Source of the DNA: Pseudomonas oryzihabitans
GTDB lineage: Bacteria; Pseudomonadota; Gammaproteobacteria; Pseudomonadales; Pseudomonadaceae
Assembly (NCBI RefSeq): GCF_024652905.1
Contig: NZ_CP102428.1
Coordinates: 4,510,001 to 4,574,000 of the forward strand
Length of the DNA: 64,000 bases
Direction of reading: 5' to 3'
Position 1 is the first letter of the stretch. Every line of letters starts with the position of its first letter. The notes under the pieces are model-generated. The model had not been told where the DNA came from. It made no database searches and saw nothing but the letters and a program-made list of their open reading frames with translations. Positions 1 through 64,000 of this stretch are shown one piece after another. Made by a program: the position numbers and the translations under genes.

Positions 1-695
1 CGGGGGATGAGTTCTTTGCCAGTCGCTATCAATACCTCGGTGAATACGCCCAGGTGCTGCGTGATCTCTGGGGCACCGGTCAGTCGGACTTCCAGGGCGC
101 GCACTTCCGGATGGAGGACTGCCGGGTCAGTCCGCGACCCCAGGCGCCCATGGAGATCGTCTGCGCCGGGGCGAGCGATGCCGGGCTGGCGTTCGCCGCC
201 GAGCATGCCGACTACAGCTTCGTCTTCGGCAAGGGAGTCAACACGCCCAAGGCCTTCGCCCCGGCGGTCGAGCGGCTGCAGGCGGCCACCGCCAAGACCG
301 GGCGCGAAGTCTCCTCCATCGCCCTGTTCATGATCATCGCCGCCGAGTCCGACGAAGCCGCCCGCGCCAAGTGGGAGCACTACAAGGCCGGTGCCGACGA
401 GGAGGCCATCGCCTGGCTGGGCGCCCAGGCCGCCGCCGACACCAAGTCCGGCAGCGACACCAACGTGCGGCAGATGGCCGATCCGACCTCGGCGGTCAAC
501 ATCAACATGGGCACCCTGGTGGGCTCCTTCGCCAGCGTGGCGCGGATGCTCGACGAGATCGCCGAGGTGCCCGGGGCCAGCGGGGTGCTGCTGACCTTCG
601 ATGACTTCGTCCAGGGCGTGACCGACTTCGGCGAGCGCATCCAGCCGCTGATGCAGAGCCGCCGTCACGTCGAGCTGCTCAAGGAGAGTGCCTGA
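1..695 (+). CDS. rutA: Pyrimidine monooxygenase RutA, C-terminal part (5' end outside the window)
   Basis: RutA is an FMN-dependent, luciferase-like monooxygenase that opens the uracil ring to give 3-ureidoacrylate peracid. About 230 residues are visible, read in frame from base 3; the N-terminal third lies upstream of the window. The visible part has the luciferase-barrel features of the family, such as the [10 protein letters not shown] stretch and a C-terminal [12 protein letters not shown] segment. The stop codon overlaps the rutB start by one base (TGATG), so translation is probably coupled. The identity rests on family resemblance plus the rutB, C, D and F genes that follow directly. 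Confidence 0.93.
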
Positions 696-1423
696 TGAAC
701 GCTGTGGAAACCCTGGCGGGCTATGCCCTGCCTGCGAGCGATACCGAAGCCCTGACTCTGCCGGCGCGTCCCGAACCGCTGCGGCTCAAGGTCAGCGAGA
801 CGGCCCTGATCGTGGTGGACATGCAGAACGCCTATGCCAGCCAGGGTGGCTACCTGGATCTGGCCGGTTTCGATGTCTCGGCCACCGGCCCGGTGATCGA
901 GAACGTCGCCGCGGTGGTGGAGACCGCCCGCGGCGCGGGTATCCAGGTGGTCTGGTTCCAGAACGGCTGGGACCCGGAGTACCGCGAGGCGGGTGGCCCC
1001 GGTTCGCCCAACTGGCACAAGTCCAATGCCCTCAAGACCATGCGCAGGAGACCCGAGCTGCAGGGGCAATTGCTGGCCAGGGGCGGCTGGGACTACGCCC
1101 TGGTGGATCGGCTGCAGCCGGCGGCCGCCGATCTGGTGGTGCCCAAGACCCGCTACAGCGGCTTTTACAACACCCACCTGGACAGCCTGCTGCGCGCCCG
1201 TGGCATCCGCAACCTGGTGTTTGTCGGCGTCGCCACCAACGTCTGCGTGGAGTCGACCCTGAGGGACGGCTTCTTCCTCGAATACTTCGGCGTCTGCCTG
1301 CACGACGCCTGCCACCAGGCCGGCCCGCGCTCGGCCCACGACGCCGCGCTGTTCAACATCGAGACCTTCTTCGGCTGGGTCGCCAGCTGCGCCGATTTCC
1401 ACACCACCTTCGCCAAGGACTAG
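695..1423 (+). CDS. rutB: Ureidoacrylate amidohydrolase RutB
   Basis: RutB hydrolyses the ureidoacrylate made by RutA to 3-aminoacrylate, releasing ammonia and CO2. The 242-residue protein is an isochorismatase-fold cysteine hydrolase. The expected triad is visible: Asp42 in IVVDMQN, Lys151 in VPKTRYSGF and Cys184 in [11 protein letters not shown]. Length fits the family. It starts on the last base of the rutA stop and is followed five bases later by rutC, so it is inside one operon. Confidence 0.93.
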
Positions 1424-1428
1424 CCAGC

Positions 1429-1812
1429 ATGCCCAAGCAAGCCGTGATTCCCGCCGGTACCGGTACCCCCATCGCGCCCTTCGTGCCCGGCAGCCTGGCC
1501 GACGGGGTGCTCTATGTGTCCGGCACCCTGCCGTTCGATGCCCAGAACAACGTGGTCCACGTCGGCGACGCCGCCGCCCAGGCGCGCCACGTGCTCACCA
1601 CCATCCAGGGCGTGGTGGAGGCGGCGGGTGGCAGCATGGCCGATGTCACCTTCAACATGATCATGCTCACCGACTGGGCGAACTACGCCGCCATCAACGC
1701 GGTGTACGCCGAATTCTTTCCTGGCGAGAAGCCAGCGCGCTACTGCATCCAGTGCGGCCTGGTAAAGCCCGACGCCCTGATCGAGATCGCCAGCATCGCC
1801 CATGTCGGCTAG
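1429..1812 (+). CDS. rutC: 3-aminoacrylate deaminase RutC (RidA family)
   Basis: RutC is a YjgF/RidA/UK114-type trimeric protein thought to speed conversion of 3-aminoacrylate to malonic semialdehyde and ammonia. The protein has 127 residues, almost the same as Escherichia coli RutC. The family signature lies at the C-terminus, with the conserved Arg in [10 protein letters not shown] and Glu in LIEIASIA. It is five bases downstream of rutB. A REP-like hairpin separates it from rutD. Confidence 0.92.
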
Positions 1813-1830
1813 CCCGCGCTCCGTCTAGCA

Positions 1831-1863
1831 CCCTCTCCCCCTGGGAGAGGGCTGGGGTGAGGG
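1831..1863. repeat. REP-like hairpin between rutC and rutD (GGGAGAGGG family)
   Basis: CCCTCTCCC at 1831-1839 pairs with GGGAGAGGG at 1843-1851, followed by CTGGGGTGAGGG. The same unit recurs at 62714-62748 and 62888-62921. It lies inside the rut operon and could stabilise upstream mRNA or lower expression of the distal genes. There is no T-tract, so it is not a classical terminator. Confidence 0.8.
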
Positions 1864-1896
1864 AAGCCTCAACCACCCAACCTTCAAGGACCGCCC

Positions 1897-2682
1897 ATGC
1901 ACTTCGAACTCCATGGCCCCCAGGACCCGGCGGCCGAGACCCTGCTGCTCAGCTCCGGGCTGGGCGGCGCCGGGGCCTTCTGGGCACCGCAGTTGGCGGC
2001 CCTCGGCGAAAGATTCCGGGTGGTGGTCTATGACCAGACCGGCACCGGCAGGAGCCCGGCCGAATTGCCGGCGGACTATCGCATCCAGCATATGGCCGAG
2101 GACCTGCTGACGCTGGCCGATCGCCTGGAACTCGACCGCTGTCTGTTCATGGGCCATGCCCTGGGCGGTCTGGTGGGCCTGCAGGCCGAGCTGCTACGGC
2201 CGGGCCTGATCCGTCGCCAGGTACTGGTCAACGCCTGGAGCCGACCCAATCCGCACACCGCGCGCTGCTTCGCCCTGCGTCAACGGCTGCTGCGCGACAG
2301 CGGCGCCGCGGCCTATGTCCAGGCCCAGGCGATCTTTCTCTATCCGGCCACCTGGATCGCCGAACAGGGCGAGCGCCTGACCGCCGACGAAGCCCATGCC
2401 CTGGCGCACTTCCCCGGTGAGGCCAACGTCCTGCGGCGCATCGGCGCGCTGCTGGCCTTCGATGTGGACGCCGAGCTGGGACGTATCCAGGTACCGACCC
2501 TGGTATTGGCCAACCGCGACGACGTGCTGGTGCCCTGGACCTCGTCCCAGCGCCTGGCCGCAGGCTTGCCCCAGGCCACCCTGCAGTTGCTGGAGTGGGG
2601 TGGCCACGCCTCCAGCGTCACCGACCCCGCCACCTTCGACCGGGTGGTACTCGACTATCTCAGCCAAGCCCTGGAGGCGTAA
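1897..2682 (+). CDS. rutD: RutD, alpha/beta-hydrolase-fold protein of uracil degradation
   Basis: RutD is proposed to assist aminoacrylate hydrolysis in the Rut pathway. The 261-residue protein has the alpha/beta-hydrolase oxyanion segment (LSSGLGGAGAFW) near the N-terminus. Its nucleophile elbow reads GHALGG at 86-91, with Ala88 where hydrolases carry Ser. As I recall, E. coli RutD also has GHALG there, so this supports RutD rather than decay. The C-terminal GGHA motif provides the usual His. The gene follows rutC after an 84-base gap holding a REP hairpin. Confidence 0.9.
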   Translation: MHFELHGPQDPAAETLLLSSGLGGAGAFWAPQLAALGERFRVVVYDQTGTGRSPAELPADYRIQHMAEDLLTLADRLELDRCLFMGHALGGLVGLQAELLRPGLIRRQVLVNAWSRPNPHTARCFALRQRLLRDSGAAAYVQAQAIFLYPATWIAEQGERLTADEAHALAHFPGEANVLRRIGALLAFDVDAELGRIQVPTLVLANRDDVLVPWTSSQRLAAGLPQATLQLLEWGGHASSVTDPATFDRVVLDYLSQALEA

Positions 2683-2686
2683 CGCC

Positions 2687-3211
2687 ATGTCCGTTGCCCA
2701 TGCCGTGCCCCTATCCGCCACTACGCCCGCCACTCTTGTCGACCGCGACCTCTTCCGGGGGGCCATGGCGCGCCTGGGCGCTGCGGTCAACCTCGTCACC
2801 ACCGACGGTCCGGCCGGCCTGGCCGGCTTTACCGCCACCGCCGTGTGCAGCGTCAGCGACAGTCCGGCGACCTTGCTGGTCTGTCTCAACCGCGGCGCCT
2901 CGGTGCATCCGGCCTTCAGCGCCAACGGCGTGCTCTGCGTCAACGTCCTGGCCGCCGGCCAGCAGGCGCTGGCCAACCTCTTCGGCGGCAAGACCGCCAT
3001 GGCCGAACGCTTCGCCGCGGCGAACTGGACGCGCCTCGCCACTGGTGCGCCGGTGCTGGACGGCGCCCTGGTGGCCTGCGATTGCCGCATCGCCGGAATG
3101 CAGGCGGTGGGCAGCCACGACCTGCTGCTCTGCGAGGTGCTGGGAGTGGCCGAGCCGGGTGGTCGGGGTGGCCTACTGTATTTCGATCGCCGTTATCACG
3201 AGCTGGGCTAG
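2687..3211 (+). CDS. rutF: Flavin reductase RutF
   Basis: RutF reduces FMN with NADH to supply RutA. The 174-residue protein is a flavin reductase-like domain protein (FMN-binding split barrel), with motifs such as GFTATAVCSVSDSPATLLVC and the C-terminal LLYFDRRYHEL typical of this family. It starts five bases after rutD, in the order rutABCDF. The rutE malonic semialdehyde reductase that sits between rutD and rutF in E. coli is absent here. A REP pair follows, then a new promoter. Confidence 0.9.
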   Translation: MSVAHAVPLSATTPATLVDRDLFRGAMARLGAAVNLVTTDGPAGLAGFTATAVCSVSDSPATLLVCLNRGASVHPAFSANGVLCVNVLAAGQQALANLFGGKTAMAERFAAANWTRLATGAPVLDGALVACDCRIAGMQAVGSHDLLLCEVLGVAEPGGRGGLLYFDRRYHELG

Positions 3212-3218
3212 TGGGGGC

Positions 3219-3296
3219 TGTCGGGCTTCGAAGAGGGAGCCGTCTCAGCCCAACCTACGACCGCCGTAGGTTGGGCTGAGCGCAGCGAAGTCCAAC
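3219..3296. repeat. Paired REP element (GTAGGTTGGGCTGAG family) after rutF
   Basis: Two inverted copies of the CAACCTACG / CGTAGGTTGGGCTGAG module, each ending in GGGCTTCG or GAAGTCCAAC, form a long hairpin directly behind rutF. The same family occurs at 10412-10500, 12528-12560, 17472-17502, 25197-25860, 40659-40738 and 62589-63010. It probably marks the 3' end of the rut transcript. Confidence 0.85.
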
Positions 3297-3472
3297 ACCG
3301 CCAAGCCGGTCCAGCACCCCCGAGTCTTGCCTGCCAGCGCCAAGCGCGGCCCAGGCGCCACCCCGGTGCACACTGACCGTTCGAGGTGCAGCGCACCGCC
3401 AGCGGATCCTGAGTATCTTCCTCAACCTGCTGTTTTAACTGGCTTTTGTAATTTTTACCAAATGGTCCAAAG

Positions 3473-3489
3473 CTGGCACAGCGGTTGCA
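3473..3489 (+). promoter_or_regulatory. Sigma-54 (RpoN) promoter, -24/-12 type
   Basis: CTGGCACAGCGGTTGCA matches the RpoN consensus YTGGCACGRNNNTTGCW at 16 of 17 positions, including the invariant GG and GC elements with correct spacing. Transcription would begin near base 3500, about 60 bases before the oxygenase start. The upstream 150 bases contain AT-rich tracts that could hold an enhancer site. This suggests nitrogen control (NtrC or a dedicated activator) of the downstream operon. Confidence 0.75.
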
Positions 3490-3562
3490 ATTTCTCTGCT
3501 GCCGTCCTGCCCGGTGAACGTGCGTCGCGCTGTCTCCTTTCGTCCCACTCGTGAGGTCCGTC

Positions 3563-4582
3563 ATGCCGCTGTCCAGTGTTCCCATCATCGATCTGGCTCC
3601 CTACTTCGAAGGTTCTGCCGCCGGCAAGCAGGCGGTGGCCAAGGCCGTCGACCAGGCCTGCCGCGATATCGGCTTTCTGGTCATCACCCACCATCAGGTG
3701 CCCGAAGAACTGGTCGAGCGCGTCTCGCGCCTGTCACGGGCCTTCTTCGACCTGCCGCTGGCGGAGAAACGCAAGGCCGATCGACCGCGCCCGGATCAGG
3801 TGCGCGGCTACAGCGCGGTGGCCGAGGAAAGCCTGTCCTACAGCCTGGAAGAGGCGGCGCCGGGGGATCTCAAGGAGTCCTTTTCCATTGGCCCTCTGGA
3901 TGTTCCGGCCACGGCCTATTACCGCGGCCCCGAAGCCGGGCCGCACTTCGCCCCCAATGTCTGGCCCACGACCATCCCCGGCTTTCGCGAGGCCTATGCC
4001 GAGTACTTCGCCGCCATGAGCGACCTGGCGCGCACCCTGATGCGGCTCTTCGCCCTAGGGCTGGACTTGCCGGAGACCTACTTCGACAGCCGCATCGATC
4101 GCCACATCAGCATGTTCCGCACCCTCTGCTATCCCCACCAGCAGGCGGCTGCGCTGCCTGGCCAGTTGCGCGCGGGGGCCCATACCGACTACGGCAGCCT
4201 GACCATCGTCCGTCCCGACGACGCCCCTGGCGGCCTGCAGGTGCGCAATGCCGACGGCGAGTGGGTGGACGTACCCAAGGTGCCGGGCAGCTTCGTGGTC
4301 AACATCGGCGACCTGATGATGCAATGGACCAACGACCGCTGGGTCTCGACCCTGCACCGGGTGGTGAATCCACCGGCGGATGCCGGTTGCGACACCCGCC
4401 GCCAGTCCCTGGTGTTCTTCCACCAGCCCAACTACGACACCCTCATCGAATGCCTGCCCGGTTGCGCCACGCTCGGCACGCCGCCGCGCCATGCGCCCAT
4501 CACCTCGGGCGACCACCTGAGATCCAAGTTCGTCAAGCAGACCACCTTCGGCGGGACCCAGACCGGCGTGCGGGTGGCCTGA
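3563..4582 (+). CDS. 2-oxoglutarate/Fe(II) oxygenase, isopenicillin N synthase family
   Basis: The 339-residue protein has an N-terminal DIOX_N region (PIIDLAPYFEG, DIGFLVITHHQVPEEL) and a C-terminal double-stranded beta helix. The iron ligands are His207 and Asp209 (HTDYGS) and His265 (STLHRVVNP); Arg280-x-Ser282 is the 2-oxoglutarate-binding pair. The ATG at 3563 has GAGG at good spacing; a GTG at 3551 is a weaker alternative. The family includes fungal thymine 7-hydroxylase, and Pseudomonas homologues occur near purine genes. Placement between rut genes and a nucleoside-type transporter suggests oxidation of a modified pyrimidine or purine. The substrate is inferred, not shown. Confidence 0.85.
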   Translation: MPLSSVPIIDLAPYFEGSAAGKQAVAKAVDQACRDIGFLVITHHQVPEELVERVSRLSRAFFDLPLAEKRKADRPRPDQVRGYSAVAEESLSYSLEEAAPGDLKESFSIGPLDVPATAYYRGPEAGPHFAPNVWPTTIPGFREAYAEYFAAMSDLARTLMRLFALGLDLPETYFDSRIDRHISMFRTLCYPHQQAAALPGQLRAGAHTDYGSLTIVRPDDAPGGLQVRNADGEWVDVPKVPGSFVVNIGDLMMQWTNDRWVSTLHRVVNPPADAGCDTRRQSLVFFHQPNYDTLIECLPGCATLGTPPRHAPITSGDHLRSKFVKQTTFGGTQTGVRVA

Positions 4583-4968
4583 TGCCGAGTCTTTCCTACG
4601 TCAACGTCTTCGCCCAGGACGTGGTGGCCCTGAGCGGCTTCTACCAGCGGGTGTTCGCTTTTCCCGAGATCAAGGCGATCCGCTCGCCGATCTTTCGCGG
4701 CCTGGACACCGGCAAGACCGCCATCGGCTTCAACGCGCCGGAGGCCTATGAGCTGCTGGGGCTGGGCGAATTCGCCGGCAGCGAGGGCTGCCGCTTCCTG
4801 CTCAACCTGGAGGTGGACAGCCGCGCCGAGGTGGACCGGCTGGTGCCGGTGGCCGAGGCCGCTGGCGCCCGCCTGCTGAAGGCGCCTTACGAAACCTACT
4901 ACCACTGGTACCAGGCGGTGCTGCTGGACCCGGAAGGCAACGTGTTCCGTATCAACCACATGTTGTAG
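4582..4968 (+). CDS. VOC-superfamily (glyoxalase/bleomycin-resistance fold) protein
   Basis: The 128-residue protein has the paired beta-alpha-beta-beta-beta pattern of the vicinal oxygen chelate fold, opening with LSYVNVFAQDVVALSGFYQ and closing with the typical LLDPEGNVFRINH. It starts on the last base of the oxygenase stop (TGATG), so the two are translationally coupled and probably act on the same substrate or its product. It could be a metal-dependent isomerase, lyase or binding protein. No specific reaction can be assigned. Confidence 0.8.
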   Translation: MPSLSYVNVFAQDVVALSGFYQRVFAFPEIKAIRSPIFRGLDTGKTAIGFNAPEAYELLGLGEFAGSEGCRFLLNLEVDSRAEVDRLVPVAEAAGARLLKAPYETYYHWYQAVLLDPEGNVFRINHML

Positions 4969-4988
4969 ACAAGCCTAAGGACGAGACG

Positions 4989-6080
4989 ATGCTGAGCAGA
5001 TGGCTGGGAAGAGCGGTGTGCGTACTGGCGCTGATGGGGCTGGGCAGCGTGGCGCAGGCCGATGACGAGGGCTTCACCCTCAAGGGCGAGCCGAAGATCG
5101 CCATGCTGTATTTCACCGCCAAGAACGACGGCGGCTGGACCCAGGCCATGGACGAGGCGCGGGTCAAGATCGAGAAGGAACTGGGCCTGAAGATCCAGTT
5201 CGTGGAAAACGTGCCGGAGACCGCCTCGGCCATCCGCCCGGCGGCCGAGCGCTTCATCAAGCGTGGCGCCAACATCGTCATCGGCACTGCCTTCGGCTAT
5301 TCCGACACCTTCAAGCAACTGGCCGAGCAGTATCCCGAGGTGGCCTTCCTCAACGCCTCCGGCACCACTAACGGCCGCAACCTGGAGTCCTTCTACGGCC
5401 GTACCTACGAGAGCCAGTACCTCTGCGGCATGGCGGCGGGCGCTGCCTCCAAGACCGGCAAGCTGGGCTTCATCGCCGCCAATCCCTTCGGCGTGGTGAA
5501 CTGGACCATCAACGCCTACGAGCTGGGCGCCCGGCAGATGAATCCCAACGCCACCCTCACGGTGATCTACACCGGCAGCTGGAACGATCCGGTCAAGGAA
5601 CGCGCCGCCGCTGCAGCCCTGATCGACCAGGGCGCCGATGTCATCGGCCAGCACGTGGACACCCCCACGCCGCAGATCGTCGCCCAGGAGCGTGGCGTTT
5701 ATGGCACCGGCCACCACCGTGACATGGGCCAGTTCGCGCCCAAGGCCACCCTCTGTTCCTCGGTGTGGGTCTGGGATCGCTTCCTGGTGCCCGAGCTCAA
5801 GCGCGTCATCGCCGGCCACTGGAAACCCGCGCCCAACGGTGCCCTGGTGTCCATGGCCGACGGCGGCACCGACATCGCCGGCTTCGGCGATGCCGTGCCC
5901 AAGGCGGCCCAAGAGAAGATCCTCGCCGAGCGCGAAGCCCTGCTCAAGGGCAAGCAGATCTACGCCGGTCCCCTGAATGATCGCGACGGCAAGCAGCGCG
6001 TCCCCGCCGGCCAGGTGCTGTCCGACCCGGCGCTGTGGCAGATGGACTGGTTCGTCCAGGGCGTGACGACGCAGAAGTAG
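4989..6080 (+). CDS. BMP-family ABC transporter substrate-binding protein (nucleoside/nucleobase type)
   Basis: The 363-residue protein has a signal peptide (hydrophobic LALMGLGSVAQA, cleavage likely before DDEG) and no lipobox cysteine, so it is a soluble periplasmic binding protein. The Bmp/PnrA-like fold is visible in KIAMLYFTAKNDGGWTQAMD, NIVIGTAFGYSDTFKQLAEQ and KLGFIAANPF. Characterised members bind purine or other nucleosides. It heads the transporter block: ATPase and two permeases follow. Confidence 0.88.
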   Translation: MLSRWLGRAVCVLALMGLGSVAQADDEGFTLKGEPKIAMLYFTAKNDGGWTQAMDEARVKIEKELGLKIQFVENVPETASAIRPAAERFIKRGANIVIGTAFGYSDTFKQLAEQYPEVAFLNASGTTNGRNLESFYGRTYESQYLCGMAAGAASKTGKLGFIAANPFGVVNWTINAYELGARQMNPNATLTVIYTGSWNDPVKERAAAAALIDQGADVIGQHVDTPTPQIVAQERGVYGTGHHRDMGQFAPKATLCSSVWVWDRFLVPELKRVIAGHWKPAPNGALVSMADGGTDIAGFGDAVPKAAQEKILAEREALLKGKQIYAGPLNDRDGKQRVPAGQVLSDPALWQMDWFVQGVTTQK

Positions 6081-6094
6081 CGGTTCACTCCTGG

Positions 6095-6125
6095 GTAGGG
6101 TGGAAAACCGCGCAGCGTCTTCCAC
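6095..6125. repeat. Hairpin repeat (GTAGGGTGGAAAAC family) between binding-protein and ATPase genes
   Basis: GTGGAAaAC pairs with GTcTTCCAC around a CGCGCAGC loop. Related units with GGCGTTTTCCAC occur at 62634-62663, 62806-62835 and 62979-63008. A hairpin immediately after a binding-protein gene is a common way to make more binding protein than ATPase and permease. Confidence 0.7.
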
Positions 6126-6155
6126 GAAAGCGATGCCTGGAAGAGGGCGATCCGC

Positions 6156-7670
6156 ATGAAAAGACACAACGCCCTGCAACTGCGCGGCGTCGGCAAGACC
6201 TTCGATGGCTTCCAGGCGCTGCAGCAGGCGGATTTCCTGGTGCGCTGGGGCGAGGTGCATGCGCTGCTCGGTGAGAATGGCGCGGGCAAGTCGACGCTGA
6301 TGAACATCGCCGCCGGCCTCTATGCGCCGGAGACCGGCGAACTGCTGGTGGACGACAACCCGGTGCGGCTGCGCGGTCCGGCGGACGCCGCTCGGCTGCG
6401 CATCGGCATGGTCCACCAGCACTTCAAGCTGGTACGCCCCTTCAGCGTGGCCGAGAACGTCCTGCTCGGCCTGCCGGCGGGGCAGGGTAGCCATCGTAGG
6501 CGCCTGGCCGAGATCAGCGAGCGTATCCGCCAACAGGCGGCCGCCCTGGGCTTCGCCATCTGCCCGGAGCAGCGGGTGGCGGAACTGTCCATCGCCGAGC
6601 AGCAGCGGGTGGAAATCCTCAAGGTGCTGCTGGCCGGGGCGCGCATCCTCATCCTCGACGAACCCACCGCGGTACTTACCGATGGCGAAGGCGAGCGGTT
6701 GCTAGAGACCCTGCGCGCCCTGGCGGCGGAGGGCGCAGCGGTGGTGCTGGTGACCCATCGCATGCAGGACGCCCTGACCTACGCCGACCGCCTCACCGTG
6801 ATGCGCGGCGGCCGCACCCTGCGCAGCCTGGACCCTGCCGAGGTGTCGGTGGACGAACTGGTGCGTCTCACCGTGGGTGACGCCCAGCCGCTCGCCGACA
6901 CCCCGCGACGTGCTGCCGGGGCACCGCTGCTGACGGTGCGCGGCCTACGCACCCCGGAACGTGGCGGGCGCCGCGCCCTGGATGGCATCGACCTGGAGCT
7001 GCGCGCTGGGGAGATCTATGGCATCGCCGGGGTTGGTGGCAACGGCCAGGGCGAGCTGGCCGACGTGCTGATGGGCCTGCCGCAACCCTACGAAGGCGAG
7101 GTGCGGCTGGAGGGCTTCGGCGATCTGGCCGCGGCCGCCAGCGCCCGACGCCGCGACCTGCGCATCGCCGCCATTCCCGCCGACCGCTATGGCAGCGCCC
7201 TGGCCGGGTCCCTGTCGGTGGCCGACAACTTCGCCATCGGCGCGGTGCATGCCGGTCGCTTCGGTGGCTTCGCCCGCCTGGATCGCCGCGCCCAGGAAGC
7301 GGCGACCCAGGCGGCGGTCACGCAATTCGATGTCCAGGGCGTGCGCTCGGTGCGGCAGAAGGCGGCGCTGCTGTCGGGCGGCAACGCCCAGAAGCTGGTG
7401 ATCGCCCGGGAATTTGGCCGCGAGCCACGTCTGGTATTGGCCCACAGCCCCAGTCGTGGCCTCGACGTGCGCGCCGGCGCCGAGGTACAGGCGCGCCTGC
7501 TGGCCGCCCGCGAGGCCGGCGCCGCGGTGTTGTTGATCAGCGAAGACCTGGACGAGGTGCTGGCCCTAGCCGATCGCATCGGAGTGATGAGCGCCGGACG
7601 CCTCGTCGCCGAATTCCAGCGACCCGCCGATCGCCAGGCGATCGGCCATGCCATGGTGAATCATGCTTGA
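6156..7670 (+). CDS. ABC transporter ATP-binding protein, duplicated ATPase (BMP/nucleoside type)
   Basis: The 504-residue protein holds two ABC modules. Module 1 has Walker A GENGAGKST (39-47), a degenerate signature LSIAEQQR and Walker B ILILDEPT. Module 2 has the lysine-less GVGGNGQGE in place of Walker A, signature LSGGNAQK and LVLAHSPSRGLD. This asymmetric pair is normal for YufO/RbsA-like ATPases. It is separated from the binding-protein gene by 75 bases containing a hairpin and overlaps the first permease by eight bases. Confidence 0.92.
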   Translation: MKRHNALQLRGVGKTFDGFQALQQADFLVRWGEVHALLGENGAGKSTLMNIAAGLYAPETGELLVDDNPVRLRGPADAARLRIGMVHQHFKLVRPFSVAENVLLGLPAGQGSHRRRLAEISERIRQQAAALGFAICPEQRVAELSIAEQQRVEILKVLLAGARILILDEPTAVLTDGEGERLLETLRALAAEGAAVVLVTHRMQDALTYADRLTVMRGGRTLRSLDPAEVSVDELVRLTVGDAQPLADTPRRAAGAPLLTVRGLRTPERGGRRALDGIDLELRAGEIYGIAGVGGNGQGELADVLMGLPQPYEGEVRLEGFGDLAAAASARRRDLRIAAIPADRYGSALAGSLSVADNFAIGAVHAGRFGGFARLDRRAQEAATQAAVTQFDVQGVRSVRQKAALLSGGNAQKLVIAREFGREPRLVLAHSPSRGLDVRAGAEVQARLLAAREAGAAVLLISEDLDEVLALADRIGVMSAGRLVAEFQRPADRQAIGHAMVNHA

Positions 7671-8790
7671 ACCCCTGAGTGCTCCCCTAGCCGAGGCCGA
7701 CAGCCCGCGGCCGCGGCAACCGCTGTTCAGCCGGCGCTACACCCTGGAGATCCGCCAGCAGCTGGCCTGGCCCTGGCAGGCGTTGATCCTCGGCCTGGCG
7801 CTGCTGCTGGGCCTGGGGCTGTCGGCCGCCATCCTGGTCTTGGCCGGGGTGCCCGCCGGCGAGTTGCTCAACGAATTCGTGGTCGCCACCCTGTTCGATG
7901 CCCAGAGTCTGCAGGCCACCCTGTTCCAGGCCGCGCCGGTGATCCTGGTCGGTCTGGCCGGCTGCCTGGCCTTTCGCGCGCGCTTCTGGAATCTGGGGCT
8001 GGAAGGCCAGATGATCTGGGGGGCCATCGGCGCCACGGCAGTGTCGCTGTTCGAGATCGGCCCGGAAGCCCTGCGCCTGCCGCTGATGCTGGTGGCGGCG
8101 CTGCTCGGCGGCCTGCTCTGGGCGCTGGCGCCCCTGCTGTTCAAGCTGCGCCTGGGGGTCAACGAGATCATCGCCTCGCTGATGCTCAACTACATCGCCG
8201 CCAACTTCCTGCTGCACCTGGTGTTCGGTCCCTGGAAGGACCCGCGCGACGCCTTTCCCTATTCACCGCTGTTCCGCCCCTTCGAGCGGCTGCCGGAGTT
8301 GCTGCCGGGGCTGAGCCTGGCGGTGCCCCTGGCGCTGCTGGTGGCGGTGCTGGCCTGGTGGTTCGTCGCCCTGAGCCGGGCCGGGCTGTACCTGAGATTC
8401 GTCGACGCCAATCCGCGGGTGGCCGGCGCCGTGGGCGTACCGGTGCGCGCCACCATCCTCGCCACGGTGCTGGCCTCCGGCGCCCTGGCCGGGTTGGCCG
8501 GTTTCGTGGTGGCGGCCGGGCAGGAGGGGCGGTTGACCCAATCCTTCTACCAGGGCTATGGCTTCTCCGGGATCCTCATCGCCTTCCTGGCGCGCAACAA
8601 CCCCCTGGCCGCCGCCGTGGTGGCCTTCCTCGTGGCGACCCTGTTCGTCGCCGGGCGCAATCTGCAGGTGTTCTACCAGATCCCCTTCGCCATGGTGCAG
8701 CTGATCCAGGCGCTGATCGTCATCTGCGTGGCGTCCTCGGATTTCTTCATCCGCCATCGGCTCAGACGCAGCCAGGGAGGTGCCGCTTGA
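7663..8790 (+). CDS. ABC transporter permease 1 (BMP/nucleoside type)
   Basis: The 375-residue integral membrane protein of the BPD_transp_2 family has about eight to ten hydrophobic segments. Recognisable blocks are FRARFWNLGLEGQMIWGAIG and LGVNEIIASLMLNYIAANFL, the NEIIA-x-LMLN pattern being typical of nucleoside-type permeases. The start overlaps the ATPase gene by eight bases, and the stop overlaps the TTG start of the second permease. Confidence 0.92.
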   Translation: MLEPLSAPLAEADSPRPRQPLFSRRYTLEIRQQLAWPWQALILGLALLLGLGLSAAILVLAGVPAGELLNEFVVATLFDAQSLQATLFQAAPVILVGLAGCLAFRARFWNLGLEGQMIWGAIGATAVSLFEIGPEALRLPLMLVAALLGGLLWALAPLLFKLRLGVNEIIASLMLNYIAANFLLHLVFGPWKDPRDAFPYSPLFRPFERLPELLPGLSLAVPLALLVAVLAWWFVALSRAGLYLRFVDANPRVAGAVGVPVRATILATVLASGALAGLAGFVVAAGQEGRLTQSFYQGYGFSGILIAFLARNNPLAAAVVAFLVATLFVAGRNLQVFYQIPFAMVQLIQALIVICVASSDFFIRHRLRRSQGGAA

Positions 8791-9713
8791 ATCTGCTCGC
8801 CAGCTGGCTGGGTAACGTCCCCGACTTCGCCATACCCTACGCCCTGGCGGCGCTGGGTCTGATCCTCACCGAGCGATCCGGGGTGCTGGCCCTGCATGCC
8901 GAGGGCCTGATGCTGGTGGGCGCGCTGTTCGGCATCGGTGCGCAACTGGCCCTGGGCAATGCCGGCCTGGCGCTGCTGGCGGCCATGGGCGCGGCGGCGC
9001 TGGTCTCGTTGCTGTTCGCGGTGATGGTGATCTGGCTGCGCATCAACCAGGTGATCGCCGGCCTGACCCTGGTGTTCTTCTGCCAGGGCCTCACCGGCCT
9101 GCTCGGTACCCTCTGGGGCTGGACCAACCAGCCGGTGGCCGGGCTGCAGGCGCTGGCGCTCTGGCCGCTGTCCGATCTGCCGCTGGTGGGGCGGCTGTTC
9201 CAGCAGAACCTGCTGGTCTACCTGACCCCGCTGATCTTCCTCGCGGTGATCGCCTGGCTCGAGCGCACCACCCCCGGGCTGCGCCTGCGGGCGGTGGGCG
9301 AGAATCCCCAGGCGGCCGATGCGGCGGGGCTCTCGGTGGCCGGCTACCGGTTGCTGGCGATCCTCGCCGGCGCGGCGCTGGTGGGTCTGGCCGGAGGCTA
9401 CATCGCCGTGCTCAGCACCAAGCTGTGGATCGCCGAGATGACCGGCGGCCGTGGCTGGATCGCCGTGGCCCTGGTGATCTTCGCCCGCTGGTCGCCCTGG
9501 CGCGCGCTGGCCGGGGCGCTGCTGTTCGGCTGCATCGAGGCGCTGATTCCGCAGCTGGCTGCCGCCGGGGTGCGGCTGTCGCAATACTTCATCCTGATGG
9601 CGCCCTATGCGGTCACCCTGGGCGTGATGATCTGGGTCGCCCTGGCCGGGCGTGACCGCCTGAGCCAGCCCGGCGCCCTGGGCGAAGCCTATGTTCGGGA
9701 GGAACGCCGATGA
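8787..9713 (+). CDS. ABC transporter permease 2 (BMP/nucleoside type)
   Basis: The 308-residue permease is the partner of the preceding one. TTG at 8787 is the best start: it overlaps the upstream TGA, and AGGGAGG lies at 8774-8780. Family features include ERSGVLALHAEGLMLVGA, IRINQVIAGLTL-type sequence and GENPQAADAAGLSV. The coding stop overlaps the following ATG (ATGA), so the operon continues into the hydrolase. Confidence 0.9.
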   Translation: MNLLASWLGNVPDFAIPYALAALGLILTERSGVLALHAEGLMLVGALFGIGAQLALGNAGLALLAAMGAAALVSLLFAVMVIWLRINQVIAGLTLVFFCQGLTGLLGTLWGWTNQPVAGLQALALWPLSDLPLVGRLFQQNLLVYLTPLIFLAVIAWLERTTPGLRLRAVGENPQAADAAGLSVAGYRLLAILAGAALVGLAGGYIAVLSTKLWIAEMTGGRGWIAVALVIFARWSPWRALAGALLFGCIEALIPQLAAAGVRLSQYFILMAPYAVTLGVMIWVALAGRDRLSQPGALGEAYVREERR

Positions 9714-10402
9714 ACCTGCGTGCTTTCGTCTATGAGGAGCCCCGCCTGCTGGCGCGGGCGGACTTCGCCGATTACCTGGACCCGAGCACCACGGCGGTGC
9801 TGTCCATCGACCTGCACCGCGGCCACCTGGACGCCTCGCCGGAGTGCCCCTGCCCGGCGCCCCGCGCCCGTGACCTGGTGGCGCCGGTGGACGCCTTCCA
9901 CCGCCAGGCCCGCGCCCTGGGCGTGCGCATCGTCCATGTGAAATCGGTGCTGCGCGCCAATGGCGCCGATGACCTGGGCGGTATTCCTGCGGCCTGGCGG
10001 CGGACCTTTCCGCTACACGTGGGGCCGATTCCCAATGCCGACGCCCATGCCCTGGAAAACTCGCCCTGGACCGAGCTGCTCACCAAGGTCCTGCCCGAAG
10101 ACCTGCGGGTGGAAAACAAACGGCGGCTGTCGGCCTTCTATCCCACCGACCTGGACTTCCTGCTGCGCAACCAGCGCATCACCACCGTGGTGCTGGATGG
10201 CGGCTTCACCGACTGCTGCGTGCTCAACACCGCCTTCGACGCCAGCAACCGCACCTACAGGGTGATCGTCCTGCGCGACCTGGTGCGAGGAACCGATGAA
10301 AGCCTGGAGCGGGCGGCGCTGAGCATGGTCTCCCTGCACCTGGGGCTGGTGATGGAATCCCGGGATCTGCTCGCGGCCTGGGGTACTGGCAGCGGCTCCT
10401 GA
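9710..10402 (+). CDS. Isochorismatase-family cysteine hydrolase (amidohydrolase)
   Basis: The 230-residue isochorismatase-fold protein has a likely triad of Asp in LSIDLHRGHL, Lys in VENKRRLSAF and Cys in GFTDCCVLNTAFD. Relatives cleave C-N bonds in ureidoacrylate, nicotinamide, N-carbamoyl compounds and biuret. Its ATG overlaps the permease 2 stop, which ties it to import of the substrate. It differs clearly from RutB in the same window. A nitrogen-releasing step on the imported compound is likely but unproven. Confidence 0.85.
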   Translation: MNLRAFVYEEPRLLARADFADYLDPSTTAVLSIDLHRGHLDASPECPCPAPRARDLVAPVDAFHRQARALGVRIVHVKSVLRANGADDLGGIPAAWRRTFPLHVGPIPNADAHALENSPWTELLTKVLPEDLRVENKRRLSAFYPTDLDFLLRNQRITTVVLDGGFTDCCVLNTAFDASNRTYRVIVLRDLVRGTDESLERAALSMVSLHLGLVMESRDLLAAWGTGSGS

Positions 10403-10411
10403 CCGCGGTCC

Positions 10412-10500
10412 GTTGGGCTTCGGCGATGGAGCCGTCTCAACCCAACCTACGTGGGAGCTGCAGCTACCGTAGGTTGGGTTGAGCGTCAGCGAAGCCCAAC
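10412..10500. repeat. Paired REP element at the end of the nucleobase operon
   Basis: GTTGGGCTTCGG... and its inverted copy ...GCGAAGCCCAAC face each other around CAACCTACG / CGTAGGTTGGG arms. It lies between convergent genes (hydrolase and glycosyltransferase) and may serve as a bidirectional 3' end. Confidence 0.85.
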
Positions 10501-10503
10501 GTC

Positions 10504-12183
10504 TCAGGGCACCTGGGGCGACACCATGAAGGCACGGAAGCGCTCCTTGAGATTGCCGGGCCGTGCGCCCTGCCAGAGCAGCTGCCAGCCTGGCGGTACC
10601 GCCACGGCTTCGTGCCATTCGTCCTGCACCACCAGCACCCGGCACGGCACCTGGTGCAGACCGCTCAGCTCCTGCGGGGGATAGCCACTGTAGACGTGCA
10701 GCATGGAGCGTTCCGACTCGCCCAGGCCGTAGCTGGCCACGCAATTCGTCGGTGGCAGTACCCGGTGCAGGGCGGTGAAGGGCCGTGCATAGCTGTTGCC
10801 CAGGTCGACCCAGGGTAGCCAGAGGCTGTTGGCCAGACTCCAGCTCACGGTGAGGCCGACGAACCAGAGACTGCTGGGTGCCAGGCGTCTGTGCAGCCCT
10901 AGCGCCAGTCCCCAGCCGAGCAGCGCCAACGCGGCGAGGATCCAGGCCAGCAGGCCTACCGACAGCCGTTCAGTGAGCGGCAGATGGTCCCGGACCAGCG
11001 CTGGCCAGGGCAGCGGCCACCCCAGCGCCAGGCCGAAACCGCCCAGGGCCAGCAAGGCGATGATCGGCGTCCAGAAGGCCAGCCCGAGGGTGCGCCCAAG
11101 GGCAGCGAGTACGGGCGGAGGCTGCAGGCGCGCGGCAAGCAGCGCCAGGGCCGGAAACAGCGGCAGCAGATAGAGGCTGCGGAACACCGCCGACTTGAGC
11201 AGCACCGCTAGGCAGACGATGGCATAGAGCACCACCGTAGCCAGTCCTGGATGCCGACCCAGGCGCTTCAGCGGGCTGCCACCACGGCGATACAGCTGCC
11301 AAAGCGTGGCGCCGAGCAGGATCAACCCGGTAGGAAAGGACAGCGCCAGCAGATCCGCCAGGCTGGAAGCCAGGCCATCGGTATCGCTGTTGCGCACCTC
11401 CAGGCCGAAGAAGCGGCCGATGTTGTTGGTCCACAGCCAGGTATGGAACAGCTCCGGCGCCCGGTGCCAGAGCAGCGCCGGCCAGACCAGCAGCCAGGGC
11501 AGGGCGGCCAGGCTGGCGGCGAGCAGCCAGTGACGCCCTTCCGGCTCGACCAGCCGCCGCGGCCAGCAGAGCGCGCAGAGCAGTCCGGTGAGGCCCAGCA
11601 CCCCGGGCACCAGCAGGCCCTTGCTCATGAAGGCGATACCCAGGCCGCTGCCGAACAGCAGGCCCTGGCGCCAGGGGTGGCGGTTGTCGTGCAGGTGCGC
11701 GGCCAGCCCGGCGAGGCCCAGGGTGGCGCCGGCCAGCTGAGGCACGTCGGCGATCAGCAGATGACTGTGCTGCACCACCCCGAGCATGCCCAGCAGCGCG
11801 AGCACCGCCTCGCGCTGGCGGCCGGGCAGCAGTCGCCCGGTCAGCCAGGCGAGCGCGGCCAGGGTCACCAGCATCCAGCCCAGTACCGCCAGCCGCGCAC
11901 CGTTGGGCGCGCTCAACCAGGGCGCGGACAACCGCGCGGCCAGGGCGCCGGTCCAGTACATCAGCGGCGGCTTTTCCATGAAGGGCGCGGTACCGACGCG
12001 AGGAGTCAGCCAGTCCGGGGTGGTGAGGAAATTCCACACCATGCCGAAGGAATAGGGCTCGTCGGCCTTCCACAGTCCACGGCCGAACAGTCCGGCGAGC
12101 AGGTAGGCGGCCAGGCAGCCGAGCAGCAAGGCCCGCTCCAGCTGTGTGGCTCTTGGGGAGGCAGGGGAAGAAGAGGGGAGCAC
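10504..12183 (-). CDS. Glycosyltransferase family 39 / ArnT-like membrane protein
   Basis: The 559-residue membrane protein resembles dolichyl-phosphate-mannose or ArnT-type glycosyltransferases, which use lipid-linked sugars at the periplasmic face. The first extracytoplasmic loop has the family's acidic motif (GLWKADEPYSFGMVWNFL), followed by FMEKPPLMYWTGAL. About 11 hydrophobic segments follow, then a small C-terminal periplasmic domain. No arn genes are nearby, so it is probably not the lipid A aminoarabinose transferase itself. The acceptor is unknown. Confidence 0.82.
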   Translation of the reverse strand: MLPSSSPASPRATQLERALLLGCLAAYLLAGLFGRGLWKADEPYSFGMVWNFLTTPDWLTPRVGTAPFMEKPPLMYWTGALAARLSAPWLSAPNGARLAVLGWMLVTLAALAWLTGRLLPGRQREAVLALLGMLGVVQHSHLLIADVPQLAGATLGLAGLAAHLHDNRHPWRQGLLFGSGLGIAFMSKGLLVPGVLGLTGLLCALCWPRRLVEPEGRHWLLAASLAALPWLLVWPALLWHRAPELFHTWLWTNNIGRFFGLEVRNSDTDGLASSLADLLALSFPTGLILLGATLWQLYRRGGSPLKRLGRHPGLATVVLYAIVCLAVLLKSAVFRSLYLLPLFPALALLAARLQPPPVLAALGRTLGLAFWTPIIALLALGGFGLALGWPLPWPALVRDHLPLTERLSVGLLAWILAALALLGWGLALGLHRRLAPSSLWFVGLTVSWSLANSLWLPWVDLGNSYARPFTALHRVLPPTNCVASYGLGESERSMLHVYSGYPPQELSGLHQVPCRVLVVQDEWHEAVAVPPGWQLLWQGARPGNLKERFRAFMVSPQVP

Positions 12184-12330
12184 GGCAGGGACTCTTGGCG
12201 GAATCCTGCCGGTATACGGGAGTTGGCTTAGAGGGGGCTTAAGAGGTTGCCCGAGGCAACGTGCATGGGTACGGCGGGGCTGACTGATTGTCCGCCGATA
12301 TTGCTGTTCCTACGGAAAATGGAGCACTGC

Positions 12331-12399
12331 CAATCGCGGCCATGGGCCGCTCCTACAGGTCTAGTCCGAACCTGTAGGAGCGGCCCATGGCCGCGATTG
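12331..12399. repeat. Perfect 30-bp inverted repeat (CGCGGCCATGGGCCGC family)
   Basis: The 30 bases at 12331-12360 are the exact reverse complement of 12370-12399, around a nine-base loop. Each arm contains CATGGGCCGCTCCTACAG. A sister element with one mismatch is at 17529-17592. It lies in a 389-base gene-free gap between divergent genes and is REP/BIME-like. Confidence 0.9.
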
Positions 12400-12527
12400 C
12401 TGAGGGTTAGCTATAGGGCCCTGGCGGGTTACAGAGGGCTGCTGGTGGTTCTTGTCTCGAACAGCCTCTCCCCCAAACCTCGACAAGCAGCCAGAGCGCC
12501 GATAAGCCAGGCTGGACGAACTGTAAT

Positions 12528-12560
12528 GTTGGGCTTCGCTGCGCTCAGCGCCAACCTACG
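12528..12560. repeat. Single REP unit upstream of the hisN stop
   Basis: GTTGGGCTTCGCTGCGCTCA followed by GCGCCAACCTACG is one arm of the common REP family of this window. It has an internal hairpin potential (GGGCTTCGCTGCGC/GCGC) and lies just beyond the 3' end of hisN. Confidence 0.8.
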
Positions 12561-12572
12561 AAAGTGGGCGTC

Positions 12573-14515
<1,943 letters not shown>

Positions 14516-14516
14516 C

Positions 14517-14522
14517 TACAAT
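14517..14522 (+). promoter_or_regulatory. Probable -10 box of the acyltransferase gene
   Basis: TACAAT is a near-perfect sigma-70 -10 hexamer, but no good -35 lies 16-18 bases upstream. Transcription from it would start near 14529. That makes ATG 14531 essentially leaderless and favours the GTG at 14561 as the translation start. Confidence 0.45.
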
Positions 14523-14560
14523 CGGGACGCATGGCTCCAAACACCAGGCGTGAGGTATCC

Positions 14561-15661
14561 GTGCAGACCGTTCAGGATTACGTTGGCGGCAAGAACAACA
14601 ATCTCAATCTGATTCGCATGATCGCGGCGCTCGCCGTGGTCTTCAGTCACAGCTTCGCTATCTCCAGTGGCACGGCCACGGCGGAACCGGGACGCGAGAG
14701 CCTGGGCATGACCCTGGGCGACATCGCGGTCGACATCTTCTTCATCACCAGCGGCTTTCTGGTCACCAAGAGTCTGCTCAGCCGCGCCGACATCATCGAC
14801 TTCGTCTGGGGCCGCGCCCTGCGCGTGGTACCGGGCCTATTGGTGATGCTGGTGCTGACGGTGCTGGGCCTGGGTGCCTGGCTGACCCGGGCACCCTTGC
14901 AGGATTACCTGAGCGATCCCCAGACCTGGTTCTATCTGTTCAAGAACACCGGCCTGATCGCTGGCGCCGAATTCGACCTGCCCGGGCTGTTCGAGGGCAA
15001 TCCCTTGCAGACCATCGTCAATGGCTCGCTGTGGACGCTGCCTTTCGAGGTGGGCATGTACGGCGCCCTGGCGCTGCTCTGGTTGTTCGTGCTCTGGCTG
15101 CGGCTGGACAGTCGCCACTTCCAGCGCGCCATCCTGCTGTTCGCTGTGGGCGCGGCGCTGTTCAAGCTGTTCGCCTACTATTTCTTCGCCAGCGAATCGC
15201 ACCTGCTGCGGCTGTTCCAGATGTTCTTCCTGGGCGGTGCCTTCTATGTGCTGCGTGGCTACATCCCCCTGACGCGGGCGGCCTTCGCCGCCGCCGTGGC
15301 GCTGCTGGCGGTGGCGATGCCCGACCGCGACAGCTTCTACCTGGTCTACAACCTGACGCTGGGCTATGTGCTGCTCTATCTCGCCTTCGTGCCGGCCGGC
15401 CGCATCCGTGCCTTCAACGAAGTGGGTGACTACTCCTACGGCCTCTACATCTACTCCTTTCCCGTGCAGCAGACCCTGGCGGCGGTGATCCCCGGCATCG
15501 AGGCCTGGACCATGGTGCTGCTTTCCATCGGCATCACCCTGCCGCTGGCGGTGGTGTCCTGGTTCCTGGTGGAACGCCATGCCCTGGGCTATCGCCAGGC
15601 CTGCGCGACCGGCACCAAGGCCGTGTGGAAGCGCCTGGCACCGCGTGCTCGGGTTGGCTGA
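14561..15661 (+). CDS. Acyltransferase 3 family membrane protein (OafA/YrhL-like)
   Basis: The protein has about 366 residues and roughly ten hydrophobic segments. It begins with the family pattern NNNLNLIRMIAALAVVFSHS, where the Arg and His are the expected catalytic region, followed by VDIFFITSGFLVTKSL. Members O-acylate surface polysaccharides or lipids with acetyl or other acyl groups. GTG at 14561 is preferred because GAGG lies at 14552; an in-frame ATG at 14531 would add ten residues. A second member of the family is at 37055-38107. Confidence 0.85.
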   Translation: MQTVQDYVGGKNNNLNLIRMIAALAVVFSHSFAISSGTATAEPGRESLGMTLGDIAVDIFFITSGFLVTKSLLSRADIIDFVWGRALRVVPGLLVMLVLTVLGLGAWLTRAPLQDYLSDPQTWFYLFKNTGLIAGAEFDLPGLFEGNPLQTIVNGSLWTLPFEVGMYGALALLWLFVLWLRLDSRHFQRAILLFAVGAALFKLFAYYFFASESHLLRLFQMFFLGGAFYVLRGYIPLTRAAFAAAVALLAVAMPDRDSFYLVYNLTLGYVLLYLAFVPAGRIRAFNEVGDYSYGLYIYSFPVQQTLAAVIPGIEAWTMVLLSIGITLPLAVVSWFLVERHALGYRQACATGTKAVWKRLAPRARVG

Positions 15662-15779
15662 GCGGCCTGTCAGGCGGCGGTAGCCTGGGTGGCCAGCACC
15701 GGGGTGTAACAGGATGCGAGCCTTTTGCCCTCCAGGGCGGTCGTAACAAGGCATTGCTCAACCAAGGACGCCCCTTTCC

Positions 15780-16886
15780 ATGCTCGCCGCCCTCAAAGAC
15801 GAAACCCTGCTGCTGGTCGCCATCGGTGCCACGGTGCTGGCCTATGTGTTCGAACACGCCCTGCTCGGCGGTGGCCAGACCCTGGCGCTGATCGCCGCCG
15901 GCGGGTTGATCGCCGCCATCATCTGCGCGGCCATGCGCGTGGCCCATCACGCCGAACTGCTGGCGGAAAAGGTCGGCGATCCCTATGGCACCATGATCCT
16001 GACCCTTTCCGCCGTGCTGGTGGAGGTGATCATCCTGGCGATCATGATGAGCCACGACCATTCGCCGACCCTGGCCCGCGACACCATCTATGCCGCAGTG
16101 ATGCTGGACATGAACGGCATCATCGGCCTGGCCGCGCTGCTCGGTGGCCTCAAGCACGGCGAGCAGCCCTACAACGACGACTCCAGTCGCAGCTACGGGG
16201 TGATGATCATCACCGCGGTGAGCATCTCCATGCTGGTGCCGGAATTCATTCCCTCGGCCCAGTGGCACGTCTATTCCTTCTTCACCATCGGCGCCATGGC
16301 GCTGCTCTATACCCTGTTCCTGCGCATGCAGACCGGTCCGCACAGCTATTTCTTCAGCTACAACTACCCGGACAAGAAGCGCAAGCGCCCGGCGGTCGAG
16401 GGCGAAGCCGCCACCGCCGGCCATGGTGAAAGCAGCGCCACCCTGTCCATCGCCATGCTGATCGTCGGCATCGTCGCCACCGGAGCCCTGGCCGAGGTGA
16501 TGTCCAAGTCGCTGGATACTGGGCTGGAAGGTCTGGCCGTGCCGGCCCTGGTCCCGGCGCTGGTGGTGGCGGTGATCTCCGCCAGCCCCGAAATCCTCAC
16601 CGCCCTGCGCGCGGCCATGGCCAATCGCATGCAGTCGGTTATCAACATCGCCCTGGGCGCCAGCCTGTCCACGGTGATCCTCACCGTACCGGTGGTGGAG
16701 GCGATCGCGCTGTATAACGGTCAGCCGATCCAGATGGCCATGACGCCGGTGCAGACGGTGATGATGGCCGTGACCCTGATCGTCGCCGCCATCAACCTCA
16801 ACGATGGCGAGACCAACGCCATCGAGGGCATGACCCACTTCGTGCTGTTCGGCACCTTCATCATGCTGACCATCCTCGGTCTCTAG
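15780..16886 (+). CDS. Calcium:proton antiporter, CaCA family (ChaA-like)
   Basis: The 368-residue protein has two homologous halves of hydrophobic segments, each holding a conserved acidic repeat: LVEVIILAIMM in the first and SASPEILTALRAAMANR in the second. A charged cytoplasmic linker (KKRKRPAVEGE) separates them. ChaA-type proteins export Ca2+, K+ or Na+ in exchange for protons. A DedA gene follows nine bases downstream, so the two are probably co-transcribed. Confidence 0.85.
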   Translation: MLAALKDETLLLVAIGATVLAYVFEHALLGGGQTLALIAAGGLIAAIICAAMRVAHHAELLAEKVGDPYGTMILTLSAVLVEVIILAIMMSHDHSPTLARDTIYAAVMLDMNGIIGLAALLGGLKHGEQPYNDDSSRSYGVMIITAVSISMLVPEFIPSAQWHVYSFFTIGAMALLYTLFLRMQTGPHSYFFSYNYPDKKRKRPAVEGEAATAGHGESSATLSIAMLIVGIVATGALAEVMSKSLDTGLEGLAVPALVPALVVAVISASPEILTALRAAMANRMQSVINIALGASLSTVILTVPVVEAIALYNGQPIQMAMTPVQTVMMAVTLIVAAINLNDGETNAIEGMTHFVLFGTFIMLTILGL

Positions 16887-16895
16887 GGCGGTGCC

Positions 16896-17459
16896 ATGAT
16901 CGACAGCGAGGTCATCAGCAACTACGGCTACGGCGCGGCGGTTTTGGGTGCTCTGGTGGAAGGCGACGGTGTCGCCATCCTGGCCGGCATCGCCGCACGG
17001 CACGGCTACCTGCTGTTTCCCCTCACGGCGCTGTGCGTGGCCCTGGGCGGCTTCATCGGCGATCAGACGCTGTTCTATCTCGGCCGTCGCTATGGCGACC
17101 GCATCCTCGGCCGCTTCAAACGCCAGCAGGCGCGCATCGACTGGCTGCGCAGCCGCATCCATCGCCACGAAGCGTTGTGGATCATCGGTATCCGCTTCGC
17201 CTATGGCTTCCGCCTGATCGGCCCGCTGCTGATCGGTGCCAGCGGCGTGCGGCCGCGGCGGTTCCTGTTCTTCAACATCATCGGCGCCCTGCTGTGGGGC
17301 TTCGTCATGACCGGCATCGGCTACGCGGTGGGGGAGATCCTGCGGGATTTCTTCGCCGAGCATCATGTGTCGACGCACTGGTTGATCGCGGCGGCGATCT
17401 GCGTGGTGGTGCTGTTCATCGGCGCCCGCGCCGTGTTGCGGCGGCGGGAGGGGGTGTAG
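16896..17459 (+). CDS. DedA family membrane protein
   Basis: The 187-residue membrane protein has the DedA/VTT features: an N-terminal EGDGVAILAG re-entrant segment, GDQTLFYLGRRYGDRIL, and the arginine-rich RFAYGFRLIGPLLIGASGV. DedA proteins support phospholipid flipping and proton-dependent envelope homeostasis. It probably shares a transcript with the antiporter upstream. Confidence 0.87.
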   Translation: MIDSEVISNYGYGAAVLGALVEGDGVAILAGIAARHGYLLFPLTALCVALGGFIGDQTLFYLGRRYGDRILGRFKRQQARIDWLRSRIHRHEALWIIGIRFAYGFRLIGPLLIGASGVRPRRFLFFNIIGALLWGFVMTGIGYAVGEILRDFFAEHHVSTHWLIAAAICVVVLFIGARAVLRRREGV

Positions 17460-17471
17460 GGGGGAGGCTTT

Positions 17472-17502
17472 GTAGGTTGGGTTGAGCGGAGCGAAGCCCA
17501 AC
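17472..17502. repeat. Single REP unit after the DedA gene
   Basis: GTAGGTTGGGTTGAGCGGAG followed by CGAAGCCCAAC is one REP arm of the family dispersed through this window. It lies just beyond the DedA stop. Confidence 0.8.
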
Positions 17503-17528
17503 GGTACGTAGACCTGAACCTCGCTGGA

Positions 17529-17592
17529 ATCGCGGCCATGGGCCGCTCCTACAGCAGCTGGTCATCCTGTAGGAGCGGCCAATGGCCGCGAT
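17529..17592. repeat. Near-perfect 26-bp inverted repeat (CGCGGCCATGGGCCGC family)
   Basis: The arms at 17529-17554 and 17567-17592 pair with one mismatch (CCCATGG versus CCAATGG) around a 12-base loop. It is the sister of 12331-12399. The 270-base gap between the DedA gene and ilvE contains this, a REP unit and a terminator, and no gene. Confidence 0.88.
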
Positions 17593-17685
17593 AGGTGAGT
17601 TGCCAGCGAGGCGAAACGAGTTTCGGCAGATCGCTCGATAAACAGCCAGGGCGGCAGCAATGGCATCAATCTGGTTTACCTAAAC

Positions 17686-17712
17686 GAAAAAGGCGCCCTG
17701 AGGCGCCTTCTT
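17686..17712. terminator. Bidirectional rho-independent terminator of ilvE
   Basis: AAGGCGCC at 17690-17697 pairs with GGCGCCTT at 17702-17709 around CTGA. It has an A-tract on the left and TTCTTC on the right. It lies 20 bases beyond the ilvE stop, and the A-tract gives a U-tract on the minus strand. Confidence 0.88.
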
Positions 17713-17731
17713 CACACTAAACCAACCCAAG

Positions 17732-18751
17732 TCAGACCTTGACGATCCAACCCTCCGGCGCCGGCTTGTCGCCGGTCTGGATGCCGGTCAGTTCCTCGTA
17801 CAGCTTGCGCGTCACCGGGCCGACGTCGGTCAGGCTGTGGAAGACGTGCAGCTTCTCGCCGTACTGGATGCCGCCAATGGGGGTGATGACCGCCGCAGTG
17901 CCGCAGGCGCCGGCTTCGACGAACTGGTCGAGCTGGTCGATAAAGACGTCGCCCTCGACCACGTCCAGGTTCAGCCGCTCGCGGGCCAGTTCCATCAGCG
18001 ACATGCGGGTCACGCCCGGCAGCACGGATTCGGAGCGCGGAGTGACGAACTTGCCGTCGCCGGTGATGGCGAAGAAGTTGGCCGAGCCGACTTCCTCGAT
18101 CTTGCGGTGGGTCAGGGGATCCAGGTAGATGCAGTCGGCGAAGCCTTCGGCCTTGGCCTGGGCGCCGGGCATCAGGCTGGCGGCGTAGTTGCCGCCGACC
18201 TTGGCGGCACCGGTGCCCTGGGGCGCGGCGCGGTCATAGCCGGAGATCACGAAGTTGTGCGGGGTCATGCCGCCCTTGAAGTAGGCGCCGACCGGGATGC
18301 CGAATACCACGAAGTGGAACTCGGGGGCGGTGCGCACGCCGATGTTGTCACCCACGCCGATGACGAAGGGCCGCAGGTAGAAGGCGCCGCCGGTGCCGTG
18401 GGGTGGGATCCAGGCCTCGTTGGCCTTGACCACCTGCTGGCAGGCATCGATGAACATCTCGGTGGGGACCGGCGGCATCAGCAGGCGGGCGCAGCTCTTG
18501 TGCATGCGCGCGGCGTTGCGGTCGGGGCGGAACAGGTTGATGGAGCCGTCCTGGCAGCGATAGGCCTTGAGGCCTTCGAAGCACTGCTGGCCGTAGTGGA
18601 TGGCCGTGGAGCCTTCGCTGATGTGCAACTGGTTGTCGCGAGTCAGCTCGCCGGGTTCCCAGCTGCCGTTGCGATAGGTGGCGATATAGCGGAAGTCGGT
18701 CTTGATGTAGTCGAAACCGAGGGTCTTCCAATCGATGTCCGCAGCGCTCAT
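17732..18751 (-). CDS. ilvE: Branched-chain amino acid aminotransferase
   Basis: The 339-residue fold-type IV PLP aminotransferase makes the last step of leucine, isoleucine and valine synthesis. The segments ISEGSTAIHYGQQCFEGLKA, AAKVGGNYAASL (PLP lysine region) and IEEVGSANFFAI are typical of the longer BCAT subgroup. The ATG at 18749-18751 gives a standard length. It is a single-gene unit followed by a strong terminator. Confidence 0.93.
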   Translation of the reverse strand: MSAADIDWKTLGFDYIKTDFRYIATYRNGSWEPGELTRDNQLHISEGSTAIHYGQQCFEGLKAYRCQDGSINLFRPDRNAARMHKSCARLLMPPVPTEMFIDACQQVVKANEAWIPPHGTGGAFYLRPFVIGVGDNIGVRTAPEFHFVVFGIPVGAYFKGGMTPHNFVISGYDRAAPQGTGAAKVGGNYAASLMPGAQAKAEGFADCIYLDPLTHRKIEEVGSANFFAITGDGKFVTPRSESVLPGVTRMSLMELARERLNLDVVEGDVFIDQLDQFVEAGACGTAAVITPIGGIQYGEKLHVFHSLTDVGPVTRKLYEELTGIQTGDKPAPEGWIVKV

Positions 18752-18852
18752 AGATCCTCGCAGTGCTCTCCGGCGGCTTGGCCGGTCGTTTCGTGGTCGG
18801 GCCGTACGCCTCACCGGCGACGGTTAAAAGGGGGGACGAGGCGGGCTCGTCG

Positions 18853-19015
18853 CTAGGTTCTGTATGAAAAGTCGCCGAGCGAAGGTCAGGCAAGGCAAAA
18901 ATCAGCGAGGAAGCGGACCGGGCTCGCGAACGAGTTTACGAGTGGTAAATGAGCATTCCGAGCTGATTTTTAACGCAGCATCACCGAGCGCAGGCACTTT
19001 TCGTACAGAGCCTAG
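18853..19015. mobile_element. MITE-like element with CTAG ends and terminal inverted repeats
   Basis: The 163-bp block starts CTAGGTTCTGTATGAAAAGT and ends with the inverse of CTAGGCTCTGTACGAAAAGT: an 18 of 20 match. A second inverted pair inside (AAAAATCAGC near 18898 and GCTGATTTTT near 18960) makes it nearly palindromic overall. It has no coding capacity. CTAG at both ends is compatible with insertion by an IS5-type transposase, and the inner sequence resembles IS-end sequences common in pseudomonads. Confidence 0.75.
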
Positions 19016-19152
19016 ACTGTGAAAGATACCGCTTATCCGGACCTCTGGGGGCACCTTTCAGCCAATCGGATCTCCAAAGACTGAAGCTGGCCCTTTGCCG
19101 CCTCTGCCTGTTGCTTCAGGCTGGGTGTGCGGGTCGCCACCAGGAGTCTGTT

Positions 19153-19644
19153 TTGAAAACAATGATGGCGTTGCTGGGTGCCCTGACCCTGCCAACGCTC
19201 ACGGCGCAGGCCGCCGGCATCTTCACCGACAAGTTCGACACGGCGCTCAATCGTCGGGTCATCGAATGGCGTGGGGCGCCCTCGACCGACGGGATCGTCT
19301 TCAGCGTGATCGCCAGCCAGTTCAAGACCAGCGCCGGCAACGCCACCACCGATTTCCGCACCCAGCTGTCCACCTTTGGCGACAAGGTGCGCTTCCACGG
19401 CTGCAGCGCCAGTCGCTGGGAAATGAACGGCCAGCTCTACCTGCCGCTCAAGGGCCAGTACCGCATGGCCGGGCTGGACGAGCGCTACGGCGAGTATTTC
19501 ATCGGCCAGCCCAGCCGCCAGGACCTGGAATGGGTGGCCATGAATACCCGGGTCAATTATCGCCTCTGCCGCCTGCGCGCAACCCTGTCCGCCGAGGACC
19601 TGCAGGGGCTGCGCTGGGTGTTGCAGGCGGCGGAGTCCGGCTAG
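19153..19644 (+). CDS. Secreted or periplasmic protein of unknown function
   Basis: The protein has about 163 residues. The start is probably TTG at 19153, preceded by CAGGAG at 19139; ATG at 19162 would remove three residues. A signal peptide is clear (MMALLGALTLPTLTAQA, cleavage before AGIF). The mature part has two cysteines (FHGCSASRW, NYRLCRLRAT) that could form a disulfide, and no motif I recognise. It stands alone between a MITE and the 3' end of a convergent dehydrogenase gene. Confidence 0.65.
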   Translation: MKTMMALLGALTLPTLTAQAAGIFTDKFDTALNRRVIEWRGAPSTDGIVFSVIASQFKTSAGNATTDFRTQLSTFGDKVRFHGCSASRWEMNGQLYLPLKGQYRMAGLDERYGEYFIGQPSRQDLEWVAMNTRVNYRLCRLRATLSAEDLQGLRWVLQAAESG

Positions 19645-19648
19645 CGAG

Positions 19649-20692
19649 CTAGTCGAAGCGGGTAATGACGGTCACCCCGGTACCTTCGAACCTGTCCATG
19701 TGCATCAGGGCCTCGCTGGACTCGGCTAGGCTGATCTCGCGGCCGATCAACCGCTCCGGTGCCAGGGTGCCCTGGCGCAGCATGGCCATCAGCACGTCGT
19801 AGCGATGGGCCTGCATGCCGTGGCTGCCAAGGATTTCCAGCTCCTTGGCGATCACCAGATTCATCGGCAGCGCCGGCGTCGCCTGGTCGCCCAGCAGCAA
19901 CCCGACCTGAACGTGCTTGCCGCGCTTGCGCAGGCAGGCGATGGAATTGAAGCAGGTGGTGGGGTGGCCCAGGGCGTCGAGAGAGACGTGGGCACCGCCG
20001 CCGGTGAGTTCCTGCACCGCCTCGGGCACGCTGGCCACCTGGGTAGCATCGAGGGTGGCCACGGCCCCGAGGCTGCGGGCCAGGGCCAGTTTGTCGGCGG
20101 TGATGTCGATGGCCACCACCTGGGCGCCCAGGGCGCTGGCGATCATGATCGCCGAGAGCCCGACGCCCCCGCAGCCGTGCACCGCCACCCATTGGCCGGC
20201 GCTGACCTTGCCCTGGTCGACCACGGCGCGAAAGGACGTCACGAAGCGACAACCCAGGCTCGCCGCCGTGGCGAAGTCCAGCTGCTCGGGCAGGCTGACC
20301 AGGTTGAGATCGGCCTGGTGGATGCCGACGTACTGGGCGAAGGAACCCCAGTGGGTGAAGCCGGGCTGGAACTGATGGTCGCAGACCTGCTGGTGGCCGG
20401 CGTGGCACTGTGGACAGGCGCCGCAGCCACCGACGAAGGGCACCGTCACCCGGTCGCCGACCCGCCACCTCCTGACGTCCTTGCCTACCGCCTCGACCAT
20501 CCCGGCCAGTTCGTGGCCCGGCACATGGGGCAGCTCGATGTCGGTGTCATGGCCGACCCAGCCGTGCCAGTCGCTACGGCAGACGCCGGTGGCCATGACC
20601 TTGAGCACCACGCCGTGCGGCTCGGGGGTAGGGTCCGGCACCGTGCACAGGCAGGGTGGCGCGGAAAAGGCTTCGTAGACGACGGCTTTCAT
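19649..20692 (-). CDS. Zinc-dependent alcohol dehydrogenase family protein
   Basis: The 347-residue medium-chain dehydrogenase has catalytic zinc ligands in [15 protein letters not shown] and PGHELAG. The structural-zinc loop has four cysteines ([17 protein letters not shown]), and the Rossmann motif is [14 protein letters not shown]. The overall pattern fits NAD(P)-dependent alcohol or aldehyde reductases, but the substrate cannot be read from sequence. It has no obvious partner gene. Confidence 0.88.
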
Positions 20693-20786
20693 GGCGGGGC
20701 CTCGGGCTGGATGACGCCTCCAGTATGGCAAGCCGCGCGAATTTAGCCTGTCTGCTTGCCGGTGCGGCCGGCGGACTGCCGCTCGG

Positions 20787-21479
20787 CTAGCCTGCCAGGG
20801 CCTGCAGCCCGCTCCAGGTAGCCGGTGCGTCCTCGCCCAGCGCCTGCACCAGGGCGGCCTTGAGGCGGCAGTCGGGCAGGGCGCGGTGGGTTTCCTGCAC
20901 GGCGACGCCCTGCTGGCGAGCGGCCATGGCCAGGGATTTGCGGCGCCAGCCGTCCTGGCTGCGGCTGTCCAGACTCGGCTCCTGCCAGAACTGGGCATAG
21001 AGCTGCATCAGGCAGTGCAGGCGGGTGCCATCCACCAGTTGCACCGGCGGCGTCTCCCGCTCCAGTTCCGGCGGCAGCGCCAGACCGTGGAGCTGGGCAT
21101 CGTGCCCGAGCAGGCGATAGTCGAAGGCCATGCCATAGGCCAGCACGGTGCGGCCCTGCAGCAGCGGCCAGAGCTGGGCGAACACCTCGGGAAAGGAGGG
21201 CGCCTGGCTCAGGTGGGCATCGGTCAGGCCGTGGATCAGGGTCGCCTCGCGCGGCACGGCGATGCTGGGGCGCACCAGGGTATCGAGCAGCACCCGGCCA
21301 CCGAGGGTCATCACCGCCACCTCGATCAGCTGGGCCTCTTCCCCTAGACCGGTCGCCTCGGTATCCAGCACCAGCACGTCCTGCTCCAGCCAGCGACGCG
21401 CCTGCTCGCGCACCCGCATTTGCTGGGCGTTGTAGCCGGTGAAGGCAGCGGTGGAAAAAGACGACGACAAGGAATTCAT
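20787..21479 (-). CDS. 3'-5' exonuclease, DnaQ/RNase T superfamily
   Basis: The 230-residue DEDDh exonuclease has Exo I as [12 protein letters not shown], Exo II in [12 protein letters not shown] and Exo III as THRALPDC (His-x4-Asp). ATG at 21479 is preferred over a TTG at 21503. It is divergent from polB across a 188-base region, which may reflect a joint role in DNA repair. No LexA-type palindrome was found between them. Confidence 0.82.
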
Positions 21480-21667
21480 GACACGGCCTGACAGCTGAAA
21501 CAAAGGGTGCGCCCAAGAGCCGGGGAATCGGCTCTACGACGGGTGTGGGCATTCGATGCAAGATCATCGCCACAGGACACAGGCCGTTCGGCGGGAGCGA
21601 CGAGCGGACCACCCGGCGCGCCGGGGTCGCCCGCGCGGTCTGGCCTTGCGAGAATGGGCCTTCATCC

Positions 21668-24022
21668 ATGTCGAGGAGCGCCGCTGCTTTGGCCGCCGTC
21701 CAGGGTTTCTTGCTGACACGCCTCTGGCGCGAGACTTCCACCGGGATGGAGCTGGTGTTCTGGTTCGCCACCGACAGCGGTCCGCGCCAGCTGCGGGTGC
21801 CGGCGCAACAGGCCGTGGCCTTCGCCCCGGCCGCGCGACGGGCGGACATCGAGCGCCTGCTGCCGGCCGGGGTGGAGATCCGCGAATTGGCGCTGCAGGA
21901 CTTCCAGCGGCGCCCCGTCCTGGGGCTCTATGCGCCGCGCTATCGCACCCTGCGCGAACTGGAGCAGCGCCTCCCCGCCGCCGGCATCGAGGTCTACGAG
22001 ACGGACATCGCCCCGGCGGATCGCTTTCTCATGGAGCGCTTCATCACCGCGCCGGTGACGCTGCCCACGGCCGACGGCGGGCCACTGCGGCCCGATCCCG
22101 ACTACCGCCCCTCGCTGCGCACCCTGTCGCTGGACATCGAGACCAGCGAGCGCGGCGAGCTCTACAGCATCGGCCTGCACGGCTGCGGCCAGCGCCAGGT
22201 GTATATGCTCGGCCCGCCCACCGGGGAGGATGCGGCCGTGGACTTCGACCTGGAATACGTCGCCGACCGCGCTACCCTGCTCGAACGCCTCAATGCCTGG
22301 ATGGCACGCCACGATCCCGACGTCATCATCGGCTGGAGCGTGCTGCAGTTCGACATCCGCGTGCTCCACGAGCACGCGCGCAAGCTGGGCGTGACCCTGC
22401 ATCTGGGCCGTGGTGCCCCCGAGGACGATCACTACGAACCCGGCGGCCAGGGCCGGCCCTTCCAGGCGCTGCTGGCCGGGCGGCCGATCATCGACGGGGT
22501 GGAGGCACTCAAGTCGGCGACCTGGGTATTTCCCTCCTACAGCCTGGAGAACGTCAGCCGTACCCTGCTGGGCGAAGGCAAGGCCATCGACAATCCCCAC
22601 GACCGCATGGCCTCGATCAATCGCATGTTCGCGGGCGAGAAGAGCGCCCTGGCGCGCTACAACCTGGTGGATTGCGAACTGGTCACCCGCATCTTCGCCA
22701 AGACCGAGCTGCTGCGCTTCCTCCTGGAACGGGCCAGCGTCACCGGCCTGCCGCTGGAGCGCCATGGCGCCTCCATCGCCGCCTTCTACCATCTCTATCT
22801 GCCGTTGATGCACCGCCAGGGCTTCGTCGCGCCCAATCTCGGTGCCCAGCCACCCGAGGCCAGCCCCGGTGGCTTCGTCATGGATTCCCGGCCTGGGCTC
22901 TACGACTCGGTGCTGGTGCTGGACTACAAGAGTCTCTATCCCTCGCTGATCCGCACCTTTCTCATCGATCCGGTAGGGCTGGTGGAGGGCCTGGCGCTGC
23001 CCGAGGACGAGACGGTGCAGGGCTTTCGCGGCGCGCGCTTCCACCGCACCCGGCACTGCCTGCCGGAGATGGTGGCGCGGGTCTGGGAGGGGCGCGATGC
23101 CGCCAAGCGCGCGGGCAACGCGCCCCTGGCTCAGGCGCTGAAGATCATCATGAACAGCTTCTATGGCGTGCTGGGCACGCCGCACTGCCGCTTCTTCGAT
23201 CACCGCCTGGCCTCGTCCATCACCCTGCGTGGCCACGCGGTGATGCACCAGACCCGCGAGCTGATCGAGGCGCGTGGTCATCGGGTGATCTATGGCGACA
23301 CCGATTCCACCTTCGTCTGGCTAGGGCGCACCCATGCCGAAGCCGAGGCCGAGCGCATCGGTCGCGAGCTGGTGGCGGCGGTCAACGCCCACTGGCGCGA
23401 GTGGCTACAGGCGGAGCTGGGGCTGGAAAGCCATCTGGAGCTGCAGTACGAGACCCACTTCAGCCGCTTTCTCATGCCTACCATTCGAGGCGCGGAGGAG
23501 GGCAGCAAGAAGCGATACGCCGGCCTCAGACCCGGTGCCGACGGCCAGCCGGAACTGGTGTTCAAGGGCCTGGAAACGGTACGCAGCGACTGGTCGCCGC
23601 TGGCCCAGCGCTTTCAGCGCGAGCTGTACCTGCTGATCTTCACCGGTGAGCCCCATGAGGACTATGTGCGCGACTTCGTCGCCCGCACCCGCGCCGGCGA
23701 CCTCGACGACCTGCTGGTCTATCGCAAGCGCCTGCGCCGACCGCTGGAGGAGTACCAGAGCAATCTCTCGCCCCAGGTGCGCGCGGCGCGCCTGCTGGAG
23801 GCGGAAAACGCCCGGCTGGGACGCCGCAGTCGCTTTCGCCGCGGCGGCTGGATCAGCTACCTGATCACCACCGCCGGCGCCGAGCCGGTCGAGCTGCCCC
23901 ATGCACCACCCGACTACGATCACTATGTAGAGCGCCAGTTGGCCCCGGTGGCCGACGCCATCCTGCCCTTCGTCGGCGACCGCTTCGACCGGTTGCTGGA
24001 TCGGCAGATGGGGTTGTTCTGA
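21668..24022 (+). CDS. polB: DNA polymerase II (family B)
   Basis: The 784-residue protein is essentially the length of E. coli Pol II. Exonuclease motifs are SLDIETSE (Exo I), IIGWSVLQFD (Exo II) and YNLVDCELV (Exo III). Polymerase motifs are LDYKSLYPSLI (A), KIIMNSFYGVLG (B) and YGDTDSTF (C). All catalytic Asp and Glu residues are present. The Exo II asparagine expected before xxQFD is Ser here. The ATG at 21668 matches the family start; upstream in-frame sequence is non-coding. The enzyme acts in translesion synthesis and replication restart. Confidence 0.93.
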   Translation: MSRSAAALAAVQGFLLTRLWRETSTGMELVFWFATDSGPRQLRVPAQQAVAFAPAARRADIERLLPAGVEIRELALQDFQRRPVLGLYAPRYRTLRELEQRLPAAGIEVYETDIAPADRFLMERFITAPVTLPTADGGPLRPDPDYRPSLRTLSLDIETSERGELYSIGLHGCGQRQVYMLGPPTGEDAAVDFDLEYVADRATLLERLNAWMARHDPDVIIGWSVLQFDIRVLHEHARKLGVTLHLGRGAPEDDHYEPGGQGRPFQALLAGRPIIDGVEALKSATWVFPSYSLENVSRTLLGEGKAIDNPHDRMASINRMFAGEKSALARYNLVDCELVTRIFAKTELLRFLLERASVTGLPLERHGASIAAFYHLYLPLMHRQGFVAPNLGAQPPEASPGGFVMDSRPGLYDSVLVLDYKSLYPSLIRTFLIDPVGLVEGLALPEDETVQGFRGARFHRTRHCLPEMVARVWEGRDAAKRAGNAPLAQALKIIMNSFYGVLGTPHCRFFDHRLASSITLRGHAVMHQTRELIEARGHRVIYGDTDSTFVWLGRTHAEAEAERIGRELVAAVNAHWREWLQAELGLESHLELQYETHFSRFLMPTIRGAEEGSKKRYAGLRPGADGQPELVFKGLETVRSDWSPLAQRFQRELYLLIFTGEPHEDYVRDFVARTRAGDLDDLLVYRKRLRRPLEEYQSNLSPQVRAARLLEAENARLGRRSRFRRGGWISYLITTAGAEPVELPHAPPDYDHYVERQLAPVADAILPFVGDRFDRLLDRQMGLF

Positions 24023-24184
24023 ACAGGGCGGTCGTTTCGAAGCGTTGATCGCCGAGCTGCACGCCCAGCGCGGCACCCGCGCGAGGCCATGGCATAGTCA
24101 GACGATTCGCGGCACACTCGGGGGCCACCGGGGCGCCTACCCAGCTGGGCTGGCGGTCCCCTTTCCCGCCAGAGGAGCGCTGCG

Positions 24185-25075
24185 ATGACCCGCCTCACCG
24201 CCCAGGATTTCTCGCCCGAACTGCTCGAACTCTATGACTTCTATGTCCACGGTCGCATCAGCCGCCGCGACTTCCTCGACCGCGCCGGGGCCTGTGCCGC
24301 GGTGCTGGGGCTGTCGGCCACCGGCGTGCTGGCGGCGCTGAGCCCCAACTATGCCCTGGCCAGCCAGGTGGAATTCACCGACCCGGACATCGTCGCCGAG
24401 TACGTCTATTACCCCTCGCCCAAGGGCCATGGGCGGGTGCGTGGCTATCTGGTGCGGCCGGCCAAGGCCAGCGGCAAGGTGCCGGCGGTGGTGGTGGCCC
24501 ACGAGAATCGTGGCCTCAATCCCTATATCGAAGACGTGGCCCGGCGTCTGGCCAAGGCGGGCTATCTGGCCCTGGCACCGGACGGCCTGACGTCCATGGG
24601 CGGCTATCCCGGCAACGACGACAAGGGCCGTGAGTTGCAGCAGCAGGTCGATCCGGCCAAGCTGATGAACGACTTCTTCGCCGCCGTGGAAACCTTGATG
24701 AGCCACGAATTCAGCACCGGCAAGGTCGGTATCACCGGCTTCTGCTATGGCGGCGGCGTGGCCAACGCGGCCGCCGTGGCCTATCCCGAGCTGGCCGCGG
24801 CGGTGCCCTTCTATGGACGTCAACCGCGCGCCGAGGAGGTGGCGGCGATCAAGGCGCCGCTGCTGATCCACTACGCCGAGAACGATCCGCGCATCAACGA
24901 GGGCGCCGCCGCCTATGAAGCGGCGCTCAAGGCGGCCGGCAAGACCTACGAGGTGCAGCGCTATGCCGGCACCAACCACGGCTTCCACAACGACTCCACC
25001 CCGCGCTACGACGAGGCGGCTGCCCAACTGGCCTGGCAGCGCACCCTGGACTGGTTCGGGCGTTACCTGGCCTGA
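24185..25075 (+). CDS. Tat-exported dienelactone hydrolase family protein
   Basis: The 296-residue protein has a twin-arginine signal (ISRRDFLDRAG followed by hydrophobic AAVLGLSATGVLAAL) and a dienelactone-hydrolase domain. The triad is Cys in GFCYGGGV, Asp in ENDPRI and His in NHGFHNDS. E. coli YghX is a similar exported member. Substrates of this group are mostly unknown. It follows polB by 162 bases with no recognisable shared element. Confidence 0.87.
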   Translation: MTRLTAQDFSPELLELYDFYVHGRISRRDFLDRAGACAAVLGLSATGVLAALSPNYALASQVEFTDPDIVAEYVYYPSPKGHGRVRGYLVRPAKASGKVPAVVVAHENRGLNPYIEDVARRLAKAGYLALAPDGLTSMGGYPGNDDKGRELQQQVDPAKLMNDFFAAVETLMSHEFSTGKVGITGFCYGGGVANAAAVAYPELAAAVPFYGRQPRAEEVAAIKAPLLIHYAENDPRINEGAAAYEAALKAAGKTYEVQRYAGTNHGFHNDSTPRYDEAAAQLAWQRTLDWFGRYLA

Positions 25076-25196
25076 GCGCTCTGGGCTATCCCGGGTGCCG
25101 GGATCCCATGCCGTAGCGTTTTCCACTGGCGGGGCCAGCCCGAAACGCTGGACAAGGCGGCGTTAGTCCGTCGCGACTGGTTGGGCGGGAGGCGGT

Positions 25197-25860
25197 GTTG
25201 GGCTTCGCTGCGCTCAGCGCCAACCTGCGCGAGAGGCCGGACCGTGGTGGCTACCGACGTAGGTTGGGCTGAGACGGCTTCATCGTCGAAGCCCAACAGG
25301 GCCCCGGCTGAACCTCGGCACCGTTGGGCTTCGCTGCGCTCAGCGCCAACCTACGCGAGAGGGCGGGCTGCGGTGGTTGCCGACGTAGGTTGGGCTGAGA
25401 CGGCTTTATCGTCGAAGCCCAACAAGGCCCGGGCTGCACCTCGGCACCGTTGGGCTTCGCTGCGCTCAGCGCCAACCTACGCGAGAGGGCGGGCTGCGGT
25501 GGTTGCCGACGTAGGTTGGGCTGACACGGCTTCATCGTCGAAGCCCAACAGGGCCCCGGCTGAACCTCGGCACCGTTGGGCTTCGCTGCGCTCAGCACCA
25601 ACCTACGCGAGAGGCCGGACCGTGGTGGCTACCGACGTAGGTTGGGCTGAGACGGCTTTATCGTCGAAGCCCAACAGGCCCCCGGCTGAACCTCGGCACC
25701 GTTGGGCTTCGCTGCGCTCAGCGCCAACCTATATGAGAGGTCGAACTGCGGTGGTTGCTGACGTAGGTTGGGCTGAGACGGCGTCATCGTCGAAGCCCAA
25801 CAGGGCCCGGGCTGCACCTCGGCACCGTTGGGCCTCGCTGCGCGTAGCGCCAACCTACGG
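25197..25860. repeat. Tandem array of a 126-bp REP-containing unit, five and a fraction copies
   Basis: GTTGGGCTTCG starts at 25197, 25323, 25449, 25575, 25701 and, as GTTGGGCCTCG, 25827: an exact 126-bp period. Each unit holds a forward REP arm (ending CCAACCTACG), a 25-base spacer, an inverted arm (CGTAGGTTGGGCTGAGACGG ending GAAGCCCAAC) and a second spacer with CCTCGGCACC. Copies differ by single bases. Because 126 is divisible by three, reading frames stay open on both strands, but the predicted 42-residue repeats are not credible proteins. The array fills the gap between the hydrolase and the kinase genes. Confidence 0.95.
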
Positions 25861-25862
25861 AG

Positions 25863-28800
25863 TCAGGTCCCTTCGATCAGATCGCGGATGCGCACCGCCA
25901 GGGCGTCCATGGCGAAGGGCTTGGTCATCACGTGCATGCCGGGCTCCAGATGGCCGTTGCCGACCACCGCGTTCTCCGCGTAGCCGGTGATGAACAGTAC
26001 CTTGAGGCCCGGGCGGCGCTGGCGGGCGGCGTCGGCCATCTGCCGGCCGTTCATGCCGCCGGGCAGGCCGACGTCGCTGATCAGCAGGTCGATGCGCACA
26101 TCGGATTCCAGCAATCGCAACCCGGAGCTGGCATCCGCCGCTTCGAGGGCGGCGTAGCCCAGTTCTTCCAGCACCTCCACCACCAGCATCCGTACTGTGG
26201 GTTCGTCATCCACCACCAGCACCGTCTCGCCGTGACCCTGGCGTGGCAGCGCCGGTTGGCTGGCGATGAGGTCCACACCCGCCGCCGTTTCGCGGTGGCG
26301 CGGCAGGAACAGGGTGACGCTGGTGCCCTCATCGACCTGGGAATGGATGCGCGCCTGGCCGCCGGACTGGCGCACGAAGCCGTAGATCATCGACAGGCCG
26401 AGCCCGGTGCCTACGCCGATCGGCTTGGTGGTGAAGAAGGGGTCGAAGGCCTTGGCGATCACCTCGGGCGGCATGCCGCAGCCGTTGTCGGTCACCGAGA
26501 GGGCGATGTATTCGCCCGGCTCCAGGTCGCGGACCCGGGCCATGCGCGCATCCAGCGCCCGATTGGCGGTCTCGATGAAGATGCGGCCACCCTCGGGCAT
26601 GGCATCGCGGGCATTGATGCAGAGATTGAGCAGGGCATTTTCCAGCTGCGGCGGATCGACCAGGGTCGACCAGAGTTCGCTGCTGGCCACCACCTCGATC
26701 TGGATCGCCGGACCCACCGTGCGGCGGATCAGGTCTTCCATGCCGGCCACCAGACGATTGACGTCGGTGGGTTTGGGATCCAGCGTCTGCCGGCGGGAAA
26801 AGGCCAGCAGCCGGTGGGTCAGGGCGGCGGCGCGGATGGCGGCGCCCTGGGCAGCGGTGGTGTAGCGTTCAAGGTTGTTCAGCCTACCCTGGCCGATGCG
26901 CACCGTGAGCAGGTCCAGACTGCCGACGATGCCGGCGAGCAGGTTGTTGAAGTCGTGGGCCAGGCCGCCGGTGAGTTGGCCGACCGCTTCCATCTTCTGT
27001 GATTGGCGCAGCTGCTCTTCCAGCAGCGCCTGGGTCTCCGCGGCGTCCTTCTCGCGGGTGATATCGCGCCCGGCACCGGTGACGTGCTCCTGATCAGTGT
27101 CTAGCGACAGCGTCCAGGACAGCCAGCGCCAGCTGCCATTCGCCGCCTGGACACGATTCTCCACCCGGGTCGGCAGGCCGCTGCGGCGCAGGTCGTCCAG
27201 CGCTACCAGCACGCCCGGTAGATCGTCGGGGTGAATGAGTTCGGTGTAGGGGCGGCTGAGCAACTCGGCCTCGGAATAGCCCAGGCCGCGCGACCAGGAT
27301 GGACTCACCCGCAGCAGCTGCCCGGCGAAGTCGGCGGTGAGCAGCAGGTCCTCGCTGAGCGCCCAAAGCCGGTCGCGTTCGGCGGTGCGCGCCTGGACTT
27401 CCTGGCTGAGGCTGAGATTCTGCGCCTGGATTAGCGCCTGGGCGTCGCGCTGGACGGTGACGTCCTGGGCGAAGACATAGAAGCCGTCCACCGCGCCGCG
27501 CCCATCCCGCCGCGGCCGATAGTGGATGTCGGCGATGCGTCGCCGGCCGTCCGGCCAGGCCCAGGGCAGATCCAGCCGCGCCGGGGTGCCGTCCAGGGCG
27601 GCCTGGATGGCCGGGCGGCGGGCAGCGAACAGCTCCGGCGCGAAGACCTCGGCCATGCTGCGACCGAGGATGCTCTGCGGCGCATCCTTGAACCACTTGG
27701 GCGCCTCGACGTTGGCGAAGCGATAGATCAGGTCGCGATCGACGAAGGCGATCAGGCAGGGCAGGGTGTCGGCCACCAGGCGCAGATTGAGTTCGCTGTC
27801 GCGCAGTGCACGTTCCGCGGTCAGTCGCGCCGTCGCCGAGCGGGTGCGATTGGCGACCTCGCGGATGAATTGCAACTCGGCCGGCGTCCAGCGCCGCGGC
27901 TGACTGGAACCTACATAGAGCAGCGCCACCAGGTTGCCATGCTCGAACAGCGGCAGGTTGACCAAGGCGCGGATCTCCAGGCGTTGCAGCGCCGCGAGGT
28001 TGTCACGGGCGCGCGGGTCCGCGTGCACATCCTCGATCACCACGGTTTCGCCGCGCTTGAAAGACTCGCTGTAGCTGCCGTAGTCGTGGAAGTTCAGGGT
28101 GCCCATCAGGCTGCGGGCGCCCGGGATCGTCCAGTCGCGCCCCACGGTGACGGTCTCGGCCTCGGCGTCCACCAGGCCATAGCCCACCAGGTGGGCATCC
28201 AGGCTGGTACCCAGGGTGGCGCAGGCGAGGTCGGTGACGGCTTCGATGTCGCCCAGCTGGCTGAAGCCTTCACCGAGTTCGGCCAGGGCCCTGCGATAAC
28301 GCTCTTCGTCGCGGGTGGCCTGGGCGGCCTGCTCGCGCTCGGTGACATCCAGGAACAGCACCAGAAAGCTGTCGGGACCGGCCTTGTGCGCATGGCCTTC
28401 GTACCAGCGCCCGTTGTGCTGGAATTGCCGCACGTAGCTGAACGACTGGCCGGTATCCACCACCCGGGTGAAGTCTTCCGCCCAGAGGTCTTCGAGATCG
28501 GGAAACAGGCTGCGCGCGGTCTGGCCGACCGCCTGTTGCGCACTCAAGCCGAAGTGCGCGCACCAGGCCCGGTTGACCTGGTCATAGCGCCAGTCCCGGC
28601 CGCGGCCCTGGTCATCGCGCAGGATGGTGCCGAGGATGAAGCCCTCGTCCAGTTGCTCGAACAGGCCACGCCAGTAGCGCTCGCTCTCGGCCAGCTGCTG
28701 CTGCACCTCGCCCACGTAGCGCTGGCTGTCGCGCAGGGCCTCGCCGGCCAGGTGCTGGGACGTGCGGTCGCGGAGGATCTTGACGAAGCCGGTATGGGTG

Positions 28801-29204
28801 CCGGCGTCGTCGTGCAGCGGATGCATCTCGCCACTGGCCCAGAAGCGAGTGCCGTCGCGGCGCAGGTGCCAGCGCTCATCCTCGGCACGGCCGTCCTGCA
28901 GGGCCAGCCGCATTTCCAGCGCGGCTCGGCCGCTCTGGTTGTCTTCCGGGGTGAAGAAGCGCTCCGCCGGTGCACCGCGAATCTCCGCGGCGGTCCAGCC
29001 CAGCAGGCGCTCGGCGCCGCTGTTCCAGTCGGCGATCACTCCGGCCGGATCGAGCACGATCATGGCGAAATCGATGGCGCCATCGAAGATTGCCAGGCGC
29101 CGTTGGGCGTCCTGGGGCGGCAGCGCGGTGCACTGGTCGAGCGCGGCGCGCAGGCGGCGTACTTCGGCCTGGAGTTCAGCGTGAGAGAGAGCGGATTCAG
29201 CCAT
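25863..29204 (-). CDS. Soluble multi-PAS/GAF hybrid sensor histidine kinase
   Basis: The 1113-residue protein has no membrane segment. Approximate order: short coiled coil, PAS (35-160), PAS (175-295), GAF (300-455), PAS (475-595), PAS (610-735), HisKA with the phospho-His in [13 protein letters not shown] (about 751), HATPase_c (NARDAM, DNGCGMP, GVGTGLGLSM), and a C-terminal receiver with acceptor Asp in LISDVGLPGGMNG (about 1030). The HDFNN-type core and terminal receiver are typical of light- or redox-sensing pseudomonad kinases. It is divergent from a single-domain receiver gene, a likely partner. Confidence 0.9.
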   Translation of the reverse strand: MAESALSHAELQAEVRRLRAALDQCTALPPQDAQRRLAIFDGAIDFAMIVLDPAGVIADWNSGAERLLGWTAAEIRGAPAERFFTPEDNQSGRAALEMRLALQDGRAEDERWHLRRDGTRFWASGEMHPLHDDAGTHTGFVKILRDRTSQHLAGEALRDSQRYVGEVQQQLAESERYWRGLFEQLDEGFILGTILRDDQGRGRDWRYDQVNRAWCAHFGLSAQQAVGQTARSLFPDLEDLWAEDFTRVVDTGQSFSYVRQFQHNGRWYEGHAHKAGPDSFLVLFLDVTEREQAAQATRDEERYRRALAELGEGFSQLGDIEAVTDLACATLGTSLDAHLVGYGLVDAEAETVTVGRDWTIPGARSLMGTLNFHDYGSYSESFKRGETVVIEDVHADPRARDNLAALQRLEIRALVNLPLFEHGNLVALLYVGSSQPRRWTPAELQFIREVANRTRSATARLTAERALRDSELNLRLVADTLPCLIAFVDRDLIYRFANVEAPKWFKDAPQSILGRSMAEVFAPELFAARRPAIQAALDGTPARLDLPWAWPDGRRRIADIHYRPRRDGRGAVDGFYVFAQDVTVQRDAQALIQAQNLSLSQEVQARTAERDRLWALSEDLLLTADFAGQLLRVSPSWSRGLGYSEAELLSRPYTELIHPDDLPGVLVALDDLRRSGLPTRVENRVQAANGSWRWLSWTLSLDTDQEHVTGAGRDITREKDAAETQALLEEQLRQSQKMEAVGQLTGGLAHDFNNLLAGIVGSLDLLTVRIGQGRLNNLERYTTAAQGAAIRAAALTHRLLAFSRRQTLDPKPTDVNRLVAGMEDLIRRTVGPAIQIEVVASSELWSTLVDPPQLENALLNLCINARDAMPEGGRIFIETANRALDARMARVRDLEPGEYIALSVTDNGCGMPPEVIAKAFDPFFTTKPIGVGTGLGLSMIYGFVRQSGGQARIHSQVDEGTSVTLFLPRHRETAAGVDLIASQPALPRQGHGETVLVVDDEPTVRMLVVEVLEELGYAALEAADASSGLRLLESDVRIDLLISDVGLPGGMNGRQMADAARQRRPGLKVLFITGYAENAVVGNGHLEPGMHVMTKPFAMDALAVRIRDLIEGT

Positions 29205-29448
29205 GGGATCTTTCGAACAGGTGGGCAGCGAAAGCAGACGGCGGTGACGTCCAGCGAGAGCCTTAGAGTAAGAGAGTCGGGCGCCGGCCAGCGATCTGCC
29301 GGCACCTTTTTCCGACAGACAGGGAATTAAGTAGCCGCTGCGGCATCAGACAAGTGCCAGTACCAACCGGCCAGCCGTCCATCCGAGGGTTGTGATCCAA
29401 TTCGAGTAATTTCGGTCTATTTAGTCGTACTAATGAAGTAGCGTTGCC

Positions 29449-29832
29449 ATGACCGATGTAGTTTCTTCCGCAGCCGTTACCACTGTGCTGGTCGTCGAAG
29501 ACGATCCCGTACTGCGCTCGCTGGCGACGGAGGTGTTCGAAATGGAAGGCTACGCCGTCCAGTCGTTCGACACCGCCGATGCCGCCTGGTGCTGGTTCGA
29601 AGCCGATCCATTGCCGCCCGATCTGCTGTTCACCGATGTGCGCATGCCCGGTCGGTTGGATGGCCTCGCCCTGGCCAAACAGGTCCGCCAACGTTTTCCG
29701 CAGCTGCCGATCCTGGTGTCCTCTGGATACACCGGCCAGCAGTATGCCGAACGCGAAGACCGGGCGTTGTTCCTGCCCAAGCCCTGGACCATCGACCAGT
29801 TGCTGAAGGCCTGCGGTCAGCTGGGCGTCTAG
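29449..29832 (+). CDS. Single-domain response regulator
   Basis: The 127-residue CheY-like receiver has acidic residues in VLVVEDDP, phospho-acceptor Asp63 in FTDVRMPG, Ser/Thr in ILVSSGYTG and Lys in LPKPW. It has no output domain, so it probably acts in a phosphorelay or by protein binding. It is divergent from the hybrid kinase, and its stop overlaps the convergent receiver gene by four bases. Confidence 0.9.
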   Translation: MTDVVSSAAVTTVLVVEDDPVLRSLATEVFEMEGYAVQSFDTADAAWCWFEADPLPPDLLFTDVRMPGRLDGLALAKQVRQRFPQLPILVSSGYTGQQYAEREDRALFLPKPWTIDQLLKACGQLGV

Positions 29833-30221
29833 TCGCCTGCCTGACGCGCTCGCGCCAGGCGTACCGCCGAATCCACCTCATCCAGCGTCCAGGGCTTCTG
29901 CAGGAAGATCACCTGAGGGGGCAACGTGGTGGTGATTTCGTAGCCGTAGCCGGAAGTGATCACCATGGGCAACTCGGGCCAGCGCTGCAGCAGCATCTGC
30001 GCCAGCTCGCCGCCGCGCAACTGGCCGGGCATCAGGTGATCGGTAACGACCAGGGCCGGTGCTTCCTGGCATTGCAGCAGATGCACCAGGGCATCGTCGG
30101 CATTGTCGAAGCGGGTACAGGCCCACTGCAATTGTTCTTCGAGATGATTGCCCAGCAGCTCGGCGAGCAGACTGTTGTCTTCGATGACGACGGCATAGGG
30201 CAGGGCGGTAGACGAAGTCAT
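29829..30221 (-). CDS. Single-domain response regulator (receiver only)
   Basis: The 130-residue receiver domain has acidic pair in VVIEDNSLL, acceptor Asp61 in VVTDHLMPGQL, and Lys in FLQKPWTLDEV. It ends tail to tail with the preceding receiver gene. Both carry the KPWT motif near the C-terminus and share the surroundings of the large hybrid kinase, suggesting one signalling set. Confidence 0.88.
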   Translation of the reverse strand: MTSSTALPYAVVIEDNSLLAELLGNHLEEQLQWACTRFDNADDALVHLLQCQEAPALVVTDHLMPGQLRGGELAQMLLQRWPELPMVITSGYGYEITTTLPPQVIFLQKPWTLDEVDSAVRLARARQAGD

Positions 30222-30303
30222 CGGACATCCGGAACGCGATGAGGCAATTCCGGAAGTCTAGCAGAGCCCTGTCGGTCTCAGTCTGGCTTTCGTCTGACCA
30301 TTG

Positions 30304-31311
30304 TCAGATCTCCAAGACGATCTTGCCGAAATGGCTGCCGTCCTTCTGGAAGGCGAAGGCCTCGGCGATCTCGGCCAGGGGATAGCTGCGATCGATGACC
30401 GGCTTGATCCCGTTGCTCTCCAGCGCCTGGATCATCTCCTGCTGATGGCGGCGACTGCCGACGATCAACCCCTGCAGTCGTTGGTGCCGACGCATCAGAT
30501 TGGCGGTGGGGACCTGGCCCTCGACGCCAGTGAGCACGCCGATCAGCGCCAGATGACCATGGATACGCGCGGCCTGGATGGATTGCGCCAGCGTCGCCGG
30601 GCCGCCCACTTCCACCACGATGTCGACGCCGCGCCCCCCGGTGATGGCCTGTACCTTGGCGCCCCATTCCGGCTCGTCGCGGTAATTGATCAGGTGGTCG
30701 GCGCCCAAGGCATAGGCACGCTGCAGCTTCTCGTCCGACGAAGAGGTGGCGATCACCGTGGCGCCCATGGCCTTGGCCAGCTGCAGGGCGAAGATGGACA
30801 CCCCACCGGTGCCCATGACCAGCACGCTGTCACCGGCCTTGAGATTGCCGTCCACCACCAGGGCACGCCAGGCGGTGAGCCCGGCGGTGGTCAGGGTCGC
30901 CGCCTCGGCATGGCTGTAGCCCTTGGGCGCGCGGGTAAAGGCCGTGGCCGGGCGCACCACTACCTCGCAGGCGAAGCCGTCGATGCCATCGCCGGGCGTG
31001 GTGGAGAAATCGTCGATTGTCGGCTCGCCGTCCAGCCATTGGGGAAAGAAGGTCGAGACCACCTGATCGCCCACGGCGAATTCGCTGACGCCTGCGCCCA
31101 CGGCCTCGACCACCCCGGCGCCATCGGACATGGGAATGCGCCCATCGGCGGTCGGCATCTTGCCGAGCACCACGCCCAGATCATGGAAATTCAGCGAGCT
31201 GGCCTTGATCCGCACGCGGATCTCGCCGGCTCCGGGCTGACCGGGATCGGGCAGTTCACAGTGTTCCAGCTGATCCAGACCACCGGGTTTGCGTAGGCGT
31301 ATGGCGTGCAT
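30304..31311 (-). CDS. Zinc-binding-dehydrogenase-type NAD(P)-dependent oxidoreductase
   Basis: The 335-residue medium-chain dehydrogenase of the quinone oxidoreductase-like subgroup has LNFHDLGVVLGK, a GAGVVEAVG segment, a Rossmann VMGTGGVSIFALQLAKAMGA and a C-terminal FQKDGSHFGKIVLEI. Zinc-ligand cysteines of the alcohol-dehydrogenase type are absent, so it is probably an enoyl or quinone reductase. It is transcribed toward the receiver gene and has no clear partner. Confidence 0.85.
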   Translation of the reverse strand: MHAIRLRKPGGLDQLEHCELPDPGQPGAGEIRVRIKASSLNFHDLGVVLGKMPTADGRIPMSDGAGVVEAVGAGVSEFAVGDQVVSTFFPQWLDGEPTIDDFSTTPGDGIDGFACEVVVRPATAFTRAPKGYSHAEAATLTTAGLTAWRALVVDGNLKAGDSVLVMGTGGVSIFALQLAKAMGATVIATSSSDEKLQRAYALGADHLINYRDEPEWGAKVQAITGGRGVDIVVEVGGPATLAQSIQAARIHGHLALIGVLTGVEGQVPTANLMRRHQRLQGLIVGSRRHQQEMIQALESNGIKPVIDRSYPLAEIAEAFAFQKDGSHFGKIVLEI

Positions 31312-31372
31312 GAAAGATCTTCCGGACTATGGCGAGCAAGACGCTCGCGGGTCTGTAGAGGACCACGGTGCC

Positions 31373-31404
31373 GGGCGCAGGATTCCCGAAGGAGTCCTGC
31401 GCCC
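31373..31404 (-). terminator. Hairpin after the DUF4398-like lipoprotein gene
   Basis: GGGCGCAGGA at 31373-31382 pairs with TCCTGCGCCC at 31395-31404. It lies directly beyond the lipoprotein stop and before the dehydrogenase start. There is no U-tract on either strand, so it may be a stabilising or Rho-assisted 3' end. Confidence 0.5.
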
Positions 31405-31410
31405 ATGGCC

Positions 31411-31800
31411 TTACTTGATCGCCTTCTGCAGTTGCTGCAGCTGCTCGGTGCGGGTGTTCAGGCGGGTTTCGCCGCGCTGGGCATCGACCTTCTTCAGCTC
31501 GGCCTCGGCCATGCGCAGCTTGATGGTCTGCATGGCGGTCTGGATGCGTTGCTGGGTCAGGTAGGCCAGCTGGTCGACGGTGCGCTCGTTCTCACCGTCC
31601 TTGTAGGCCTTGTCGGTCTTGGCCAGCCAGGTGCCGGCATCCTTGGTTTCCAGCGCCGCCAGCTGGGTGGCCTGGGGCTGGGATTCGAGGGCGGCGTAGT
31701 CGTTGCGCGCCTTTTCCAGGTTGGGGTTGGGCGGGGTGGCGCAGGCGGCCAGGGTGAGGGTCAGGGCCGACAGTACCGGAAGCAGAAAACGTTTACGCAT
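31411..31800 (-). CDS. DUF4398-like lipoprotein
   Basis: The 129-residue protein has a lipoprotein signal peptide ending in the lipobox TLAAC (lipid-modified Cys at about 20). The mature part is almost entirely helical and charged, with EKARNDYAALESQPQAT and repeated Gln/Glu/Lys heptads suggesting a coiled coil. DUF4398 proteins sit at the outer membrane and are often followed by OmpA-like domains; none is present here. A second, related lipoprotein gene lies 30 bases upstream. Confidence 0.8.
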   Translation of the reverse strand: MRKRFLLPVLSALTLTLAACATPPNPNLEKARNDYAALESQPQATQLAALETKDAGTWLAKTDKAYKDGENERTVDQLAYLTQQRIQTAMQTIKLRMAEAELKKVDAQRGETRLNTRTEQLQQLQKAIK

Positions 31801-31830
31801 GGGTTTCGTCCTTCAAGAGAGCGGGCAGCC

Positions 31831-32262
31831 TTACTGCTGCACCTTTTTCTGTAGATTCTGTTGCAGCTGGAGGTTGATCTGACCTTCCTCGCGGATCTGC
31901 TGGATGCTGTTCTGGGCATCCTGCAGCGCCGCCGCGGCCTTGGCGGCCTGGGTCTTGCGAGTCGCCAGGCGGGCATCCCACTCGGCCTGCTCGGCCAGGC
32001 GCTTGGCGTCGTCGTATTTCTCGTTGGAAAGCGCCGCCTGGGCCTGGGTCCACTTGTCCTGGGCCGACTTGGTCTCAATCGGGGCGAACTGGTTGCCGCC
32101 GCCGCTCACGGCTTCGTTGACGGCCGATTGGGTCACGGCCATCTGCGCGGTCGGCGGATTGCCGGCGCAGCCCGCGAGGAGCAGACCGCCACCCAGGACC
32201 AGGCTGGCGAGCAGCGCACGAGGCGCGGAGAACGGGGAGGCGCGAGAGGGACCGGTTTTCAT
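31831..32262 (-). CDS. DUF4398-like lipoprotein, first of a pair
   Basis: The 143-residue protein starts at ATG 32262, with AGGA upstream at good spacing; an upstream start at 32340 would put 26 hydrophilic residues before the signal peptide. The lipobox is LLLAGC. The mature sequence includes APIETKSAQDKWTQAQAAL, typical of DUF4398, followed by a long Ala/Gln-rich coiled coil. It resembles the next gene in size and pattern, so the two probably arose by duplication and may form heteromers in the periplasm. Confidence 0.8.
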   Translation of the reverse strand: MKTGPSRASPFSAPRALLASLVLGGGLLLAGCAGNPPTAQMAVTQSAVNEAVSGGGNQFAPIETKSAQDKWTQAQAALSNEKYDDAKRLAEQAEWDARLATRKTQAAKAAAALQDAQNSIQQIREEGQINLQLQQNLQKKVQQ

Positions 32263-32418
32263 CCGAACATTCCTGGCAGGTCGCCCGGAATGGGCGACAG
32301 TGCCTGTGAGACGACGAAAACGCGGCGAGGTTCGCTGCAACCGCTGCGCTAAAGGGCAGGGTGTCCTGGCCGATATATGTTGTCAGACAACAACAGGGCC
32401 AGCGGCCACGGAGATTCC

Positions 32419-34044
32419 ATGCTGTTACGCAATTGCAACATCGCGCCCCGCGCGGCGCTAGGCTTCGGCCTGATCGCCCTGATGGTGGCTTTTCTCGGCC
32501 TGTTTTCCCTGGCGCAGATGGCGGGTATCCGCGAACGCCAGGTAGTGACGGAGCGCGACTGGGTGCCGAGCATCCGCGCGGTGGACGCCATCCGCGAGAA
32601 CATGCTGCGCATCCGCACCATCTCCTTGCGGCTGGCGCTGGACCCGGAACCGCGCAACATCGACACCTATGTCAGCCAGTACGAGGCGCGCAACAAGGTG
32701 CTCATGGAGGGCATCAAGGCCTATGAGGTCTTTGTCGACACCCCCGAGGAGCACCAGCGCTGGGACCTGTTCAAGCGCGATTTCGCCACCTATCAGCAGG
32801 GCATGACCGAGTCCTTCGCCCTGGCGCGGCGGGGCGATACCGTCGCGCTCAACAAACTGACCCTGGTGGACATGAAACCGGTGGTGGACGGCACCGGCAA
32901 GCAGCTGGGCGAGTTGGGCGACCTCTATGCCGAGGGTATCGAGCGCGATGGCAAGGTCTCGGCGGACCGCTATGAGGCCTCACGGCTGATCGTCATCGCG
33001 GTGATCGTCCTGGCCGCCCTGGCCACGGTGCTCATGGCCTGGCTGCTGACCCGCAGCATCGTCGGACCGCTGCGCGAGGCGCTGCTGGCCGCCCGCCGTG
33101 TCGCCCAGGGCGACCTGACCCAGACCCTGGCGGTGCAGGGGCGTGACGAGGTGAGCGAATTGCAGCGCGCCTTGCAGCAGATGCAGGGGCAGTTGCGTGA
33201 GACCCTCTCGCGCATCGCCGGCTCCTCCACCCAGTTGGCCACCGCCGCCGAAGAGCTCAATGCGGTCACCGAGGCCGCGGGCCAGGGCCTGCAGCAGCAG
33301 AACCAGGAGATCGAACAGGCCGCTACCGCTGTCACCGAGATGAGCACCGCGGTGGACGAGGTGGCGCGCAACGCCGTCTCCACCTCCGAGGCCTCGCGGG
33401 CCTCCAGCCAGGCCGCGCAGCAAGGCCAGACTCGCGTCGCGGAAACCCTGGGCGCCATCGAGGCGCTGTCCGACGAGGTCGTGGCCACCGGGACGGTGGT
33501 CCAGCGCCTGGCCGAGCAGTCCCAGGACATCGGCAAGGTGCTCGACGTCATTCGCGCCATCGCCGAGCAGACCAACCTGCTGGCGCTCAACGCCGCCATC
33601 GAGGCGGCGCGGGCCGGTGAGGCCGGGCGTGGTTTCGCCGTGGTGGCCGACGAGGTGCGCGCCCTGGCCAGCCGTACCCAGCAGTCCACCCTGGAGATCG
33701 AGCAGATGGTCTCGGGCATGCGCAGCGGCGCCAGTCAGGCCCTAGGTTCCATGCACAGCAGCAGTCAGCGCGCCCAGGCCACGCGGGCCCTGGCGGAAAC
33801 CGCCGGGGTGGCCCTGGACGAGATCAACAGTCGCATCGGCGAGATGTACGAGCGCAACCTGGTGATCGCCAGCGCGGCCGAGGAGCAGGCCCAGGTGGCC
33901 CGCGAGGTGGATCGCAATCTGGTCAACATCCGCGATCTCTCCACTCAGTCCGCCGACGGTGCGCGCCAGACCAGTGCCGCCAGTCAGGAATTGTCCCGGC
34001 TGGCGGTGGATCTGCAGGGGCTGGTGAATCGCTTCCAGGTCTGA
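32419..34044 (+). CDS. Methyl-accepting chemotaxis protein, four-helix-bundle sensor type
   Basis: The 541-residue chemoreceptor has TM1 (about 11-33), a periplasmic helical domain of about 155 residues (4HB_MCP type), TM2 (about 189-210), HAMP, and a cytoplasmic signalling domain whose tip reads [20 protein letters not shown] near 383. ATG at 32419 follows GGAG closely; ATG at 32377 lacks an SD. The ligand is unknown. It converges on the HPP-CBS gene with a four-base gap. Confidence 0.92.
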
Positions 34045-34048
34045 ACCG

Positions 34049-35218
34049 CTAGACGCGCACCGCCTGGTACAGTGCCCGGATCAGATCCGACTGGGTGATG
34101 ATGCCGACCAGGCGGCGCGAGCCGTCGATGATGGGGATGTGGCGGTGGCCGTTCTCGGAAAACACCGGTACCAGATCGATCAGCAAGCGGTCGGCGCTGG
34201 CCACCCGCACGGTGCGGGTCATGATGCGACCAACACTGTGTTCGTCCTGGCGCGCCTTCGGCCGGACCAGGGAGCGCAGGCGCCAGCCGAGGCCCTCGTG
34301 CACGTCCAGGTCGATCTGCCGCATGAAATCGGCGACGGTGACGATGCCCAGCAGATAGCCCTGGCGATCCACCACCGGCAGCGCCTTGATGCGCCGGGCG
34401 CGCATCAGCGCCCAGGCTTCCTGCAGCGGCATCTCGGCGCGGGCCGTCACCGGTTCCTGGCTCATGACGTCGGCGCAGCGCAGTTCGCCCATCTTGCGCT
34501 GGTAGGCGCGCGCCTCGACCTGTTCGAGCAATTCGGCGAGGTCGTCGCGGCTGATGTCCAGCACCTGGTTGTAGCGCGCCAGCACGGCGTCCAGGTCGGC
34601 GCGCTGCAGGCGCGTTTCGCTGCTCGGCTCGGCCGGGCGTGGCACATGGGGCCAGGGGCGCCGGGTCAGGTTGTTGTAGAGCAGACCGGCGCTCACCAGC
34701 AGCAGCGAGTCCAGCGCCACCGGACTCCAGGCATAGCTGAAGTCCTGGGCGCCGATGAGCACCATCAGCAGCGCCGAGGCGCCGCCCGGAGGGTGCAGGC
34801 AGCGCAGGGTGAACATGGCGGCGATGGCCAGGGCGACCGCCACGGCGGCGGCCAGATTGGCTTCGGGAATCCACCGCGCGCAGGCGATGCCGATCAGCGC
34901 CGCCAGGGTATTGCCACCCACCACCGACCAGGGCTGCGCCAGGGGACTGGAGGGCAGGGCGAACACCAGCACGGCGCTGGCGCCCAGCGGCGCCACCAGG
35001 GCCAGTGCCAGGGCGCCGTGCTGATGCACCGGCTGGCCTTCCAGCCACCAGGCCGCCAGCAGCGCCGCGAGCAGGATGCCGAGGCCGGCGCCCAGGCTGG
35101 CGCGCAGTCGCTCGCGCCCGTCGATGGGTAGCGGCGCGGGCCAGAAGGCGCGCAGACCCTGGGCCAGGCGCGCGGAAAGGGAAGGCGAGGGGGACGGCGT
35201 AAGGGGTTCCTGGGACAT
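34049..35218 (-). CDS. HPP family membrane protein with C-terminal CBS pair
   Basis: The 389-residue protein has an N-terminal HPP domain of about four to five membrane segments carrying the diagnostic CLHPPGGASALLMV. A linker (about 210-250) is followed by two CBS domains (MSQEPVTARAEMPLQEAW and IMTRTVRVASADRLL). Some HPP proteins have been linked to nitrite transport. CBS pairs usually bind adenine nucleotides and gate transport. ATG at 35218 is chosen over 35281, which would add a non-conserved tail. Confidence 0.85.
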   Translation of the reverse strand: MSQEPLTPSPSPSLSARLAQGLRAFWPAPLPIDGRERLRASLGAGLGILLAALLAAWWLEGQPVHQHGALALALVAPLGASAVLVFALPSSPLAQPWSVVGGNTLAALIGIACARWIPEANLAAAVAVALAIAAMFTLRCLHPPGGASALLMVLIGAQDFSYAWSPVALDSLLLVSAGLLYNNLTRRPWPHVPRPAEPSSETRLQRADLDAVLARYNQVLDISRDDLAELLEQVEARAYQRKMGELRCADVMSQEPVTARAEMPLQEAWALMRARRIKALPVVDRQGYLLGIVTVADFMRQIDLDVHEGLGWRLRSLVRPKARQDEHSVGRIMTRTVRVASADRLLIDLVPVFSENGHRHIPIIDGSRRLVGIITQSDLIRALYQAVRV

Positions 35219-35397
35219 GGGAAAGCAGCTGCTAGGCAGAACGAGGGCGCTGATGGTCCTCCCTGTACGCCGCCCTGGCAAGACCGAACTGGCCCCCGTG
35301 CCGCCTCTTCCAGCGGTCAGGCAGCGCTCCAGAGCGTCTGCCGCCCCAGGTGGATTTTCTACTGCGAGGGGCCGTCCGCCGTAGTAGGATTATCGGC

Positions 35398-35475
35398 TGG
35401 GTGTCGCCGCAGTCGCGCGGTAGGACAGGTTGAATCGAGCGCAGGTCGGGCCGCCGCGCAGGAGTCCTGCTGCCC
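35398..35475 (+). promoter_or_regulatory. Candidate nhaA-I type riboswitch in the nhaA leader
   Basis: The leader ends with a hairpin in which GCAGGA (35458-35463) pairs with TCCTGC (35465-35470) and outer GGGC (35448-35451) can pair with GCCC (35472-35475). The Shine-Dalgarno AGGAG lies inside this structure, and the nhaA ATG follows immediately. Upstream, GGTAGGACAGGTTGAA and GCAGGTCGGGCCGCCGC look like the conserved part of the nhaA-I motif, now reported as a lithium-sensing riboswitch class. I cannot run a covariance model, so the family call is tentative; the sequestered ribosome site is visible directly. Confidence 0.6.
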
Positions 35476-36645
35476 ATGTCATCCCTGCTATCCCCCACCA
35501 GGGCCCTGGCCTTCGTTCAGCGCTTCTGCGCCGCCGAGGCCGCCGGCGGCATCGTATTGATGGTCGCCGCGGCCATCGCCCTCATCGCCGCCAACTCGCC
35601 GTTGGCCGAGGGCTACTTCGCCAGCCTGCATTGGTACGTCGGCGGGCTCTCCGTCGGTCACTGGATCAACGATGGCCTGATGGCCCTCTTCTTTCTGCTG
35701 GTGGGCCTGGAGATCAAGCGCGAGATGGCGGTCGGCCAACTCGCCAGCTGGGGCGATCGCGCCCTGCCGGGCCTCGCGGCCCTGGGCGGCATGCTGGTGC
35801 CGGCGCTGCTCTATGCCCTGGTCAATCGCCACGATCCCCAGACCCTCTCGGGTTGGGCGATTCCCGCCGCCACCGACATCGCCTTCGCCCTCGGCGTGCT
35901 GTCGCTGCTGGGGTCGCGGGTGCCGGTGTCGCTCAAGGTCTTCCTTTCGGCGCTGGCCATCCTCGACGACCTCGGCGCGGTGCTGATCATCGCCCTGTTC
36001 TATACCAGCGATCTCTCCGCCAGCATGCTGCTGGCCGCGGCAGGGCTGGTGGCGGTGCTGTTCGTGCTCAACCGCCTCAAGGTCACCGCCTTGCTGCCCT
36101 ATCTGCTGGTCGGGGCGCTGCTGTGGTTCTGCATGCTGCGCTCGGGCATCCACGCGACCCTGGCCGGGGTGATCCTGGCGTTGTTCATTCCCCTGGGCGA
36201 TAGCGCGGCCGACGACGCCTCGCCGCTGCTCCGGCTGGAATCCGTGCTGCACCCCTGGGTGGCCTTCCTCATCGTGCCCGTCTTCGGTTTCGCCAATGCC
36301 GGGGTCTCCCTGGCCGGCATTTCCCTTGGCAATCTGCTGGACCCGGTGCCGCTGGGCGTCGCCTTGGGGCTGTTTCTCGGCAAGCAGGTGGGCATCTCGC
36401 TGATGGCGCTGCTGGCTATCCGCAGTGGCCTGGCGCGGCTGCCGGAGGGTGCCAGCTGGCTGCAGCTCTATGGCGTGGCCCTGCTTTGCGGGATTGGCTT
36501 TACCATGAGCCTGTTCATTGGTGCCCTGGCCTTTCCGGGTGCGCCCTTCCTGGTCGACGAGGTCAAGATCGGGGTGCTGCTGGGCTCGCTGCTGTCAGCC
36601 CTGGCCGGCATTGCCGTGCTGCTGGTCGCCGCCCGTCGTCGTTGA
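35476..36645 (+). CDS. nhaA: Na+/H+ antiporter NhaA
   Basis: The 389-residue protein is the length of E. coli NhaA. It has the essential aspartates in [15 protein letters not shown] and the [17 protein letters not shown] pair, plus [14 protein letters not shown]. It exchanges Na+ or Li+ for protons across the inner membrane. Its start is embedded at the end of a structured leader that could sense the ion. crcB follows 12 bases later. Confidence 0.94.
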
Positions 36646-36657
36646 GAGGAGTTCGAG

Positions 36658-37035
36658 ATGCCCTATGCGCTGTTCGCGGTGATGTTCGGTGGTGCCCTGG
36701 GGAGCGCCTGCCGCTGGTGGGTCGGTCTGCGGCTGAATGCACTGTTCCCGCTGCTGCCGATGGGCACCCTGCTGGTGAACCTGGTCGGCGGCTTCGTCAT
36801 CGGTCTGGCGCTGGGGCTGTTCGCTCGCTATCCGGGGCTGGACGTGCAATGGAAACTGCTCCTGGTGACCGGCTTCTGCGGCGGCTTCACCACCTTCTCG
36901 ACCTTTTCCGCCGAGGTGGTGACGCTGCTGCAGAGCGGTCGCCTGGGCTGGGCGGCGCTCACCATCACCGCCCATGTGCTGGGATCGCTGCTGCTGACCC
37001 TGGCCGGGTTCGCCCTGGCCGGTCGCCTCGGCTGA
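36658..37035 (+). CDS. crcB: Fluoride channel CrcB/Fluc
   Basis: The 125-residue four-helix membrane protein has the Fluc signatures [22 protein letters not shown] and [15 protein letters not shown]. It exports fluoride as a dual-topology dimer. A good SD (GAGAGGAG) precedes the ATG. It is the second gene of an nhaA-crcB unit; no fluoride riboswitch is visible directly before it, so expression follows nhaA. Confidence 0.93.
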
Positions 37036-37054
37036 GTCGACCGGCCGTTGCCCG

Positions 37055-38107
37055 TCAGACGGGGGCCACCGGGGCGGTGGGGGCCTGGCGCCGCGGCTTG
37101 AATTTCAGTGCCGGCGCCTCGATCAGGTGCCAGGACAGCACCGCAAGGCCCAGGGTCAGGACGTAGCTCACCACCAGGAAACCGGGCAGCGAGAAGCTGT
37201 CGGGAAACCAGTGCATGAGCAACTGCTGGACCGGGAAGTTGAACAGGTAGAGGCCGTAGGAATAGTCGCCGAAGCGGCCGAAGCCGTGTAGCACCGGCAC
37301 CTGTACCTGGGCCAGGTAGATGATCACATAGGCCAGGGACACCAGGTGGATCACCGGCAGCACGTGCCAGACGATGGCTGCCAGCGACAGCAGACAGAGC
37401 GCCAGGGCCAGGTCCAGCCGCCAGGGGATGCGCGGCCCGGCCAGTTGCAGCAGGGCACCGGCGAAAAAGAACATGCCCAGGCTGAACACCTTGTGCAGCA
37501 CGAAGCTGGCGATGCCCATCTGCGGCAGCAGTAGGAAGTTGCCCACCACCAGCACCACCAGGGTGGCCATGACCACCGAGCGGGTCAGCAGCCCCAGCAC
37601 CCCGATGATCAGCAGCGACAGGTACATGAAGACCTCGTAGGGCAGGGTCCAGTAGCTGCCGTTCACCGTGTCGGGAAAGGGATTGCCGGTGAAGACGCCG
37701 GGCAGTTCGAAGCGCGTCATCAAAAGGATGTTCTTGAAGAAGCCCAGGGTCTGGCGATCGCTGAAGTAGGCGCTCGTCTCGCGACTGGTGGCGAGCCAGC
37801 CCACCACCAGCACCGAGAAGAGCACCGAAACGATCAAGGCTGGAAAGATCCGCAGGGCGCGCTTGGCGAGAAAATCCAGCGGATTGCGGCTGCGCTGGAA
37901 GGACGCCGTGATCAGGAAGCCGCTGATCACGAAGAACACATATACGGCGATGTTGGCCGCGTCGGTGAAACCGGTGAAGTTGAGGATCGGCTCGGCGCCG
38001 ATGTGACCCGAGAGCCAGAAGCCGTGGCCGATCACCACGGTGGAGGCCGCGGCGAATCTCAGGAAATCGAAGTTGTTGCGTCCCTGGGGGACGTGGGCGG
38101 TGGTCAT
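37055..38107 (-). CDS. Acyltransferase 3 family membrane protein (OafA/YrhL-like)
   Basis: The 350-residue protein has about ten hydrophobic segments and the opening pattern NNFDFLRFAAASTVVIGHG, VYVFFVISGFLITASF and later GDYSYGLYLFNFPVQQ. It is a homologue of the acyltransferase at 14561-15661. GAGGAG lies just before the ATG at 38107. It probably O-acetylates a surface glycan. It is monocistronic and converges on crcB. Confidence 0.87.
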   Translation of the reverse strand: MTTAHVPQGRNNFDFLRFAAASTVVIGHGFWLSGHIGAEPILNFTGFTDAANIAVYVFFVISGFLITASFQRSRNPLDFLAKRALRIFPALIVSVLFSVLVVGWLATSRETSAYFSDRQTLGFFKNILLMTRFELPGVFTGNPFPDTVNGSYWTLPYEVFMYLSLLIIGVLGLLTRSVVMATLVVLVVGNFLLLPQMGIASFVLHKVFSLGMFFFAGALLQLAGPRIPWRLDLALALCLLSLAAIVWHVLPVIHLVSLAYVIIYLAQVQVPVLHGFGRFGDYSYGLYLFNFPVQQLLMHWFPDSFSLPGFLVVSYVLTLGLAVLSWHLIEAPALKFKPRRQAPTAPVAPV

Positions 38108-38457
38108 GTCTGCTCCTCGCAGCCGTGGCCCATGCCGCGGCCGCCGCCCGGGAGCGGACTCCAGGCGGACGGCGACGCACACGGCATCGGCGGGAACGCC
38201 CGTCAGCGCGACGGACGCAGGCAAAGGCCGCTGCCGGCTATACCGGCAACGAAAGGGCGACAGCCGACACGATCAGCGAGATCGGCCAGCCGGCGAGGGC
38301 AGGGGCTATGGGGGGCTGAGCGGCGCGAAAGCGGGCGTCATGCGCCAGGACTCCGGGAGAGCGGTACCGCGAGAGGCGGCGGGGGCGACGAGACGCGCGC
38401 AGGCGAACGGGGTCTGGGGCCTCCCGGCCGCCCCTTGCGCTGCGCGCGCCTCGTGCA
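38108..38457. other. Gene-free GC-rich spacer
   Basis: These 350 bases between two minus-strand genes show no convincing coding sequence. The only structure noted is a short perfect hairpin, TGCCGG at 38232-38237 with CCGGCA at 38243-38248 around CTATA. Its inverted reading GGTATAGCC could also be part of a promoter for the acyltransferase gene. Confidence 0.5.
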
Positions 38458-38997
38458 TCAGGCGCTGGCCTGCAGCGGTTGGTCGTGCGCTTCTTGCGGT
38501 TGTTCCAGGGCGAAGGGCTCCTGGGCGAAATAGAGGGCGGCGCTCTGGCGGGCGTGATCGCCGAATTCCTGTGGGTGGCGCATGACGATCCGTTCGAAGG
38601 CGCCCGGCTCCAGGCCGTCTTCATAGAAGCCGTTGTGGCACTGCAGGATGCCCGAGGCGCAGACGCTGCGCTCGACGGCGGCGATCAGGCCGCCGGCTCT
38701 GAGACTCTTGACGATGTTGTGCGGCAGCCGCTGGCGGCGTCTCAGACTGGCGGCGGTGTCGCTGAGGGTATCGAGGATCTCGGTCTCGGCCGGCGACAGC
38801 TTGCGTACGTCCAGCTTGGACTTCTGCACCAGGTAGCGACGGGAGAGCAGGCGGGCCTGGTCGTTGAGCGCCTTGAGCACCGTGCCGCTGAGTTCACCAC
38901 GGGTGAACAGACCGGTTTCCAGGGCGATCAGGTAGGACCAATCGTTGATGAGCGGAATCTTGCTGATGTCACGTTCCATGTGAATGCCTGCGTCCAT
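38458..38997 (-). CDS. Protein of unknown function, possibly regulatory
   Basis: The 179-residue protein is soluble and mostly helical, with ISKIPLINDWSYLIALETG near the N-terminus, a basic LLSRRYLVQKSKLDVRKLSP, and a paired-helix stretch SLRRRQRLPHNIVKSLRAGG. A second in-frame ATG is at 38979. Two cysteines occur in VCASGILQCHNGFY. I recognise no family. It is divergent from a flavoprotein gene, and the shared 214-base spacer holds two copies of a TTGAGG-CCTCAA palindrome. Confidence 0.65.
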   Translation of the reverse strand: MDAGIHMERDISKIPLINDWSYLIALETGLFTRGELSGTVLKALNDQARLLSRRYLVQKSKLDVRKLSPAETEILDTLSDTAASLRRRQRLPHNIVKSLRAGGLIAAVERSVCASGILQCHNGFYEDGLEPGAFERIVMRHPQEFGDHARQSAALYFAQEPFALEQPQEAHDQPLQASA

Positions 38998-39009
38998 ATA
39001 AGTTGGCTA

Positions 39010-39140
39010 ATTGAGGATATGAAGCCTCAATGGTTCCAGATCGCCAGTATAAGGTGACGAGTGGCATAGAATTTGACGGTCCTGACAAGAATTGTCGGTT
39101 TTTTGTCGAAGTGGGTCACGCCTTGAGGATGCAACCTCAA
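39010..39140. promoter_or_regulatory. Two TTGAGG/CCTCAA palindromes and a T-tailed hairpin in a divergent promoter region
   Basis: ATTGAGG at 39010-39016 pairs with CCTCAAT at 39025-39031, and TTGAGG at 39123-39128 pairs with CCTCAA at 39135-39140. Two similar sites 112 bases apart look like operators for one dimeric regulator. Between them, GACAA at 39084 pairs with TTGTC ending at 39096, followed by GG and a run of six T, which resembles a weak terminator or attenuator on the plus strand. Confidence 0.5.
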
Positions 39141-39211
39141 CGCTGCGCTTGGGGTCACTAGCTGGAGTCCTGGCGCGAGTCGGGTGACCCTCCGTAACCT
39201 CAGGTGATGAG

Positions 39212-40648
39212 ATGAGTGACCCTGTAGCCGCTTCGACCCCCGCCGATCTGCAGTGCGACGTCGCCGTGATCGGCGCCGGAACCGCGGGCCTCGCCGCCGA
39301 ACGCGCCGCCCGGCGCCAGGGCGCCAGCACCCTGTTGATCGATGACCGCTGGGCCGGTACCACCTGTGCCTCGGTGGGCTGCATGCCTTCCAAGTTGCTG
39401 ATCGTCGCCGGCGAGGCCCATCACGCCGTCCAGCGCGCCGGCCTCTTTGGCATCGAGGTGGGCAACGTGGGCGTCGATGGCGCAGCCGTCATGGCGCGGG
39501 TACGACGTGAGCGTGATCATTTCGTCGCCGCAACCAAACAAGGTTTTGAGAAATTACCCGAGGGTGTCGCCCAGCACGCCACCGCCCGCTTCGTGGCGCC
39601 GGATCGACTGCAGCTCAGTAATGGTAAGACTGTTAAGGCCCGTAGCGTGATCATCGCCACCGGCTCCTATCCCCTGGTCCCCGAGCCTTTCGATGCGCTC
39701 GGCGACCGGGCCCTGACCAACGAGACGCTCTTCGAGCTGCCCGATCTGCCACGTTCCCTGGCGGTGATCGGCACCGGTCCGGTGGGCCTGGAGCTAGCCC
39801 AGGCCATGGCCCGGCTCGGGGTGGCCGTCACCCTGTTCGGCCAGGACGACGGCCTGGGCGCGCTCAAGGACGCCGAGGTCAAGGCCGAGCTGCACCGGAT
39901 CCTGGCGCAGGACCTGACCCTGTACCTGAATGTCGAGGTGGATGCCCGCCGTGAGGGCGCGGGCGTGCGGCTGTCCTGGTCCGGTGCCGCGACCGGCGAG
40001 GGCGACTTCGAGTATGTGCTGGTGGCCGCTGGCCGTCCGCCGCGACTCAAGGGCCTGGGCCTGGAAACCACCGGCATCGAGCTGGACGACCATGGCACGC
40101 CGGTCTACGACCCCAAGACACTGCAGTGCGGGTCCTCGTCGATCTTCATCGCTGGCGATGCCGACCATGACCGGCCGATCCTCCATGAGGCCTCCGACGA
40201 GGGCGCCATCGCCGGGCACAATGCCGCCTGCTATCCCGGGGTACGGCCCACACCGAGATCGCCGCTGTTTTCGCTGATCTTCACCGATCCGCCGGTGGCC
40301 GTATTGGGCAGTCCGCCCGATGACGACAGCCTGATCGGCACCTCCTCCTACCATGACCAGGGCCGCGCCCGGGTCGAGGCGCGCAACCAGGGCATCGTCC
40401 GCTTCTATGCCGAGCCAGGCACCGGCAAGCTCACCGGCGCCGCCATGGTCGGGCCGGGCATGGACCATATCGGCCACCTGCTGGTGCTGGCGCTGATCCA
40501 TGGCGAGACCGCCAGTTCGCTGCTCGACATGCCCTTCTATCACCCCACCCTCGAAGAGGGCCTCAAGAGCGGCCTGCGCGAGATCTGCCAGGCGGCCCAC
40601 AGCAGCCTACGCGGCGATCGCGACCAGGGTTCGCCGTCCGGGGCTTGA
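39212..40648 (+). CDS. Dihydrolipoyl dehydrogenase-like pyridine nucleotide-disulfide oxidoreductase
   Basis: The 478-residue FAD protein has the dinucleotide motif VAVIGAGTAGLAAERAAR, the redox disulfide CASVGCMPSK and an NAD-binding LAVIGTGPVGLELAQAMA. FIAGDADHD is the second FAD motif, and the C-terminal FYHPTLEEG supplies the His-Glu active-site dyad. It is not beside 2-oxoacid dehydrogenase genes. It may therefore be a stand-alone Lpd, a soluble transhydrogenase-like protein or a mercuric-reductase-like enzyme. Confidence 0.85.
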   Translation: MSDPVAASTPADLQCDVAVIGAGTAGLAAERAARRQGASTLLIDDRWAGTTCASVGCMPSKLLIVAGEAHHAVQRAGLFGIEVGNVGVDGAAVMARVRRERDHFVAATKQGFEKLPEGVAQHATARFVAPDRLQLSNGKTVKARSVIIATGSYPLVPEPFDALGDRALTNETLFELPDLPRSLAVIGTGPVGLELAQAMARLGVAVTLFGQDDGLGALKDAEVKAELHRILAQDLTLYLNVEVDARREGAGVRLSWSGAATGEGDFEYVLVAAGRPPRLKGLGLETTGIELDDHGTPVYDPKTLQCGSSSIFIAGDADHDRPILHEASDEGAIAGHNAACYPGVRPTPRSPLFSLIFTDPPVAVLGSPPDDDSLIGTSSYHDQGRARVEARNQGIVRFYAEPGTGKLTGAAMVGPGMDHIGHLLVLALIHGETASSLLDMPFYHPTLEEGLKSGLREICQAAHSSLRGDRDQGSPSGA

Positions 40649-40658
40649 GGTGAGGGGT

Positions 40659-40738
40659 GTTGGGCTTCGACTATAGGGCCGTCTCAACCCAACCTACGGT
40701 GCACCCGTAGGTTGGCGCTGAGCGCAGCGAAGCCCAAC
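40659..40738. repeat. Paired REP element after the flavoprotein gene
   Basis: GTTGGGCTTCGA... and ...GCGAAGCCCAAC flank the inverted CAACCTACGG / CCGTAGGTTGG core. It lies between convergent genes next to a rho-independent terminator. Confidence 0.88.
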
Positions 40739-40764
40739 GCTACGTTCTACCCCGCTCGGCCACA

Positions 40765-40799
40765 CAAAAAAGCCCCGCCGGGATCACCCGCGGGGCTTT
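40765..40799. terminator. Bidirectional rho-independent terminator
   Basis: AGCCCCGC at 40771-40778 pairs with GCGGGGCT at 40790-40797, with an A-tract before and TTTC after. It serves the chemoreceptor gene on the minus strand (U-tract from the A-run) and probably the flavoprotein gene on the plus strand. Confidence 0.9.
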
Positions 40800-40817
40800 C
40801 GCTCGCTCAACCAGCCA

Positions 40818-42761
40818 TCAGGCCTTGAAGCGTCTCACCAGTCCATCCAGCTCACCCGACAGCTGCGACAGGCGCGAGGAGTCGCGGGTGGTGGACTGGG
40901 CCAGGCCTTCCACCTGCTGGGCGTCGTCCTGGATCTGGGCGATGTGGCGGTTGATGTCCTCGGCCACCTGGTGCTGCTCCTCAGCTGCCGCGGCGATCTG
41001 CAGCGCCTGGTCGCGGATCTCGTCCACCGACTGGCGGATGCCTTCGAAACTGCCACGCGCCTCGCTGATGGAGGCCACGCTGGTCTGCGACAGCTCCAGG
41101 CTGGTCTCGATCTGGCGGGTGACCTCCTGGGTCTTGCGCGCCAGGTTGCCGAGCAGGCCGTCGATCTCGCCGGTGGAATCGGCGGTGCGCTTGGCCAGGG
41201 CGCGGACCTCGTCGGCCACCACCGCGAAGCCACGACCTTGTTCACCGGCACGGGCCGCTTCGATGGCGGCGTTGAGCGCCAGCAGGTTGGTCTGTTCGGC
41301 GATGCCGCGGATGGTGTCGAGGATGGTGTTGATGTTGTGACTGTCCTGCTCCAGCACCGCCATGGCCTGGGCCGACTCGGCCAGGCTGCCGCTGAGGCGG
41401 TTGACGTTGCCGGTGGCCTTCTCGATCTGGCCGTAGCCTTCCTGCACCCGGTGGTGACCGGCGTCGGCGGAGGCCGCGGCGTGGCTGCAGGAACGCGCCA
41501 CTTCGTTGGAGGTGGCGACCATCTCGTTGAAGGCGGTGGAGACCATTTCCACGGCTTCGCGCTGGCGCCCAGCCACCTCGTTCATGCTGGCGGCGGCCTG
41601 GGTGGTGGTCTGCGACGCCTGCTGCAGGTCGGTGGAGGCCTGGCCGATACGCTGCACCAACTGGCGGATGCTGGCGAGGAACTGGTTGAACCAGCCGGCC
41701 AGGGCGGCGGTTTCATCCTTGCCCTGGACGTTGAGGCTCTTGGTCAGATCGCCTTCGCCCTGGGCGATGGATTCGAGGCCCGCGGAGACGCCGCGAATCG
41801 GTCGCACGATCATGCCGGCAAAGGCCGCACCGAGCACGGCGAACAACAGCGCCAGCACGGCGGTGATGCCGGCGATCTGCCAGGTCAGGGCGGTGGCCTT
41901 GCCCATCACCTCGTTGCGCTCGATCAGGCCGATGAATTTCCAGCCCAGATCCTTGGCGGGGTAGACGTTGACCATGTAGTCGGTGCCGTTGAGCGTGACC
42001 TCACCCAGGCCGCTCTGGATGCCGCTGAGGGCCTGGTAGGCGTCGCCCAGTTCCTTGAGCTGCTTGAAGTTGTGCTTGGGATCGCGGGGGTCCACCAGCA
42101 CGTTGCCGTTGTCTTCCACCAGCAGCAGATAGCCGCTCTGGCCCAGGGTGATGCTCTTGACCAGGTCGGTGAGCTGCTTGAGCGAGATGTCCAGGCCCAC
42201 CACGCCGCGGACCTTGCCGTTGGCGTCTTCCATGGTTCGGACAATGCCCATCAGGGCGACATCGTCTTGGGCCCAGTAGTAGGCCGGGGTGCGCACCACC
42301 TTGCCCGGATTGGCGATGGCCGCCTGGTACCAGGGCCGCACGCGCGGGTCGTAGTTGGCCAGCTTGGCGTCGTCCGGCCAGCTGATGTAGCCGCCATCGG
42401 CCAGGCCCACCGACAGGTAGGCAGTGGTGGGATGGGTCTTGGCGAAGCGGGTGAAATAGCTCAGCGCCTGCTGGCCGGCTTCTGGCTGCGGGATCTGGGC
42501 GGCATCGGCGCCGCTGTAGTTCTTCAGCCCTTCCAGCGCCAGGATGTTCGGCTCCTTGGCCAGGAAGTCGACGTTCTGCTGGATGCCGGAGAAGAACTGC
42601 TGGATGTTGCGATCAATCTGGCGGATTTCGCGCCCGCTGCCGTCGAGGAAGTCCCCGGTAGCCTGGCTGCGGACGTTCATGATGACCACGCCCGCCACCA
42701 GGATCACCGGGAGGCAGGCGGTTACCGCGAAAAGCGATGTGAGTTTTTGTTTGATGTTCAT
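40818..42761 (-). CDS. Methyl-accepting chemotaxis protein with double-CACHE sensor
   Basis: The 647-residue chemoreceptor has TM1 (about 8-30), a periplasmic dCACHE domain (about 35-290), TM2 (about 296-317), HAMP, and a signalling domain with tip [20 protein letters not shown] near 483. The membrane-distal pocket reads [13 protein letters not shown], with YYWAQDD further on and VVGLDIS after. The R-x-WY and downstream Asp resemble the amino-acid-binding dCACHE motif. Amino acid or amine sensing is therefore a reasonable guess. The C-terminus lacks a CheR-docking pentapeptide. Confidence 0.92.
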
Positions 42762-42915
42762 CGAAAGCCCCGGTCGCGCCCTGGCGCGAAGAGTGACGGC
42801 AGCATGCCTTCACTCTGCATCGGCCTGGATAATTCCGACTTGATACGGCAAGAAAAATTATTCCATTTGGTCCGCAGCAAGTCGGAAAATCGTCGATCGG
42901 TCAGCTAACGACTCG

Positions 42916-44334
42916 CTATAACTCTTTCTTCAGATGGCGTTCGATTTCTTCCAGCGACTTGCCCCGAGTCTCCGGCAAGCAGAAATAGACGAACAGAAGT
43001 GACCCCACATTGATGGCGGCGAAAACATAGAAGGTGTAGTTGCCGATGGCTTCCAGAGCCACCGGAAAGCTGAAAGCCACGGTGGCGTTGCACAGCCACT
43101 GCACGGCCACCGCCACCCCGGTCAGCAGACCACGGACCTGGTTGGGAAACAGCTCCGACATCAACAGCCAGTACACCGGCGCGATGCACATCTGCATGAA
43201 CAGCAGGAACACCAGGATGCAGGCCAGCGCCAGGTAGCTCTGGGTGAGGTTCTGCGGCAGCCACAGCAGCACGCTGCCCAGCGCCAGTTGCGCCAGCACC
43301 ACGATCACCAGGCCGACCAGCAGCAGGGTGCGGCGCCCGGCGCGGCCGATGGCCCAGATGCCGAGCAGGGTGGCGATCACCGAGACCACGCCATTGCCGA
43401 TGGTGGCGGTCAAGGCCGCGCTGGTGCCCATGCCGGTGCTCTTGAGGATGATCGGGGTGTAGTACATGAAGGCGTTGACCCCGGTGAACTGGGCGACGAA
43501 GCCCAGGCCGATGCCCAGCAGCAGCAACTTGACCACCCAACCCTGGCTCAGCAGTTCGCGCAAGGGCGGCCGATGCTTGGCCTGCTCCTCGCTCTCGCGC
43601 ATCTCCTTGACCTCGCGCGCTACCTCCTCAGGGGTGTCGCGCAGGCGTTCCAGCACGGCTTCGGCTTCTTCGATCCGGCCCTTGGCCGCCAGCCAGCGCG
43701 GCGAGGTGGGCAGCAGGAAGGTGCCGGCGAACAGCAGGATGCCCGGCACCATGGCGATGGCCAGCATATAGCGCCAGATGCCGTTCTCGTGCACCAGCCA
43801 GGCGAGCAGGGCGCTGAGCACATAGGCCAGCAGCTGGCCGCTGACGATCATCAGCTCGTTGCGACTCACCAGGCGACCGCGGCGCTTGGGCCCGGCGATC
43901 TCGGCGATGAACACCGGCACCGTGGCCGAACCGCCGCCCACCGCCAGGCCGAGCACGAAGCGCGCGGCCACCATCAGCTCCACCGAGGGCGCTACCGCGG
44001 TGCCCAGGGCACCGACGACGAAGAGGATCGACAGCAGGCGCAGGGTGGTGCGCCGGCCATAGCGGTCGGCCAGATAGCCCGCCGCCAGCGAGCCGAAGGC
44101 CGCGCCGACGATCAAGGCGGCGGTGACCAGGCCTTCGGTGTAGGCGTTGAGGCCCAGGCCGCCCTGGTCGGCGGGCAGGGTCATGAAGGGCAGGGCGCCG
44201 GCGATGATGCCGGTGTCGTAACCAAAGGCCAGGGCGCCCATGGTGGCGACCAGGACGGTGATAAAGATCAGTCGCCGGGCGGAGGCCTTCTGATCAGGGT
44301 CAGCGGCGGGAGCGGTGGAGCGGGAGGAAGACAT
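42916..44334 (-). CDS. MFS sugar porter family transporter
   Basis: The 472-residue protein has 12 hydrophobic segments and the sugar-porter signatures: GYDTGIIAGALPFM in TM1, GYLADRYGRRTTLR between TM2 and TM3, and the C-terminal PETRGKSLEEIE. It probably imports a monosaccharide or polyol with protons. ATG at 44334 is chosen because the upstream frame adds a non-conserved basic tail. The nearest other gene is the large kinase, transcribed in the same direction upstream. Confidence 0.9.
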   Translation of the reverse strand: MSSSRSTAPAADPDQKASARRLIFITVLVATMGALAFGYDTGIIAGALPFMTLPADQGGLGLNAYTEGLVTAALIVGAAFGSLAAGYLADRYGRRTTLRLLSILFVVGALGTAVAPSVELMVAARFVLGLAVGGGSATVPVFIAEIAGPKRRGRLVSRNELMIVSGQLLAYVLSALLAWLVHENGIWRYMLAIAMVPGILLFAGTFLLPTSPRWLAAKGRIEEAEAVLERLRDTPEEVAREVKEMRESEEQAKHRPPLRELLSQGWVVKLLLLGIGLGFVAQFTGVNAFMYYTPIILKSTGMGTSAALTATIGNGVVSVIATLLGIWAIGRAGRRTLLLVGLVIVVLAQLALGSVLLWLPQNLTQSYLALACILVFLLFMQMCIAPVYWLLMSELFPNQVRGLLTGVAVAVQWLCNATVAFSFPVALEAIGNYTFYVFAAINVGSLLFVYFCLPETRGKSLEEIERHLKKEL

Positions 44335-44479
44335 AGGGAGCGCGGGTATCCTGAAAACCTGAGGGGTAAGCGAGGTCGCACCGCCCCCGCGCCGCTGGCG
44401 ACAGAGGGCGGTCGGTCCGACCTGGCTGGATAGGACAGGCGCCAGCCCCAGGATTTCCCGCCCAGGGCGCAAACCCTGG

Positions 44480-48307
<3,828 letters not shown>

Positions 48308-48549
48308 GAGAGCTCCTGCGGGGCGAGGAAAGAGGGGCCTGGGACGTACCGCCGTCGGTAGCGACAGCGACAAGCAGGAGGGGCCGCCGCAACGGGCAGC
48401 GAGCGGCCTTCTCGTGGGCGATGACGCCGCGACACGGACCCGATCTAAGCGTGTTGATTGCTCAGACTATTACAAGCGGACCGGCTTGGCGAATGACGCA
48501 GGTGGGAAAGCGCCGGCCCACACCGGGACGCCGCCGGTCGAAGGGCGCG

Positions 48550-49443
48550 TCAACTGCCCAGCCGCTCCACCAGGAAATCCACGAACACCCGCACCCGCGC
48601 CGGCATGGTGGCGCCGCCGACGAAGACCGCGTGGATCGGCTCCAGATCGCCCGGATTCCAGGCCTCCAGCAGCGGCACCAGGGCGCCGCTGCGCAGGTCG
48701 TCGGCCACGCTGAATTCCCCGATGCGGGCGATGCCGGCGCCTTCCCGGGCCAGCAGCGCCAGGGCCTCACCGCTGTTGCACTCGATGTTGCCGCTGATCT
48801 TCAGGGCGAAGGCCTGGCCGTCGCGGACGAAGGGCCAGTCGGGCAGGGCGCGGCGAAAGTTGAATCTCAGGCAGTTGTGGTCGAGCAGGTCCTCCGGCAC
48901 CTGAGGCGTGCCGTGGCGGGCGAGGTAGGCGGGCGAGGCCACCACCACCTGCCCGGTGACGCCGATGGGGCGGGCGCTCAGGGGGCTGTCGGCCAGTTGG
49001 CCGAAGCGGATCGCCACGTCGGCCTGGCCGGCGAGGATGTCCACCACCTCGTCACCCAGTGCCAGGTCCACCACGATTTCCGGATAGCGCGCGCTGAAGG
49101 CCGCCACCAGCGGCACCAGGGTCAGGCGACCATGGCCGAGGGCGGCGCTGACCCGCAGCCGACCGCGGGGCACGCCCTGGTCGGCGATGGCCTCTTCCAC
49201 CTCGGCCAGGTCCGCCAGGATGCGTCGCGCCGCGCGCAGATAGGCCTCGCCCTCGGCGGTCAGGGTGATGGCCCGGGTGGTGCGCAGCAGCAGCCGCGTA
49301 CCCAGGCGCTGCTCGGTGCGGGCGATGGAGCGACTCACCGCCGAAGGTGTCAGGCGCAGGGCTCTGGCCGCTGCCGAGAGGCTGCCAGCCTCGACCACCT
49401 GGGCGAACACCGCCATCTCTCCCGAGCGACCAGTCAGATCCAC
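48550..49443 (-). CDS. LysR-family transcriptional regulator
   Basis: The 297-residue protein has an N-terminal winged helix (VFAQVVEAGSLSAAARALR, then TPSAVSRSIARTEQRLGTRL) and a C-terminal effector-binding domain. GTG at 49443 has GGAG six bases upstream and gives the usual LysR start; the frame is open to a TTG at 49473. It is divergent from an MFS gene with 96 bases between, the classical arrangement for a LysR regulator and its target. Confidence 0.9.
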   Translation of the reverse strand: MDLTGRSGEMAVFAQVVEAGSLSAAARALRLTPSAVSRSIARTEQRLGTRLLLRTTRAITLTAEGEAYLRAARRILADLAEVEEAIADQGVPRGRLRVSAALGHGRLTLVPLVAAFSARYPEIVVDLALGDEVVDILAGQADVAIRFGQLADSPLSARPIGVTGQVVVASPAYLARHGTPQVPEDLLDHNCLRFNFRRALPDWPFVRDGQAFALKISGNIECNSGEALALLAREGAGIARIGEFSVADDLRSGALVPLLEAWNPGDLEPIHAVFVGGATMPARVRVFVDFLVERLGS

Positions 49444-49539
49444 TTGTGACTCCAGAGCAAAGGTGCATGCCAAAACCGCCGTCTACCGGCGTTCGGGCGA
49501 GGAGCTTAGCATTCACCGCATAGATAAGGAGCCTTTCCC

Positions 49540-50709
49540 ATGCGTATCAATCCACCCCTGCTGGCCCTGGCCACCGGCGCCTTCGGCATCGGTGTCACCG
49601 AATTCGCGCCCATGGGCATGTTGCCCGGCATCGCTGCCGATCTTGGCGTCTCCATCCCGGCGGCGGGCCTCCTGATCAGCGCCTATGCCCTGGGCGTGCT
49701 GATCGGCGCGCCGCTGATGACCCTGACCACCGGGCGCATCCCGCGTCGCCAGCTGCTGATCGGCCTGATGGCCATCTTCACCCTGGGCAACCTGATGTCG
49801 GCGCTGGCCACCGACTACACCAGCCTGCTGATCGCCCGGGTGGTGACCTCGCTTAACCATGGCGCCTTCTTTGGCGTCGGTGCCCTGGTGGCGGCCAGCG
49901 TGGTCGCCCCGGATCGGCGCGCCGGGGCGGTTGCCGCCATGTTCATGGGCCTGACCCTGGCCACCATCGGCGGCGTGCCCCTGGCCACCTGGTTCGGTGA
50001 ATTGCTTGGCTGGCGCCAGGCCTTCTGGGGCATCGCCGGTCTCGGCCTGCTGACCATGGCCGCGCTCTGGTTCGCCCTGCCCAATGTGGCCCTGCCACCG
50101 AGCGACGGGGTGCTGGCCGAGATCCGCGTGCTGGGTCGTCCGCCGGTACTGGCCGCCCTCGGGCTGACCGTGGTCGGCTCGGGCGCCATGTTCACCGTCT
50201 TCACCTATATCGCGCCCATCCTCGCCCGTGAGACGCATGGCTCCACGGCCTTCATCACCGCCATGCTGGTGCTGTTCGGCGTCGGCCTGACCCTGGGCAA
50301 TCTCTGGGGCGGCAAGGCCGCGGACAAATCCATCGACCGTACTCTGATCGCCTCCCTGGGCGTGCTCATCCTGGTGCTGCTGGCCTTCAGCGTGCTGATG
50401 CGCTGGCCGCTGGCGGCTGCCGTAGCCATCCTCGTCTGGGGCATCGCCAGCTTCGCCCTGGTGCCGCCGCTGCAGATGCGCGTGATGGAAGCCGCCAAGG
50501 ACGCCCCCAACCTGGCCTCGGCGGTCAACATCGGCGCCTTCAACCTGGGCAATGCCCTTGGCGCGGCCCTGGGCGGCGCGGTGATCGACGCCGGTCTCGG
50601 CTATCCGGCCATCTCTCTGGCCGGCGCCGGCATGGCCGCCCTGGGTCTGGCGATGGCCCTAGTCCTGGCCTGGCGCGGTCGGGCGACCGGTGCGGCGGTG
50701 GCCGGGTAG
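49540..50709 (+). CDS. MFS transporter, DHA1-like (AraJ/efflux type)
   Basis: The 389-residue protein has 12 hydrophobic segments. The N-terminus GAFGIGVTEFAPMGMLPGIA and the motif LTTGRIPRRQLL are typical of the AraJ/chloramphenicol-efflux group. An AAGGAG ribosome site precedes the ATG. The divergent LysR gene probably controls it. The exported compound is unknown. Confidence 0.88.
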   Translation: MRINPPLLALATGAFGIGVTEFAPMGMLPGIAADLGVSIPAAGLLISAYALGVLIGAPLMTLTTGRIPRRQLLIGLMAIFTLGNLMSALATDYTSLLIARVVTSLNHGAFFGVGALVAASVVAPDRRAGAVAAMFMGLTLATIGGVPLATWFGELLGWRQAFWGIAGLGLLTMAALWFALPNVALPPSDGVLAEIRVLGRPPVLAALGLTVVGSGAMFTVFTYIAPILARETHGSTAFITAMLVLFGVGLTLGNLWGGKAADKSIDRTLIASLGVLILVLLAFSVLMRWPLAAAVAILVWGIASFALVPPLQMRVMEAAKDAPNLASAVNIGAFNLGNALGAALGGAVIDAGLGYPAISLAGAGMAALGLAMALVLAWRGRATGAAVAG

Positions 50710-50725
50710 CCACGAGCAGCCGGCA

Positions 50726-51286
50726 CTATTCGGCGAAGGGCAGGGGCGCGTCGCCGCTCCGATCCACCGCGAAGGCGTTGAGGGTCATGGCCACCAGGCT
50801 GTAGTAGCCATAGACGCCGATCAGCTCGACCATCCCGGCTTCGCCGAACAGCGCCACGCCCTGGCGATAGAGCTCCTCGGGAACCCGCCGGGTGTCGTAG
50901 AGCGTGACGCCAATGGCATGCACGCAAGCCTCCTCGGGCGTCGCGAAGACCGGCACGCGGCCTTGCCTGAGTGCCTCTATCACTTGCTCAGGGAGACCCG
51001 CCTGACGGGCGATGGGGGCATGGATCTGCCATTCGGCCTGGGAGCGCCACCAGGCCGCGGTGGTGAGGATCGCCAGTTCGGTGAGGCGCAATTCCAGTCG
51101 CGTGCCGTAGCGGCAGAACGCACCCAGGCGCTGAGCATGATCGGCCAGCGCCGGACTGTGGATCCAGGCCAGGAAGGGCCCGTCGAGATTGCCCCGTGGA
51201 CCGCTCTGGATCTCGGCCAGCACGCGCTGCTGTTCTGCCGTCGTGTTCTGTTCGGACAGGGGCGTCAGCCGCGATGAGAGGGGCAT
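50726..51286 (-). CDS. Carboxymuconolactone decarboxylase family protein
   Basis: The 186-residue AhpD/CMD-fold protein includes RLELRLTELAILTTAAWW and the conserved EEACVHAIG helix, followed by LIGVYGYYSLVAMTLNAF. The CxxC pair of peroxidase-type AhpD is absent, so it is closer to decarboxylase-like members. The third in-frame ATG, at 51286, is preferred because GAGG lies about nine bases upstream. No aromatic-degradation genes are nearby, so the substrate is open. Confidence 0.8.
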   Translation of the reverse strand: MPLSSRLTPLSEQNTTAEQQRVLAEIQSGPRGNLDGPFLAWIHSPALADHAQRLGAFCRYGTRLELRLTELAILTTAAWWRSQAEWQIHAPIARQAGLPEQVIEALRQGRVPVFATPEEACVHAIGVTLYDTRRVPEELYRQGVALFGEAGMVELIGVYGYYSLVAMTLNAFAVDRSGDAPLPFAE

Positions 51287-51451
51287 GATGGTCATCCTCG
51301 ACAGGTAGGGCACTCATCCAATACCACCTCAGGTCTCCAGGGCAAGGTCTCGCTATCGCGCTCAGGCCGCGTGCCAGAGGTCGCAATCAGGCTGGCGGCA
51401 TTCCCCTGGCTCTGGTCACAATCGGGCTTGACGTTACAGAGGAATCAGCCG

Positions 51452-51952
51452 ATGACGCAGAGTTACACCACCTTCTACCTGGAGATGACCGCGCCGACCG
51501 AATTGCGCGAGAAACCGCCACGGCCTGACCTGCAGATCGTCGAGTGCGAGGTGCCGCAACCCGAACTCAATCGCTTCCTCTATGCCCTGGTCGGCCAGGC
51601 GTGGGATTGGAGCGATCTCGACAGCTGGAGCGACGCCCAATGGCGCGAACTGGTGGAGCAGGAAGGCCACCGCACCTGGGTCGCCTATCACCGCGGCGCC
51701 ATCGCCGGTTACTACGAGTTGTACCGCCCCGATGGCCGCAATGCCGAGATCCGCTACTTCGGTCTGGCCGGTGCCTTCATGGGCCTGGGTTTCGGTGGAC
51801 CGCTGCTGAGCCATGCCCTGCGTTCCGCCTGGGACTGGCCTGGCACCGAGCGCGTCTGGGTGCATACCTGCACCCTCGATCACCCGGCCGCCCTGGCCAA
51901 CTACCAGGCGCGTGGGCTGCGGCTCTACCGGCAGGAAGACACGGCGCTCTGA
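51452..51952 (+). CDS. GNAT-family N-acetyltransferase
   Basis: The 166-residue protein has the GNAT core: a beta-rich middle (AYHRGAIAGYYELY), an acetyl-CoA loop-like stretch (FMGLGFGGPLLSHAL) and a C-terminal motif HPAALANYQARGLRLYRQE. AGAGG lies at suitable distance before the ATG at 51452. The acceptor is not predictable. It is convergent with a short-chain dehydrogenase gene. Confidence 0.85.
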   Translation: MTQSYTTFYLEMTAPTELREKPPRPDLQIVECEVPQPELNRFLYALVGQAWDWSDLDSWSDAQWRELVEQEGHRTWVAYHRGAIAGYYELYRPDGRNAEIRYFGLAGAFMGLGFGGPLLSHALRSAWDWPGTERVWVHTCTLDHPAALANYQARGLRLYRQEDTAL

Positions 51953-52012
51953 GACACCGGCATAGCCGCTCGCCCGCCGAATGCCAGACCGCGGTCTTTG
52001 CCTACTCAACGG

Positions 52013-52828
52013 CTAGGGCGCTTCCGCCGTCGCGGGCGTCACCGCCGAACCGGCCAGCAGGCCGCCGTCCAGATTCAGCTCGCTGCCGGTCATGTAGCCG
52101 GCCTCGTCGGAGGCTAGCAGCAGCGCCACGGCGGCCACTTCTTCGGGCCGGCCAAAGCGCCGCAGCGGCGTATCCCGCACCAGCGCCGCCATGCGTGCCT
52201 CGCGGTCCGGTCCGGCGCCGAGCATGGGCTCCCACATCGGCGTGAGGATGGCGGCGGGGTGGATGGAGTTGCAGCGGATCGCGAGGCCTTGCTCCGCGCA
52301 ATAGAGGGCCACCGTCTTGCTGTGGTTGCGCACGGCGGCCTTGGACGAGGCATAGGCCGCCGCGCCGGGGATGCCCACCAGCCCGGAGCGCGACGAGATA
52401 TTGATGATGGCGCCAGCCCCTGCCGGCCGCATGGCACGGATGCCGTATTTGCAGCCGAGAAAGACGCCATCGAGATTGGTGCGATGCACCGCGTGCCAGT
52501 CTTCGAGACTGGCGTTTTCCGGATCGTGGGCCACCAGGCCCTGCTCGAAGCCGGTGATCCCGGCGTTGTTCACCAGCACGTCCAACCGGCCACGTTCTGC
52601 GAGGATCTGCCGCGTGACCTGCTGCCATTCGGCTTCCAGGCGCACATCCAGATGCAGGTAGCGGGCACCGTCTCCCAACTCAGCGGCGACGGCGCGGCCG
52701 AGGTCAGCGTTGAGGTCGGTGACATAGACGAAGGCACCCTCCGCCACGAAGGTCCGGGCGATGGCGGCGCCTATGCCCTGGGCCGCGCCGGTGATCAGGG
52801 CGGTCTTGCCGCTGAGTTTGGCTGCCAT
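52013..52828 (-). CDS. Short-chain dehydrogenase/reductase (SDR family)
   Basis: The 271-residue classical SDR has cofactor motif [15 protein letters not shown], catalytic Ser in INISSRSG and Tyr-x3-Lys in YASSKAAV. The Asp in VTDLNADLG after the second strand favours NAD over NADP. The C-terminus ([13 protein letters not shown]) is typical. No neighbour reveals the substrate. Confidence 0.9.
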
Positions 52829-52897
52829 ACGAGTACGCCCTCCAGATCGTGACTAGCCTCCGAGGGTAGCCCAGGAGGTCGGGTCAGGGGGCCAGCA

Positions 52898-53377
52898 TCA
52901 CGCTCGAGCGCTGACCCCGCCGGTGCTGTCGCCGGCCTTCTTCAGGGCTTCGGTATAGGCGGCATAGGCGTTCATCAGCGCCGCGCTGGCGGCGGCCACA
53001 TTGGCCTGGGCGGCTTCGCGCGCGGCCTGGCTGGCCTCGTCAGCCTTACCCTTGCCCTTGCTCTGGGCCTCCACCGCGCGCAACTGCTTTTGCGCCAGCT
53101 CCAGTTGCCGCTTGGCCATGTCGATGGCCTTTTGCAGGGTATCCAGGGTCTTGTTGCCGGTGCTGCTCTTCTCGCCGCCAGAGGTGGCGTCGGCTTCGGC
53201 CTGGTCCTTGATCTGGTTCAGCGAATTGGGCTTGCCGATCCCCTTGGTCTTGCTGGCTTGCGTGGCCTTGGCCGCTTCATCTTCGGCAGTGGACTTGGCC
53301 GGTGCGCCACTCAGCGTGAGCGTGGCCGGGCGCAAGATGCCATGGCCAATGCCATTCACCGACAGCGTGCTGGACAT
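52898..53377 (-). CDS. Small Ala/Lys-rich protein of unknown function
   Basis: The 159-residue protein has AGGAG before ATG 53377. A short N-terminal MSSTLSVNGIGHGIL is followed by a charged low-complexity stretch, and then a long helix (DTLQKAIDMAKRQLELAQKQ and onward) likely to be a coiled coil. There is no signal peptide and no cysteine. The N-terminus is reminiscent of flagellar or type III secreted small proteins, but I cannot place it in a family. It lies downstream of the curlin-repeat gene on the same strand with a 127-base gap. Confidence 0.65.
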   Translation of the reverse strand: MSSTLSVNGIGHGILRPATLTLSGAPAKSTAEDEAAKATQASKTKGIGKPNSLNQIKDQAEADATSGGEKSSTGNKTLDTLQKAIDMAKRQLELAQKQLRAVEAQSKGKGKADEASQAAREAAQANVAAASAALMNAYAAYTEALKKAGDSTGGVSARA

Positions 53378-53504
53378 CGCGGACTCCTTGAAAGGTACAT
53401 CCCAAGGATAACGGCCGCGTGAGGCAAAGATTGAGAGCGGGCGGGGCAGAGAGAACCCGCATACGCTGCCAGCGCGCACGGTGCCCGGCCCCGCTGATCT
53501 CAGG

Positions 53505-54626
53505 TTACTGGGTAATGACGGCGTGGTTGGAGAAGCCGCTCTGGGTGATGCTGATGGCATTGCCCGCCGTGTTCTGGGTCAGATTGGCGGTGTGCTGGTA
53601 GCCACTCTGGCTGGCGGTGATGCTGGAGGCGTTGCCCTGCACGAAGGCCGTCACCCCGAGGTCGTTGCCTTGCTGATCGACCTTCAGCTGGCCGTCGTTA
53701 CCGAGGTAATAGGCGGTGATGCCATTGCCGTCGCCATTGGACACCAGATCCAGCTGGTTGCCCTCGCCCGAGACGGTGGCGGAGGCGCCATTGCCGTTAC
53801 CGCTCTGCGCCAGGGTCAGCTGGCTGCCGACGCCATAGACATTCACGTCCGCACGGTTGAGGTCACCGCGCTGGGCGATGTCGACGGTGCTGGGCCGCGA
53901 ATAGCCGCTGGAATGCCGGACCCGGGCATCGTTGCCGTTACCCTGTTGCACCACGGTGGAGTCGGTTCGCTCGCCGGCCTGCTTGAGGCCGATGTAGTTG
54001 TCGTTGCCGCGCTGTTCGACGATCGTCGTGGAGTCCTCGCCGTTCTGGCTGACCCAGGCCGCGTTGCGTAGGCCGAAGCTGGTCACCTGCAGGTCCTGGC
54101 GGTCACCGTGCTGAGCCAGGTCCAGCTTGCCGTCGAGTCCATCCTGGCGCACCGTCAGGGTGTTCTGGCCCGCGGCATAGCTGTCCTGCTCGATATCGAT
54201 CCGGTGATTGCCGCCGTCCTGGTGGACATAGGTGTCCTGCCGCAAGCCACTCTGCCGCACCACCGTCTCGTTGCCGCTGCCCGGTCCCTGGTCGACCTGC
54301 ACCCGGTCATAGCCACCATCGCGCTGCTCGATATCCACCAGACGCCGCGAGCCCCAGGCCTGGTTGACCTCGACAGCGCTCTTGCCATTGGTCTGCAGCA
54401 CCCGCACGCGGTCATCGGCAGCGTTCTGCTGGGTGACCTGAGCGTTGAGAAAACTGCCGCTCTGCTGAATATCCGCCTGGTTGCGCGCCGACAGCTCGCC
54501 GCCTTGGTTCAGGTTCACCACATTGAAACCGCCGTTCTGCTGGACGTTGGCGGCGTGGGATTCGGCCCAGGCGACGCTGGTGTTGGCCAGTAGCAACGCG
54601 ACCATGAGGGAGCGGGAGGTTTGCAT
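53505..54626 (-). CDS. Secreted curlin-repeat (CsgA/CsgB-like) protein
   Basis: The 373-residue protein has a signal peptide (SLMVALLLANTSVAWA). The rest is a series of imperfect repeats of about 11 residues with the curlin pattern Val-x-Gln-x-Gly-x-x-Asn, for example VVQQGNGND, LAQSGNGNG and ISITQSGFSNHAVITQ. These stack as beta-strand rungs in curli amyloid. It is more than twice the length of E. coli CsgA, and no csgDEFG genes are in view. It could be an amyloid fibre subunit, a nucleator, or an adhesin exported by a remote Csg system. Confidence 0.82.
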   Translation of the reverse strand: MQTSRSLMVALLLANTSVAWAESHAANVQQNGGFNVVNLNQGGELSARNQADIQQSGSFLNAQVTQQNAADDRVRVLQTNGKSAVEVNQAWGSRRLVDIEQRDGGYDRVQVDQGPGSGNETVVRQSGLRQDTYVHQDGGNHRIDIEQDSYAAGQNTLTVRQDGLDGKLDLAQHGDRQDLQVTSFGLRNAAWVSQNGEDSTTIVEQRGNDNYIGLKQAGERTDSTVVQQGNGNDARVRHSSGYSRPSTVDIAQRGDLNRADVNVYGVGSQLTLAQSGNGNGASATVSGEGNQLDLVSNGDGNGITAYYLGNDGQLKVDQQGNDLGVTAFVQGNASSITASQSGYQHTANLTQNTAGNAISITQSGFSNHAVITQ

Positions 54627-54767
54627 GGGGACGGTCCTTTTAGCCTATGTATAAAAGCAGCCGAAAATTTAAGTGATAAATCAGTTCCGTAGTATCCTCG
54701 CTAATAATGTTGAATGTGCAATCAGTCAAAAGTTTGAATTTTTTGAAAGTGCTAGGGTTGCAAGAGG

Positions 54768-56843
54768 CTAGGACGCAGATTCAATTTCTCTTTGGATTGA
54801 GAGTGATAATCTGTCCAGTGTTCTTTGTTGTAATAAAAAATACGGCTCCGATATTTGCGAAAATTGTTTTCCTTCAAAGTCTGAAGTTAGAAATTCAAAA
54901 TAGCTTTTTGTGGTTGCAGAATTTAGATGAAGGTGGTCTATGTCGTTGCGATAGACCTTTATTCTATGTAGGACTGGCCAAAGGTGTTCATACGAGGTCT
55001 TTATGTCATTCCAGAAATATTGTTTTTTGCCTATGTCTGCTCCGTATTTTTCGATGGATTCAACAAAGCATCTGTTTAAAGTGTTTATAAAGGCAGAGAA
55101 CCCGTCTTTATCTTGAGCTACTTTTGTATCGTATAATCTCCCGCCTTCAGGAAAGGAATTAGCACCAAAGAGCTTGCAAGGTTTTGCCCCTTGGTTTGCT
55201 AGTCGCTCTAAGACGCTGAAGTCAGTTGATATTTCTTCAATTCTACGCTTTAGCCAGCTGCTTCTGTTGTCCTTATCTATGAGCGGGTAGAGCAGTTCGC
55301 GTCCATCTTTTTTCATCGAGTCGAGGGCAACTCTTTGAGCGATGACAGGGATGTTTATCTCGTAGCCATGGTCGCGTTTTCTTATAAGTTGGTAGCTGCA
55401 GAGATGAGATGTGTATGTGGTTTCTTTTGAAAGTTCTTCAAATTCTAGTTCTCGGCCAGTTGCAAGTAGCTCAAATAGGTAATATTCATCTGGATAAAAT
55501 TCGCGAATTTCGGAAATAGCATGATTGCTATAAAATGTAAGTTCTTGATCGATTCTTGGCTTCAGTGCATTGAATGTATTGGTGTCAACTTTAAATGGGT
55601 GGTCTTGTGTTTCCGCCATAAACGAGTTTAGTGTGCTGCACGCTTGGCGAATGAGGAGTGGATGTCCGCCGTACCAGTCTCGAATGCAACCACAAGCATC
55701 GTATTCAAAAGTCATTCCCATGCGCTTGCCAAGTTTGCGCAACATGATTTTGGCTTCTTCTTGACTGAAGCCCGTTAGATATTTGTGGGGTACTATGCCA
55801 AACAAAGGATTCTGAACGCCATCAACTAAGTCCGACTCAACAACGCTAGGATTAACTCCTGCAATTATGAAGCTAAGGCATTTGAATTGACTTTGCGATG
55901 ACCATAAGGTCTGCCAAAGTTCTATGTAATCGTCAACCCAGTGTTTGTCTCGAGGCGAGATGAATGAAATGTATTCAATCTCATCAAACATAATGCATAT
56001 TCGATGGCCAGCATCTCTGCACTCCTTTATGAGTGACACAAAGTTTTTAGATGCTTGACGTTCTGTGTAGTTACCTATTTTTGGTATGCTAAGTTTGTTA
56101 GAAATCTCTGCGGCTAGATCTTCAAGCAATTCAAACCAACGAGCCTTCCGCACATGAGGCTGTTTGCAGTCAATATAAAAAACAGAGGCTACTTTTTCTG
56201 ACTCACATAGGCGCTTTATCTTGAATAAAAGTGATGTTTTTCCCGTTTTTCTCAGTCCAAATATCGCCTTGTTTTCACTCTGCTTGATGGAGCCGTAGTA
56301 CTCCATTACCGAGTTTTGGCGGCCGAAAAAGTATGTGTCCTCTACAAGTGGTAATGAATAGTTGAATAGGTCTCTTCCAAAAAAAAGTTTGTTGAGGCGA
56401 TTTCTTACAAACCAGTTATCTCCCTTTGCCTCATCTAGTTCAGAAACGGAAAATGGTACAATTATACGTGCTTCTTGACGTGATGACACATATGAGTCAA
56501 GCCATTTCGCTACGTTTTCATCATCTGATACTAAAAAATAGTTAAGTGTTTCGACTCTGCCCTTCGCAGGTGAAGTTGAAAATATCTGCTCTACCGCCTG
56601 AAGTGTTCTTGGTTCCATGTGCGAAAATGGAGAATAAATAAGTAGGATTTCATTTTCAAATCCGTAAGACTCTTTATAGTGCTTGTCTGGGGAGAGAAAG
56701 TACATCGATACTGTGGCATTGTAAGCTCTGGTCTTTTTTCCCCATGTCACATCAAAGCCATCTAGAAAGGGTAGAAGAATCTCCCTCTCTTTTGGGTGGG
56801 TTGAAAGATGTTGCTCTTCAACTTCTATTTTTATACTTCCCAT
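54768..56843 (-). CDS. STAND/ORC-like P-loop ATPase with C-terminal HEPN-like domain (candidate defence protein)
   Basis: The 691-residue gene is strikingly AT-rich against its neighbours. Residues 1-165 form an unrecognised alpha/beta domain. The ATPase follows: FFGRQ (172-176), Walker A GLRKTGKTS (196-204), Walker B RICIMFDEIE (Asp287, Glu288), a sensor-like FIIAGVNPS (325-333) and GGHPLLIRQA (392-401), as in STAND and archaeal-type ATPases. After a winged-helix-like middle part, the C-terminus carries YRNDIDH, an Arg632-x4-His637 motif in a helical setting typical of HEPN ribonucleases. AAAGGA precedes the ATG. Signal-triggered RNA cleavage in phage defence is inferred from this architecture; nothing is proven. 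Confidence 0.8.
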   Translation of the reverse strand: MGSIKIEVEEQHLSTHPKEREILLPFLDGFDVTWGKKTRAYNATVSMYFLSPDKHYKESYGFENEILLIYSPFSHMEPRTLQAVEQIFSTSPAKGRVETLNYFLVSDDENVAKWLDSYVSSRQEARIIVPFSVSELDEAKGDNWFVRNRLNKLFFGRDLFNYSLPLVEDTYFFGRQNSVMEYYGSIKQSENKAIFGLRKTGKTSLLFKIKRLCESEKVASVFYIDCKQPHVRKARWFELLEDLAAEISNKLSIPKIGNYTERQASKNFVSLIKECRDAGHRICIMFDEIEYISFISPRDKHWVDDYIELWQTLWSSQSQFKCLSFIIAGVNPSVVESDLVDGVQNPLFGIVPHKYLTGFSQEEAKIMLRKLGKRMGMTFEYDACGCIRDWYGGHPLLIRQACSTLNSFMAETQDHPFKVDTNTFNALKPRIDQELTFYSNHAISEIREFYPDEYYLFELLATGRELEFEELSKETTYTSHLCSYQLIRKRDHGYEINIPVIAQRVALDSMKKDGRELLYPLIDKDNRSSWLKRRIEEISTDFSVLERLANQGAKPCKLFGANSFPEGGRLYDTKVAQDKDGFSAFINTLNRCFVESIEKYGADIGKKQYFWNDIKTSYEHLWPVLHRIKVYRNDIDHLHLNSATTKSYFEFLTSDFEGKQFSQISEPYFLLQQRTLDRLSLSIQREIESAS

Positions 56844-57734
56844 GGGTGTCCTTTATTTGGCTGAAACGCGCAAATTGGTTTTATTTTATTTAAATGCAAC
56901 AATTTCGAATATCTAATTTAGTTGAGATTTTATATAAATTTCTCTGGATTAGTATTTTTGATATGTTGCTGAGTAAATGGTGGCGCAAAGGTAGGAGTGA
57001 GTGTTGTTGATTTTAGTCGGCTAGGCTTGAACTTTATATAATCTTTAAGAGTGCGCTGTTTTTGGTGTTCTATTGGTGGTTTTGTTGGTTTCATAAAATA
57101 CTCTTATCTTAGGTGACTTCGGTGCTGTATCTACTTGGTTAAGTTAAATCTCTAGCTACTGGGCATGAAGGAGACTGTGATGAATTTTCCAGATGACGCT
57201 ATAGGCTTTCTGATTACGCAGCGATTCTAGCCAGCCTGATGCTGTTGGATCCAATTTAATTGCCTTGGGCTTTCAGCGGGCAATAAAAATTACAATGCGC
57301 GCAAGAGTTGGATCTACTTCTATGCCATGAAATAATTTAAGTAAGAGCAAGGCGGCAAGCAACGGTAGCCAGATAAATAGCAGCGAGATGCAATGAATCT
57401 TATGGCGGAGCTAATCAGAAATAGTATCGAACTCGCCGCTAAGAGCGCCGTGATGGTCCTACGTGGTCTTGCCCTAGCAGTGTTTGGTAGGTGCATGGCG
57501 GCGTCTTGGCCCAAGGTGAAGAGTATCCTAGTCGATCCCCTCCTTTTTCTGGGTTTCACGTTAGGCGGCAGGTTTGAAAACGTCAAGTCGGGTAGGGCGC
57601 CGCATCAAGGGGCTTGCTGCGCTGAAGTCCATCGGTTACTACGGAAAACAACCTAAATCTCGCACGTGCTGCAGTTGCGGCTAACAAAAAAAAGGGAAAA
57701 TTGGGCAATGTTAAAATGAAATGTCCGACGAACT
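56844..57734. other. AT-rich degenerate spacer of the island, no convincing gene
   Basis: About 890 bases, AT-rich toward 56850-57150 and closer to chromosomal composition after 57370. The leftmost 110 bases hold the probable promoter of the ATPase gene. A perfect ribosome site GAAGGAG at 57167-57173 precedes ATG 57180, but only 16 codons follow (to TAG at 57230), as in a truncated gene. An 87-codon frame at 57393-57656 with one hydrophobic stretch lacks a ribosome site. Another frame near 57590-57690 encodes a Cys-Cys-x2-Cys tail before a stop. These look like remnants of mobile or phage genes. Confidence 0.55.
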
Positions 57735-57766
57735 GCCCCCGCGACCACCCGAGCGGTCGCAGGGGC
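57735..57766 (-). terminator. Terminator-like hairpin after pntB
   Basis: GCCCC and GCGACC (57735-57746) pair with GGTCGC and GGGGC (57755-57766) with one C/A mismatch and an eight-base loop. It starts six bases beyond the pntB stop. There is no strong U-tract. It also marks the return from AT-rich island sequence to core composition. Confidence 0.7.
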
Positions 57767-57771
57767 ATGGC

Positions 57772-59208
57772 TTAATCCACCGCCTTGACCATCTCCTCGA
57801 TGACCTTCTTGGCATCGCCAAAGACCATCAGGGTCTTGTCCAGGTAGAAGAGTTCGTTGTCCAGGCCCGCGTAGCCGCTGGCCATGGATCTCTTGTTGAC
57901 GATGATCGTCTTGGCCTTGAAAGCTTCGAGGATGGGCATGCCGGCGATGGGTGACTTGGGGTCGTTCTTGGCGGCCGGGTTGACCACGTCGTTGGCGCCG
58001 AGCACCAGCACCACGTCGGCCTGGCCGAATTCGGAGTTGATGTCGTCCATCTCGAACACCTGGTCGTAGGGCACCTCGGCTTCGGCCAAGAGCACGTTCA
58101 TATGGCCGGGCATGCGTCCGGCCACCGGGTGGATGGCGTATTTCACCGTCACCCCGTTGTGCACCAGCTTCTCGGTCAGCTCCTTGAGCGCGTGCTGGGC
58201 GCGGGCCACCGCCAGGCCGTAACCGGGGACGATGATGACGCTGTCGGCGTTGCCCAGCAGGAAGGCGGCGTCGTCCGCCGAGCCGGATTTGACCGGACGC
58301 TGCTCCTGGCTACCGCCACTGGCCGCGGCTTCCGTCGCCCCACCGAAGCCGCCGAGGATGACGTTGAAGAAGGAGCGGTTCATCGCCTTGCACATGATGT
58401 AGGAGAGGATGGCGCCGCTCGATCCCACCAGCGAACCGGCGATGATCAGCATGGAGTTGTTCAGCGAGAAGCCGATGCCGGCAGCGGCCCAGCCGGAGTA
58501 GCTGTTGAGCATGGAGACCACCACCGGCATGTCGGCGCCGCCGATGGGGATGATGATCAGCACGCCGATGACGAAGGCCAGGGCCACCAGCACGGCGAAG
58601 GCGCCGAGGTTGCCGCTGAAGGTGAACATCAGGCCCAGGGCGAGAATGGCCACGCCAATGGCCAGGTTGAGGATGTGCTGGCCGGCGAACTGCACCGGGG
58701 CGCCCTGGAACAGGCGGAACTTGTATTTGCCCGAGAGCTTGCCGAAGGCGATCACCGAACCGGAGAAGGTGATGGCGCCGATGGCCGCGCCGAGGAACAG
58801 CTCCAGGCGGTTGCCGCTGGGGATCGGATGGCCAAAGGTGGCGACGATGCCCAGGGACTGCGGCTCGACCACCGCGGCGATGGCAATGAACACCGCGGCC
58901 AGGCCGATCATGCTGTGCATGAAGGCGACCAGCTCGGGCATCTTAGTCATTTCCACGCGCTTGGCCATGATCGCGCCGGCACTACCGCCCACCAGCAGGC
59001 CGACGATGACGTAGCCGATGCCCTGCACCGCCAGCTCGCTGCCGAGCTTGTGGATCAGCGCCAGGGTGGTGAGCACGGCGAGGGTCATGCCGGCCATGCC
59101 GAAGGCGTTGCCGCGGCGTGAGGTGGTGGGGTGGGAAAGGCCCTTGAGCGCCTGGATGAAGCACACCGAGGCGACGAGGTAGAGCAGGGTGATGAGGTTC
59201 ATGCTCAT
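57772..59208 (-). CDS. pntB: NAD(P) transhydrogenase beta subunit PntB
   Basis: The 478-residue subunit has eight to nine membrane segments and a C-terminal NADP-binding domain III. The latter begins at about residue 300 and includes VIIVPGYGLAVARAQHAL, HPVAGRMPGHMNVLLAEA and the closing FGDAKKVIEEMVKAV. The enzyme couples proton entry to hydride transfer from NADH to NADP. Its ATG lies one base from the pntAB stop. Last gene of a three-gene operon. Confidence 0.95.
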   Translation of the reverse strand: MSMNLITLLYLVASVCFIQALKGLSHPTTSRRGNAFGMAGMTLAVLTTLALIHKLGSELAVQGIGYVIVGLLVGGSAGAIMAKRVEMTKMPELVAFMHSMIGLAAVFIAIAAVVEPQSLGIVATFGHPIPSGNRLELFLGAAIGAITFSGSVIAFGKLSGKYKFRLFQGAPVQFAGQHILNLAIGVAILALGLMFTFSGNLGAFAVLVALAFVIGVLIIIPIGGADMPVVVSMLNSYSGWAAAGIGFSLNNSMLIIAGSLVGSSGAILSYIMCKAMNRSFFNVILGGFGGATEAAASGGSQEQRPVKSGSADDAAFLLGNADSVIIVPGYGLAVARAQHALKELTEKLVHNGVTVKYAIHPVAGRMPGHMNVLLAEAEVPYDQVFEMDDINSEFGQADVVLVLGANDVVNPAAKNDPKSPIAGMPILEAFKAKTIIVNKRSMASGYAGLDNELFYLDKTLMVFGDAKKVIEEMVKAVD

Positions 59209-59209
59209 G

Positions 59210-59524
59210 TCAGGGCTTCTCCGCCTGGGCCTTGGGGGCCTTCTTCTTGAACATTTCCAGCATGCGGCGGGTGACCAGGAAGCCGCCGAAGACGTTGACC
59301 GCCGCCAGGGCCACGGCCAGGGTGCCCATGGTCTTGCCCAGCGGGGTGACGGTGAGGGCGGCGGCGAGCATGGCGCCGACGATGACGATGGCGGAGATGG
59401 CGTTGGTCACGGCCATCAGCGGGGTGTGCAGCGCGGGGGTGACGTTCCAGACCACGTGGTAGCCGACATAGATGGCCAGCACGAAGATGATCAGGTTGTA
59501 GATGCCGTCGGAAATCAGATCCAT
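59210..59524 (-). CDS. pntAB: NAD(P) transhydrogenase alpha subunit part 2 (membrane domain)
   Basis: The 104-residue protein has three hydrophobic segments and corresponds to the membrane part of E. coli PntA, which is split off in pseudomonads and Rhodospirillum. VGYHVVWNVTPALHTPLMAV and NAISAIVIVGAML are typical. It lies 39 bases after pntAA and one base before pntB. Confidence 0.94.
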   Translation of the reverse strand: MDLISDGIYNLIIFVLAIYVGYHVVWNVTPALHTPLMAVTNAISAIVIVGAMLAAALTVTPLGKTMGTLAVALAAVNVFGGFLVTRRMLEMFKKKAPKAQAEKP

Positions 59525-59563
59525 GGGGGCAGTCCTTTAAAGGCAGAGGGGCCGGGCTGGGGC

Positions 59564-60682
59564 TCAGGCGTTCTTGCGGCGCAATTCGCCGCCGTGGCAC
59601 ATCAGGCAGGCGGCGACGATGTCGTCCTCCAGGTCGAGGTGGAAGGCCCCGTCCTTGAGCACCAGCTTGAGGAAGTCCAGCAGGTTGCGGGCATAGAGCG
59701 CCGAGGCGTCCGCCGGTACCCGGGCGGCCAGGTTGCCGTAGCCCACCAGGGTGACGCCGTGCTTGACCACCACCCGGTCCAGCTCGGTCAGCGGGCAGTT
59801 GCCACCCTGGCTGGCGGCCAGGTCGATGACCACGGAGCCAGGCTTCATTTCGGCCACGGTGGCTTCGTGCAGCAGGGTGGGCGCGCGGCGACCGGGGATC
59901 AGCGCGGTGGTGATGACGATGTCGGCCTGTTTGGCGCGCTCGTGCACGGCCTTGGCCTGGCGCTCCATCCAGGTGGCCGGCATGGGCCGGGCATAGCCGC
60001 CGACGCCTTCGGCGCACTGGCGCTCCTCTTCGGTCTCGAAGGGCACGTCGACGAACTTGGCACCGAGGGATTCGATCTGCTCCTTCACCGCAGGGCGCAC
60101 GTCGGAAGCCTCGATCACCGCGCCGAGGCGTTTGGCGGTGGCGATGGCCTGCAGCCCCGCCACCCCGGCGCCGAGGATCAGCACCCGCGCGGCCTTCACC
60201 GTGCCGGCGGCGGTCATCAGCATGGGCATGAAGCGCGGATAGTGGTCGGCCGCCAGCATCACCGCCTTGTAGCCGGCGATGTTGGCCTGGGAGGAGAGCA
60301 CGTCCAGGCTCTGGGCGCGGGAGGTGCGCGGCGCCGCTTCCAGGGCGAAGGCGGTGAGGCCGCGGGCATTGAGCTGGTCCAGGGTCTCCTGGGCGAAGGG
60401 GTTGAGCATGCCGATCAGCACGGCGCCAGGCTTCATCAGCGCCAGCTCGGCGGCATTGGGCGCCGCGACCTTGAGCACCAGGTCGGCGCCCAGGGCCGCG
60501 GCGGCATCGCCGAGCTGGGCGCCAATGGCGGCATAGGCCGCGTCGGGCACGCTGGCGCGCTCGCCAGCACCCTGTTGCACCACCACCTGGTGGCCCTGGC
60601 CGATCAGTTTCTTGAGGGTTTCGGGGGTCGCGGCCACGCGCGTTTCCCCCGCACCGGTTTCCATCGGGACGCCGATCAGCAC
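59564..60682 (-). CDS. pntAA: NAD(P) transhydrogenase alpha subunit part 1 (NAD-binding domain)
   Basis: The 372-residue protein is homologous to alanine dehydrogenase. N-terminal GETRVAATPETLKKLI, the central NAD motif LILGAGVAGLQAIATAKRLG and the mobile-loop region are present. It forms the peripheral domain I that binds NAD(H). First gene of pntAA-pntAB-pntB. The hydrolase gene upstream is on the same strand but separated by 124 bases. Confidence 0.95.
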   Translation of the reverse strand: MLIGVPMETGAGETRVAATPETLKKLIGQGHQVVVQQGAGERASVPDAAYAAIGAQLGDAAAALGADLVLKVAAPNAAELALMKPGAVLIGMLNPFAQETLDQLNARGLTAFALEAAPRTSRAQSLDVLSSQANIAGYKAVMLAADHYPRFMPMLMTAAGTVKAARVLILGAGVAGLQAIATAKRLGAVIEASDVRPAVKEQIESLGAKFVDVPFETEEERQCAEGVGGYARPMPATWMERQAKAVHERAKQADIVITTALIPGRRAPTLLHEATVAEMKPGSVVIDLAASQGGNCPLTELDRVVVKHGVTLVGYGNLAARVPADASALYARNLLDFLKLVLKDGAFHLDLEDDIVAACLMCHGGELRRKNA

Positions 60683-60806
60683 GGGTGTTACTCCTTGTTA
60701 TTCGTGCCGCCACAATGGGACCTGGGGCAGCGGAGTGGCTGTCCGGAAACGACGGGTAGCTTTTGAAAAAGCGACAGGCGCGCCGCTGGGGCGGCCTGTT
60801 TGGGAC

Positions 60807-61679
60807 TCAGCTCAGCCCCGGTGAGCGGGGCAGGGCGGCGAACCAGTCCAGGGCGCGGTCCCACAGGGGCTGGGCGCTGGCGCGGAAGTAACCCATGTGG
60901 CCAATGGCGCCGCCGTGCTGGCGGGGGTCGAGGTCTTCGCGCTGCAGGTCGACGTTGCGATAGGCCTGCATGAAGGCATCACGCGAGCGCGGCGTGGCCC
61001 AGAGGTCGTCCAGGGCGTTGACCGCGACGATGGGCGTGCGCACCTCGGCATAGCCCGCTTCGATGCCCCGCATGGCCGGGTCGTCGAAGAAGTAGTGGGG
61101 ATAGCTGCACCAGTGGCGCCACTGGCGATAGACGTCGCGTGGCAGGTCTTCGCCCAGGCCCAGGGCGCTCCAGGGGCAGTAGCCTTTCCACCAGGTCAGC
61201 ACCGGCAGCACCAGCTTCCACATGGCCAGCACCTTGAGGCGTTCGAGCGGCGGCATGTAGCCGTGCCAGCCAGCGCTGGTGCCGAAGACATAGAAGCCGG
61301 CGACCTTGGCGTGATTGGGCAGCAGGCCGAAGGCATGGCCGCCATAGGAGTGGCCGACCAGGTAGAGGGGGACGTCGCCCTGGGCCATGGCGTCCACGGC
61401 GGCGGCGAGGTCCTGGCGCGCCCAGTCCAGCAGGTCCATGCGAAAGCCCTTGAGCGAGGCGGGTGCGGAGCGACCGACGCCGCGATAGTCCAGGGTCAGG
61501 GTCTCGAAGCCGCGGGCCGCGGCGTGCTGGGCGAAGCGCCGGTAGAAGCCCTGGGGCACGGCGGTGGCGCCGGCGACGATTAGCCGTCCCTGCAGCGGCG
61601 CCTGGGCGGGATAGCGACTGGTGCTGAGGCGATAACCGTCCGCGGTGATCAGGTCCTCGACGAGGGCGTCGCTAGGCAT
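60807..61679 (-). CDS. Alpha/beta hydrolase, TetR-controlled
   Basis: The 290-residue alpha/beta-hydrolase has the nucleophile elbow VGHSYGGHAF, an oxyanion region IVAGATAVPQGFYRRFA, a DYRGVGRS strand and a C-terminal His in GAIGHMGYFR. It resembles esterase/lipase-like proteins rather than a known catabolic enzyme. It is divergent from a TetR gene, and the twin operator at 61690-61740 covers its promoter, so it is probably derepressed by a small ligand. Confidence 0.87.
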   Translation of the reverse strand: MPSDALVEDLITADGYRLSTSRYPAQAPLQGRLIVAGATAVPQGFYRRFAQHAAARGFETLTLDYRGVGRSAPASLKGFRMDLLDWARQDLAAAVDAMAQGDVPLYLVGHSYGGHAFGLLPNHAKVAGFYVFGTSAGWHGYMPPLERLKVLAMWKLVLPVLTWWKGYCPWSALGLGEDLPRDVYRQWRHWCSYPHYFFDDPAMRGIEAGYAEVRTPIVAVNALDDLWATPRSRDAFMQAYRNVDLQREDLDPRQHGGAIGHMGYFRASAQPLWDRALDWFAALPRSPGLS

Positions 61680-61689
61680 GGGGTGGTCC

Positions 61690-61740
61690 CTATGACAGTT
61701 GTTATAATGCCTGGACGGTAGATTATGACGACTGTCATAG
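61690..61740. promoter_or_regulatory. Twin palindromic TetR operators between divergent genes
   Basis: The arm CTATGACAGTTGTTATAAT at 61690-61708 is mirrored by ATTATGACGACTGTCATAG at 61722-61740. Each arm is itself an imperfect palindrome of ATRAC and GTYAT half-sites (ATGACA-GT-TGTTAT and ATGACG-AC-TGTCAT). This suggests two TetR dimers bound 31 bases apart, controlling both directions. TATAAT at 61703-61708 inside the left arm could be a -10 box for the TetR gene. Confidence 0.82.
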
Positions 61741-61752
61741 CAAGGAGAATGA

Positions 61753-62316
61753 ATGACCGAGCAGTCGACGGTGCGGGAACGGGTAGTGGTGGCCGCGTCG
61801 GCCATGCTGGCGCAGCACGGCCTCAATGCCACCAGCATCCGCGAGACCATCAAGCGCGCCGAGGCGCCGCTGGGGTCCACCTATCATCACTTTCCCGGCG
61901 GCAAGCATCAGCTGGTGGTGGAGGCGGTGGAGCTGGCCGGTGCCCAGGTCAGTCGCGATCTAGAGCGGCAGCTGCAGGCCGGGGCGCTGGCGGGGATCCA
62001 GGGCTTTTTGCAGCTGTGGCGCGACATCCTGCTGGACTCGGACTTTCGCGTCGGCTGCCCGGTGATGGCGGTGGCGGTGGAAGAGCCGGTGGACGAGATC
62101 GCCCAGCGCGAGCTGGACGCGGCAGCGGGCATCTATCGCCGTTGGGAGGCGCGCTTGCAGGTGGCGTTGGTCGAGCATGGGCATTCGACCGAGGCAGCGA
62201 CGGGGCTGGCCACGCTGCTGGTGGCGGCGGTGCAGGGGGTGATTCCGCTGTGTCGCGCCCAGCGCAGCATCGAACCCTTCGACCGGGTCGCCGAACGTCT
62301 GGTGGCGCTGGTCTAG
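61753..62316 (+). CDS. TetR/AcrR-family regulator (LmrA/YxaF-like)
   Basis: The 187-residue repressor has an N-terminal helix-turn-helix (NATSIRETIKRAEAPLGSTY, then HHFPGGKHQLVVEAV) and a ligand-binding C-terminal domain with the LmrA/YxaF-type FRVGCPVMAVAVEEP. AAGGAG precedes the ATG. It most likely represses itself and the divergent hydrolase through the adjacent operators. Confidence 0.92.
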   Translation: MTEQSTVRERVVVAASAMLAQHGLNATSIRETIKRAEAPLGSTYHHFPGGKHQLVVEAVELAGAQVSRDLERQLQAGALAGIQGFLQLWRDILLDSDFRVGCPVMAVAVEEPVDEIAQRELDAAAGIYRRWEARLQVALVEHGHSTEAATGLATLLVAAVQGVIPLCRAQRSIEPFDRVAERLVALV

Positions 62317-62376
62317 CGGGAACGCCGCAGGGGCCGGGAGACTCCACCGAAGGCACTTCTTTTATCGGAGTACCTC

Positions 62377-62514
62377 ATGAATCCCGAACCCGCGGACGAC
62401 AAGCAGACCCCCCACGACTACGACGAATACGGCGACGTGCCGGATTCGGCGAACACCACCACCACCGAAGAGCGCGAGGACCAGGACGACAGTCCCTTGA
62501 GTCCCAAGCGATAG
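62377..62514 (+). CDS. Small acidic protein of 45 residues, unknown function
   Basis: A CGGAG ribosome site at 62366-62370 precedes the ATG. The predicted protein is very acidic and polar (HDYDEYGDVPDSAN, then Thr-rich, then EEREDQDDSPLSPKR), without hydrophobic segments. It is probably disordered. It follows the TetR gene by 60 bases on the same strand. The codon pattern and clean start support it as real; function is unknown. Confidence 0.55.
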   Translation: MNPEPADDKQTPHDYDEYGDVPDSANTTTTEEREDQDDSPLSPKR

Positions 62515-62588
62515 CTGATTCGGTGTTTGGCGCGTGGACAAGGCTGCCCCGTTGTCCACCCTACGGGGTGCCACGATGCCGGCCCCTT

Positions 62589-63010
62589 GTTGGGCTTCGC
62601 TGCGCTCAGCGCCAACCTACGTCGAGTCTGGCGTAGGGTGGAAAACCGCATGGCGTTTTCCACGCGTCGCTGCGCTCGGCTAACGCCAAACCTAAAGGCT
62701 ATCCACGGAGCTGCCCTCTCTCCCTCTGGGAGAGGGCTGGGGTGAGGGTGCTCACCCTTTGTTGGGCTTCGCTGCGCTCAGCGCCAACCTACGTTTAGTC
62801 TGGCGTAGGGTGGAAAACCGTAGGGCGTTTTCCACGCATTGCTGCGCTCGGCTAACGCCAAACCTAAAGGCTATCCACGGAGCCGCCCCCCTCTCCCTCT
62901 GGGAGAGGGTTAGGGTGAGGGCAGCCGCCCTCCGCTGGGCTTCGCTGCGCTCAGCGCCAACCTGCGTTTAGTCTGGCGTAGGGTGGAAAACTACGCAGCG
63001 TTTTCCACGT
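62589..63010. repeat. Composite tandem repeat of about 172 bp, two and a half copies
   Basis: Units start at 62589, 62761 and 62934 (the last truncated). Each is a mosaic of three repeat families: the REP arm GTTGGGCTTCGCTGCGCTCA...CCAACCT, the GTAGGGTGGAAAAC / GTTTTCCAC hairpin, and the CCCTCTCCC...GGGAGAGGG hairpin. The same three families occur singly elsewhere in the window. No gene is present between 62515 and 63122. Confidence 0.88.
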
Positions 63011-63122
63011 AGTGAGGTTCTCTGATTACTCCACGCGTGCTCTTCATCGGCATGACCATTTCCTCACCCCCCGTGCCCGTTCAAAACGGGCACGGCGATG
63101 TCAACGCGGATGAAGGGAGCTT

Positions 63123-63971
63123 TCAGTCGGCGGCGACGGTGCGCTGGTGCTGCTCGCCCAGGCCCTGGATGCCCAGGCGCATTTCCTGGCCGGGCTTGAG
63201 GTACACCGACTGCGGCTTGACGCCCATGCCCACGCCCGGCGGGGTACCGGTGGAGATGACGTCACCCGGCTGCAGGCTCATGCAGCGGCTGAGGTAGGCA
63301 ATGATCTGGGCCACCGTGAAGATCATGGTGCGGGTGTTGCCGTTCTGGTAGCGGTGGCCGTCCACCTCCAGCCAGAGGTCGAGGTTCTGCGGGTCGGCCA
63401 CTTCGTCGGCGGTGACCAGCCAGGGGCCGAGCGGGCCAAAGGTGTCGAAGCCCTTGCCCTTGTCCCAGGTACCACCGCGCTCGATCTGCCACTCGCGCTC
63501 GGAGACGTCGTTGACCACGCAATAGCCGGCCACGTGATCCAGGGCATTGGCCTCGTCGATGTAGCGTCCGGCCTTGCCGATCACCACGCCCAGCTCCACT
63601 TCCCAGTCGGTCTTGGTCGAGTCGCGGGGGATCTGCACGGCGTCGTTGGGGCCGCAGATGGCGCTGGTCCACTTGTTGAACACCACCGGCTCCTTGGGCA
63701 CGTCCAGCCCGGATTCGGCGGCGTGATCGGCGTAGTTGAGGCCGATGCAGATGAACTTGCCGACCCGACCCACGCAAGGACCCAGGCGCGGTGAGCCGTC
63801 CACCAGCGGCAGACTGTTCGGGTCCAGCTGACGCAGCCGGGCCAGGGACTCGGCGCCGAGCGCCTCGCCAGCGAGATCGGCCACCTGGCCGGAGAGATCG
63901 CGAAGCCGGCCCTGGGCATCCAGCAGACCGGGTTTTTCCTGGCCCTGGGGGCCGTAGCGCAAGAGTTTCAT
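63123..63971 (-). CDS. Fumarylacetoacetate hydrolase family protein (2,4-diketo-3-deoxy-L-fuconate hydrolase-like)
   Basis: The 282-residue FAH-family hydrolase has metal-binding and catalytic motifs GLNYADHAAESG, KTDWEVELGVVIGK, VNDVSEREWQ and GDVISTGTPPGVGMG. The N-terminus MKLLRYGPQGQEKPGLLDA and the whole length closely resemble Burkholderia proteins that cleave 2,4-diketo-3-deoxy-L-fuconate, often mislabelled ureidoglycolate lyase. No other fucose genes are inside the window; they may lie beyond its right end. Confidence 0.85.
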   Translation of the reverse strand: MKLLRYGPQGQEKPGLLDAQGRLRDLSGQVADLAGEALGAESLARLRQLDPNSLPLVDGSPRLGPCVGRVGKFICIGLNYADHAAESGLDVPKEPVVFNKWTSAICGPNDAVQIPRDSTKTDWEVELGVVIGKAGRYIDEANALDHVAGYCVVNDVSEREWQIERGGTWDKGKGFDTFGPLGPWLVTADEVADPQNLDLWLEVDGHRYQNGNTRTMIFTVAQIIAYLSRCMSLQPGDVISTGTPPGVGMGVKPQSVYLKPGQEMRLGIQGLGEQHQRTVAAD

Positions 63972-64000
63972 CGGAGCTCCTATGAGGGGCGAAAGGGTAC

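Follow-up and report, generated by a model that had tools for sequence, protein, structure and literature searches.

Among the closest described systems, as they appear in excerpts of the cited papers, are prokaryotic conflict proteins in which a STAND NTPase is joined to a HEPN RNase (PMC3710099, PMC8195603). In Bacillus, the HEPN domain lies N-terminal to STAND (PMC3710099), and in two-STAND systems, an inactive STAND carries the HEPN effector and works with a second STAND (PMC8195603). The BREX-related DUF499/Ava_2192 ATPase-HEPN proteins combine an AAA+ ATPase with a Swt1/Abi2-type HEPN in one defense protein; their HEPN sits at the N terminus, and a methylase and a helicase act alongside them (PMC3710099, PMC12839542). 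Tha is a prophage-borne single protein of 301 aa, activated by phage tail proteins, with a C-terminal HEPN bearing R-N-x3-H (R265-NSIM-H270) and no N-terminal domain discernible by the paper's HHpred (PMC11087260). TIR-STAND-TPR of the P4 hotspot is a single STAND protein that forms the whole system, with an N-terminal effector and C-terminal repeats, in an int-psu slot that also holds a relative (type B, see below) of the gene described here (PMC9122126). Finally, DS-41 (NCBIfam NF053860; PMC13092281) is an anti-phage protein with a Walker-A stretch in common with our protein.

The window, the whole 64-kb stretch of DNA that was analyzed, contains an AT-rich island with a STAND-HEPN gene that differs from each of these. 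Unlike the HEPN-STAND fusions and the two-STAND systems, its product has one active-looking STAND, a candidate HEPN at the C terminus, and an alpha/beta domain in front. Unlike DUF499/Ava_2192, the gene stands alone and its ATPase is of the archaeal STAND type. Whereas Tha is a HEPN of ∼300 aa without an ATPase, the window protein has 691 aa with a STAND module, and in contrast to TIR-STAND-TPR, it shows no repeats and its candidate effector is C-terminal. The DS-41 model, whose cut-off is 370 bits, scored 16.7 bits over residues 183 to 234 only. No model in PADLOC, NCBIfam, or Pfam covers the protein as a system; its best PADLOC match was PDC-S60 (E 9.1e-5; residues 186 to 233 only), and when 10 family members were compared to defense models, the best was PDC-M34B (1.8e-9, in 3 members), with no full-length match. 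No description of this layout was found in the excerpted literature; the type-B gene could stand under another name in the system tables of PMC9122126. The first-pass annotation had called the combination unrecognized, which is true of the searched libraries and papers, with the HEPN-STAND proteins of Bacillus and the two-STAND systems as close analogues. Because of such analogues (N-terminal HEPN-STAND, inactive STAND-HEPN, DUF499-HEPN, and Tha), the gene is a variation on a known kind.

The island holds a single solid open reading frame, as originally proposed, preceded by AAAGGA, which reads as a ribosome-binding site just upstream of the ATG; it occurs once in its own genome (matches counted at E 0.001). 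The Walker A sequence (GLRKTGKTS), Asp287/Glu288, and Arg632-x4-His637 were all located where the first-pass annotation had placed them (Table 1). Three observations concern the ATPase. First, Pfam ATPase_2 matched the window protein above the cut-off (38 versus 33.2 bits). Second, the ATPase motifs are invariant, among them GGHP, which we take to be the GxP-like motif that precedes the winged helix in STAND proteins. Third, a Foldseek search with the full-length model recovered the nucleotide-binding, helical, and winged-helix arrangement of NLR, CED-4, and archaeal ATPases, so that the core is, as modeled, a STAND/NLR-like fold. These matches bear on whether the protein might be an ORC/Cdc6- or TnsC-like DNA-handling ATPase that was left by a mobile element and has no immune role. 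Such an origin is hardly credible, since matches to NLR/CED-4 and to archaeal ATPases of the STAND type are about as good or better, it leaves the conserved R/H domain at the C terminus unaccounted for, and no replication or transposition partner was seen in the island.

Table 1. Features of the island and its flanks (positions in the window).
Feature	Position	Strand	Evidence or remarks
Left flank of hotspot, curlin-repeat-like gene	53505..54626	-	Name by eye
STAND-HEPN gene, 691 aa	54768..56843	-	ORF; ATG start, stop codon 54768-54770; GC 40.6%
C-terminal all-helical domain, residues 512-691, candidate HEPN RNase	54771..55310	-	Domain model and alignment of 6
R632-N-D-I-D-H637 (Rx4H, polar residue after R)	54933..54950	-	R632 and H637 invariant 6/6
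STAND ATPase module (nucleotide-binding, helical, winged-helix parts), residues 161-511	55311..56363	-	
GGHP, residues 392-395	55659..55670	-	Invariant 11/11 rows
Walker B, Asp287-Glu288	55980..55985	-	Invariant 11/11 rows
Walker A, residues 196-204 (Lys202)	56232..56258	-	G201, K202, T203, S204 invariant 11/11 rows
N-terminal domain, residues 1-160, alpha/beta, possibly Rossmann-like	56364..56843	-	Model pLDDT 75-92 by 10-residue block
AT-rich region upstream of the gene, without recognized gene	56844..57425	.	∼580 bases
Right edge, worn copy of native intergenic region common to congeners	57426..57587	.	68% over ∼162 bases to L063
Right flank of hotspot, pntB, transhydrogenase beta subunit	57772..59208	-	Name by eye

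Good relatives, each counted once, fall into two types by their C termini. Type A comprises 5 proteins (window, L028, L018, L012, and L067, the last cut by a contig end) and type B 16 (L003, L005 to L009, L013, L014, and L019 to L026), of which L005 and L019 are near copies counted separately. Duplicates were merged (L030 with L007, L027 and L068 with L018, L066 with L028, and L029 with L012), and the weak ATPase-only matches L010, L011, L015, L016, and L017 were kept out of the family counts but included in the genome tallies. A single-sequence scan of viral contigs and tblastn in phages gave no match; the scan with alignment A1 gave 9 loci where the single-sequence scan of viral contigs gave none. 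The sole locus from the single-sequence scan of genome contigs, L001, has its match in a frame that by eye is phosphoenolpyruvate-carboxykinase-like and was discarded as a chance match. The family is rare: when every match at E≤0.001 was counted, including the own genome and the weak ATPase-only matches, it was found in 2/194 relatives and 1/390 genomes of the order, and by the same criterion, weak ATPase-only matches again included, in 5/369 of the class and 5/398 of the phylum. A tree of the N terminus and ATPase split type A from type B (support 79/89; recovered in 74% of 200 bootstrap trees, with some long branches flagged). This modestly supported separation makes a single exchange of the C terminus likely.

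The N-terminal domain, predicted to be alpha/beta and possibly Rossmann-like, is kept in type A and type B proteins. It had been described as lacking a known family, and indeed neither a Pfam match within residues 1 to 160 nor a PDB sequence relative was found. Pro52 and Glu65 are invariant and Thr33, Arg79, and Arg96 nearly invariant in 14 aligned rows; Glu65 is absent from the aligned distant relative L016. The domain can also be aligned ahead of the ATPase in more distant STAND proteins (L010:1-3815, L016:5368-8513, and L017:3793-8516), where the gene with the same alpha/beta region precedes another ATPase gene. The latter, in L010, runs by eye into TIR-like sequence, without a Pfam TIR match, before it is cut by the end of the stretch.

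The C-terminal domain, which had been proposed to be a HEPN bundle, folded on its own (from 4 sequences) into a helical bundle with pLDDT 88.3 and pTM 0.86; in the full-length model, its confidence was low. The bundle is thus supported by the model and is compatible with HEPN, but the HEPN fold is unproven by fold search, Foldseek with the C-terminal model having returned no significant match in the PDB or viral models. The alignment consisted of the 5 ATPase-linked type-A proteins (one cut by a contig end) and 1 stand-alone domain, and Arg632 and His637 are retained in all of them, as had been expected of homologues. The motifs are RNDIDH, RNERDH, RNKFCH, RNKHCH, RHSQDH, and RNSIEH, so that N or H follows the arginine in 6/6. 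Both residues are among the 13 invariant columns of 180, for which the naive chance, ignoring relatedness, is ∼0.5%. In the C-terminal model, R632 lies near the end of helix 621-635 and H637 in the loop after it, and the invariant Glu595 (6/6) lies in the preceding long helix, 579-603. The placement of R and H, the residue after R, and the conserved acid in helix-2 match HEPN features given in the excerpted text of PMC3710099. There is an additional helix, 642-655, ahead of the last one (helices numbered as in this analysis), and Ex3[KR] was found in 3/6 sequences. None of 4 type-A C termini matched a HEPN profile, HEPN_Swt1 was matched below the cut-off in 2 of the 6 type-B C termini scanned (E 0.0013 and 0.0033), and hhalign found no link between the two types. 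Type B has a motif of its own, R-x-[DE]-A-H, in 15/16 distinct rows. By analogy with HEPN RNases, we infer that the C-terminal domain would cut RNA via Arg632 and His637. The stand-alone version is a 208-aa protein on an Enterococcus faecium plasmid (L065:4695-5321), where it adjoins an AbrB-type gene and a death-on-curing-type (Doc) toxin gene.

These results must be weighed against an arrangement in which the gene still serves phage defense, with the C terminus being a noncatalytic RNA- or protein-binding bundle (as in MtlR-type HEPN) and the N-terminal alpha/beta domain being the effector. Described STAND systems have their effector at that end (TIR-STAND in PMC9122126; also PMC13092281; excerpts of both), the fold searches fall short of proving HEPN, and the N-terminal domain was kept while the C terminus was exchanged, a pattern that would also suit a C-terminal sensor. 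However, the R/H pair that this arrangement leaves without a catalytic role is invariant in type A and its counterpart is nearly always kept in type B, whereas invariant polar residues in the N-terminal domain are few, with even Glu65 missing in one relative. We therefore consider an N-terminal effector unlikely.

The island was said to be AT-rich with abrupt edges, and this was confirmed: GC content is 41.1% over 54650-57734 (3,085 bp) versus a mean of 67.4% (sd 1.7, minimum 63.7%) in 548 windows of 3,085 bp from the rest of the 64 kb, none overlapping the island. To the left of 54639 and to the right of 57725, the window matches congener DNA. The right-edge segment also has an exact 16-base match to L062, and that L062 stretch matches L058, L059, L063, and L064 as well. 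Because this segment is a worn copy of congener intergenic DNA, the foreign part, which starts at about 54650, ends near 57430. At the same edge, G002 and G007 have an uncharacterized gene (start MPxKDRHGKTAQDYR; L059:1480-2220 and L064:306-1139), of whose region window positions 57320-57586 hold only a worn trace. The sequence upstream of the STAND-HEPN gene (GC 40.2% over 56844-57490) matched no Rfam family; a terminator scan of the island found no terminator-like sites, and a promoter scan gave no promoter-like match in 56844-57425, where the promoter presumably lies.

The two flanking genes were sought in 13 genomes of the genus, the window's own included, and the site was readable in 8 (G000, G002, G003, G004, G007, G008, G009, and G011); in G001, G005, G006, G010, and G012, one or both flanks had no usable match, and these were left out. 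In G003 and G009, the flank matches are ∼195 to 210 bases apart, an empty site, and in G008 the curlin-like match is shortened and cargo is absent. The other five are occupied, each by a different cargo with an AT-rich stretch: the present gene (G000); a 545-aa protein that matches mREase_IV (E 1.7e-84), a type IV restriction enzyme, and also Mrr_cat (G002); an FRG-domain protein (PDC-S15, 2.6e-102) and a 250-aa protein (G004); DUF4297 (3.4e-38) with HerA (2.3e-171) (G007); and four genes, namely Nmad2 (2.9e-67), MazG_C (1.7e-77), a TIR-like gene matching ThsB (1.2e-6), and a fourth that matched nothing (G011). PADLOC models were thus matched strongly by three of the four other cargoes and weakly by the fourth, and HerA-DUF4297 is a known defense complex (excerpts of PMC11291478 and PMC12198126). 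In G011, pntB was matched only in part; G004 and G007 matched at the DNA level on the curlin side only, their right side being recognized via the shared intergenic piece and, in G004, also by a hydrolase gene found by eye beyond pntAB in the window. No integrase was seen in the cargo at this site, and we infer exchange by recombination in the conserved flanks. Judged by its gene content, the curlin/pntB site is a defense hotspot of the genus, and the defense reading of the STAND-HEPN gene is strengthened because the same site holds other defense genes in congeners. Two further observations concern these cargoes. The unmatched fourth gene of the G011 cassette (L058:1441-4411) reads like a uracil-DNA glycosylase, and the cassette looks like a nucleotide-modification-based defense set. 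The 250-aa protein beside the FRG gene (L063:3968-4720), which matched neither PADLOC nor Pfam at E 0.01, is a candidate partner of that gene.

Elsewhere, the homologues lie in no consistent housekeeping context; they were found in prophages, P4 satellites, plasmids, an integrative island, and low-GC spots. For instance, L028 (59% identical) adjoins a P2-type integrase, a repressor, and a replication-nicking gene (PHROGs), and in L019 the gene and a P4-type integrase are 14 bases apart, AlpA- and primase-type genes lying beyond. In E. coli, 5/5426 genomes carry a type-B gene with ∼94% identity to the Klebsiella plasmid copy, and strain KL53 has no other listed gene between integrase and psu, a P4 slot described as a tested reservoir of anti-phage systems (excerpt of PMC9122126). 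The annotation of E. coli C5 splits its type-B gene in two (L070:9001-11003), in a P4 satellite that also has insertion sequences in int and psu. L012 (GC 0.46 versus 0.61 for the stretch) shares a 5.28-kb tRNA-Cys island with an integrase, and a perfect direct repeat of 44 bases marks the ends of this island, which also contains a gene for a 176-aa nuclease-like protein (L071:6774-7304; SNase-like by eye). Phage tail, baseplate, integrase, or replication genes occur near L018, L020, L021, L022, L024, L025, and L026, a UmuC-like polymerase and (by eye) a resolvase near L023, and two serine recombinases (by eye) near L067. L005, L006, and L007 are plasmid-borne, and tblastn recovered 22 plasmid records (16 Klebsiella, 2 Nostoc, 2 Sinorhizobium, 1 Deinococcus, and 1 Qingshengfaniella), those of Nostoc and Sinorhizobium matching weakly. 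Four chromosomal type-B relatives have no phage gene by eye within 15 to 16 kb; their GC contents relative to the stretch are 0.41/0.67, 0.46/0.63, 0.33/0.51, and 0.48/0.62, and two of them adjoin toxin-antitoxin-like pairs (by eye). Such neighbors, the plasmid carriage, and the AbrB/Doc-type pair beside the Enterococcus domain would suit a toxin-antitoxin-like or element-stabilizing gene, in which a HEPN toxin is restrained by its own ATPase and phage defense is incidental. This is improbable for the present gene, however, which is single, with no antitoxin-like partner seen in the island; it is chromosomal, with neither replicon nor integrase in the island, and congeners carry restriction and HerA systems at the same site.

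Taken together, the STAND-HEPN gene is probably a one-gene phage-defense system, and the hotspot shared with other defense genes, the mobile relatives, and the invariant R/H pair support the earlier proposal of a stand-alone defense factor. Of the three refuting outcomes that the first-pass annotation had named, none was observed. With a probability of roughly two in three, the island is hotspot cargo and the gene a single-protein abortive-infection system with a STAND-switched HEPN RNase; this reading is favored because of the hotspot and the invariant R632 and H637. In the resting cell, the STAND ATPase would be locked. The most likely sensor of a phage trigger is the alpha/beta domain at the N terminus or the winged-helix end, and sensing would lead to nucleotide exchange and oligomerization of the STAND core. 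In the oligomer, the HEPN domains at the C terminus would pair as active dimers and cleave RNA by means of Arg632 and His637, and the infected cell would stop growing ahead of phage release, which is the abortive outcome.

More tentatively, the family may be one of one-piece resistosomes with a reversed layout: an N-terminal alpha/beta sensor, a STAND core, and interchangeable C-terminal HEPN RNases (RNx3H in type A, R-x-[DE]-A-H in type B), unmodeled in PADLOC, Pfam, and NCBIfam and spread via P2-like prophages, P4 satellites, a tRNA island, plasmids, and, in this genus, a defense hotspot on the chromosome. If true, this would add to bacterial immunity a compact single-gene receptor-plus-RNase with an NLR-like core. 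The N-terminal domain common to several kinds of STAND proteins, together with natural RNase swaps, would then allow a clean test of whether the conserved N-terminal part reads the trigger and of how an RNase at the opposite end is activated by a STAND core. The curlin/pntB hotspot is also a source of further candidate defense genes for the genus.
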